Of a DNA stretch of 39,062 bases, positions 1 to 39,062 are shown in pieces. The position numbers and the translations under genes are program-made. A model generated the notes under the pieces. It had not been told where the DNA came from. It worked only from the letters and a program-made list of their open reading frames with translations, and made no database searches. Position 1 is the stretch's first letter. Each line of letters opens with the position of its first letter. Source of the stretch: an uncultured Verrucomicrobiota bacterium. GTDB lineage: Bacteria; Verrucomicrobiota; Verrucomicrobiia; Chthoniobacterales; JACTMZ01. Location of the stretch: the NCBI GenBank assembly GCA_903953565.1, contig CAJBKE010000024.1, forward strand, positions 1 through 39,062. The letters are read 5' to 3'.

Positions 1-1440
1 CACCACCCCCAACCAAACCTCGGTGAGGTTGAGACGGCCGGCTTCCCAGATGAGAAAGAGCGAAAAAAGAAAACCCCAGAGCAGTGCAACCTCGGGGTAA
101 AAACTTCCTTTGAGGTTGGAATTGTTGGAATCGGCGCGGACTACATCGCGGATGATGCCCCCGCCCGCTCCGGTCAGCGCAGCCAGCAACGGACCCCACA
201 GCCACAGCGGTTCGCATTGTTGCTCAACAGCCACAACAACGCCGATGACGGTGAAGGCGGAGAGGCCGACGGCATCGAAAAAGAGATAGATGTTGGAAGA
301 CAGTTGGACGCCTTGCACCGAATCGGGCGCCACGCCTCTTCTTCCGAGGTAGTCGGTCACCTTGTAAGCCAGAGCCCCGGCCAGAACCGTGGCGAGTATG
401 GCGTAGAGGTAGATTGGAGACGCGACCACGGCGAGCGGCGCGCGACCGGAAATAAGGTCGCGCAGGACCCCGCCGCCGACCGCGGGCAAACTCGCGAGAA
501 CAAAGGCGCCGAAGATGTCATAGTGTTCCCGGCGAGCGAGAAGGACGCCTGAAATGGCGAAAGCGATGGTGCCTACAATGTCGAAGAGGTTGAACCACGG
601 TCTCTGCACGGTGATGGCGAGCAGCACGGGCATGGCGTAGTGCCTGAGGATCATGTCGTATTCCCCCGAAGCTTTCAGCTGCTGCAATCCGCGGTTGAAG
701 GCCTCCACGTCCCGCGGCGTGGTGGATTTTTTGCTGAACATCACGTGGATGTCCGAGGCAAAGACGGGAATTTTATGCTGACTTATCTGTCGCTGCACGC
801 CGGCGCGCCAGGCCACGGCCGCGACAACCAAACGGTCGGCGATGAAGGCGTCGATCTCTCCCTTGAGCAGCCTCGAAAGGTTGGTGTTGTCCGTGTCGGC
901 GTAAAAGATGCGGCCGGCATTGGCCGGATCGAGGGCAAAAGCCTTCACGTCGGGACCGTAGAAAAATCCGCTGACCATACCGACCCGCATCCCGGAAGCG
1001 GACAGCGCGGCCAGAAGTTCCTTCACATTGGAGGCGGGCAACCGGTCTTGATCCGCGCGCCGCGTGACGAGCACATCCGTTTCGGTGCGGTAGGGATCGG
1101 AAAACCAGGCATACTCCTCCCGCTCCGCCGTCTTGTAGGCACCGGCGGCGATGTCCCGTTCCCCGCTCCTTATTTGCTGCTGGTGTTCCTTCCAGTCGAT
1201 CTGCTCGTAGGAAACGGTGTTCCCTGTTTCGGCGAGGATGTGCGTGACCATCTGGATATCGAGTCCCCTCAAGTCGCGCAGGGGTCCGCGGTTTTCCTCG
1301 AACTGGTAAGGATCCCAACGATACCAGCCACCGCGGAGCTCGCGTCCTTTTTCCTGCGCGCCTTGGGCGGTGGTCGACGCGATAGCGAGGACAAAGACAA
1401 CCAGAGAAAGAACGCACCTTATGCCGAATAAAGTTCGCAA
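1..1440 (-). CDS. Solute-binding protein (family 3) fused to a TRIC/UPF0126 channel domain, C-terminus cut by the window edge
   Basis: Reading the minus strand from about 1440 to 1 gives about 480 open codons that leave the window. Residues 1-27 form a signal peptide (hydrophobic stretch LSLVVFVLAIAS, then AQGA). Residues about 30-265 resemble the periplasmic amino-acid-binding domain of family 3 (GLDIQMVTHILAETG, then RDIAAGAYKT and SGFFYGPDV). From about residue 273 the protein becomes strongly hydrophobic and carries both hallmark glycine motifs of the UPF0126/TRIC cation channel family, GGGVLRD and GGGIIRD. A periplasmic sensor placed on a channel suggests a ligand-gated channel, but that is inference. 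No ATG lies near the signal peptide; the start is probably TTG at 1440 or TTG at 1479. Confidence 0.8.
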   Translation of the reverse strand, partial: MRTLFGIRCVLSLVVFVLAIASTTAQGAQEKGRELRGGWYRWDPYQFEENRGPLRDLRGLDIQMVTHILAETGNTVSYEQIDWKEHQQQIRSGERDIAAGAYKTAEREEYAWFSDPYRTETDVLVTRRADQDRLPASNVKELLAALSASGMRVGMVSGFFYGPDVKAFALDPANAGRIFYADTDNTNLSRLLKGEIDAFIADRLVVAAVAWRAGVQRQISQHKIPVFASDIHVMFSKKSTTPRDVEAFNRGLQQLKASGEYDMILRHYAMPVLLAITVQRPWFNLFDIVGTIAFAISGVLLARREHYDIFGAFVLASLPAVGGGVLRDLISGRAPLAVVASPIYLYAILATVLAGALAYKVTDYLGRRGVAPDSVQGVQLSSNIYLFFDAVGLSAFTVIGVVVAVEQQCEPLWLWGPLLAALTGAGGGIIRDVVRADSNNSNLKGSFYPEVALLWGFLFSLFLIWEAGRLNLTEVWLGVV

Positions 1441-1522
1441 AGCGGATATACCAAAGTCCGCAGGAAGCTTGGGCCGCAAGCCTTTCTTTTCGAGGAGCGC
1501 GGGGAAGGGTGGATGGCGCAAT

Positions 1523-1972
1523 CTAAACGGGCCCGCGCAGTTGCGGTGCGCGGTCGGGGTGCCAGGGATTGTGCGCGAAGTCAGAAATCTCGAGTGCTTC
1601 GGCCGATGAAACAGACATGACGACGATTTCTTCAATCACGAGACCTTCGTAACTCCGCGGGATCCCGCCAAGCAATTCCGCCGAACGGCGGAACAAGCGC
1701 GCAGCCGGACGAAGCCGCTTCCCGTGAATTCGATGACCGGGTTCGCGGTGATGGTGCTGCAAATGGACGAAGCCGCCGGCAAATTGGATCAGCGCTTTGT
1801 AGAAAACGTAGCGCTCGCCGTCCGACCCCAGCCAGATGTGTTCGAGAACGTCGTGCGCTTGGTAATACTCCTGCGCGTTGAAGAGACGGAAATACTCGAG
1901 GTAGCACGGATGGAATCCGCCGGCGGATTCCTTGGCCGCCATTCGTGCGGCGATCTCTTCGTGCTTGCCCAT
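1523..1972 (-). CDS. DUF309 family protein
   Basis: A 149-residue soluble protein with the signature of the DUF309 family: the pattern AHDVLEHIW, followed by a helix with YKALIQFAGGFVHLQH. The family is small and helical, with no established reaction; the conserved His and Glu residues suggest metal binding, which is inference. The stop codon lies about 80 bases before the start of the fusion protein that follows on the same strand, so the two may be co-transcribed. The start ATG faces the CysJ-like gene across a divergent gap of about 176 bases. Confidence 0.75.
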   Translation of the reverse strand: MGKHEEIAARMAAKESAGGFHPCYLEYFRLFNAQEYYQAHDVLEHIWLGSDGERYVFYKALIQFAGGFVHLQHHHREPGHRIHGKRLRPAARLFRRSAELLGGIPRSYEGLVIEEIVVMSVSSAEALEISDFAHNPWHPDRAPQLRGPV

Positions 1973-2148
1973 GGACTTTCGCGGTCAAGAAACCACAGGC
2001 GGATGAGGGCGGACAGTCGAAACGGCACCCTCGGACGCCGGGGTCTCGTGCGCTCGGCTATTTACAACTGGATATGCCGCGGCCCGACCTGCGCCCCGGG
2101 GCCGTTTGGGACGTGCAAAATGGTATCCTTGTCGGCATATTCGACCGA

Positions 2149-3282
2149 ATGTCCACGTCAGTTTCGACTTTCTCGCGGAAGAATCCTTTTCCGGCGCGCC
2201 TGACCAAGACCCGCTGTTTGACCGCGTCCGGTTCGGGCAAGGAGACGCTTCATTTCGAGGTGTCGCTGGCCGGTTCGGATCTGGTTTACGAAGTCGGTGA
2301 TTCGCTCGGCATTTTTCCGTCCAATAGCGCGGCGGAAGTCGATGCGGTGCTCGCCGCCACGGGCCTGGCCGGCGATGAACCGGTGGCCAGCGCGAACGCG
2401 ACTCTGCGTGAAGTGCTCACCCGCCAAGTCACGCTGCGCGAACCGTCGCGGCAACTCCTCGCCGCCATCCTCGAGAAATGCCCGGATGCCTCGGAGTTGT
2501 CCGAACTCATCGACCCGGAAGCCAAGTCGGTGATGGACGATTGGATCGACGGACGCGAGGTGGTCGACATTCTGCAGGCCTATCCGCAGGCCAAGTTCAC
2601 CGCCGAGGAGTTGGTCAAAGTCCTGCGCAAGCTCCAGCCGCGCCTCTATTCCATCGCCTCCTCGCCCAAAGCGCATCCCGAAGCCATCCACCTCACCGTG
2701 GCCATCGTGCGCTATGAATTGCACGGACGCGGACGCCAAGGCGTTTGCTCCACCTATCTGGCCGACCGCGTGAAGGATGCGACCATGCCGGTGTTCATCC
2801 ACTCGGCGAAACATTTCCGCCAACCCGAGGACACATCGGTGCCGGTCATCATGGTTGGTCCGGGCACGGGCATCGCGCCGTTCCGTGCGTTCCTGCAGGA
2901 GCGCGAAGTGCTCGGTGCGCCGGGCAAATCGTGGCTCTTTTTCGGTGACCGCAATCGTTCGACCGATTTCCTCTACGAGGACGAAATCAGCGCGTGGCGC
3001 GATAAAGGCGTGCTCCATCGCCTCGACACCGCCTTCTCCCGCGACCAAGCGGAGAAGGTCTACGTGCAACACCGCATGATGGAAAACGCCGCCGAATTGT
3101 GGAGCTGGCTCGAAGAGGGCGGATACTTCTATGTCTGCGGCGATGCCTCGCGCATGGCCAAGGATGTCGACGACGCGTTGCACCGCATCATTGAACAGGC
3201 CGGCGGCAAATCGAAAGAAGATGCGGCCGCTTACGTCGAGGAATTGAAAAAAACCAAACGCTACCGGAAGGACGTCTACTGA
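2149..3282 (+). CDS. CysJ-like sulfite reductase flavoprotein, FAD/NAD(P)H module without flavodoxin domain
   Basis: A 377-residue ferredoxin-NADP reductase type protein. The FAD-binding part has RLYSIASSP and GVCSTYLADR, the pyridine-nucleotide part has MVGPGTGIAPFRAFLQER and WLFFGDRN, and the C-terminus YVCGDASRMAKDVDDAL ... RYRKDVY closely follows the end of CysJ. The N-terminal flavodoxin domain of classical CysJ (about 600 residues) is absent, so electrons would have to pass to a separate partner. The open frame extends upstream to 1945, but homology starts after the ATG at 2149. The stop overlaps the start of mpl (TGATG), so the two genes are translationally coupled. The electron acceptor cannot be told from this window. 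Confidence 0.85.
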   Translation: MSTSVSTFSRKNPFPARLTKTRCLTASGSGKETLHFEVSLAGSDLVYEVGDSLGIFPSNSAAEVDAVLAATGLAGDEPVASANATLREVLTRQVTLREPSRQLLAAILEKCPDASELSELIDPEAKSVMDDWIDGREVVDILQAYPQAKFTAEELVKVLRKLQPRLYSIASSPKAHPEAIHLTVAIVRYELHGRGRQGVCSTYLADRVKDATMPVFIHSAKHFRQPEDTSVPVIMVGPGTGIAPFRAFLQEREVLGAPGKSWLFFGDRNRSTDFLYEDEISAWRDKGVLHRLDTAFSRDQAEKVYVQHRMMENAAELWSWLEEGGYFYVCGDASRMAKDVDDALHRIIEQAGGKSKEDAAAYVEELKKTKRYRKDVY

Positions 3283-4691
3283 TGAGCGCCGCCAAGCCTG
3301 AAACTTTGCGCAAGGTCCACTTCACCGGCGTCTGCGGCACGGCCATGGGCTCGCTCGCCGCTGCGCTGCGCGATCGCGGCGTCGAAGTCACCGGATCGGA
3401 TGACAATGTTTATCCGCCGATGTCCACCTTTCTCGAAGGCAAGGGGATCACGATCAGCAAAGGATTCCGTCCGGAGAACATCCCTGCCGATGCCGACTTC
3501 GTGGTCATCGGCAATGCCATGACCCGCGGAAATCCCGAGGTGGAATCCATCCTCAACCGCAAGCTGCTCTATTACTCGTTGCCGGAGGCGCTGAAAATTT
3601 TCTTCCTGCGCGGGCGCCACAACCTCGTGGTCACCGGCACGCACGGCAAAACCACGACCACATCGCTCCTCGCCTGGATTTTCGAATCGGCCGGCCTCGA
3701 GCCATCGTGGCTCATCGGCGGCATCCCGAACAATCTCGGACAAGGTTGCCGACTCGGGGATTCGAAATACTTCATCCTCGAAGGCGACGAATATGACACG
3801 GCATTCTTCGACAAGCGCAGCAAGTTCGTCCACTACCTGCCCGAGTTGCTCATCGTGAACAATATCGAGTTCGACCATGCGGATATCTTCCGCGACCTCG
3901 AGGACGTGATGACCAGCTTCCGCCGCCTCGTGCAGATCGTGCCCAGCGAAGGCATGGTTCTCCTTAACGGAGACGACCCGAACTGCCGCGCGCTGGCCGA
4001 GAAATGTCCCGCCCCCATGCTCGAGGTCGGTTTTTCTCCCAATGCCGGCAATCACATCGGCGACGTGCACTACGGACGCGAGATGTCGTCGTTCACTCTT
4101 TTCGGCCAACGTTTTGAAATCCGCATGATCGGCGAATTCAACGTGCGCAATGCGGCCATGGCGGTCTCGGCCGCGCATTTCTACAACGTGCCCTTCGAGG
4201 AGATCCGCAAGGCACTGCTGTCCTTCACCGGCATCCGCCGCCGCCAGGAAGTGCGCGGCGAGGCGGGAGGGGTCACGGTGATCGACGATTTCGGACACCA
4301 TCCCACGGCCATCGCGCAAACCCTCGAAGGCCTGCGGGTCAAATATCCCGTGGCGAAATTGTGGGCCGTCTTCGAACCGCGCTCCAACACCACGCGGCGG
4401 GCCGTATTTCAAGACGTTCTCCCCAAAGCTTTCGCCGGAGCCGATGGCGTGGTGCTCGCGCAAGTGGCGCGCATGGATCAGTTGCCGCCTGATCAGCGTC
4501 TCAATCCGGAGAAAGTCGTCTCGGACCTCAAAGCGGCAGGCAAGCAGGCCTTCTACGAACCCGACACCGCGACGATCATCAACCGCGTGTCCGGTCTCGC
4601 CGGCAAGGGTGATGTCATCGTCGTCTTCAGCAACGGCGGGTTCGACAACATCCACACGAAGTTGCTCGAGGCCCTCAAGGCAAAGAGCTGA
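3282..4691 (+). CDS. mpl: UDP-N-acetylmuramate:L-Ala-gamma-D-Glu-meso-DAP ligase (murein peptide recycling)
   Basis: A 469-residue Mur ligase. It has the N-terminal UDP-binding motif GVCGTAMGSLA, the ATP-binding loop VTGTHGKTTTTSLLAW near residue 115-130, the long Mpl-type stretch GDEYDTAFFDKRSKF and the C-terminal domain with DDFGHHPTAI and FEPRSNT. These features separate Mpl from MurC, which has a shorter P-loop region and other substrate residues. Mpl attaches recycled tripeptide to UDP-MurNAc in the cytoplasm, which implies a meso-DAP peptidoglycan and peptide recycling. It shares an overlapping start with the CysJ-like gene, although no functional link between them is known. Confidence 0.93.
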   Translation: MSAAKPETLRKVHFTGVCGTAMGSLAAALRDRGVEVTGSDDNVYPPMSTFLEGKGITISKGFRPENIPADADFVVIGNAMTRGNPEVESILNRKLLYYSLPEALKIFFLRGRHNLVVTGTHGKTTTTSLLAWIFESAGLEPSWLIGGIPNNLGQGCRLGDSKYFILEGDEYDTAFFDKRSKFVHYLPELLIVNNIEFDHADIFRDLEDVMTSFRRLVQIVPSEGMVLLNGDDPNCRALAEKCPAPMLEVGFSPNAGNHIGDVHYGREMSSFTLFGQRFEIRMIGEFNVRNAAMAVSAAHFYNVPFEEIRKALLSFTGIRRRQEVRGEAGGVTVIDDFGHHPTAIAQTLEGLRVKYPVAKLWAVFEPRSNTTRRAVFQDVLPKAFAGADGVVLAQVARMDQLPPDQRLNPEKVVSDLKAAGKQAFYEPDTATIINRVSGLAGKGDVIVVFSNGGFDNIHTKLLEALKAKS

Positions 4692-4697
4692 GAGGTG

Positions 4698-4760
4698 GAT
4701 CGCGCCGTCCCGGCGCGATAAGTGTTAAAGAAATCGCGATGTGGACATCGCGATCCACCG
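4698..4760. repeat. Nested palindrome between converging genes
   Basis: The gap between the converging mpl and metallophosphoesterase genes is almost fully palindromic. Outer arms GGTGGATCGCG and CGCGATCCACC are perfect inverted copies. Between them lie two smaller hairpins, TCGCGCC-GTCCC-GGCGCGA and ATCGCGATG-TGGA-CATCGCGAT. It lacks a long T-run, so it is a REP-like or cruciform element that could also act as a bidirectional terminator. Confidence 0.75.
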
Positions 4761-4761
4761 T

Positions 4762-5700
4762 TTATGCAGATCGCAAAATGTGCACGGTCATTTCCGGCGG
4801 ACAATTGAAACGCGCGGCGACGCCGCAGGATCCGGTGCCGGGCGAGGTGTAGCCGTGCAATCCTTGATGCGACCATGCGCCGACGAATTGAGCGGGCGGA
4901 CAACGCCCGTTGCGCACGATGGCCACTCCGCCGGGCAGGCAGATCTGTCCGCCGTGAGTGTGCCCGCTCAGCATGAAGTTGAAGCCGTAATGCCGCGTGT
5001 CTTCGAAGGTTTCCGGGCTGTGGGAAAGAAGGATCGAACAGGCCCCCTGTGGTATTCCGCGCCGCGCGGCTTCCAAATCGTGCGTGCGGTAAAAGTGCGG
5101 ATCGTCGATCCCGGCGAACCAGAGTTTTTCGCCGTGGCGTTCGACGGTGGTATTCTCGTTGAGCAGAACGCGCAGTCCGGCTTCCTCGAGGTGGGGAACG
5201 ATTTCGATGATGTCGTGGTTGCCGAGGATAGCGAGGGCGCCGGGTCCGAGGGCCGCGGCGACACGGGTGATGTCCGGCAGGCAATCGTGGAAGTATCCCG
5301 CCGGATGGTCGGCAAAGTCTCCCGTGATGACGGCGAGGTCGTGCGGGGTGCGCGCGAGGAGATTGACCAAACGGTCGGTTAATCCTTCCACGCAATCGAG
5401 ATGAAGATCGGAAAGATGGAGCAGACGGAATCCGTCGAAGGCCGCGGGCAGATTGGCCAGCGGTTGTTCGCGGACGACCGTGCGGATATCGAGGCAGTTG
5501 GCCCGTCCGCGCGCGGCGAGGCCGGTGAAGCGGAACAATGTGTCGATCATCCGGTCGACCGGCACGACGCGCTCGACAACGAGGGGACCTTCTCCTTGGT
5601 GGACCAGCCGGGCACGCAGGTTGGACTGACGCTGCAGGCGCTGGCGAAGGAGAGATGGACCGAGGCGCGCGGCGAGAGGGCGGAAGTCGGAATCGTGCAT
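4762..5700 (-). CDS. Calcineurin-like metallophosphoesterase (YaeI type)
   Basis: A 312-residue protein with the full binuclear-metal motif set: LLHLSDLHLD near residue 93, VITGDFADH, ILGNHD, a histidine in LLSHSP and the closing SGHTHGGQ near residue 245. The arrangement fits the YaeI-like branch, whose members act on phosphodiester or lipid substrates at the membrane. The N-terminal 80 residues before the first motif are basic and resemble the extension of that branch. No signal peptide is obvious. The ATG at 5700 abuts a palindromic repeat and has no visible ribosome-binding site; ATG at 5553 is an alternative start. The substrate is unknown. Confidence 0.85.
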   Translation of the reverse strand: MHDSDFRPLAARLGPSLLRQRLQRQSNLRARLVHQGEGPLVVERVVPVDRMIDTLFRFTGLAARGRANCLDIRTVVREQPLANLPAAFDGFRLLHLSDLHLDCVEGLTDRLVNLLARTPHDLAVITGDFADHPAGYFHDCLPDITRVAAALGPGALAILGNHDIIEIVPHLEEAGLRVLLNENTTVERHGEKLWFAGIDDPHFYRTHDLEAARRGIPQGACSILLSHSPETFEDTRHYGFNFMLSGHTHGGQICLPGGVAIVRNGRCPPAQFVGAWSHQGLHGYTSPGTGSCGVAARFNCPPEMTVHILRSA

Positions 5701-5703
5701 GTT

Positions 5704-5805
5704 TTGTAGCGGCGGTCAGCCGAGGCTTGGCGAGACAGGCGAAGCCAATGACCGTCGGAGCATGAAAAAAGCAAAGGCACCGACGGTCATAGACCGCCGC
5801 TACAA
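5704..5805. repeat. REP-like double palindrome (TTGTAGCGGCGGTC arms)
   Basis: Perfect 14-base outer arms TTGTAGCGGCGGTC (5704-5717) and GACCGCCGCTACAA (5792-5805) enclose inner arms TGACCGTCGG and CCGACGGTCA. The middle contains a third imperfect hairpin and an A-rich stretch. The element fills the gap between hisI and the metallophosphoesterase, and its TAG is the stop codon of hisI on the minus strand. Confidence 0.85.
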
Positions 5806-6201
5806 TTTGGGGGTGGAGTAGACCTTTCCAGCGTCAAAAGTCGGCGATTCTTCCACGGCGACTGGCCGGCCTTCCATGTTATAGCGTTGGAAGAAGCAAC
5901 TTTCGTAGCCGGTGTGGCAGGCACCGGTGGTCTGCTTCACTTCGAAGAGCAGGCAATCTTTGTCGCAGTCGGCATACCAGCGGACGACATCTTGGGTGTG
6001 TCCGCTCGATTCGCCTTTGAACCAGAGTTTTTTCCGCGAGCGGCTCCAATAATGCATCTTGCCGGTCGCGAGCGTTTTTTCGAGCGACTCACGGTTCATC
6101 CACGCCATCATAAGCACGCGGCCACGCGGAGGCTGCGTGTCGGACGCCTCCTGCACAATAACGGGGATGAGTCCGTCGGCGTTGAATTTGAAGTCGGTCA
6201 T
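5800..6201 (-). CDS. hisI: Phosphoribosyl-AMP cyclohydrolase
   Basis: A 133-residue protein catalysing the third step of histidine biosynthesis, opening the adenine ring of phosphoribosyl-AMP. It has the family order: [12 protein letters not shown], then [20 protein letters not shown], the metal-binding [21 protein letters not shown] with its two conserved cysteines, and SCFFQRYN. Only the HisI domain is present, not the HisIE fusion. The open frame continues upstream to 6240, but the ATG at 6201 (MTDFKF) gives the normal length. Its TAG stop belongs to the palindromic repeat that follows. No other his genes are in the window. Confidence 0.93.
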
Positions 6202-6250
6202 GCGGGGATCAATGTCGCGGGAGTGAGCGGGGGCGGGCAAGCGGTATTTG

Positions 6251-6293
6251 GTAGGGCGCGGCGTCCTCGACGCGCCGGGAGCGGCACCGCTAC
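6251..6293. repeat. REP-like palindrome at the end of birA
   Basis: Read on the minus strand the element starts TGTAGCGGTGCCGCTCCC and ends in CCTACC, with a GGCGCG...CGCGCC stem inside. It has the same TGTAGCGG head as the element at 5704-5805. The TAG in that head is the stop codon of birA at 6290-6292. Confidence 0.7.
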
Positions 6294-7033
6294 AGGACTT
6301 CCCGCATCAGCTGCACGTGGGGCGCAGAGTGGCTGACGGGATGGCCGTCGACCTGCAAAAGAAGGTCCCCGCGGGAATCGATGCCGAGGAAGGGTCCGCG
6401 GATGACCTCGTTGGCGATGTGCAACTCGACTTGGCGGGTTCCGCCCCAATGGCGGTTGATGTCGTCGGCCAAGGAGGCGAAACCCTCTTCGGCCACGCGC
6501 CCATGCAGGATGCGCAGGGCGATGAGCAGTTCCTCGTAGATGTCGTCGATGGGTGGTGCGATGGGCAATTCGCCGGCCAGGGACGTGGCGATGGCCTCCA
6601 GTTCCGGATCCGCAGCGGCCGGATTGTTGGTCACATTGAGTCCGAGTCCGACAACAACGCGATCGGCCGCGAATTTTTCCATGAGGATGCCGCAGATTTT
6701 TTTCGGTCCGACGAGGACATCATTGGGCCAGCGGAGGCGCGCTTCGGAAAGTCCGAGTCCGCGCAGGGTGGAAACCACGGCGAGTCCGGCGGCGAGAGGA
6801 AAGGCGGGCCATCCTCGGTCCGGCGGATCGAGCGGCAAGACAATCGAAATCCATAGACCGCCTTCGTCCGACGACCAGTGGCGTCCGTGGCGTCCGCGCG
6901 CGGCATTCTGCGTGTGCGCGCGCACGGCGTGCCACGGCGGTAGGTCGCGCGCGTAGTCGTTGGTCGAGCCGAGTGCATCGACTTCATGCAGCGTCCAGCC
7001 GCGCCATTCGCGAATGCGGGCGACGGTTTCCAT
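6290..7033 (-). CDS. birA: Biotin-[carboxyl carrier] protein ligase, catalytic form without DNA-binding domain
   Basis: A 247-residue biotin ligase that activates biotin with ATP and transfers it to the lysine of a carrier protein. Seen are STNDYAR, the nucleotide/biotin loop [19 protein letters not shown] and KKICGILME. The N-terminal winged helix of E. coli BirA is missing, so it should not act as a repressor. It starts three bases after the stop of the decarboxylase beta-subunit gene, placing the enzyme in the same transcript as its likely substrate, the biotin carrier at 8668-9054. The end is set by the TAG of a palindromic repeat. Confidence 0.92.
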
Positions 7034-8263
7034 CTAGTGGCGGAGTGTGGCGATGTAGAAGCCCGCGAGGACCGCGGTGCCGATGACGCCGGCGACATTC
7101 GGGCCCATGGCATGCATGAGGAGAAAATTGGAAGGATCGGCTTTTTGTCCTTCGACCTGCGAGACGCGCGCGGCCATGGGGACGGCGCTGACCCCGGCCG
7201 AGCCGATGAGCGGATTGATCGGGTTGTGGCGGGAGAAAAGATTGAGCAGCTTGGCCGCGAGGACGCCGCCGGCGGTGCCCAGTCCGAAGGCGACGATGCC
7301 GAGGCCGATAATGAGGAGTGTTTGCGGGCGGAGGAAACTTTCCCCGGCCATGGTGATGCCGACGCTGGTGCCGAGGAAAATGGTCACGACATTGATGATC
7401 TCATTCTGCGAGGCTTTGAGCAGGCGTTCGGTCACGCCGCATTCGCGCAGGAAATTTCCCAGCATGAGCATGCCGATCAGCGGGGCGGCTGCGGGGACGA
7501 GAAGAATGACGGTGATGGTGACGAGGAGGGCAAAGACGAGTTTTTCCAGCCGCGAAACCTGGCGGAGGGATTGCATGCGGATCTTGCGCTCCTTCATCGT
7601 GGTCAGCGCGCGCATGATAGGCGGCTGGATGAGCGGGACGAGAGCCATGTAGGTGTAGGCCGCCACGGCCACGGCGCCGAGGAGTTCGGGGGCGAGCTTG
7701 GAGGTGAGGAAGATGGCAGTGGGTCCATCCGCCCCGCCGATGATGCCGATGGAGGCGGATTGTTGCGCGTTGAAGCCGAGCAGTCCGGCTCCGAGGAATG
7801 TGGCGAGCACGCCGAGCTGCGCGGCGGCGCCGAGGAGAAGGGTTCGGGGATTGGCGATGAGCGGACCGAAGTCGGTCAGCGCGCCGATGCCGAGAAAGAT
7901 GAGCGGAGGGAAGATCTCGAGTTTGATGCCCTGGGAAAGAAAGTCATAAAGTCCTCCGGTGATGTGGTCGATGCGGAAGCCGCCGGTGTCGAGCGCGGTG
8001 CCGTGCACGGTGAGGACCCCGGTCTCGACCATGCCGTCGGCCAGCACCCGGCTGGTGATCATTCCTTCGGTCGGAAGATTGGCGAGGAGTGCGCCGAAGG
8101 CGATGGGCACGAGGAGGAGTGGTTCGAATTTTTTGTGCACGCCGAGGTAGAGGAGAACGGCGCACACGCCCCACATGACGGCCATTTGCCAGGTCACCGA
8201 GGAAAATGCGGTGAGTTGGAAGAACGCGGCGAAGTCGCGGAAGATGTCGACGAGCAGGTTCAC
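7034..8263 (-). CDS. Na+-translocating decarboxylase beta subunit (OadB/MmdB type)
   Basis: A polytopic membrane protein of about 409 residues that decarboxylates carboxybiotin and pumps sodium ions outward. It has the family motifs [20 protein letters not shown] (with the essential Asp), [18 protein letters not shown] and [17 protein letters not shown] near the C-terminus. The start is most likely GTG at 8263, because it overlaps the stop of the upstream gamma-like gene as GTGA; a longer frame reaching 8311 would run inside that gene. The neighbouring epimerase and carboxyltransferase point to methylmalonyl-CoA as substrate. Confidence 0.92.
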
Positions 8264-8664
8264 CGGACGTTGTGCGAGGCGTAGATGGTGCGGCGTCCCT
8301 CCGCACTCCACGCAAGATTCTGCCGCGGATCGGCGACCTTCACGCCGCGGATGACGAAACGGCTGTCACCCAAAGCGGCGGTCACAGCACCGGCGATGGC
8401 GGCGAGGACGGCGGACGGAATTTCCTCTTCGGACGCGGCCGGCGTGGGAGCTTCGGCGGGCCGTAGGGTCGGCGCGGCGGCAGACGCCGGAACGCGGCGT
8501 GCGTCGAGGGTGGCGAAGATGCGTCCGATCAAGCCCACGAGGAATGCGAGCGAGCCCAGAGTGAAGATGACGACGAGGAAGCCGGTGAGTTGGTATTGCA
8601 GGCTTTCGGCCAGCGTCGGGTAGTCCGGCAGGTTGAGGGCGAGGATCGCGGGGAGGATGGTCAT
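8260..8664 (-). CDS. Decarboxylase gamma-like subunit (OadG/MmdD type)
   Basis: A 134-residue protein with one N-terminal membrane segment ([20 protein letters not shown], residues about 27-48), a flexible Ala/Pro-rich linker and a small cytoplasmic tail with FVIRGVKV. This layout and its place between the carrier and the beta subunit fit the small assembly subunit of Na+-pumping decarboxylases, which anchors the carboxyltransferase to the membrane part. Sequence identity in this family is low, so position weighs heavily in the call. Its stop overlaps the GTG start of the beta subunit. Confidence 0.78.
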
Positions 8665-8667
8665 CGC

Positions 8668-9054
8668 TCAGGACAATTTGACCAGCACCTGTCCTTCGGC
8701 CACGGCATCGCCGGGCGCGACGAGGATTTCTTTCACTGTGCCGGCGGCCGGTGCGAAGACATAGGTGTTCATTTTCATGGCCTCGAGGGTGAGGAGCTGC
8801 GCGCCGGCTTCGATCTTTTGTCCGAGTTGGACGTCGATGGAGACGACTTTGCCGGCGAGCGGGCTGGGCACGTCGCCCGGTGCGGTGTGGCCGCCGCCGG
8901 TCGATGCGGTGACGGGCGGGGTGGAGACATGGGCGGATTCGACATGCGCGGGTTGGCCGGCGGGGCGGGCCGGCGCGGGGGCGCCTCCTTCGTCGAGGAT
9001 CTCGACGAGAACGTCATAAGCTTTGCCATCGACGGTGACGCGGAGCTTTTTCAT
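8668..9054 (-). CDS. Biotin carboxyl carrier protein of the decarboxylase
   Basis: A 128-residue carrier. A short N-terminal strand region (KLRVTVDGKAYDVLVEI) is followed by a linker rich in Pro, Ala and Gly (residues about 24-60) and a biotinyl domain containing LEAMKMN, whose second lysine (in MKM) is the biotin site. The domain shuttles the carboxyl group from the carboxyltransferase to the membrane beta subunit. It lies 6 bases after the carboxyltransferase gene and 3 bases before the gamma-like gene, so all are one operon. Confidence 0.92.
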   Translation of the reverse strand: MKKLRVTVDGKAYDVLVEILDEGGAPAPARPAGQPAHVESAHVSTPPVTASTGGGHTAPGDVPSPLAGKVVSIDVQLGQKIEAGAQLLTLEAMKMNTYVFAPAAGTVKEILVAPGDAVAEGQVLVKLS

Positions 9055-9060
9055 GCCTGC

Positions 9061-10614
9061 TTAGAGCGGAATGTTGCCGTGTTTCTTCGGCGGCCGTGTT
9101 TCGCGTTTGGAAAGGGTGTTGCGCAGGGCCATGGCCACGGCGGCGCGGGTGTGCGCGGGGCGGATGACGTCGGTGATCTGCGCGTTGGCCGCGGCTTGGA
9201 ACGGCGAGGCGAATTCCTCACGGTATTTTTTGACCAGCGCGGCTTCCTCCTTTTTCGGATCGGCGGCTTCTTTGATTTCGCGGCGGAAGACGATTTTCAC
9301 CGCGCCTTCTGCGCCCATCACCGCGATCTCGGCGGTGGGCCAGGCGAAGACCATGTCCGCGCCCATGTCGCGGCTGCACATGGCGAGGTAGGCGCCGCCG
9401 TAGGCTTTGCGCATGATGACGGTGATCTTCGGCACGGTGGCGGCGGCGTAGGCGAAGAGCATTTTCGCGCCGTGGCGGATGATGCCGCCGCGTTCCTGCG
9501 CGACGCCAGGCATGAAGCCGGGCACGTCGACCAGCGTGACGATGGGAATGTTGTAGAGATTGCAAAAGCGGATGAAGCGCGCCGCTTTATCCGAGCTGTC
9601 GATGTCGAGCGTGCCCGAGCGGACCATCGGCTGGTTGGCCACGATGCCGGTGACGATGCCTTGGATGCGGGCGAAGCCGACGACGATGCTTTTGGCCCAT
9701 TCCATGTGGACCTCGAGGAAATCCCCGTCGTCGACGAGCGCGGCGATCACTTTGTGAACATCGAACGGTTTTTTCGGGTCTTCGGGGATGATCTCGTCGA
9801 AAGCGGGCACGTCGGAGAGGTCGAGTTCGGCCACGGGGCGATGCGGCGGGTCGACGAGGTTGTTCGAAGGCAGGAAGGAGAGGAGCTTGCGCACGATCTC
9901 GATGGCATGCTCGTCGTTCTCGGCGACGAAATGCACGTTGCCGCTGACCGAAGCGTTGGCGGCCGCGCTGCCGATTTCCTCCATGGTGGTGACCTGGCCC
10001 GTGGCCGCTTTGATCACTTCCGGCCCGCAGATGAACATGCTGGCACCGGTCTTCGTCATGATGAGGAAATCCATCAGCGCCGGCGAATAAGCCGCGCCGC
10101 CAGCGCAAGGTCCGGCGATGACGGCGATCTGCGGCACGACGCCGGAGAGAAGGACGTTGCGGAAGAAGACTTGTCCGTAACCGGCGAGCGAAAGCACGCC
10201 TTCCTGGATGCGGGCGCCGCCCGAGTCGTTGAAGGCAACGATGGGAGCGCCAGCGCGTTGGGCGTAGTCCATGATATCGCAAATCTTTTGCGCGTGGACG
10301 CGTCCGAGCGATCCGCCGGCGACGAGGAAGTCCTGGCTGAATGCGGCAACGGGACGTCCGTCCATCAGTCCGACGCCGGTGATGACGCCGTCGGCCGGCA
10401 GTTTTTTGTCCGCCATCCCAAAGTTGGTGCATTGGTGCTCGGCGAACATGCCGAATTCCTGGAATGAGCCCGGTTGGAAGAGGGAGTCGACGCGCTCGCG
10501 TGCGGTGAGAAGTCCTTTGTCGTGGCGCTCCTCGACTTTGGCCGGCACGCCGCTGACCAGCGCGTTGGCTCGGCGTTCGTCGAGGTCGTGGAGGAGTTTT
10601 TCGTCGATCGGCAT
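9061..10614 (-). CDS. mmdA: Acyl-CoA carboxyltransferase, probable methylmalonyl-CoA decarboxylase alpha subunit
   Basis: A 517-residue carboxyltransferase with the two crotonase-like halves of the propionyl-CoA carboxylase beta / MmdA family. Seen are ARERVDSLFQPGSF, FSQDFLVAGGSLGRVHAQKI, NDSGGARIQEGV, the second-half VDVPGFMPGVAQERGGIIRHGAKMLFAY (first part quoted in pieces: VDVPGFMPG) and the C-terminal KHGNIPL ending that is typical of the family. The frame is open to 10950, but homology starts at ATG 10614. Its partners (epimerase upstream, carrier and membrane subunits downstream) favour a sodium-pumping methylmalonyl-CoA decarboxylase; a propionyl-CoA carboxylase role would need a biotin carboxylase, which is not present here. 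Confidence 0.9.
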   Translation of the reverse strand: MPIDEKLLHDLDERRANALVSGVPAKVEERHDKGLLTARERVDSLFQPGSFQEFGMFAEHQCTNFGMADKKLPADGVITGVGLMDGRPVAAFSQDFLVAGGSLGRVHAQKICDIMDYAQRAGAPIVAFNDSGGARIQEGVLSLAGYGQVFFRNVLLSGVVPQIAVIAGPCAGGAAYSPALMDFLIMTKTGASMFICGPEVIKAATGQVTTMEEIGSAAANASVSGNVHFVAENDEHAIEIVRKLLSFLPSNNLVDPPHRPVAELDLSDVPAFDEIIPEDPKKPFDVHKVIAALVDDGDFLEVHMEWAKSIVVGFARIQGIVTGIVANQPMVRSGTLDIDSSDKAARFIRFCNLYNIPIVTLVDVPGFMPGVAQERGGIIRHGAKMLFAYAAATVPKITVIMRKAYGGAYLAMCSRDMGADMVFAWPTAEIAVMGAEGAVKIVFRREIKEAADPKKEEAALVKKYREEFASPFQAAANAQITDVIRPAHTRAAVAMALRNTLSKRETRPPKKHGNIPL

Positions 10615-10619
10615 GGGGG

Positions 10620-11036
10620 TCAGTGCGGGGTTTCCAGCGGCGCGCAGAATTCGGTGAGCACGCCTTGGGTCGATTTCGGATGGAGGAAGGCGACGAGTTT
10701 GTTGGCGGCGCCTTCGAAAGGTTTTTCGTGGATGAGCTGGCAACCCGCGTCCTTGGCTTGCGCGAGTTGGGCGTCGATGTTGTCGGTGGCGAAGGCCACG
10801 TGATGCACGCCGCCGTGCGGGTTTTTCTCGAGGAACTTGGCGATGGGGCTTTCGGGCGAGGTCGGCTCGAGGAGTTCGAGGTGCGTCTCGCCGACGTGGA
10901 AGAAGGCGGTGCGGACCTTTTGGCTCGGCACTTCCTCGATGTGCTCGCATTTCAGGCCGAGAGCCTTCTCGTAATAGGGGATCGAATCCTCAAGCGAACG
11001 CACCGCAATGCCGAGATGGTCAATGCGCTGCACCAT
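10620..11036 (-). CDS. mce: Methylmalonyl-CoA epimerase
   Basis: A 138-residue vicinal-oxygen-chelate protein. It starts with RIDHLGIAVRSLEDSIPYYE (metal His near residue 7), followed by THLELLEP and HHVAFATDNIDA, giving the His/Glu/His metal ligands of the epimerase family, and ends with TEFCAP. It interconverts the S and R forms of methylmalonyl-CoA, linking methylmalonyl-CoA mutase to the decarboxylase encoded just 5 bases downstream. The frame extends upstream to 11171, but the ATG at 11036 gives the normal family length. Confidence 0.93.
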   Translation of the reverse strand: MVQRIDHLGIAVRSLEDSIPYYEKALGLKCEHIEEVPSQKVRTAFFHVGETHLELLEPTSPESPIAKFLEKNPHGGVHHVAFATDNIDAQLAQAKDAGCQLIHEKPFEGAANKLVAFLHPKSTQGVLTEFCAPLETPH

Positions 11037-11078
11037 GGCTTGATGGTCGCCCCGCCATGGACGGCAGGCAAGGATTAG

Positions 11079-11099
11079 TTGTGCTAATAGTTGGCACAA
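11079..11099. promoter_or_regulatory. Dyad TTGTGC-N9-GCACAA in a divergent promoter region
   Basis: Within the 140-base gap between the divergent epimerase and NDK-like genes, TTGTGC (11079-11084) and GCACAA (11094-11099) form a perfect inverted repeat. The size and place fit an operator for a dimeric regulator that could control the decarboxylase operon, but no regulator gene is in the window. Confidence 0.4.
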
Positions 11100-11176
11100 G
11101 TTCCCTGTTGTTCCTTGCTGACCGTGTGCTGTGTCATTAACCTGCAAAGTCCGCGCAGAGATGCGCGTCAAATCTC

Positions 11177-12058
11177 ATGAAAAACAATTTGTCATATCTC
11201 TTGGTTTCGCCCGATGCCCTGCGTCGGGGTTGGTTGGGCTGGATTTTGTCGGGTGCGGTCGCTCGGACCGGCGGCCTGGAACTTGTCTGGGCCGGGGTGG
11301 TTGATCAATCGGGCGGACGGGGCGCGCTGCTTGTCTTTCGCGGCGAGGATGCGGTGAACAAACTTTCCACCGCGGTCGGATCGGCCAACGAAGCCGGTTC
11401 GCTCGTCGCCATGTTGGGCGAGGGGACTGTCTCGGCGGCCAAGCCCGGCGGCGATGTTGTTGCCGATCTGCAAAAATTCGCCGCGGCGCAAAGCGATGCG
11501 CTTGCCTCCGCGGCAGCGGCCGGCGCGCAGCGTTCGCTCGTGCTGGTCAAACCGGACAACTTCGAATTCCCCGGCACGCGTCCGGGTGCGGTGCTCGACG
11601 TTTTTGCGCGCACGGGTCTCGTGCCGGTGGCGCTCAAGGTGCACCACATGTCGGTGGCCGAGGGCATGGATTTCTACGGCCCCGTGCTCGACGCGCTGAC
11701 CGAGCGCTTCGGCGCGGAAAAAGGGCGCGAGCATTGGGAGAACATCGTCGAATTCATGTCGGGAGGCCGTCCGTCGGCTGTTCCGGAAAAAGACCACAAC
11801 CAACCCGGCACGCGGAAAATCCTCGCCTTGGTCTTCGAGGGAGCCGACGCCATCACGAAAATTCGCACCGTGCTCGGCCCGACCGACCCGGCCAAGGCGC
11901 CTCCCGGCACCATCCGCAAAGAATTCGGCACCAGCATCATGGTCAATGCCGCCCATGCCTCCGACGCACCGGAAAACGCCGTTCGCGAGATCGGTATCGT
12001 CAAGGTGGCCGACAATTCGCTGAAAGGATTCGTTGAATCCGCCGCGGGCAACGCGTAG
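11177..12058 (+). CDS. Tandem NDK-like protein (degenerate N-terminal half, C-terminal half with the active-site His)
   Basis: A 293-residue protein built from two nucleoside diphosphate kinase-like halves. Residues 1-110 show the first strand and helix (LLVSPDALRRGWLGWILSG) and the later LVFRGEDAVNKLSTAVG, but no catalytic histidine motif. Residues about 120-290 contain LVLVKPDNFEFP, ALVFEGADAITKIRTVLG, PAKAPPGTIR, FGTSIMVNAAHASD and NAVREI, matching the NDK lysine, P-loop-like and His nucleophile regions. The usual IHGSD is AHASD here. An insert of about 35 residues (HWENIVEFMSGGRPS) lies between. It may transfer phosphate between nucleotides or have become regulatory; activity is not certain. 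Confidence 0.75.
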   Translation: MKNNLSYLLVSPDALRRGWLGWILSGAVARTGGLELVWAGVVDQSGGRGALLVFRGEDAVNKLSTAVGSANEAGSLVAMLGEGTVSAAKPGGDVVADLQKFAAAQSDALASAAAAGAQRSLVLVKPDNFEFPGTRPGAVLDVFARTGLVPVALKVHHMSVAEGMDFYGPVLDALTERFGAEKGREHWENIVEFMSGGRPSAVPEKDHNQPGTRKILALVFEGADAITKIRTVLGPTDPAKAPPGTIRKEFGTSIMVNAAHASDAPENAVREIGIVKVADNSLKGFVESAAGNA

Positions 12059-12094
12059 GTTATTCAGCTCAACTTTTTATCCCGAAACAACATC

Positions 12095-13258
12095 ATGGAC
12101 CTCTCTTCCCACGCCGTTCAACTCACTCCCTCTCTCACCCTCGCCATCGACAGCAAAGCCAAGGCCATGCGCGCCGAGGGCATCGATGTCTGCGGATTCG
12201 GCGCCGGCGAGCCCGACTTCGATACGCCGGAGCACATCAAAGAGGCGGCGATCAAGGCGTTGCAGGAAGGTTTCACCAAATACACACCGAGCGCCGGACT
12301 GCCCGAGTTGCGCACGGCCATCAGCGAGAAATACGCTGCCGACAACAACATCGACTACAAGCCGAGCCAAGTCATCGTCAGCAACGGCGCCAAGCAATCC
12401 TGCTACAACGCGATCCTCGCCTGCTGCGAACCCGGCGACGAAGTCATCATCCCCGCGCCTTACTGGCTGAGCTATCCCGACATGGTCCGCCTCGTCGGCG
12501 CCGAGCCGGTCATCGTCCAGACCAAGGCGTCGAATTCCTACAAAATGACCGCCGAGGAATTCGAGAACGCGATGACCCCGCGCACCAAGATGGTCATCAT
12601 CAATAGCCCGGGCAACCCGACCGGATCGGTCTACACCCGCGAAGAACTCGAGGCGCTGGTCGAAGTCGCACTCACCGAGGACATTTTCATCCTTTCCGAC
12701 GAGATCTACGAGAAGCTCATCTATGATGATGCCTCGCACGTCAGCGTGGCCTCGCTCTCCAAAGAAGCCTACGACCTCACCATCACGGTCAACGGCTTCA
12801 GCAAAGCCTACGCCATGACCGGTTGGCGTCTCGGTTACCTCGGCGCGCCCGAGGCCATCGCCAAGGTCATCGACTCGCTGCAGAGCCACAGCACCTCGGG
12901 CCCGAATTCCTTCGCGCAAAAAGGCGCCGTCGCCGCGCTCAAAGGTTCGCAGCAATGCGTCACCGACATGCGCGACGAATTCAACGTCCGCCGCGAATAC
13001 ATGTACGAGCGCCTCGCCGCGATCCCGAACCTTTCGACGGTCAAACCGCTCGGCGCGTTCTATATGTTGGCCGATATCTCCAAGTTCGGTCTCAGCTCGA
13101 CCAACTTCGCCGACCGCCTGCTCAGCAAGGCCGAGGTCGCCGTTGTTCCGGGTATCGCATTCGGCGACGACAAGACCGTGCGCCTCAGCTACGCGACCGA
13201 CCTCGAGACAATCAAGACCGGTCTCGATCGCATCGAGCAGTTCTGCCGCACGATCTAA
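12095..13258 (+). CDS. Pyridoxal-phosphate aminotransferase, aspartate aminotransferase type Ib
   Basis: A 387-residue fold-type I aminotransferase. Visible are the substrate region GAGEPDFDTPEHI, YTPSAGLPELR, the cofactor-stacking PYWLSYPDMV, NSPGNPTGSVY, SDEIYEKLIY and the Schiff-base lysine in NGFSKAYAMTGWRLGY. The C-terminal arginine region VRLSYAT is also present. Subgroup Ib enzymes usually act on aspartate (sometimes prephenate) and 2-oxoglutarate. It begins 36 bases after the NDK-like gene and is followed by a strong terminator, so the two may form one transcript. Confidence 0.92.
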   Translation: MDLSSHAVQLTPSLTLAIDSKAKAMRAEGIDVCGFGAGEPDFDTPEHIKEAAIKALQEGFTKYTPSAGLPELRTAISEKYAADNNIDYKPSQVIVSNGAKQSCYNAILACCEPGDEVIIPAPYWLSYPDMVRLVGAEPVIVQTKASNSYKMTAEEFENAMTPRTKMVIINSPGNPTGSVYTREELEALVEVALTEDIFILSDEIYEKLIYDDASHVSVASLSKEAYDLTITVNGFSKAYAMTGWRLGYLGAPEAIAKVIDSLQSHSTSGPNSFAQKGAVAALKGSQQCVTDMRDEFNVRREYMYERLAAIPNLSTVKPLGAFYMLADISKFGLSSTNFADRLLSKAEVAVVPGIAFGDDKTVRLSYATDLETIKTGLDRIEQFCRTI

Positions 13259-13280
13259 GGTCCGCGCAAAGTTTTCTCAC

Positions 13281-13311
13281 AACGGGCGGCCTTCGGGTCG
13301 CCCGTTTTTTT
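13281..13311 (+). terminator. Intrinsic terminator after the aminotransferase gene
   Basis: ACGGGCGGCC and GGTCGCCCGT pair around a TTCG tetraloop with one bulge, directly followed by seven T residues. It lies 22 bases after the stop codon and separates this unit from the metal-efflux operon. Confidence 0.9.
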
Positions 13312-13373
13312 GGCACGGGTCTTCTATCAGGACACCGGAGTGCGTAAGCGCGGCCCTCGAGACGTGGACTTGC

Positions 13374-13408
13374 TTGACTCCAAACGACGCAAAAGTAGCC
13401 TACTACTT
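13374..13408 (+). promoter_or_regulatory. Putative promoter/operator of the metal-efflux operon
   Basis: A TTGACT box (13374-13379) is followed 16 bases later by TAGCCT. The latter lies inside a perfect dyad AAGTAG-CCTA-CTACTT (13393-13408) that ends right before the ATG of the first gene. This could be a -35/-10 pair with an operator over the -10 region, as for metal sensors of the ArsR type. No ribosome-binding site is seen, so the first gene may be translated from a nearly leaderless message. Confidence 0.4.
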
Positions 13409-13765
13409 ATGTTCAGTTGCCGACGGCTTCGTCCTCTCTGGCTGGTCGGCCTCGTTATGTTGGCCGCTGCGCAGGGCGTGCATGCCTACGAACATTGGGA
13501 GATCGCGGCACACAGCGACTGCGTGGCGCATGTTCATGACCACGACAGCCACGGCGACCACGGAGACCACAGCCACCACGGTGACCACGGCGACGCCGGG
13601 TCGCAGCATCAACACGGCTGCACGTCTCACGATCACGCCCCGGCTTTGGCTGGCGGAATTTTTGTCCTGACTGTTTGCGTGTCGGTGGAGCCATTTGTTT
13701 CGGAGCGGTTCGAAGCGCCGACCCCGCCGACCTCCTCGATCGACCATCCTCCTCAGTTGTCCTGA
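13409..13765 (+). CDS. Histidine-rich secreted protein, first gene of the metal-efflux operon
   Basis: A 118-residue protein with a signal peptide (PLWLVGLVMLAAAQGVHA, residues about 9-26) and a dense run of His and Asp (HVHDHDSHGDHGDHSHHGDH) near residue 42-61. A second hydrophobic stretch (ALAGGIFVLTVCVSV) lies near residue 78-92. The composition suggests binding of zinc, cobalt, nickel or copper in the periplasm. The frame is open from 13310, but the ATG at 13409 puts the signal peptide at the N-terminus. It precedes CzcC/B/A-like genes and probably captures metal for the pump; no defined family is recognised. Confidence 0.7.
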   Translation: MFSCRRLRPLWLVGLVMLAAAQGVHAYEHWEIAAHSDCVAHVHDHDSHGDHGDHSHHGDHGDAGSQHQHGCTSHDHAPALAGGIFVLTVCVSVEPFVSERFEAPTPPTSSIDHPPQLS

Positions 13766-13772
13766 CCGTCGA

Positions 13773-13838
13773 CGGGCGAAGTGTGCCCGCATGACGCCAC
13801 CGGGGTCTTCCCCGGACGAACGCAACCCTTCCGGTTGC
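13773..13838 (+). other. Three successive hairpins in the leader of the CzcC-like gene
   Basis: The 123-base gap before the CzcC-like gene holds CGGGC-N7-GCCCG (13773-13789), CCGGGG-TCTT-CCCCGG (13800-13815) and GCAACC-CTTCC-GGTTGC (13822-13838) in a row. None has a T-run. They may form a processing or attenuation structure inside the operon, which would set different levels of the first gene and the pump. Confidence 0.45.
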
Positions 13839-13888
13839 CTGCATGCCGCCGACCGGCGCGGCTTCACAATCAGCCGGTGATCAGGACT

Positions 13889-15193
13889 ATGAAAATTATC
13901 TCAACATTCAAGAATCTGGCCGTTGTCGGTCTGCTTGCCATCGCATCGAAAGGTGCGGCAGCCGACTTGTCGCTGGAAAGCGCCGTGCAAACCGCGCTGA
14001 TGGCCAACCGTGATTTGGTTGCCGCACGCTTTGCCGTGCACAAAGCCGAGGGACGGCTGCGGCAAGCGGGGTTGTTGCCCAATCCGGAAATCGAGTTCAA
14101 CGGCTTCAGCGATTTTGTCAGCAGCACGGACGGCGAAGGGGAGTTTGTCGTCGGGTTGCATCAGGAGTTGCCGCTGACCTCGCGTCTCTCCATTTCCCGG
14201 GAGATAAGCCGCGTCGGAGTGGCCGAGGCCCTGCGCGAAGTGCGCAACTACGAGCGTTTGCTCATCTCGCGGGTGCAGGCGCTCTACGTGCGTGCGCAAG
14301 CGGCGCGGGTACGGGCGGGCGCGGCGGGCACGGCGAAATTCGACGCCGCGAAGTCGGCAGAGTTGGCGGCCACGCGTTTGTCGGCAGGGCAGGGGACGCT
14401 GGCGGAGTCCGCCTTGGCGCGGGTCGAGGAGCAGCGCTGGGGCACGGTCGCAACGAGCGCGGCGACGGAGGGCGAGACTTTGTTGCTCGATTTGAAAACC
14501 GCTCTGGGCATGTCGGCGGGCGAGTCGCTCGTTCTGTCGCAATCGTTGGAGTCGGTGCTGCAAACATTGCAGTCCCGCGCCAATCAGTCGCTCACTGTCT
14601 CCCGGCCGGATGTCGAGCTGGCCTTGCTCGAGCTCGACCGTGCGGGAGCGGAGACGCACTTGGCCAAAGCCTCGGCGTGGGAAGGTATCCGCGTCGGCGT
14701 CGAATACATGCAGGACCGCGGGGTCGATGCTCCCGGCGGGATCGACACCGGATATTTCCTCGGCGTGAAAGTTTCGCTTCCCCTGCCGGTGTGGGATCAA
14801 AAGAAAGGCGAGATCCAAACTTCGCAGGCGACGGAGGAACAGCGCGCGGCCCGCGTCCGCGCTTTGGAACTCGAGGTAGCCAACGGCCTCGCCGCCGCCC
14901 GTCGGCGCGTGGCTTTGCTCGACACGCAATGGCGCCGCTATGGCAGTGACACACAACCGGTCATCGACGGCGCGGGGCGCGAGATGACGCAAGGATTCGA
15001 GGAGGGGCGTGTCGATGCGCGTGATTTGCTTTTGGTCAGGGCGCAGAGCGCAAGCCTCGGCGTCGAAGCGGCGCGCATCATCGAGGATCTGGCCCTCGCA
15101 CTCATTGAATTGGAAGCGGTCGGCGGAACACATCCCGCCGTAGCCGCGCCTTACGTGGAGGAAACGCCGCTGCACCTGAGAAAAAAATTATGA
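13889..15193 (+). CDS. Outer-membrane efflux protein, CzcC/TolC family
   Basis: A 434-residue protein with a signal peptide (LAVVGLLAIASKGAAA) and the repeated helical hairpins of the outer-membrane factor family. Typical motifs are SLESAVQTALMANRDLVAAR near the N-terminus, AGLLPNPEIEFNGF, the heavy-metal-type second repeat with VSLPLPVWDQKKGEI and the closing FEEGRVDARDLLLV. It would form the outer-membrane channel of a tripartite metal pump. The frame is open upstream to 13781, but the ATG at 13889 starts the signal peptide. The stop overlaps the next start as ATGA, so translation is coupled. Confidence 0.88.
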   Translation: MKIISTFKNLAVVGLLAIASKGAAADLSLESAVQTALMANRDLVAARFAVHKAEGRLRQAGLLPNPEIEFNGFSDFVSSTDGEGEFVVGLHQELPLTSRLSISREISRVGVAEALREVRNYERLLISRVQALYVRAQAARVRAGAAGTAKFDAAKSAELAATRLSAGQGTLAESALARVEEQRWGTVATSAATEGETLLLDLKTALGMSAGESLVLSQSLESVLQTLQSRANQSLTVSRPDVELALLELDRAGAETHLAKASAWEGIRVGVEYMQDRGVDAPGGIDTGYFLGVKVSLPLPVWDQKKGEIQTSQATEEQRAARVRALELEVANGLAAARRRVALLDTQWRRYGSDTQPVIDGAGREMTQGFEEGRVDARDLLLVRAQSASLGVEAARIIEDLALALIELEAVGGTHPAVAAPYVEETPLHLRKKL

Positions 15194-16146
15194 AAACACT
15201 CCTATTCTTCTTATGTCTGGCCGCCGCGGCTCTGCCGCTGCAGGCCGGGCCGGGCCACGACCATCCCAATGAACCGGGCGCCGGCGGGGCCATGGCTGCC
15301 GGTCCGGTGGTGATCACCGAAGCCCAGGCCGCCAATCTCGGACTGCAGACCGTGGAAGCAGAGGTTGCCGAGTTGGCGCCGACGCTCGAGGTGCCTGCCG
15401 TCTTTGTTCTGCCGCCAGAGCGCCATGGCAAAATCACGGCCCCCTTTGCCGGGCGCGTCACGGCGCTGCTGGCCAAACTCGGCGACCATGTGAAGAAAGA
15501 CCAACCGCTCATGCGGGTCGCGCCGCTCGCGGTGGGTAGTCCTTCGCAGGAAATCCGCGCACCGCTTGATGGCGTGATCTTTGAACAAGACGCGGTGATC
15601 GGCATGCCCTTCACACCGGAGACCATTCTCATGCACACCGGCGACTATAGCGAGTTGCTCGCCCGTGGCAGCTTCTATCAATCACCGCAGCTCACGCGGA
15701 TCGCGCCGGGACAAAAGGCAGTCGTTCTGCTCGACGTGTTTCCCGGCGAAGCATTCGAAGGCTCGGTGCAGCGCGTCGACCCAGGCCACACCGAAGGCAG
15801 CCCGTTCTTCCATATCTACGCGCTGGTTCCGAATGCGAACGACAAGCTCCATCCGAACTACCGCGGACGCATGCTCATCGAAACGGGCGAAAAGCAACCG
15901 GTCATCGTTGTGCCGCGGCTTGCCGTGCTCGGACGCCTCGGCGCGAAATTCGTTTTCGTGCAAACCGAACCGCTGCATTTCGAGCGGCGTGAAGTCGTGA
16001 CAGGGCTCGTCTCGGGCGACCGTGTTGAAATTGTCGAGGGCGTGCTGCCCGGGGACGTTGTCGTGACCAACGGCCATTACCAACTTCAATACACGACGGC
16101 CGCCGGCACGGAGGCCGCCAACGACGCGCACGACCACGCCCACTGA
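15190..16146 (+). CDS. Periplasmic adaptor of a heavy-metal RND efflux pump, CzcB type
   Basis: A 318-residue membrane-fusion protein. It has a signal peptide (LLFFLCLAAAALPLQA), a short His-containing N-terminal segment (GHDHPNE), a barrel-sandwich/lipoyl half with APFAGRVTALLAKLGDHVKK, and later IRAPLDGVI, GQKAVVLLD and VVTNGHYQLQ. The C-terminus ends in a second histidine cluster (AHDHAH). The hairpin between the lipoyl halves is very short, as in other compact CzcB/CusB relatives. It bridges the inner-membrane pump and the outer-membrane channel. It overlaps the preceding gene by four bases and ends 4 bases before the pump gene. Confidence 0.88.
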   Translation: MKTLLFFLCLAAAALPLQAGPGHDHPNEPGAGGAMAAGPVVITEAQAANLGLQTVEAEVAELAPTLEVPAVFVLPPERHGKITAPFAGRVTALLAKLGDHVKKDQPLMRVAPLAVGSPSQEIRAPLDGVIFEQDAVIGMPFTPETILMHTGDYSELLARGSFYQSPQLTRIAPGQKAVVLLDVFPGEAFEGSVQRVDPGHTEGSPFFHIYALVPNANDKLHPNYRGRMLIETGEKQPVIVVPRLAVLGRLGAKFVFVQTEPLHFERREVVTGLVSGDRVEIVEGVLPGDVVVTNGHYQLQYTTAAGTEAANDAHDHAH

Positions 16147-16150
16147 CCTA

Positions 16151-19100
16151 ATGTTCGACCGGCTCATCGCTTTTTCCGTCCGCAACCGCCTCTTGGTGGT
16201 TGTCGTTGCCGCGCTCCTTGCGGCCTACGGCGGTTATGTCCTCACCCGCATCCCGGTCGATGTGTTCCCCGACCTGAACCGCCCGACCGTCACGATTTTC
16301 ACCGAGGCCGGAGGCCTGGCCCCCGACGAAGTGGAGACGCTCGTCACCGTGCCGCTGGAAACGGCGGTCAACGGCGCATCCGGCGTCGAGCGCGTGCGGT
16401 CCATGTCGGGCATCGGCCTTTCGCTCGTCTTCGTCGAGTTCGGATGGGACACGGATATCTACCGCGCGCGGCAGATTGTCGGGGAAAAAGTGGCCGAAGT
16501 GACTCCGCGTTTGCCGGAGAACATCCGCCCGTTCCTCGGTCCGGTGTCCTCCATCATGGGACAAATCATGGCCATCGGTCTGACGAGCGAAAATCCATCG
16601 GTCAGTCCCATGCAACTGCGCACGCTGGCGGACTGGGATGTGCGCCGCCGACTCATGGGTATTCCGGGCGTGTCGCAGGTCACCGTGATGGGCGGCGATG
16701 TGCGCCAATACCAAGTGCTTGTCGATCCCGCCATGCTGGTCGCCACTGGAGTGACTCTGCACGAGGTTCAGGCCGCGATCGACGAGTCGAACGTGAATTC
16801 GTCCGGCGGCTTTCTCCCCGACGCGCACACCGAGCGCCTCATCCGCAATCTGGCCCGTGTGGAGAGCGCGGATGATCTGGCCTCGACCGTGGTCAAAGTG
16901 CTCCCTGACGGCTCCCGCATCCTGCTCGGACAAGTCGCCGAGGTGCGTGAGGGAGCCTCGCTGCACAAGCGCGGCGATGCCGGTATCGATGGAAAACCCG
17001 GCGTGATCCTCACCGTGCAGAAGCAGCCCGGCGCCGACACCATCGATCTGACTCGAAAAATCGAGTCCCAGCTGGCCGTCGTCGGCGCGGCGTTGCCGGA
17101 GGGCGTGAAAATTCACACCGATATTTTCCGGCAGAGCAATTTCATCGCGCGGGCCGTGCACAACGTAGAGGAAGCCCTGCGCGACGGGAGTCTCATGGTG
17201 GCGGTCGTCCTGTTTATTTTTCTCCTCAACTTCCGGACCACGGCGATCACCTTGACCGCGATACCGCTGTCCTTGCTTGTCACCTTCATCGTATTTCACG
17301 CCACCGGGCTCGGTATCAACACCATGACGCTCGGAGGTTTGGCCGTGGCCATCGGCGAATTGGTCGACGACGCCATCGTGGACGTGGAAAACGTCTTCCG
17401 CCGCCTGCGGGAAAACCGGCATACCGCCAAACCGCGCCCCGTGCTCGACGTGGTCGTTGAAGCCTCGCGCGAGATCCGCAACTCGATCGTCTACGCCACG
17501 GTGCTTGTTGTTCTCGTGTTCCTTCCGCTTTTCGCGTTGCAGGGCATCGAGGGGCGAATCTTCACCCCACTCGCCGTGGCCTACATTGTATCCATCCTCG
17601 CATCGTTGGCCGTGTCGCTCACCGTGACCCCTGCGCTATGCGCGCTGCTGCTTCCTCGCATGAAGCGGATGGAACACCGCGGGGACGGATGGATCGTGCG
17701 CAAAGTCAAAGCTCTCGAGGCCAAATTGCTCGACTACGGTTTCAAGGCGCCACGGCGCGTCTACCTCGCGGCGGCGGGTCTCTTCGTCGCCGCTCTCGTC
17801 ACCTTGCCGACTCTCGGGCGCGAGTTCCTGCCGGAATTCAACGAAGGCAGCATCACCGCGTTTGTCGTCTCCGCCCCCGGAACTTCGCTCGAAGAGAGTA
17901 ACCGCATCAGCCGCATGGCCGAGAAACTCCTCGCGCAGATTCCCGAAGCCCGCACCATCGCGCGGCGCACGGGCCGTGCCGAGGGAGACGAGCACGTCAT
18001 GGAGGTCAACACCACGGAGATCGAATTCGAGTTGGACCCCTCCGACCGCTCGAAGGCCGAGATACTCGCGGACATCCGGGCCAAGCTGGCTACCCTGCCC
18101 GGCGTCGGCGTCAGCGTGGGCCAGCCGATTTCCCACCGCATCGACCACATTCTTTCCGGTGTGCAGGCGCAGATCGCGATCAAGGTGTTCGGCGACGACT
18201 TGGAAACCTTGCGGAGGCTGGCCGCCGAGGTGCGTGACGCGGTCGCCGACATTCCGGGTATGACCGATGTGCAGATCGAGCGCGTCACGCTCGTGCCGCA
18301 GATCCATGTCCGATTCGACCGCGCCAAATGCGCCGCCTACGGATTGCGTCCGGGCGAGGCGGCGCGCTACACCGAGATGGCTATCAAGGGAGCGGCCGTT
18401 ACCGAGTTGATCGAAGGCCAGCGCACCTTCGATGTCGTGCTGCGATTGACCGACCAGGCGCGGAGCGACCTCGATGCCATCCGCTCCATTCCGGTCGACA
18501 CGCTCGGCGGCGAGCTCGTGCCGCTCGGTCTCATCGCCGAAGTGAGCGAGGCCATGGGGCCGAATATGATCAACCGCGAGAACGCGCAGCGGCGCATCTA
18601 CGTCTCGGCGAATGCGGCAGGGCGCGATCTCGTCACCGTCGTGCAGGAGGCGCAGGCCGCCGTGGCGGAAAAAGTCGACTTCCCCGAAGGTTACTACGTC
18701 ACCTACGGCGGTCAGTTCGAGAGCGAGGCCGGCGCTTTGCGTCTCATCCTGCTCCTCGGGACATTCAGCCTCGGCGCCATGTTTTTCGTGCTCTACACGC
18801 TGTTCCGCAGTGCCGCCTTCGCCGCGCAGGTCATGCTCAATATCCCGCTCGCCTTCGTCGGCGCGGTCTTCGGGGTGAAATTTTTCTCCGGCGGCGTCCT
18901 CTCCGTTGCATCGATGGTCGGCTTCATCGCCCTGACCGGCATCGCCGCCCGCAACGGCATCATGATGATCTCGCACTACCTGCACTTGATGAGAGAGGAA
19001 GGCATGCCCTTCGGCCGGGACATGATCGTGCGCGGCACGCAGGAACGCGTCGTGCCGGTGCTTATGACCGCGCTCACCGCCGGGCTCGCCCTCTTCCCGC

Positions 19101-19291
19101 TGCTTCTCGGCGCCGATCAGCCCGGCAAAGAAATTTTGCATCCGGTGGCCGTGGTCATTTTCTGCGGCCTCTTCACCAGCACGCTGCTCGATCTCATCGT
19201 GCGCCCGCTCGTTTTCTGGCAATATGGGCGCCGCGCCGCAGAACGGCTCGTGCCGGAAGCTTTTTCCCAACCAACCACAACACAACCATGA
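16151..19291 (+). CDS. Heavy-metal efflux RND pump, CzcA/CusA type
   Basis: A 1046-residue resistance-nodulation-division transporter driven by the proton gradient. It has the family start FDRLIAFSVRNRLLVVVVA, RIPVDVFPDLNRPTV, the porter-domain NVNSSGGFLPD and GRAEGDEHVMEVNTTEIEFE, and twelve predicted membrane segments in two halves. The proton-relay segment reads AIGELVDDAIVDVENVFRRL (residues about 398-417); relative to CzcA, the first Asp of the DFG motif is replaced while the later Asp and Glu remain and extra acidic residues are present. The substrate is probably a divalent metal, judging from two His-rich neighbours, but could be monovalent copper. Its stop overlaps the next start (ATGA). 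Confidence 0.92.
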   Translation: MFDRLIAFSVRNRLLVVVVAALLAAYGGYVLTRIPVDVFPDLNRPTVTIFTEAGGLAPDEVETLVTVPLETAVNGASGVERVRSMSGIGLSLVFVEFGWDTDIYRARQIVGEKVAEVTPRLPENIRPFLGPVSSIMGQIMAIGLTSENPSVSPMQLRTLADWDVRRRLMGIPGVSQVTVMGGDVRQYQVLVDPAMLVATGVTLHEVQAAIDESNVNSSGGFLPDAHTERLIRNLARVESADDLASTVVKVLPDGSRILLGQVAEVREGASLHKRGDAGIDGKPGVILTVQKQPGADTIDLTRKIESQLAVVGAALPEGVKIHTDIFRQSNFIARAVHNVEEALRDGSLMVAVVLFIFLLNFRTTAITLTAIPLSLLVTFIVFHATGLGINTMTLGGLAVAIGELVDDAIVDVENVFRRLRENRHTAKPRPVLDVVVEASREIRNSIVYATVLVVLVFLPLFALQGIEGRIFTPLAVAYIVSILASLAVSLTVTPALCALLLPRMKRMEHRGDGWIVRKVKALEAKLLDYGFKAPRRVYLAAAGLFVAALVTLPTLGREFLPEFNEGSITAFVVSAPGTSLEESNRISRMAEKLLAQIPEARTIARRTGRAEGDEHVMEVNTTEIEFELDPSDRSKAEILADIRAKLATLPGVGVSVGQPISHRIDHILSGVQAQIAIKVFGDDLETLRRLAAEVRDAVADIPGMTDVQIERVTLVPQIHVRFDRAKCAAYGLRPGEAARYTEMAIKGAAVTELIEGQRTFDVVLRLTDQARSDLDAIRSIPVDTLGGELVPLGLIAEVSEAMGPNMINRENAQRRIYVSANAAGRDLVTVVQEAQAAVAEKVDFPEGYYVTYGGQFESEAGALRLILLLGTFSLGAMFFVLYTLFRSAAFAAQVMLNIPLAFVGAVFGVKFFSGGVLSVASMVGFIALTGIAARNGIMMISHYLHLMREEGMPFGRDMIVRGTQERVVPVLMTALTAGLALFPLLLGADQPGKEILHPVAVVIFCGLFTSTLLDLIVRPLVFWQYGRRAAERLVPEAFSQPTTTQP

Positions 19292-19707
19292 AACACCTAG
19301 CCATCATCCTCACACTCGCCCTCTCCTCTGCCGCCCAAGCCGGCGAAGGCCACGCACACAGTCATAGCCACGAACACATCGTCATCCCGGCCACGCTCCC
19401 GGAAGTCAGATCCGCCATCACCGCCAAGCAATCCGAACTGGCCGCCGCGCTCGCCGCACGCGATGCGGACAAAGCGCATGGCGTGGCCGACTTCCTCGTC
19501 GCCTACGTGAAAGCCATCCCGGGTCTTATGGCATCGGCGGACGCAACAACCAAGCAACGGGCCGAAGGCATGGCCAAAAACACAGCCAAAGCTTGGCAGA
19601 CGACCGTGGAAAAAGCCGACCACGGCGAATTCGATCAAGCCAACGCCGAAGCAGCGAAAGCCTCCGCTACCTACAAACTCCTCGAAGCACGCCTCCCGGA
19701 AAAATAG
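19288..19707 (+). CDS. Small His-tagged periplasmic helical protein, last gene of the metal-efflux operon
   Basis: A 139-residue protein with a signal peptide (AIILTLALSSAAQA), followed by a metal-binding-type stretch HAHSHSHEH and then an alpha-helical body rich in Ala and Lys (AAALAARDADKAHGVADF, KASATYKLLEARL). No named family is recognised. The ATG lies inside the last codons of the CzcA-like gene, so it is translationally coupled to the pump and probably serves as a periplasmic metal chaperone or sensor, which is inference. Confidence 0.75.
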   Translation: MKHLAIILTLALSSAAQAGEGHAHSHSHEHIVIPATLPEVRSAITAKQSELAAALAARDADKAHGVADFLVAYVKAIPGLMASADATTKQRAEGMAKNTAKAWQTTVEKADHGEFDQANAEAAKASATYKLLEARLPEK

Positions 19708-19745
19708 ACCGCATGTCGACCTGCCTAGTCAGTTCGCGCCGCCGC

Positions 19746-19975
19746 CTAGCCTAAGCACTCTCCTCCGGAACTTTTATTTCCGGCTGATGTCAGTCAGCCG
19801 GAAACTATCCGCGTTAATCCGTGGCTGGTTTGCTTCCGTGGCCTGGTTTTTCTCTGATCTGCCAACTGCCAACTGAGCCGCGAGACAGGCCTTAGCCAAC
19901 ACCGTCCACTCCGGCCTCTGGGCCCGGCTATCCGTCTTCATCCGTGTGAATCCGCGCTAATCCGTGGCTTGCCTT
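19746..19975. repeat. Composite intergenic repeat, copy 1 (hairpin plus ATCCGTG-type repeats)
   Basis: It opens with CCTAG and GCACTCTCCTCCGGA, followed by a perfect hairpin TTTCCGGCTGA-TGTCAG-TCAGCCGGAAA (19777-19804). Next comes ATCCGCGTTAATCCGTGGCT with GGTTTGCTTCCGTGGCCTGG, and a second block of ATCCGTN-type repeats at 19930-19975. A close relative lies at 23041-23175. No gene was seen in the rest of this gap up to 20122. Confidence 0.75.
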
Positions 19976-20122
19976 TCCCGCCTGACAACCCGGTCCGGAC
20001 TGCTAGAGCGGTTAAAAAAAGCTATGGTTGCTCGTCGCCGAATCCACGGGTTCGCGGCACACCGTGCCGCGGGTCGGAGTGCGGCCTTCCGGAAAAGATT
20101 CGTTATCGAAGAGTTCGGCAAT

Positions 20123-20344
20123 TCAGCTTTTCCGTCGTGAGACGAAGAACAAGGCCATGCCTCCGGCCAAGGCAACAACGCCAAGGATTGGAGCCATCGG
20201 AATGGTGTGCGTGCGTTCAGCCGTGATGTGCAGCGGCCCGAAGTCGAACGCCTGCTCCGTGGTGGTGTAGGTGATGCCTTGGTAGGTCAGTGCAACCACA
20301 CCGAGAACAATCAGGATGATGGAGGCGATGAGGAGGGGTTTCAT
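20123..20344 (-). CDS. Small two-helix membrane protein (DUF3185-like)
   Basis: A 73-residue protein made of an N-terminal membrane helix (LLIASIILIVLGVVALTYQG), a short outer loop (ITYTTTEQAFDFGPLHITAE) and a second helix (ILGVVALAGGMALFFV) ending in basic residues. This layout matches small DUF3185-type membrane proteins that are common in diderm bacteria and have no known function. The frame is open to 20545, but only the ATG at 20344 gives a membrane helix at the start. It is the last of three small minus-strand membrane-protein genes. Confidence 0.7.
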   Translation of the reverse strand: MKPLLIASIILIVLGVVALTYQGITYTTTEQAFDFGPLHITAERTHTIPMAPILGVVALAGGMALFFVSRRKS

Positions 20345-20423
20345 GAGTTGTCCGCTGAGCGCCGTGTTGTCGAATCTCGTGTCAGGTATCTTCGCCGGCG
20401 CCGAAACAAGGACGCTGCGGTGG

Positions 20424-20636
20424 TCAACCTTCTTGGCATCGGCAACCGCGTGAGACGAGGAAGCCGATGGCGAAGCCAAAGAAAGTCCCTGCCGCGAGAA
20501 GTCTGTAGGTGTTGTCGTGCGCGATCCGATCCGCCGCACCGGCACCCTCCCGGATTCGCTCCAAGGCGCGATCGCGCAATGGCATGGATGGCGTCTCGTT
20601 CTCGATGTCTTGTCCGTTTGTGTCTGTTTTCTTCAT
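20424..20636 (-). CDS. Small membrane-anchored protein resembling ElaB/YqjD
   Basis: A 70-residue protein with a charged N-terminal helix (LRDRALERIREGAGAADRIA) and a single C-terminal membrane segment (YRLLAAGTFFGFAIGFLVSR). The ElaB/YqjD/DUF883 group has this order and includes stress-induced, ribosome-associated inner-membrane proteins; the match here is by layout and the end motif, and the body is shorter than the about 100 residues usual for the family. The start at 20636 was chosen over longer upstream frames because it leaves a normal helical domain. Confidence 0.65.
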   Translation of the reverse strand: MKKTDTNGQDIENETPSMPLRDRALERIREGAGAADRIAHDNTYRLLAAGTFFGFAIGFLVSRGCRCQEG

Positions 20637-20740
20637 GATTTTTCTTTTGCGAACAACTTTAGCCCTCGCGTTCCGCGGACCGGCAATGTTGCTGTCGACC
20701 GCGCCCGCATTTGGCCGGGGACCATGGTTGCTTCTCCGAG

Positions 20741-20887
20741 TTAGACCCGTCGGCCCGAGATGAGGTTCAGTAGCACCATGATGATGGCAATCACCAGCAG
20801 GACGTGGATGAATGCCCCCATCGTATAGCCAGTGACCAAACCGAGGAGCCACAGGACGATCAGGATTAATGCGATTGTGTAGAGCAT
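20741..20887 (-). CDS. 48-residue membrane protein, lmo0937 type
   Basis: A very short gene encoding two closely spaced hydrophobic helices: IALILIVLWLLGLVTG and IHVLLVIAIIMVLLNLISG, ending in RRV. The wording LWLLGLVTGYTMGAFIHVLL is the hallmark of the lmo0937 family of tiny membrane proteins, often found with stress genes. Function is unknown. It stands upstream of the ElaB/YqjD-like and DUF3185-like genes on the same strand. Confidence 0.85.
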   Translation of the reverse strand: MLYTIALILIVLWLLGLVTGYTMGAFIHVLLVIAIIMVLLNLISGRRV

Positions 20888-21145
20888 AATTAGCGAATTT
20901 GGATGGTTGATGTTTCTATGGTGGCGGAGCGTGGACCGCCGAAAGTGATTTCATCGGCGCCGGAACAGCCAATCGGGAAAAAGGATCCGGAGACCGCGCG
21001 CAGCGTAAGGATTGCTTTCACGGGACAAGCATCTGCGGGAAGCCGCCTCCGTGCCATGGGGTGAAGTTCCGAGCTTCTTGCTCCGCATTTGATGCTGCGT
21101 TGTGTTGAGGCGGCGAGTGGGGAAAGGTTCTCACTGAACCGGGAC
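20888..21145. other. Intergenic stretch without recognised gene
   Basis: No convincing coding frame or RNA gene is seen here. It probably carries the promoter for the small membrane-protein genes on the minus strand and ends at the fasciclin-gene terminator. Confidence 0.5.
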
Positions 21146-21185
21146 AAAAAAAGCCGGCCATTCCGCCTCGCGGCAGAATGGCCGG
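21146..21185 (-). terminator. Intrinsic terminator after the fasciclin gene
   Basis: On the minus strand CCGGCCATTCTGCC pairs perfectly with GGCGGAATGGCCGG around a GCGA loop, followed by C and seven T residues. It lies about 40 bases after the stop codon of the fasciclin protein. Confidence 0.93.
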
Positions 21186-21227
21186 TGGTTTGTTGCGTGT
21201 TGCCTGGGGACAAATCCCAGAAGTCGG

Positions 21228-21734
21228 TTAGTCGGCGACGACCACGGTATCGATCTCGTGAATCACCCCGTTGGAGGCTTCAATATCGGTGGCGGTCACG
21301 ACCGCATTGCCGAATTTGACCTCGCCGCCGGCGACAGCGACCACGACGTCCTTGCCGTTGAGGGTTTCCACCGGGCCGGCTTTGACATTGGCCGCCATGA
21401 CCTTGCCCTTGACCACGTGGTTTTTGAGGATTGCGGCGAGCTTCGCTTTGTTTGCTGGTTTAAGCAGATCGTCGAGGGTGCCCGCCGGCAGCTTCTTGAA
21501 AGCCGCATTGTTGGGCGCGAAGACCGTGAAGGGCCCCGGACCTTGCAACGCTTCCACGAGATCGGCGGCCGCGAGGGCCTTCACCAAGGTGCTGAAGTCA
21601 GGGTTCCCCGAGGCAACTTTGACGATGTTGTTGCCGTTCGATGCAGGTTTGGTCGGCATCTGCGCGAGGAGTGAGTTGACGGCAGCGATCGAGATCGCCA
21701 CTGCCACGATGGTTTTGAGGATTGGATGTTTCAT
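21228..21734 (-). CDS. Secreted fasciclin (FAS1) domain protein
   Basis: A 168-residue protein with a signal peptide (TIVAVAISIAAVNSLLAQ) and a single FAS1 domain of about 130 residues. Seen are the H1 box GPFTVFAPNNAAFKKLPAGT, the region ILKNHVVKGK with the conserved His, the core LNGKDVVVAV, and the H2-type ending ASNGVIHEIDTVVV. FAS1 domains mediate adhesion or binding at the cell surface. The gene stands alone with its own terminator and faces the NHL-repeat gene across a divergent gap. Confidence 0.92.
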   Translation of the reverse strand: MKHPILKTIVAVAISIAAVNSLLAQMPTKPASNGNNIVKVASGNPDFSTLVKALAAADLVEALQGPGPFTVFAPNNAAFKKLPAGTLDDLLKPANKAKLAAILKNHVVKGKVMAANVKAGPVETLNGKDVVVAVAGGEVKFGNAVVTATDIEASNGVIHEIDTVVVAD

Positions 21735-22007
21735 GATGTAGTATTTCTAACCCCGCCAACCTTAGACATCTCCAGCAGCACAGGTATGGGGTCTGCACCT
21801 ACGCCGCGCGCTTGGTCACACGGTGGCTGATTTTTGTCTGATCTGTGAACTGATGCCGCGTTAATTTGACCGCTGCACTCAACTCTTCGAGTTGTCTGTT
21901 TGGTCGCCGGGCGACCAACTGACGCACTGCGCGCTGCTTGCCGAGTCAAGGCCCGCTCCTTGGCGCGCGAGATTGACTCCGTGTTCGCTAAATGTTCTCT
22001 CCAAGCC
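21735..22007. other. Divergent promoter region with a decayed intergenic repeat
   Basis: The gap between the fasciclin and NHL genes contains a worn copy of the composite repeat's tail (GTGGCTGATTTTTGTCTGATC near 21821), a small hairpin CAACTC-TTC-GAGTTG and a palindrome TTGGTCGC-CGG-GCGACCAA at about 21898-21916. The arms fit an operator or a transcript-end structure. Confidence 0.4.
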
Positions 22008-22967
22008 ATGAGAAAATCTCGCCGCCGCTTCCTCGGGCTCATCCTCGCCCTCGCGCCTTTGCACACCGCGCCCGCTGCCGAGTTGCTCTACGTGCCCCTG
22101 GTCTTGGATGGTCTCGTCCTTACTTATGACATCTCGCGTCTCAATGCCGTTGACGTCAAGGACTCCGAGCAGACCTTCATCAGTTCCAACATCATCGGGC
22201 CGAACGGTATCGCCTTTGATCCGTCCGGAAACGTCTACGTCTCGAATGGTGCTTCCAATTCGATCAGCAAGTTCGGCTCGACCGGAAACTTCCTTTCGAC
22301 CATCGGATCATCGGTTATGCTGGCCGATCCCGCCGGTCTGGCCGTCGATTCACAGGGCAATCTCTATGCGGCGAACTTTGGGGTATCGGCCGGAGTGAGT
22401 AGCACCATAGCCAAGTTCGACTCCGCCGGAACATTCGTTGGAGCGATCAGCAACAACGTCAACCGCCCGTTCGGAGTTCTTGTCGACGCCGCCGACAACC
22501 TCTACGTCGGAAATTGGTTCACCAACAAGATCAGCAAGTTCGATTCGAGCGGAACTTTTCAGACCACCCTCGGCGACTCGAACAACATCAACGGACCCAT
22601 GGGCATCGTCAAAGATTCCGGCGGCAATCTTTTCGTGGCCAACCTCGATAGCCCGATCGGAAGCAACGTGGCCAAATTCGATCCGGCCGGTCTCTTTTCC
22701 GGTTACATCGGCGAGTTGGCCAACCTGACCAATCCCTCGGCTCTCGCCATCGATTCTGCCGGCAACCTGTATGTCTCCAGCGGTATTTCCAACACCGCCA
22801 TGATCAGCAAGTTCGATTCCCTCGGGGCCCTCCAGTTCTCGTGGACCATTCCCTCCGTGGCCAACACCATGGCCATCGCCGTTCCCGAACCCTCCACCGC
22901 AGTCTTGGTTCTTCTCGGCGCTGGGGCCCTCCTCGCCTACCGCCGCAGCCGCCACAAACCGCGCTGA
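22008..22967 (+). CDS. NHL-repeat secreted protein with PEP-CTERM sorting tail
   Basis: A 319-residue protein with a basic start and signal peptide (RRRFLGLILALAPLHTAPAA). Five NHL-type beta-propeller repeats follow, each with a GPxGIAxDxxGNLYVxN core: GPNGIAFDPSGNVYVSN, DPAGLAVDSQGNLYAAN, RPFGVLVDAADNLYVGN, GPMGIVKDSGGNLFVAN and NPSALAIDSAGNLYVSS. The C-terminus has the sorting signal: the PEP motif in AVPEPSTA, a membrane helix (VLVLLGAGALLAY) and a basic end (RRSRHK). An exosortase, encoded outside this window, would process it. It is probably a cell-surface or matrix protein. Confidence 0.88.
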   Translation: MRKSRRRFLGLILALAPLHTAPAAELLYVPLVLDGLVLTYDISRLNAVDVKDSEQTFISSNIIGPNGIAFDPSGNVYVSNGASNSISKFGSTGNFLSTIGSSVMLADPAGLAVDSQGNLYAANFGVSAGVSSTIAKFDSAGTFVGAISNNVNRPFGVLVDAADNLYVGNWFTNKISKFDSSGTFQTTLGDSNNINGPMGIVKDSGGNLFVANLDSPIGSNVAKFDPAGLFSGYIGELANLTNPSALAIDSAGNLYVSSGISNTAMISKFDSLGALQFSWTIPSVANTMAIAVPEPSTAVLVLLGAGALLAYRRSRHKPR

Positions 22968-23040
22968 TCCGCGGTCTTGGCCAGCCAATGCCGCCCGGTC
23001 AGCAAACGCGACGTCTCGCACGTCCGCGAGTTGGTCGCGG

Positions 23041-23175
23041 CCTAGTGGCGCGCACTCTCCTCCGGGATACTTATTTTCGGACGAGGTCACGCGTCCGAAA
23101 ATATTCTCTGTCATCCGTGTTTATCCGCGTTAATCGGTGGCTGGTTTGCTTCTGTGGCCTGCCTTTTTCTGTCTG
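23041..23175. repeat. Composite intergenic repeat, copy 2
   Basis: Same order as the copy at 19746: CCTAG, GCACTCTCCTCCGGGA, a perfect hairpin ATTTTCGGACG-N8-CGTCCGAAAAT (23073-23102), then ATCCGTGTTTATCCGCGTTA and GGTGGCTGGTTTGCTTCTGT. The stem sequence differs from copy 1 but pairs equally well. Confidence 0.78.
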
Positions 23176-23448
23176 CAAAACCACTTGAACGAGCTGAGTC
23201 AGAATCTCGCGATCCGGATTGAGCAGTGGCGATCGGGTCGTCCACTGTCCACGTTGCCCTCGGCTACGCCTCACGCTGTTTGCCAAAAGGCTATCTTCGC
23301 TTCGCTTCGGTTCGCTGCGCTCGGCTGTGGCCCTCTGTTCTCTTCTACTGGCCCTAGTCGTCCTCATCACCAACGGCACCTCCACCAAATCGCATTGATC
23401 TATCCCAGCGTGCCACCGTATTGTTTCTCGGATTTTCTCGCCCGCCAT

Positions 23449-26400
23449 ATGCTAAAAACCGACCACAAATCCCTTCTCCTCGCTGCGTTGCTTTGCTCTG
23501 CGGCTTTTCTCAACCAAGCAGCCCTTGCCGCTGATTGGAATGCGGCGACTGGCGATTGGACCAATGCGGCAAACTGGACTCCCGCTCAAGTGCCCACCGC
23601 GGGCGACACTGCCTTGATCGACAACAGCGGGAATGCGCAGGTCACCGATGTTCAGTCGGCCGAAGCCTTCAACCTATTTGTGGGCGACGTCTCCAGCGGC
23701 AACAGTCTGGGGGTTTCCAACGGTGGCACGGTGACGGTGGGGCACAGTGTCCTAATCGGCAATGCCTCAACCTCCTCGAACAATAGCGTGCGGTTAAGCG
23801 ATGCTGGCACGTTCTTGACCAACGGGGTTGATTTCAGCATCGGCAACGATGGCTCTGGCAACAGTCTCGTGATTTCCAACGGGGCTTCGGCCTATGTCGG
23901 TAGGTTCACGACCGTCGGAAATAACGCGGGCTCCGCGAACAATACGCTCGTCGTGACAGACAATGCCGCTTTCACCAATTTCTACGATCTTTACATCGGC
24001 AATGCAGGTTTCTCCAATTCCCTTGAGATCTCCGGCGGTGGGACGGTAACTGTCCTAGGAGATCCTTGGCCCGGAAATTACAATGGAAGTGTCATTGGGA
24101 GTAAATCGAACTCCTTTAATAACAGCGCGGTGATATCGGGGTTTGGGTCGACGTTGAACAGTCCCAATCTCTTCGTTGGCGACTTCGGCTCAAGCAACAG
24201 CCTGACTATTTCCAATGGTGGTCAGGCTTTGGTCGCTGCCACTACGTTTCTGGGAAACAACGCATCCTCCTCCAACAACTCGGTGGTGGTGACCGGAGCA
24301 GCCTCGGCTCTGAGCAACGGTGGAGATCTCGTTGTCGGCTACTATGGATCCTCCAACAGCTTGGTCATTTCCGACGGGGCACAGGTAGCCGACATCAATG
24401 GCTGGCTCGGATACGTCGCGTCCTCCTCGAACAACACGGTGGTGGTGACCGATGCGGGCTCGCTCTGGACAAACTCGGCAGGTCTTATCGTCGGCAACGA
24501 TGGTTCGGGCAACAGCCTGACCATCTCCAACGGCGCCCAGGTGACTGCGGCAACTGTTGCACTTATCGGCAACAATGGTGGTTCCTCGAACAACACGGCG
24601 GTGGTGACAGGCGCGGGCTCGGTTCTGAGCACCTCTGGGGAACTCTACGTTGGCAATGTGGGTTCCTTCAACAGCCTCGTCATTTCGGACGGGGGGCAGG
24701 TGGTGAACGTAAACGGCTGGATCGGAAACAACGTATCCTCCTCCAACAATACGGTGATAGTGAGCGATGCGGGCACGCTCTGGACAAATCAGGGGGGTGT
24801 TATTGTGGGCCATGATGGATCCTCTAATAGCTTGGTCATCTCCAATGGGGCCCAGGTGTTTGCGGCAACTGGCGTAGCTATCGGCAACACTCCTTCTTCC
24901 TCGAACAACATGGTGGTGGTGACGGGAGCGGACTCGACTCTGACCACCCCCGCAGATCTTTACGTTGGCAGTGGGGGTTCCTTCAACAGCCTCGTCATTT
25001 CGGACGGGGGACAGGTGTTCAATGCCAACGGCGTGATTGGAAACTACGCCGGGGTTTCCAACTCAGTGTTGATCACGGGCCCTGGTTCCCTCTGGAGTAA
25101 CAGTGGCACGGTGAACATCGGCCCGAATGTCGGCGGCGCGTCTCTCGCCTTGGAAGATGGGGCGCAGTTGGTGGCAGCGAGTAGTATCTACGTCCAACCC
25201 GCCGCGACCCTCTCCGGCAACGGCACGATCACGACAACCGATCTGAATGTTCTCGGGGGCGGAACGCTCTCCCCGACGGGCACCAATTCCTTGGTGATCA
25301 ATGGCGACCTGAAAGTCGGTCCTTGGAGCTTCTGGAATGGGCAGCGGGGGTCCCTGCTTTGGAGTCTCGATGGCAATACCAACGGTCCGGCCGGGAGCAC
25401 CAACTTCAGCGCGCCGATCACCCTCAATGGCGCGCTCGAGGTCGGGTATGCCACCTTCGACATCAATCTGGGTTCCAACGTCTCGCCCTCCGATGGCTTC
25501 TGGTCGAACAGCGCGACTTGGACGGTGATCAACGGCACCAACCCACTCACGCAGGGAGCGAATTTCAACATGGCGCTCAGTGGGAATACCAACGGCTTCA
25601 ACATCGGTGCGAAGATCTGGGAGTATAGCACCAATGTGAATTCCTTTTACCTGGTGACCTCCGGAAACAGCCTCCAGCTCCTCTACAGCGTCGGCGATTT
25701 CTGGACCAGCGGCACGAATTACTGGACCAATGGCGGCAATTGGAGCAGGGGCTTGGAGCCTGGCTCCACCACGCAGCCCATCATCGACAATGGCGGAACG
25801 GCCATTCTGGAGACCGCGGGCCAGGCCTTTAACCTCTTTGTCGGCTTCACCAATTCCGACAACACTCTCCTCGTGACCAATGGCGGACAACTCTCCGTCG
25901 AGAATCTTGCCTACATCGGCCACGGCGAGAACTCCTCGAACAACTCCGTGGTGGTCACGGGCCCAAGCTCCCTCTTGAGTAGTGCCGGCTCGGGTCTGGC
26001 TGTCGGCTATCTCGGCTCGGGCAACTCTCTGGTGATCTCCGATGGGGCCAAGGTGTTGGGTGGCTCCCCGGATCAATACTTCTCCAGCTATATTGGCTAT
26101 GGTTCGAATTCCTCTGGCAACTCCGTCTTGGTGACGGGCGCCAACTCGCTCTGGTCTAGCTCAGGAGACCTCTATATCGGCAACGAAGGCAGCAGCAACA
26201 GCCTCACGGTGGCCGACGGAGGTACAGTGGCGAATTCCTACGGCTACATCGGCTCCTACAACACCTCCTCCAACACCTCCTCCAACAACAGCGTGCTGGT
26301 GACCGGGGCGAACTCGCTCTGGACGAACAGCCAAGACATCTTTGTTGGTCTGTCCCTCGGCGACAACAGCATGGTCATTTCCAACGGCGGCACTGTGGCG

Positions 26401-27621
26401 AGTGTCTATGGCTACATCGGCTCCTACGACACCTCCTCCAACAACAGCGTGCTGGTGACCGGGGCGAACTCGCTCTGGACGAACAGCGAAGAAATCTATG
26501 TTGGTCTGTTCCTCAGCGACAACAGCATGGTCATCTCCAACGGTGGCACAGTGGCGAATACCTATGGCTACATCGGCTCCTTCAGCACCTCCTCCAACAA
26601 CAGCGTGCTGGTGACAGGGGCAAGCTCGCTCTGGACCAATAGCGGTGAGCTCCATGTCGGCAGGGAGGGCAGCGGCAACAGCCTCACCGTAGCCGATGGT
26701 GGCACCGTGGCGGCATCGGGCATCAGAATTGCTGAGCTAGCCGATTCCTCCGGCACGCTGAACATCGGTCGCTTCGGCACCAATGATGCGGCAGGCACGC
26801 TCATCGCCCCGACCATCGCCTTCGGCGATGGCACCGGCTCGATCAACTTCAACCAGAGCAACGCCATGACGCTGTCGGCCATCATCTCCGGAAACGGTGG
26901 GGTGAACCAACTGGGCAGCGGCACGACCGAACTGAGCGGCATCAGCACCTACACGGGCTCGACTTCGGTCGAGGCCGGCAAGTTGGTGGTCAGCGGCTCG
27001 ATCGCGGGCAGCGCGGTCACCGTCAGCGGCACCGGCACGCTGGGCGGCACCGGCACGGTCGGTTCGCTCACCATTCTGGATCTCGGCACGCTGAGTCCTG
27101 GCGATTCTCCGGGCAATCTCAACGTCGCGGGCAATGTGACCTGGAACGGTGGCGGCAACTACAACTGGCAGATCTATGACACGACCTTGCCGGCCGGCAC
27201 CGGCTGGGATCTGGTCTCCAGCAGCGGCGCTCTCGACCTCACTTCGCTGACCACCGCGAACAAGTTCAACCTCAACCTCTGGTCGCTCTCCGGCATCGCC
27301 CCTGACGCCGATGGTGATGCGCTTAATTTCGACAACACGCAGAACTACACGTGGACCATCCTCACCGCGGCCACCGGCATCAATGGCTTCGCGGCCGACA
27401 AGTTCAACATCAATCTCGGTGCGGCCAACGGCACGGCAGGATTTGCCAACGCTCTCGGCGGCGGCACGTTCTCACTGCTTACCTCGGGCAACAACTTGAA
27501 CCTGATGTTCACCGCAGCCGGCGGAGCCGCGGTGCCCGAACCGGGCACGTGGGCCGCGGCGGCTTTGCTCGTCGGCGGCGCGGCGTTCATGCGCTGGCGC
27601 AAGCGGAAGCAAGTTTCCTGA
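23449..27621 (+). CDS. Giant beta-strand repeat surface protein with PEP-CTERM tail
   Basis: A 1390-residue secreted protein. After a signal peptide (LLLAALLCSAAFLNQAALA) it opens with DWNAATGDWTNAANW, typical of autotransporter-like beta-helix proteins of Verrucomicrobia. Residues about 60-600 and 780-1110 are long runs of an irregular repeat whose core is NNSVVVTGAxSxWTNS, LYVGxxGSxNSLVISNGG and xIGxxxSS; a second start-like segment (YWTNGGNWSRG) lies near 763, so the protein looks duplicated. Residues about 1145-1230 hold an autotransporter-associated strand repeat (QLGSGTTELSGISTYTGST). The tail has VPEPGTW, a helix and RWRKRKQVS. Only Asn/Ser/Gly-rich repeats and no catalytic motif are seen. 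The ATG at 23449 was chosen because the signal peptide follows. Confidence 0.85.
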   Translation: MLKTDHKSLLLAALLCSAAFLNQAALAADWNAATGDWTNAANWTPAQVPTAGDTALIDNSGNAQVTDVQSAEAFNLFVGDVSSGNSLGVSNGGTVTVGHSVLIGNASTSSNNSVRLSDAGTFLTNGVDFSIGNDGSGNSLVISNGASAYVGRFTTVGNNAGSANNTLVVTDNAAFTNFYDLYIGNAGFSNSLEISGGGTVTVLGDPWPGNYNGSVIGSKSNSFNNSAVISGFGSTLNSPNLFVGDFGSSNSLTISNGGQALVAATTFLGNNASSSNNSVVVTGAASALSNGGDLVVGYYGSSNSLVISDGAQVADINGWLGYVASSSNNTVVVTDAGSLWTNSAGLIVGNDGSGNSLTISNGAQVTAATVALIGNNGGSSNNTAVVTGAGSVLSTSGELYVGNVGSFNSLVISDGGQVVNVNGWIGNNVSSSNNTVIVSDAGTLWTNQGGVIVGHDGSSNSLVISNGAQVFAATGVAIGNTPSSSNNMVVVTGADSTLTTPADLYVGSGGSFNSLVISDGGQVFNANGVIGNYAGVSNSVLITGPGSLWSNSGTVNIGPNVGGASLALEDGAQLVAASSIYVQPAATLSGNGTITTTDLNVLGGGTLSPTGTNSLVINGDLKVGPWSFWNGQRGSLLWSLDGNTNGPAGSTNFSAPITLNGALEVGYATFDINLGSNVSPSDGFWSNSATWTVINGTNPLTQGANFNMALSGNTNGFNIGAKIWEYSTNVNSFYLVTSGNSLQLLYSVGDFWTSGTNYWTNGGNWSRGLEPGSTTQPIIDNGGTAILETAGQAFNLFVGFTNSDNTLLVTNGGQLSVENLAYIGHGENSSNNSVVVTGPSSLLSSAGSGLAVGYLGSGNSLVISDGAKVLGGSPDQYFSSYIGYGSNSSGNSVLVTGANSLWSSSGDLYIGNEGSSNSLTVADGGTVANSYGYIGSYNTSSNTSSNNSVLVTGANSLWTNSQDIFVGLSLGDNSMVISNGGTVASVYGYIGSYDTSSNNSVLVTGANSLWTNSEEIYVGLFLSDNSMVISNGGTVANTYGYIGSFSTSSNNSVLVTGASSLWTNSGELHVGREGSGNSLTVADGGTVAASGIRIAELADSSGTLNIGRFGTNDAAGTLIAPTIAFGDGTGSINFNQSNAMTLSAIISGNGGVNQLGSGTTELSGISTYTGSTSVEAGKLVVSGSIAGSAVTVSGTGTLGGTGTVGSLTILDLGTLSPGDSPGNLNVAGNVTWNGGGNYNWQIYDTTLPAGTGWDLVSSSGALDLTSLTTANKFNLNLWSLSGIAPDADGDALNFDNTQNYTWTILTAATGINGFAADKFNINLGAANGTAGFANALGGGTFSLLTSGNNLNLMFTAAGGAAVPEPGTWAAAALLVGGAAFMRWRKRKQVS
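26227..26706 (+). repeat. Three near-identical 156-base units inside the giant repeat gene
   Basis: Units starting GTGGCG at 26227, 26395 and 26551 are very similar (52 codons each). The first unit is 12 bases longer because of an extra copy of a TCCTCCAACACC-like segment. Such high DNA similarity points to recent tandem duplication within an otherwise diverged repeat protein. Confidence 0.8.
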
Positions 27622-27633
27622 ATTCCAGGCAGC

Positions 27634-27662
27634 GGGCGGTCGCCGCGGTGACCGCCCCTACC
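27634..27662. repeat. REP-like palindrome after the giant repeat gene
   Basis: GGGCGGTC (27634-27641) and GACCGCCC (27650-27657) pair around GCCGCGGT, followed by CTACC. The GGCGGTC/GACCGCC core matches the element at 5704-5805. Confidence 0.65.
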
Positions 27663-27758
27663 AAGGGAAGCGAATAGTCCAAATTCCTTCGGAGACTGGT
27701 AACAAACCGCCGCCAATTTCATCGCCCCCGCGCGCTGATCTTCGCATGATCGACAGGT

Positions 27759-29474
27759 ATGCCGTTTGTCAAACAACCGAGCCGCCGCCGGAGAAAACTC
27801 AAGAAGCTGCTCGTCATCTTGGCGCTCTCCTCGGTCGGTGTGGCTGTGGCCGGCGCGGTGGGTTACCACTTTTATGCCGGTTGGCGCGCGCGTGATCTGG
27901 CCGTGAAGGCCAGGGAGAACTTTGCCGCCGGCAATTACCGCGCGGCTTGGTTGCAGTTGTCCTCCGCGCGCAGCTTGCGGGAAAATGACCCGGAGGTCAT
28001 CCGGTCCGGCGCGCTCATCGAAACGGGCTTCGGCCGCAAGGGGTCGATGACGTTGTGGGACGAACTCGCCCGCAAGATCACGCTCTCGGAGGAGGACCGT
28101 CTCGAACGGAGCGTGTCTACCCTGCGCCACGGCACCGACGAACAATTCGACGCGGCGATCCGGGAATACGAGGGGGTGGGGGATCTGGCCAAAGCCGGGG
28201 CATTGCGCACGGCGCGACGGGTCATCCGCGGCGATCTCGACGGCGCCATCGTCGAGGCCCGCAAGGCAACCGAGGCCACAAGCGACCCATTCTTGCGCCT
28301 CGATGTGGCCAAACTCCTGCGTCAGCGCCATGCATCCGATTTTGCCTCGCCGCAGCAGAATACCGCGCCGGTGAAGCAGGAGATCATCAAGATCATCGAC
28401 TCGCTGCTCGACACCGAGGCTGCGGAGCAGGCGCTGGCTTTCGGTCTGGGCAACATGGCGCCGCTGCCGCAGGAGACGAGGCAACGCTGGACCGCGCGCG
28501 CCATGCAGCGCCAAGCGCCCGAGAATCCCGCATTGCTTCCCGCGGCGGACGTCATGGTGCGCGGCCAAGACACCACGGCGGCGAAAATCTTCGGGCAACT
28601 GCGCCCGCTCTATGACGGCGCACCTCTCGACCGTCGCTCGTCCTTCGCCCTCTGGCTTTCTTCGCAGGGTCTGGCCCGCGAGGCGCTCGGTCTCGTTACC
28701 GCGCAGGAGGCCGCCGACAACACGGCCGCATTCCTTGTCCGCACCGACGCCCTCGGCCGCGACGGCAACTGGGCCGGCGTGCTCACGGCAACGGACAACG
28801 CCCCGGGGTCGCCGGAGTCGGTGCGGCTGATGACCAGGGCGCGCGCCGAGTTGGCCATGGGAGAGGATGATGCAGGTCTGCGCTCGGTGAAGGCCTCGAT
28901 CCTCGCCGCGGCGCCGGAGGGAAGGTTGGCCGATATGGTCGAAACAGCCGATGCCCTCGGGCCCGCGACGGCGCCCGCGGTGAACGACGGGCTCTTCCTC
29001 CTCTGTGGCCAGACCGCGTCGGCCGACACGGCCTTCCGTTTGCTCCGCCGGCGAATCGGTCTCGCGGACGGCACCGCCGCCGTGGTGCCTGCTTGGCAAC
29101 GCGCCAAGGAAGTGGCGCCCGATGCGCCCTCGGTCCGCGACTTCGGGCGCTACCAAGAACTGTTCCAAGGCTCCATGGTCACCCAAGAGGAAGCCGCCGC
29201 CGCGGTCGCCGAGAATCCGGCGGAAATCGACCCGCGCATCAACCAGGCTCTGCTGCTCATGCGCCGCAACCGCCAAGCGGAAGCGGCGGCCGTCTTCGAC
29301 CGTTTCGGCATCACTTTCCGCGATCTTCCGCCGGCCCAGCAAGCCGTGCTGGCCGCCGCAGCCTCGTGCGCGGGGGACAAAAACCTCGCGCGCTCGCTGG
29401 TCAACAACATCCGTCTCGACCGGCTGACCCGCGGGGAAAAAGCGCTCCTCGATCAATTCGTGCCACAGCCGTGA
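27759..29474 (+). CDS. Membrane-anchored alpha-helical (TPR-like) protein
   Basis: A 571-residue protein with a basic N-terminus (RRRRKLKK), one membrane anchor (LLVILALSSVGVAVAGAVGY, residues about 17-37) and a long helical periplasmic or cytoplasmic body. The body shows TPR-like pairs such as ARENFAAGNYRAAWLQLSSA and ALLLMRRNRQAEAAAVFDRF, spaced irregularly. TPR proteins with this layout sometimes accompany PEP-CTERM/exosortase loci, and this gene follows a PEP-CTERM gene by 137 bases; that association is suggestive only. No enzymatic motif is seen. Confidence 0.65.
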   Translation: MPFVKQPSRRRRKLKKLLVILALSSVGVAVAGAVGYHFYAGWRARDLAVKARENFAAGNYRAAWLQLSSARSLRENDPEVIRSGALIETGFGRKGSMTLWDELARKITLSEEDRLERSVSTLRHGTDEQFDAAIREYEGVGDLAKAGALRTARRVIRGDLDGAIVEARKATEATSDPFLRLDVAKLLRQRHASDFASPQQNTAPVKQEIIKIIDSLLDTEAAEQALAFGLGNMAPLPQETRQRWTARAMQRQAPENPALLPAADVMVRGQDTTAAKIFGQLRPLYDGAPLDRRSSFALWLSSQGLAREALGLVTAQEAADNTAAFLVRTDALGRDGNWAGVLTATDNAPGSPESVRLMTRARAELAMGEDDAGLRSVKASILAAAPEGRLADMVETADALGPATAPAVNDGLFLLCGQTASADTAFRLLRRRIGLADGTAAVVPAWQRAKEVAPDAPSVRDFGRYQELFQGSMVTQEEAAAAVAENPAEIDPRINQALLLMRRNRQAEAAAVFDRFGITFRDLPPAQQAVLAAAASCAGDKNLARSLVNNIRLDRLTRGEKALLDQFVPQP

Positions 29475-29482
29475 GAATGCCG

Positions 29483-29527
29483 CGCGCCGCGTTCATGCGC
29501 TGGCGCAAACGCGCGAAGGTTGCCTGA
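29483..29527 (+). pseudogene. Relic of a PEP-CTERM gene 3' end
   Basis: The stretch reads RAAFMRWRKRAKVA then a stop, closely matching the tail of the giant repeat protein (AAFMRWRKRKQVS). Twenty bases, GCGTTCATGCGCTGGCGCAA, are identical at 29489-29508 and 27583-27602. It follows the stop of the TPR-like gene by 8 bases and is followed by a terminator, so it looks like the remains of a deleted or recombined PEP-CTERM gene. Confidence 0.65.
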
Positions 29528-29560
29528 TTCTTCGAACGCCGCTCACTTAATCTTAATCAG

Positions 29561-29594
29561 ACACCCGTCCCGCAATGGGCGGGTGTTTTGTTTT
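29561..29594 (+). terminator. Intrinsic terminator after the TPR-like gene and PEP-CTERM relic
   Basis: ACACCCGTCC pairs with GGGCGGGTGT (one G-U pair) around a short CGCAAT loop, directly followed by a T-rich run (TTTTGTTTT). Confidence 0.88.
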
Positions 29595-29679
29595 CGGCAG
29601 ACTTTGCCGCTTTTGCCTCCGTCGGACGTGTGTCGACTTGTTCGCCCAAGAGCACGTCTGCTGCTATGGCTGCGCAATC

Positions 29680-30288
29680 CTCGTTCGGAGCTCGGTCGAC
29701 GGAGCCTTTTGCTCGGCGCACCGAGCTATTTTCTCGGTAAGCGGAGAGATTTTCTCGGTGCGCGAAGTTTCGGTCTCGGCGAGCCAAGCTTTTTGCTCGG
29801 CGGGCAAAGATGTTTTCTCGGCGCACGGAGTTCTGTGCTCGGCCGACGAAGATTTTTACCCCGCGCGAGCAGTTCGGAAATCAGCGCGCGAAGCTCGGAA
29901 CTCCGCCGATGAGGCTCTTTGCTCGGTGGACCGAGTTATTTCTCCGGCATGCGGGGCTATTTTCTCCGCGCGCGGAGTAATGTTATTCGTTGGCGGAGCA
30001 ATTTTCTCGGCGTCCCAAACTTTTCGCTCCGTGCGCGGAGCTTTTTGCTCGGTCTGCAAAGTGTTTTGCTCGGTGAACCGAATTGTTTTCCATGCGCGCC
30101 AAGCTTTTTACTCGGTCTGCCGGGATATTTGCGCGGCGTGCGGAGCTCTTTGCTCGGCGAGCGGAGTGATTTGCTCTGCGAGTGGAGCTTTTTTCTCGGT
30201 GCGCCTGACCTTTGACCAGTCGTGCGGCGGTTTTGGCGAGGCGTGCACTGCTCCCTACTCGGCCCGCCGATCTTCCCGCGACGCCCGT
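29680..30288. repeat. Array of about 29 degenerate tandem units of exactly 21 bases
   Basis: Twenty-four units (29701-30204) keep a strict 21-base period without any net insertion or deletion; one weaker unit precedes (29680-29700) and four decayed ones follow to 30288. The plus-strand consensus is GGAGCTTTTTGCTCGGCGNGC. Across the junction of two units this forms a small hairpin (for example GCTCCGTGCGCGGAGC) followed by T residues. Units differ at about one third of positions. Variable sites are unit positions 1, 5, 7, 11, 17 and 19, while position 16 is G in all 24. Read on the minus strand the unit encodes the heptad A-R-R-A/E-K/N-S-S, but stops occur in units 9 and 14. It lies between two converging terminators. 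Confidence 0.9.
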
Positions 30289-30313
30289 CTCGCCGGCGAC
30301 CAGACCAGGAACG

Positions 30314-30343
30314 AAAAAAGGGGCGCCCGTCGCCGGGCGCCCC
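30314..30343 (-). terminator. Intrinsic terminator after the gene at 30376-30912
   Basis: On the minus strand GGGGCGCCCG pairs perfectly with CGGGCGCCCC around a four-base loop, directly followed by six T residues. Confidence 0.93.
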
Positions 30344-30375
30344 AGGTCCGCGGATCCTACCCGCGGGGGTTGGGA

Positions 30376-30912
30376 TTAGCTATTGGAGACAGGATCAGCC
30401 GCGGGCTCGCGCCGACGTGAAGCGAAGCGTTGCCGCATCACTTCTTTCTGCTCCTGAAGCTTGGCTTTCGCCGCATCGGTTTTCATCAAGGTGTAGGCTG
30501 TGCGCGCTACACCGAAGACGTAGTTGCCGACCAACAGCAGAGCGTCATCGAGCCTCGATTTGAGTTCGGTGACATGCGTCTGCACCAAGCTGAGATCCCG
30601 CAGCAGTCGGTCCTGAGACACAAACGTGTCCAAGGAGATGCTCTGCGGCAGGATACCTGGATCCGTCTTTGCCGCCTCCAGCGCGGCATCGGTGAATCCC
30701 CTGCTTTTCGAACCAAGCTTGGACATCCTCTGCCGCTCAAGCGGGGTAAGCCCCGGCATCGGCGGAAGGATGCCCTTCAGCTGGTTGATTGTGTTTATCG
30801 TGGAAGCAAGCTGCTCCACCGTGAAGCTCACGGCGGAGAACGGATACTTGCTGCCAGGGTTATCCTCTACAACGGAGGTAGAGGCCGTGCTGTTTATGGC
30901 TTCATTGCTCAT
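30376..30912 (-). CDS. Conserved hypothetical helical protein
   Basis: A 178-residue soluble protein, predicted mostly helical. Notable segments are FTVEQLASTINTINQLKGIL, PGLTPLERQRMSKLGSKSRG, ILPQSISLDTFVSQDRLLRD and LLLVGNYVFGVARTAYTLMK, with a basic end (RQRFASRRRE). It resembles an unnamed family of small proteins in Bacteroidetes-like bacteria with a central KLGxK motif, but no function is known to me. The frame is open to 30969; ATG at 30912 (MSNEAINS) was chosen because it starts the conserved-looking part. It has its own terminator. Confidence 0.65.
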   Translation of the reverse strand: MSNEAINSTASTSVVEDNPGSKYPFSAVSFTVEQLASTINTINQLKGILPPMPGLTPLERQRMSKLGSKSRGFTDAALEAAKTDPGILPQSISLDTFVSQDRLLRDLSLVQTHVTELKSRLDDALLLVGNYVFGVARTAYTLMKTDAAKAKLQEQKEVMRQRFASRRREPAADPVSNS

Positions 30913-30983
30913 AACGCCCGAAGTTTCGCACCTCGGCGCACTTTGGTTCAGGGTCTTAACCGGACCCAAAACTGACCCCTAAT

Positions 30984-31592
30984 TCAGCGGCGGGCTTTTT
31001 TCTTCGTCGTCGGCTGCTTGCGCGGGCCGGGCTTGGATTTCGGCAGGTTGTCCAAACGCAGTTCCTTCAGCGCGCGCCGGTAAGCTTGGGTGAACAGTTC
31101 CTCGCCATGCGGCTCGTCGAGAAGCCGCTTCAGGTAAGGATCTTTTTGCAACGCAACGAGGGTCCGCCGGCGCAGTCCGGCTTTGTTGAAGTCCTGCGGT
31201 TCGCGCGGGTAGATGATGGCGGTGCCATCTTCTTTGAGTTCCGCCTTGAGCGGACTGATATCAATCCACGCGCTTTCCACCTCTTCTGTCACACGCGCTT
31301 GGAATGATCGCCCCTTGATCATTCCCATGATGTCGCCGCTCTTCTCCCAGCACTGCACGAAGGCTTTCGGGCCAGCCTCCAGGGCCAACTTTCCTAGCTC
31401 GGGATAAAGACGCTGAACTTCTTCCGCCGCCGGTTCACGAAAACAGGGCGGCATTTCCGTATCGTCAGCGATCTGCTTGTTCTTGCGGATCTCATGGAGG
31501 ATCTGGCAAAGCTCGCCGTATTTCGTCTGCCAACGCCGCGCCATTTGGCCGGGCCACGATCTGGGATGAACCTTTGGAGCTTTCTTCGGCAT
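30984..31592 (-). CDS. Hypothetical basic protein
   Basis: A 202-residue protein with no recognised domain. It starts MPKKAPKVHPRSWPGQMARR and ends in a lysine/arginine-rich tail (KSKPGPRKQPTTKKKARR), so both ends are strongly basic and could bind nucleic acid, which is inference. The middle is a mixed region with WIDISPLKAELKEDGTAIIY and a helical part (TQAYRRALKELRL). It lies 71 bases upstream of the preceding minus-strand gene and may be co-transcribed with it. Codon usage looks like a normal gene of this window. Confidence 0.6.
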   Translation of the reverse strand: MPKKAPKVHPRSWPGQMARRWQTKYGELCQILHEIRKNKQIADDTEMPPCFREPAAEEVQRLYPELGKLALEAGPKAFVQCWEKSGDIMGMIKGRSFQARVTEEVESAWIDISPLKAELKEDGTAIIYPREPQDFNKAGLRRRTLVALQKDPYLKRLLDEPHGEELFTQAYRRALKELRLDNLPKSKPGPRKQPTTKKKARR

Positions 31593-31692
31593 GCGCAGGT
31601 TCTACCAGAATCCGGGAGGTAGTCAAAAATGCCACCCAAGCTTGGCAAATGCTCATCGACACCTTGGAACTATGGAAGAAACAGGCGGGAGC

Positions 31693-31802
31693 GGGGGAGC
31701 CGAGGGCAAACGAAAAGACGAAAAGACCAAGAGGTAAAGTGTGCGAAGGTGGAAGGTGAAAAGTCGGCAGTGGACAGATTACGGGACCAAAAGACCGAGA
31801 AT
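31693..31802. repeat. Purine-rich AAAAGACC/AAGAG intergenic repeat, copy 1
   Basis: Contains GCCGAGGGCAAACGAAAAGA, AAAGACCAAGAGG and ACCAAAAGACCGAGA. The same building blocks occur at 32553-32668 and 38284-38332. It reaches into the end of the PIN toxin gene. Confidence 0.55.
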
Positions 31803-32207
31803 TTCCAAGGCTCTCCGTGCTGTAACAATCGGAATGCCGCGAAACGACTTCAAGACCAACAGGTCTTTGTCGCCGCTGACGATCAAATCAACGGGAACTG
31901 CGGTTGCGCACGAAAGGACGTGCAGATCGTCGCTGTCGCGGAGTTCAGGTGCGGATACACGTGGTGGCGATACAACTTCGTGGCATGAGAATCTAAAAGC
32001 TCCTACAAGGCTTTCGGCGGTATGGCCCCGGATGGTCAAACGTTCGGCGAACTTTGGAGCGCGTAAAGTTTCATCCAGTTCCGATAGGAGCTCCGCCGAG
32101 GTGTAAAGTCCGAAGCGGCTGGTGAGACCTGCGTCGAGCAGACGGGCGGGGAGTCCGCCCCAGAGAAAGCCGGAGACGAGGGTGTTGGTATCAGCGACGA
32201 CCTTCAT
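31779..32207 (-). CDS. PIN-domain toxin of a type II toxin-antitoxin pair
   Basis: A 142-residue PIN-domain protein of the putative toxin family with N-terminus VVADTNTLVSGFLWGG (metal-binding Asp6). Further acidic residues lie in LLSELDETL, LRDSDDLHVLSCA and DLIVSGDKDLL, giving the usual four-acid set of a Mg2+-dependent ribonuclease. The start overlaps the end of the antitoxin gene by 17 bases, the typical layout of such pairs. The toxin probably cleaves an RNA and is held inactive by the antitoxin; the target is unknown. Confidence 0.88.
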   Translation of the reverse strand: MKVVADTNTLVSGFLWGGLPARLLDAGLTSRFGLYTSAELLSELDETLRAPKFAERLTIRGHTAESLVGAFRFSCHEVVSPPRVSAPELRDSDDLHVLSCATAVPVDLIVSGDKDLLVLKSFRGIPIVTARRALEILGLLVP

Positions 32208-32442
32208 CGCCGCGACGACTTTTCCTCACCGCGGCGATCTCGGCTTGGATCTCATCCTCGGTTGGAGTCACGCCAGGTTGTCGCCTGATCTCGTCGAGGG
32301 CGGTGATCAGTTCCTGACCAGAGCGGCGGCGGCGCAGTTCGTCCTCGAGCAAGCCCGACAAAGAAGCACTCTCAAAGAGGCCGTTGGCCTTGGCTTCGGC
32401 CGCCAGCTTCTCAGGCAAATCGAGCTTAAGAGTGATGCTCAT
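32191..32442 (-). CDS. Antitoxin of the PIN toxin
   Basis: An 83-residue protein. The N-terminus (ITLKLDLPEKLAAEAKANG, then SLSGLLEDELRRR) has the strand-helix-helix layout of ribbon-helix-helix antitoxins that bind their own promoter as dimers. The C-terminal part (DEIRRQPGVTPTEDEIQAEI) is acidic and would wrap the toxin. It overlaps the toxin gene downstream and so is made first. Confidence 0.78.
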   Translation of the reverse strand: MSITLKLDLPEKLAAEAKANGLFESASLSGLLEDELRRRRSGQELITALDEIRRQPGVTPTEDEIQAEIAAVRKSRRGDEGRR

Positions 32443-32552
32443 GACTTCATCAATATAAGCACGGCGGACTTGCAGAGGTCAAACGAAGTGACAAAGAAGT
32501 GGGGTCACATCTTGACATCTGACCGTCTCGCGAGCTGAAAGGAGGCAGGGGG

Positions 32553-32668
32553 CCGAGAGAGTGAGAGACTAAGAGACTAAAAGACTAAGAGGCTAAAGGA
32601 CGAAGAGCCGGAGCGAAGCGCAGGCAGCGCGAGGCAGCGCCGAGGGCAAACCAAGAGACCAGAGGCTA
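32553..32668. repeat. Purine-rich AGAGACTAA tandem repeat, copy 2
   Basis: Begins GAGAGTGAGAGACTAAGAGA and continues with AAAAGACTAAGAGGCTAAAG. It then has GCGCAGGCAGCGCGAGGCAG and GCCGAGGGCAAACCAAGAGA. The short unit RAGACTAAGA is repeated four or five times imperfectly. Confidence 0.6.
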
Positions 32669-32729
32669 GGAGCCAGTGATCAGCGAACAGGGGGAGGAAT
32701 CCGGTTTGCGGGAGCCGATCTGGCGGGTT

Positions 32730-33212
32730 ATGGTGCGCGTTATTAGCACGCACCCGGACATTCACGTTCCATCCGGCTCAGGAAAATCGTTTTGGGGTCC
32801 CGGTGGTGACCACTACCGCTTCCTGATTACGGGAGAAACCAGCGGTGGTTCCTGTTTCATCGTGGAGTGCTTGGTGCCGCCGGGCGGTGGACCTCCAATG
32901 CACACCCATCTGCGGGAGGATGAATGTTTTTATCTCGTAGAAGGGGAGTTGGAGATCGAGGTGGGGGGCAAGAGGGTCGATGTCCGGGCCGGAGATTTCG
33001 TCCATGCACCGCGTGGGGTTCCCCACACCTATCGCAACACGGGATCAGACCACGCGAAGATGATCGCTACCTTCACCCCTTCCGGGATGGAAGGTTGGTT
33101 TGAGAAGACGTTGGATCCTGCTGGGGAGGGTGAAGAGGTGCCGCCGCCGCCGAGTCCCGGAATGGTTCAGCGCATGCTGGATGCGGGGCCTGAATTCGGC
33201 GTCGAATGGTGA
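32730..33212 (+). CDS. Cupin-domain protein
   Basis: A 160-residue single-domain cupin. The first cupin motif is visible as PPMHTHLREDECFYLVEGEL with two His and one Glu metal ligands, and the second as GDFVHAPRGVPHTYRNTG with its His ligand. Pro/Gly-rich ends and a long tail (EGWFEKTLDPAGEGEEV) follow. Such proteins bind a metal and act as dioxygenases, isomerases or simple sensors; the substrate cannot be told. The frame is open from 32676; the ATG at 32730 (MVRVISTHPD) was preferred, and no ribosome-binding site is clear. Confidence 0.82.
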   Translation: MVRVISTHPDIHVPSGSGKSFWGPGGDHYRFLITGETSGGSCFIVECLVPPGGGPPMHTHLREDECFYLVEGELEIEVGGKRVDVRAGDFVHAPRGVPHTYRNTGSDHAKMIATFTPSGMEGWFEKTLDPAGEGEEVPPPPSPGMVQRMLDAGPEFGVEW

Positions 33213-33513
33213 TCTCCAAGCGGGGCGGGAACCAGCATCACGGTGGCCAAAGTGGACCACACCAACCGGGCCACGCGCCGCTGCTTTCGGTAAACAATCA
33301 TCGCTGAAACTGCCCTGTAGCTTGGCAAGGTTTCAGTGGATCAGGGCCCCGGTTTGGAATTTGGGTCTGGTCGCTTCGAGGGCGGATGGAGTTGGGCCGA
33401 AGACGTTACGCCGCTGGTTTAGGGGTGCACGCAGCGCAGCACGTCGTTCCTCACAACGACGTGTGCGCCACGTGACGAAAAGTATTTCGGCCTGTGCGGA
33501 CACTCCGGCCGGT
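33213..33513. other. Gap with a hairpin after the cupin gene
   Basis: No gene is seen. A perfect hairpin CACGTCGTT-N6-AACGACGTG lies at 33440-33463, without a T-run. It could end the transcript of the tiny minus-strand gene downstream, or be a palindromic repeat. Confidence 0.45.
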
Positions 33514-33672
33514 TCAGGCGTGGCCGCCGCGAGTGCCGCCCAAGAAGTAGACGAGCAGGGCAACCACAAGGATCAGCCCAAGGGCGCCTCCGCCAAAGAC
33601 GGGGCCACCGAGGTAAAAGCCGCCGCCGCCAAACAGGAGCAGGAGCACAACTAGGATTAGGATCGTGTTCAT
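33514..33672 (-). CDS. 52-residue glycine-rich membrane protein (DUF3309-like)
   Basis: A tiny protein with two membrane segments (TILILVVLLLLFGGGG and LGLILVVALLVYFLGG) joined by a Gly-rich turn (YLGGPVFGGGA). This is the layout of DUF3309-type membrane proteins. Function is unknown. The gene is complete with ATG and TGA. Confidence 0.8.
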   Translation of the reverse strand: MNTILILVVLLLLFGGGGFYLGGPVFGGGALGLILVVALLVYFLGGTRGGHA

Positions 33673-33846
33673 GACTTAAAGCTACGCCGCCCGATGATTG
33701 TCACCACGGAGTGAAACCCTACTTTTGGTGGAGGTGTGCGTTATGGGCCCGCCTCGGCGGATGCGGACTTGACCCCATGGAGGAACGCGTCGGCCCGACC
33801 GAAGCTAACGCAAGAGAGTGCGATAATCATGGTCCCTCCAATGTAG

Positions 33847-35547
33847 ATGATTTCCCATATCCACTCGGCGCTGGAGTTTTCCGCTCAGGTGCCCCGCTAC
33901 ACCGAAATTCTCAAGGTGTTGTTCAAATATGGATTTTCGGATGTCCTCAAGCTGGCCGCGCTGCAGGGGGTGATGGGCATCGAGGCGACCGAAATGCCGG
34001 AGCACGATTCGGGCTCATTGGCCAAACCTCCCGAGGAAAGGTTGCGCTTGGCCCTGGAGGAGCTGGGGCCGACTTTTGTCAAGTTGGGGCAGATCCTGAG
34101 TTCCCGTCGTGATTTGGTGAACGGGGATTACTACAACGAACTCTGCAAGCTCCAGGACAAGGTCCCCACTTTTTCCGGAAAGGAAGCGAAGCAGATCTTT
34201 GAAAAGGAAATCGGTGTGAGTGTCAGGAAGGCGTTTGCCGAGTTCGACGAGGAGCCGATGGCCGGTGCCTCGATTGCCCAAGTTCACCGGGCCACGACGC
34301 ATGAGGGGGCGGTGGTGGCGGTAAAAATTCAGCGCCCCGACATTCAGCCCCTCATCGAAAGGGATCTCTCCATTCTCCATGACTTGGCCAGTCTGTTGGA
34401 GAAGCACGCGCCGGACCTTGCCGCGATAAACCCGGTCGGGGTCGTGAAGGAGTTCTCCGAAACGTTGCAGAAGGAACTGGATTTCACCAACGAGGCCGAC
34501 AACACGGAACGCTTTGCCCAACAGTTCGAGGCCGCAAAAGCGATCAGCGTGCCGGCCGTGCTGCGGGAGTTCAGCAGCAAAAAGATTCTCACCATGGAGT
34601 TCATCTCCGGCTATCCCGTGAATGATCCCAAGGTGCTCCGGCGGCACCATATCGACCCGGTGTTGCTTTCGGAAAGCATCTCGAAGCTCATTTTCGAACA
34701 GATCTTCGTGCACGGCTTTTTCCACGGGGATCCCCATCCCGGCAACATGACGGTGCTCCACCGTGGAGTGGTGGGACTCTATGACTTCGGGATGATGGGG
34801 GAGTTCTCCATGGGGTTCCGCTCAAGTGTTGCCAACCTGATTGCCGGCTTGGCGGAGAAGGACAACAGGCAGGTCATGAGCGCCCTGGTCGACATGTCCG
34901 AAACAGGAACTCTGGTCGACCCGGAAAAAATGCTCCGGGATGTCGAGGAGTTCAGCAGCAAGAACCTGACCAAGCCGCTCTCGCAGATCCATCTCTCGGC
35001 TGTGTTCAACAATTTGCTGGAACTCTTGCGTGAGCAGCGTCTCCGGATGAAGGGGAGCTTCTATCTCGGGATCAAGGCGCTCTCCCAAATCGAGGCGATC
35101 GGACGCGAGATCAATCCCGATCTCGACTTCGTTGTCATAGGGAAACCCTATGCGAGCAAACTGCTCGAGGCGAAGTATCGCCCCGACCACCTTCTTCACA
35201 TACTCAAGAAGATTTCCTCCACTTCGCTCGACATCCTGGATGATTTGCCGGGAGACGTCCGCATGCTCTGGCAGGGCTTGCGGCGCGGTGAGATCGACAT
35301 TCCGCTCCAGCACAAAATAGATTCGAAAGGCTTTGAGCCTCTCCGGAAGACGCTCAACACAACCTTCAACCGACTGGGCAACGCCATTCTGGCGGCGGCG
35401 GTTCTGATTTGCTCCTCGATCCTTATCCACTCCGAGCTTCCGCCCAAAGTGTGGGGCATGCCCGTGATTGGGTTAGCCGGTTTGTTGTGGGGAATCTGGA
35501 TGTGCTTCCGGCACGCGATGTCTACCAGGCGCAGCGACGGACTTTAA
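33847..35547 (+). CDS. UbiB/ABC1 family atypical kinase
   Basis: A 566-residue protein of the UbiB/AarF family. It has the family signature LGPTFVKLGQILSSRRDL near residue 73-90, an Ala-rich nucleotide loop AGASIAQVHRAT, the lysine motif VAVKIQRPD, the helix FSETLQKELDFTNEADN, HGDPHPGNM and the metal-binding DFG of YDFGMMGEF. Two hydrophobic segments end the protein (AILAAAVLICSSILI and VIGLAGLLWGIWMCF), as in membrane-bound UbiB. These proteins are ATPases needed for ubiquinone or other isoprenoid quinone lipids; the partner pathway is not in the window. Confidence 0.92.
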   Translation: MISHIHSALEFSAQVPRYTEILKVLFKYGFSDVLKLAALQGVMGIEATEMPEHDSGSLAKPPEERLRLALEELGPTFVKLGQILSSRRDLVNGDYYNELCKLQDKVPTFSGKEAKQIFEKEIGVSVRKAFAEFDEEPMAGASIAQVHRATTHEGAVVAVKIQRPDIQPLIERDLSILHDLASLLEKHAPDLAAINPVGVVKEFSETLQKELDFTNEADNTERFAQQFEAAKAISVPAVLREFSSKKILTMEFISGYPVNDPKVLRRHHIDPVLLSESISKLIFEQIFVHGFFHGDPHPGNMTVLHRGVVGLYDFGMMGEFSMGFRSSVANLIAGLAEKDNRQVMSALVDMSETGTLVDPEKMLRDVEEFSSKNLTKPLSQIHLSAVFNNLLELLREQRLRMKGSFYLGIKALSQIEAIGREINPDLDFVVIGKPYASKLLEAKYRPDHLLHILKKISSTSLDILDDLPGDVRMLWQGLRRGEIDIPLQHKIDSKGFEPLRKTLNTTFNRLGNAILAAAVLICSSILIHSELPPKVWGMPVIGLAGLLWGIWMCFRHAMSTRRSDGL

Positions 35548-35618
35548 CCGCCCACTGCGGCTACAGATTGGAATACGGCCGAGGCTGGTCAGGCTTTTGC
35601 CGAACGGTGGCTGCCGCC

Positions 35619-35954
35619 TCAGATCTTCTTGATGAAATCCTGCAGCGTCGATGCACCACCCTCGATCGCTTTGGACAGACTCTTCGAGGCTTTGCCGAGC
35701 AGATCGTGGGCTTTCCTTTTCGCGGTGATCCGGGCTTCCTCCGTGGTTTCGGCCCCTTCACGAAGGCCGGTGCGCAGCAGGGACGTGGCTTCGTCGAGGA
35801 AATCGAGAGCCTGGTTGCCCGGCTTGTGATGTTGAGCGGCTGATTCGGTGGTTACTTTGGTGCTGACCTTCGCGGGAAGAGACTCTCCGTTGGTCGCGGA
35901 TGTCTTGGCCGCATGTGTTTTGGTTGTCCGATGATGTGTGGTTGTTTTTATAAT
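35619..35954 (-). CDS. Lys/Ala-rich helical protein lacking an ATG, probably the 3' part of a frameshifted lipoprotein gene
   Basis: About 111 open codons: a Thr/His/Lys-rich linker (KTTTHHRTTKTHAAKTSA) then a helical region ALDFLDEATSLLRTGLREGA, ARITAKRKAHDLLG and IEGGASTLQDFIKKI, which looks clearly coding. No ATG, GTG or TTG precedes it in frame after the upstream stop; the only candidates are ATT or ATA. Its frame is -1 relative to the lipoprotein start at 36058, and the two frames overlap in an A/T-rich run (AAATAAAATTATAAAAAC). They probably form one gene with either a disabling or a programmed frameshift. Confidence 0.6.
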   Translation of the reverse strand: MIKTTTHHRTTKTHAAKTSATNGESLPAKVSTKVTTESAAQHHKPGNQALDFLDEATSLLRTGLREGAETTEEARITAKRKAHDLLGKASKSLSKAIEGGASTLQDFIKKI

Positions 35955-36058
35955 TTTATTTCAAGACCATGCCCTCTCCCGTTTGAATCCAGACTGAAGC
36001 AGCCGGGCAGAGCAAACGATGCCGTGATGGCCAGCAGCAAGGTAGGGGTCCCTTTCAT
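35948..36058 (-). CDS. Lipoprotein signal peptide, probable 5' part of the frameshifted gene
   Basis: A 36-codon frame starting ATG at 36058 that reads a textbook lipoprotein signal: KGTPTLLLAITASFALPGC, with the lipobox LPGC, then SLDSNGRGHGLEI and a stop at 35948. Alone it would give a 17-residue mature lipopeptide. It overlaps the Lys/Ala-rich frame downstream by seven bases, which suggests that the two belong together as a lipoprotein of about 146 residues. Confidence 0.6.
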   Translation of the reverse strand: MKGTPTLLLAITASFALPGCFSLDSNGRGHGLEIKL

Positions 36059-36154
36059 GGGCTAAGGATGCGCCGGAACCCGGCGCGCAGCCATGGGGTG
36101 TAGGACTTATCCGAAACCCGGCGGACTACGCAATGTGATCGCGTAGCGCCGTGC

Positions 36155-36241
36155 TCAGACGTGGAACCGGAACTCGATGACGTCGCCGTCTTGGGGGACG
36201 TATTCCTTGCCTTCGATTCGGAGTTCTCCGGCGGGGAGGAA
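36155..36241 (-). pseudogene. ychF: 3' remnant of ychF
   Basis: The last 26 codons ([18 protein letters not shown] then VIEFRFHV and stop) match the C-terminal end of the GTPase/ATPase YchF (AGKxRxEGKDYxVxDGDVMxFxFNV). Upstream of the proline codon the similarity stops abruptly, so only the tail of the TGS-like domain is left. A functional ychF copy would lie elsewhere. The region between 36059 and 36154 has two short palindromes (GCGCCGG-AA-CCCGGCGC and CTACGC...GCGTAG) near the break. Confidence 0.6.
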
Positions 36242-36403
36242 TCTATTCCGGGAATTGCTCCTTTTCCGTCGCGCTATCACTCCGACAACTTCACGACAGC
36301 GACAGCGTCCGGGGTGTCGGCTTTGATCGGGGAGCAGCGGCGGTCAAAATTATTGCGGTTGTATGCCACAGGACTCTGCGTTCGCAGTGGTGCGCGAGGC
36401 GAC

Positions 36404-37525
36404 TTACGAGCCGCTCGCGCTGCTGATGGCCCGCTCGGGCATTTTCGCAGCGGAGGCGGGGGTCTCCGGCAGCCAGGCGAATGGTTCGGCGCGCTGGAAT
36501 TGGGCAGAGACCTCACCGCCGTAGATCTGTCCGCCGGAAACAGGCAACTTTTTGACGGGTGCGCCCGCGGAAAAATCGAGTTTGCCGAGCTCGACCCAAA
36601 AAGTGTTCGGCGACGTCGCGGAGTCGAAGTAATAGACCAGCGATTTTTGGTCCGAGACGGTGCGCCAAGTCGTGGAGGCCACATTCGGCTGACCGGGTGT
36701 GCTGATGCCGAGAGGCACACTGACGTCGCGGATCACACCGAGCACGCTGGCGATGCTCTGGGCGTCGAGGTCTCGTCCGGGAATCATGGCGGCATACGCA
36801 GGGTCGAGTTTCTGGGGGATGGAGTTGATGTTAAAGGAAGCACGGGCAAAGCGGTCTGCAGGACGCGAGGTGCCGGGGAGGAAGTCGCCGCCTTTGACCT
36901 CCTTCCAATACTTGTTGATCGCCAGTTGCTCACTATAAGCGGGCTCATTGGTCATGACTTTGTATTCGGGGCCATGATGAATGACCAATTTCCCGTCGAT
37001 GTATTCGAAGATGGCAGAGTCCCCGGAGGGGTCGGAGATGGACAGGTGGGCACTGGCGGGAACACCGCCGGGCAGAATGGGCGCAATGATGCGGAAGGGT
37101 TCCTTCTCCAACGCAGCGACGGCCTCCGCGACAGTGGCGAAGTTATCGAGGACATATTGAGCCCAGGCCGCAATGTTGAGGGTGGGTTTGCCTTCCAGTG
37201 CGCCGTAATCGGAGACAGAGAGATAAAGCAAATTGGTGACCAAGCCTTTCTCGTTCATGCCGTCAGCAGTGGCTGCGTTGTAAAAGGAAGAGATGAGACT
37301 GCCGTATTTCGACGTCCATTTGAGGGTGTTGCCGGACGTGCCCCCGTCCCGCGACAGGCCGCGCGGGAAAAGAAAAAGATCGGTGCCGGTGGCGTTCATC
37401 CAGTCCATCGAGCGGCCAGTGAATACGCCACCTTCGCTATTTTTGAAGAGAGCGCGGGAGCAGGCTTGGGCAGGAGAGCAGGCGACGATCGAGGCGCAAA
37501 GAAGGAGAGGTAAGGACGCTTTCAT
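36404..37525 (-). CDS. Secreted linear amide C-N hydrolase (choloylglycine hydrolase / penicillin V acylase family)
   Basis: A 373-residue Ntn-hydrolase with a signal peptide (SLPLLLCASIVACSPAQA) cleaved just before Cys22, which becomes the N-terminal nucleophile (ACSRALF). Family motifs follow: TGRSMDWMNATGTDLF, the DGMNEKGLVTNLLYL region, SDPSGDSAIFEYIDG and the late STTWRTVSDQKSLVYYFDSA. Members hydrolyse amide bonds of bile salts, penicillin V or N-acyl homoserine lactones. Outside the gut, quorum-signal or acyl-amide cleavage is more likely, but the substrate is unknown. ATG at 37525 was chosen over 37537 to begin at the signal peptide. Confidence 0.87.
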   Translation of the reverse strand: MKASLPLLLCASIVACSPAQACSRALFKNSEGGVFTGRSMDWMNATGTDLFLFPRGLSRDGGTSGNTLKWTSKYGSLISSFYNAATADGMNEKGLVTNLLYLSVSDYGALEGKPTLNIAAWAQYVLDNFATVAEAVAALEKEPFRIIAPILPGGVPASAHLSISDPSGDSAIFEYIDGKLVIHHGPEYKVMTNEPAYSEQLAINKYWKEVKGGDFLPGTSRPADRFARASFNINSIPQKLDPAYAAMIPGRDLDAQSIASVLGVIRDVSVPLGISTPGQPNVASTTWRTVSDQKSLVYYFDSATSPNTFWVELGKLDFSAGAPVKKLPVSGGQIYGGEVSAQFQRAEPFAWLPETPASAAKMPERAISSASGS

Positions 37526-37862
37526 GGAGACAAACATCGCTGGAGGGGGGCGAATTGTGCAACGACAAATGGGCTAGGGCACGCCGAGCTAAATCAGTTT
37601 TGAAAGGCGCGCATGAGGACGGTTCCTTCGGGAGCCGCGTTCCTTTTAGAAATTCGCACCCGCCATGCACTTGCTCCCGTGATGGCAAAACACGGATCGC
37701 CTGGGGCGGGCTTCGAGCATGAAAAACAAAGCCGTCAGAAGCCACCCCTGCCTCCACTTTAGGTGCCGGGGAAGCGGGGCAAAATAGGCTGGTGAACGCG
37801 CAAAACTGGGCAGTTTACACGCTCGGTTGCACATGGGCTGCGGGCAATGTATGAGCATGGGG
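37526..37862. other. Divergent gap without recognised gene
   Basis: No convincing gene is seen between the amide hydrolase and the zinc-ribbon gene; it probably holds both promoters. Confidence 0.5.
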
Positions 37863-38264
37863 ATGAAATGCCCGCGCGATGGACAGGACCTTGTCACAAA
37901 ACTGCACGAGAGTAGCCCGCCTTTTCATGTGGAAATCTGCCCGAGGTGCCATGGCATCTGGTTCGACGAGGGCGAACTCAATCGTGTGCTACCAGAACTC
38001 ACCATCCGTCTTGAGAATATGAAGTGGCGACCGTGCACCGCGGGCGAGACTCCCGTGGACTCCCCTCGCTCCGGCACCACCTGCGAAACCATCCATCTGG
38101 AGGTCGGTGACCTCACCATCCACCGCGATCCAGCGACAAATGGTCACTGGGTGGACGGCTGCGAACTCGAGCACGTCAAAGCTTTCGCCCAGACCGCCTG
38201 CAGGGAAACCCGCGACCACGTGGACTACATCGCAAGGGAGATGGCCGAACTCGGATACCACTAA
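37863..38264 (+). CDS. Zinc-ribbon (zf-TFIIB) protein
   Basis: A 133-residue protein with an N-terminal zinc ribbon of the zf-TFIIB family: MKCPRDGQDL at the start, then VEICPRCHGIWFDEGELN, where the C-x2-C pairs bind zinc. The C-terminal half has a second ribbon-like segment (IHRDPATNGHWVDGCELEHV) in which most of the cysteines are lost. Members are of unknown function and often occur alone. Several ATGs lie close together (37827-37863); the last, at MKCPRDG, gives the usual family start but the true start is uncertain. Confidence 0.82.
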   Translation: MKCPRDGQDLVTKLHESSPPFHVEICPRCHGIWFDEGELNRVLPELTIRLENMKWRPCTAGETPVDSPRSGTTCETIHLEVGDLTIHRDPATNGHWVDGCELEHVKAFAQTACRETRDHVDYIAREMAELGYH

Positions 38265-38283
38265 GGCCCGTCATAGCAGGGAC

Positions 38284-38332
38284 CGGGAGACCAAGAGACC
38301 AAGAGACGAGAGACGAAAAGACCAAGAGCCTG
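38284..38332. repeat. Purine-rich AGACCAAGAG repeat, copy 3
   Basis: Tandem blocks GAGACCAAGAGACCAAGAGA and GAGACGAAAAGACCAAGAGC, the same theme as at 31693 and 32553. The rest of the gap up to 38533 shows nothing recognisable. Confidence 0.55.
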
Positions 38333-38533
38333 AGTCCGCCGCGGCGGACGAAGACGGCGTGAGGGGCGCCGCGGCGACTAAACTGCCGACAGGCAAACGA
38401 GTGGCGAGAGCGGGAAAAACGGAGGAGTAGGCATTTCAGAGAAGGTGTGGGGTGTCGTCACACCGGGCCTTGTCGCTGCCGGCGGACCGATTGGGCTTGC
38501 TGGAATGACAGGCGAGGGAAAGGCTTCTCGGAC

Positions 38534-39062
38534 ATGAAGACGATTCTCCGCCTGCTTGGCGTTGTGGCGCTGTTGGCTGCGGCGATTCCTTCCAGTCTCC
38601 ACGCCCAGACCGACGTGGTGTTGTCCCTCGACGTGTCCACCAACGGGCTCACAGGCTGGCAGACGATTCAGACCGTCGTCACAAACATGCCGGAGACCCC
38701 TCAGGCATTCTATCGGATGCGCATTGCCACGACCAGTGCCACGCCCACCAACATGGCGCTGATTCCGGGGGGGAGTTTCGAGATGGGCAATGCGCTGTCG
38801 GCCTCGGGTGATGGTGATACCGACGAGTTGCCGGTGCATACGGTGAGTGTGCGTGAGTTTTACACGGACAAGTATGAGGTGAGCAAGGCGCTGTGGGATG
38901 AGGTGGCGTCGTGGGCCGGGTCGCACGGATATGACATCAATACGGGCAGCGCGAGCGGCAAGGCAACGAATCATCCGGTTTACAACGTCACGTGGCATGA
39001 AGCAGTCAAGTGGAGCAATGCGCGGAGCCAGAAGGAAGGTTTGACGCCGTGCTATACGTTGG
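38534..39062 (+). CDS. Secreted formylglycine-generating-enzyme (SUMF1) domain protein, cut by the window edge
   Basis: The first 176 codons of a secreted protein. A signal peptide (ILRLLGVVALLAAAIPSSL) is followed by a region of about 60 residues (VVLSLDVSTNGLTGWQTIQT) common in Verrucomicrobia surface proteins. The FGE-sulfatase domain then begins with MALIPGGSFEMGN, DTDELPVHTVSVREFYTDKY and HPVYNVTWHEAVKWSNARS. True formylglycine-generating enzymes activate sulfatases by oxidising a Cys; many relatives are only structural or ligand-binding. The catalytic Cys pair would lie beyond the edge, so activity cannot be judged. Confidence 0.88.
   Translation, partial: MKTILRLLGVVALLAAAIPSSLHAQTDVVLSLDVSTNGLTGWQTIQTVVTNMPETPQAFYRMRIATTSATPTNMALIPGGSFEMGNALSASGDGDTDELPVHTVSVREFYTDKYEVSKALWDEVASWAGSHGYDINTGSASGKATNHPVYNVTWHEAVKWSNARSQKEGLTPCYTL

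Follow-up and report, generated by a model that had tools for sequence, protein, structure and literature searches.

In the 39,062-nucleotide stretch of DNA analyzed here (the window), the neighboring genes hisI and birA both end at a TAG carried by a repeat head, and in the sampled part of the source genome (G000; 2.86 Mb in 70 contigs) such heads serve as stop codons far more often than other TGTAG sites do. The repeats are GTAG-tagged REPs, and their family is expanded in a genus of Chthoniobacterales-like bacteria. We consider it probable that insertion and selection together produced this pattern: copies at gene ends would be tolerated, those in frame would become stops, and these would then be held by purifying selection. 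Stop donation by GTAG repeats has already been published; we add its effect size, a phase bias, and retention between species, all of which need more genomes.

The genes of the locus lie on the minus strand in the order oadB-birA-hisI-metallophosphoesterase. The biotin-protein ligase gene birA occupies positions 6290-7033 (Pfam PF03099, BPL_LplA_LipB, E 2e-11), the phosphoribosyl-AMP cyclohydrolase gene hisI positions 5800-6201 with its start at about 6201 (PF01502, PRA-CH, E 2.6e-35), and the metallophosphoesterase gene downstream of hisI positions 4762-5700 (PF00149). hisI terminates with TTG-TAG within TGTAGCGGCG (5804-5795, minus strand; 3' sequence ...CCCAAATTG-TAG-CGGCGGTCTATGACCG), and its stop at 5802-5800 is the TAG of a GTAG-tagged REP, TTGTAGCGGCGGTCTATGACCGTCGGTGCC, located at 5776-5805 on the minus strand. 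This copy stands head-to-head with a partner REP on the plus strand at 5704-5761 (TTGTAGCGGCGGTCAGCCGAGGCTTGG...AATGACCGTCGGAGC, head at 5705), and the resulting dimer separates hisI from the metallophosphoesterase gene. Alone, the hisI-side REP is predicted to form a hairpin of -17 kcal/mol (z -4.5); the dimer, an inverted repeat whose opposed heads are complementary at 14 of 14 positions, has a predicted fold of -56 kcal/mol (z -8.3). Rfam gave no match at gathering score across 4600-7200. The partner is a long-loop variant, with an extra nested stretch inside the palindrome (GTCAGCCGAG...GCGAGACAGG...CCAACTGATATGACC or shorter), which recurs in G000 at C65:50937, C62:8177, C59:59344, C52:98801, C37:120791, and C19:19967.

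birA ends with CTG-TAG within TGTAGCGGTG (6294-6285, minus strand; 3' sequence ...GTCCTG-TAG-CGGTGCCGC), its stop (6292-6290) lying in a degenerate REP head, CTGTAGCGGTGCCGCT, at 6280-6295 on the minus strand. By itself, this head is not predicted to fold into a REP-type hairpin (z -1.3). Its partner on the plus strand, at 6250-6279 in the birA-hisI spacer, is part of an older, different GTAG palindrome (GGTAGGGCGCGGCGTCCTCGACGCGCCGGG, beginning GGTAGGGCGCGGCG) that recurs almost unchanged in the corresponding spacer of G001, G002, G005, and G006. At the equivalent place, birA of G002 and G005 reads CTG-TAA-CCGCGCCGGTTGTC, which resembles, with few changes, the start of the TGTAGCGGCGCCGGTCGTT subfamily. 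With low certainty, birA may represent an old, decayed case of stop donation. The initial annotation had both genes stopping at the TAG within a TGTAGCGG head, with the repeats alike in orientation relative to the genes, and both points can be read directly from the sequence, each head running in the sense of the gene that it ends. The likeness of the two repeats stops there, however: the hisI copy is intact, a clean half of a dimer, whereas the birA copy is degenerate. Two adjacent head-ended genes are unusual, not striking, since about 0.3 such pairs are expected in the genome sample described below.

The C-terminus of HisI, ...KVYSTPKL, extends three residues beyond the KVYPN of repeat-free congeners (KVYPN-TAG/TAA in G001, G002, G005, and G010). 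hisI of G004 ends PKL-TTG-TAG-CGGCGGTC, close to the G000 version. A tree of 2850 concatenated positions placed G004, probably the sister genome, next to G000 (support 0.81). Because the tree pairs the two, one shared insertion would be the simplest reading of these gene ends, and hisI is a case common only to G000 and G004.

Genome-wide, the 13-mer TGTAGCGGCGGTC occurs in 83 copies, compared with 0 for the reversed control, spread over many contigs as singles and dimers, many of them head-to-head. The left end of the repeat is a conserved TTGTAG preceded by variable bases. TTGTAGCGGCGG was counted 78 times in G000, 64 in G006, and 45 in G004, and between 0 and 11 times in the other eight genus members. 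We assigned the family to the GTAG-tagged REPs because its head, palindrome, copy number, and gene-end placement match that class. As described in the accessible text of Di Nocera et al. 2013 (PMC3733652), members of that superfamily are short palindromes with a GTAG terminus, occur in many copies as singles and dimers, and occupy convergent or co-directional intergenic sites near 3' ends. Here, too, we found the GTAG end, dispersed copies, and 3'-end placement, as well as the stem-loop, which is present in the hisI copy and absent from the birA copy; the consensus, TTGTAGCGGCGGTCTATGACCGTCGG, is thereby likened to the superfamily through its described features and not through the 24 published consensus sequences. 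The same text includes families of Opitutus terrae (Verrucomicrobia) in the superfamily and states that GTAG termini often give a TAG stop to flanking ORFs; neither phase bias nor between-species sharing was found in it. The paired palindromes downstream of genes and near stops are also reminiscent, in arrangement, of Escherichia coli REP/BIME elements.

The many copies and the expansion in some lineages are shared with REPtrons, which are mobilised by RAYTs (Nunvar et al. 2010, PMC2817692). No Y1_Tnp gene (PF01797) was found in G000, and, unlike in a REPtron, the Y1_Tnp genes at eight congener loci examined were not flanked by TTGTAGCGGCGG. PF01797 had 0 matches in G000 (an incomplete assembly), G001, and G004, and one to six, some of them weak, in each remaining congener. 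In G000, at least 15 contig ends are no more than about 100 bases away from a repeat head (contigs C2, C6, C9, C13, C25, C27, C34, C35, C41, C42, C44, C47, C55, C56, and C59). Because contigs break at repeat dimers, a REP-flanked transposase gene could be hidden in the assembly gaps. In G008, about six GGTAGGG-type palindromes of alternating orientation lie within 1 kb on C49, beside a weak Y1_Tnp match.

The initial annotation had suggested that the family inserts at, or is kept at, gene 3' ends. As far as placement is concerned, this was borne out: 32 of 59 intergenic 13-mer copies lie between convergent genes, 27 between co-directional genes, and none in divergent regions, although the latter make up 23% of intergenic bases (P 3e-7). 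Such a distribution, together with the strong hairpin of the dimer, would also be expected if dimers were kept at 3' ends for stabilizing or ending transcripts, the coincidence with TAG being a by-product of tight packing, and in E. coli translation is affected by REPs that lie no more than 15 nt from a stop (cited in PMC12306157). We consider this explanation unlikely, given that no intrinsic terminator was called at the repeat and that a by-product alone would not lead one to expect stop-donating heads to be shared so much more often, as reported below.

We next turned to the stops themselves, using a sample of 0.998 Mb (35% of G000) in which our own codon-pair caller called 914 genes, 190 of them ending in TAG. 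TGTAGCGGYG was the stop of a called gene at 16 of 120 copies (13%), compared with 14 of 809 (1.7%) for other TGTAG sites (11/648 for TGTAG without a following C, 3/161 for TGTAGC without a following G), an approximately eight-fold enrichment (Fisher P 7e-8). The proposed contribution of the repeats as stop codons was thus supported. Within this 35% sample, repeat heads supply about one in twelve TAG stops (16/190) and end 1.75%, or roughly 2%, of genes. The initial annotation had held that a rarity of copies at stops would count against it; copies are rarely stops only in absolute terms, 87% of them being non-stops that mostly lie 8-30 nt beyond a stop. That the TAG of a GC-rich repeat simply meets stops at the background rate would fit the window alone, where the 10-mer with one mismatch is not enriched (6 occurrences against 4.6 expected); this chance explanation is refuted by the genome-wide enrichment and by the 13-mer count against its control.

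Open reading frames enter the heads with a strong bias of phase: 16 in the TAG frame, two in the TGA frame (inside GGTCTATGACC), and one in the third, open frame (P 7e-6 against equal frames). Selection as the cause is our inference, and the bias could also stem from the insertion process. Head loss in the other frames was rejected as its source, a search for palindromes by their bodies only having returned no extra TGA-frame stops. Selection for in-frame backup stops among copies past stops likewise left no sign, with distances modulo 3 of 12, 9, and 14.

Enzymes of the IS200/IS605 type use short target motifs. RAYTs are related to these enzymes (PMC2817692), and a mobilising enzyme that picks TAG or a TAG-containing motif would find targets in existing TAG stops, leave the genes intact, and produce just such a TAG-frame bias. 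In keeping with this, the hisI genes of G001, G002, G005, G006, and G009 have a TAG stop of their own, with no repeat present. Yet comparison with orthologues lacking the repeat, a check proposed in the initial annotation for hisI and birA, also revealed other stops, namely AAA-TAA in kdsB and TGA in midA, ykgJ, and recQ. Furthermore, TTGTAG belongs to the element itself, because it is present on copies away from stops, and most copies lie beyond a stop and not at it. Targeted insertion at stops, the remaining part of the 3'-end proposal, therefore seems quite unlikely to us.

To compare species, we examined 16 stop-donating genes (hisI, birA, and 14 more) and, as a control, 15 genes in which a head follows the stop at a distance of 8-23 nt, in G001, G004, G006, and G010, counting control heads as shared when found at about equal distance. 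The exact TGTAGC stop was shared in 27 of 57 comparisons, compared with 4 of 54 for control heads (Fisher P 2e-6), though comparisons within one gene are non-independent and the related genomes are few. Counted by gene, sharing was seen for 13/16 versus 4/15 (P 0.003), rmuC, queG, and birA showing none among these four genomes. The difference persisted without G006 (16/41 versus 1/39) and, the stop-donating set being richer in old subfamilies than the control, also within the 13-mer class (13/28 versus 1/38). Orthologues kept TAG in 39 of 57 cases for head-ended genes, compared with 3 of 15 for control genes that end in an ordinary TAG. In mazG of G010 (TTGTAGCCACGG), rseP of G001 (ATGTAGCCCTGG), and uvrA of G002 (TTGTAGCGACCG), decay of the palindrome has left the TAG stop in place; at the TGA-frame case C2:73434, TGA is kept in all four congeners compared and the GTAG head is lost in three. 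recQ of G004 has its native TGA followed directly by TTGTAGCGG, whereas in G000 the frame is shifted past the TGA and terminates at the repeat TAG. A shared position is no proof of a single insertion, and repeat bodies differ between species at several sites (midA and ykgJ). On the strength of the sharing, the decay with the stop kept, and recQ, we prefer retention after takeover to plain coincidence.

The distribution suggests that REP copies are tolerated just downstream of genes and purged elsewhere. A TTGTAG copy landing in frame at or just before the native stop would end the protein at its own TAG, an anatomy seen directly in the present genes; alternatively, the repeat TAG may have been reached in frame once the native stop was lost. 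The donated TAG would then become essential and be held by selection on the gene, leaving the palindrome free to decay, as the sharing and decay data suggest; the order of events at any single gene, like the role of selection in retention, we infer. Conceivably, the hairpin right behind the stop also influences the terminating ribosome or mRNA decay, an effect on mRNA stability having been suggested in the initial annotation. Whether REPs form a standing source of stop codons, with in-frame copies replacing lost native stops and selection on the gene then preserving the head, so that palindromes become fixed at gene ends over the divergence of the genus, we regard as evenly balanced. Gene ends would in this way be tied to repeat dynamics, and some REPs would persist for the simple reason that they are part of a gene; in REP-rich genomes, gene annotation, like work on stop-codon usage or C-terminal evolution, should allow for donated stops.

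At the 3' end of kdsB in G004 (C3:5677-6984), both heads of the dimer are changed from CGGCGG to CGTCGG with stem complementarity kept, a variant found nowhere else in that genome. The double change suggests compensatory change or copying between the inverted arms. We rejected TGTAGCGTCGGTC as a separate G004 subfamily, as its only two G004 copies are both at kdsB, where the variant probably arose on the spot. Elsewhere in the window, imperfect direct repeats recur every 21 bases (CGGAG..TTTTGCTCGG) over a run of about 550 bases at 29679-30225, and imperfect repeats spaced 156-159 bases apart at 23673-26723 fit a large repeat protein.
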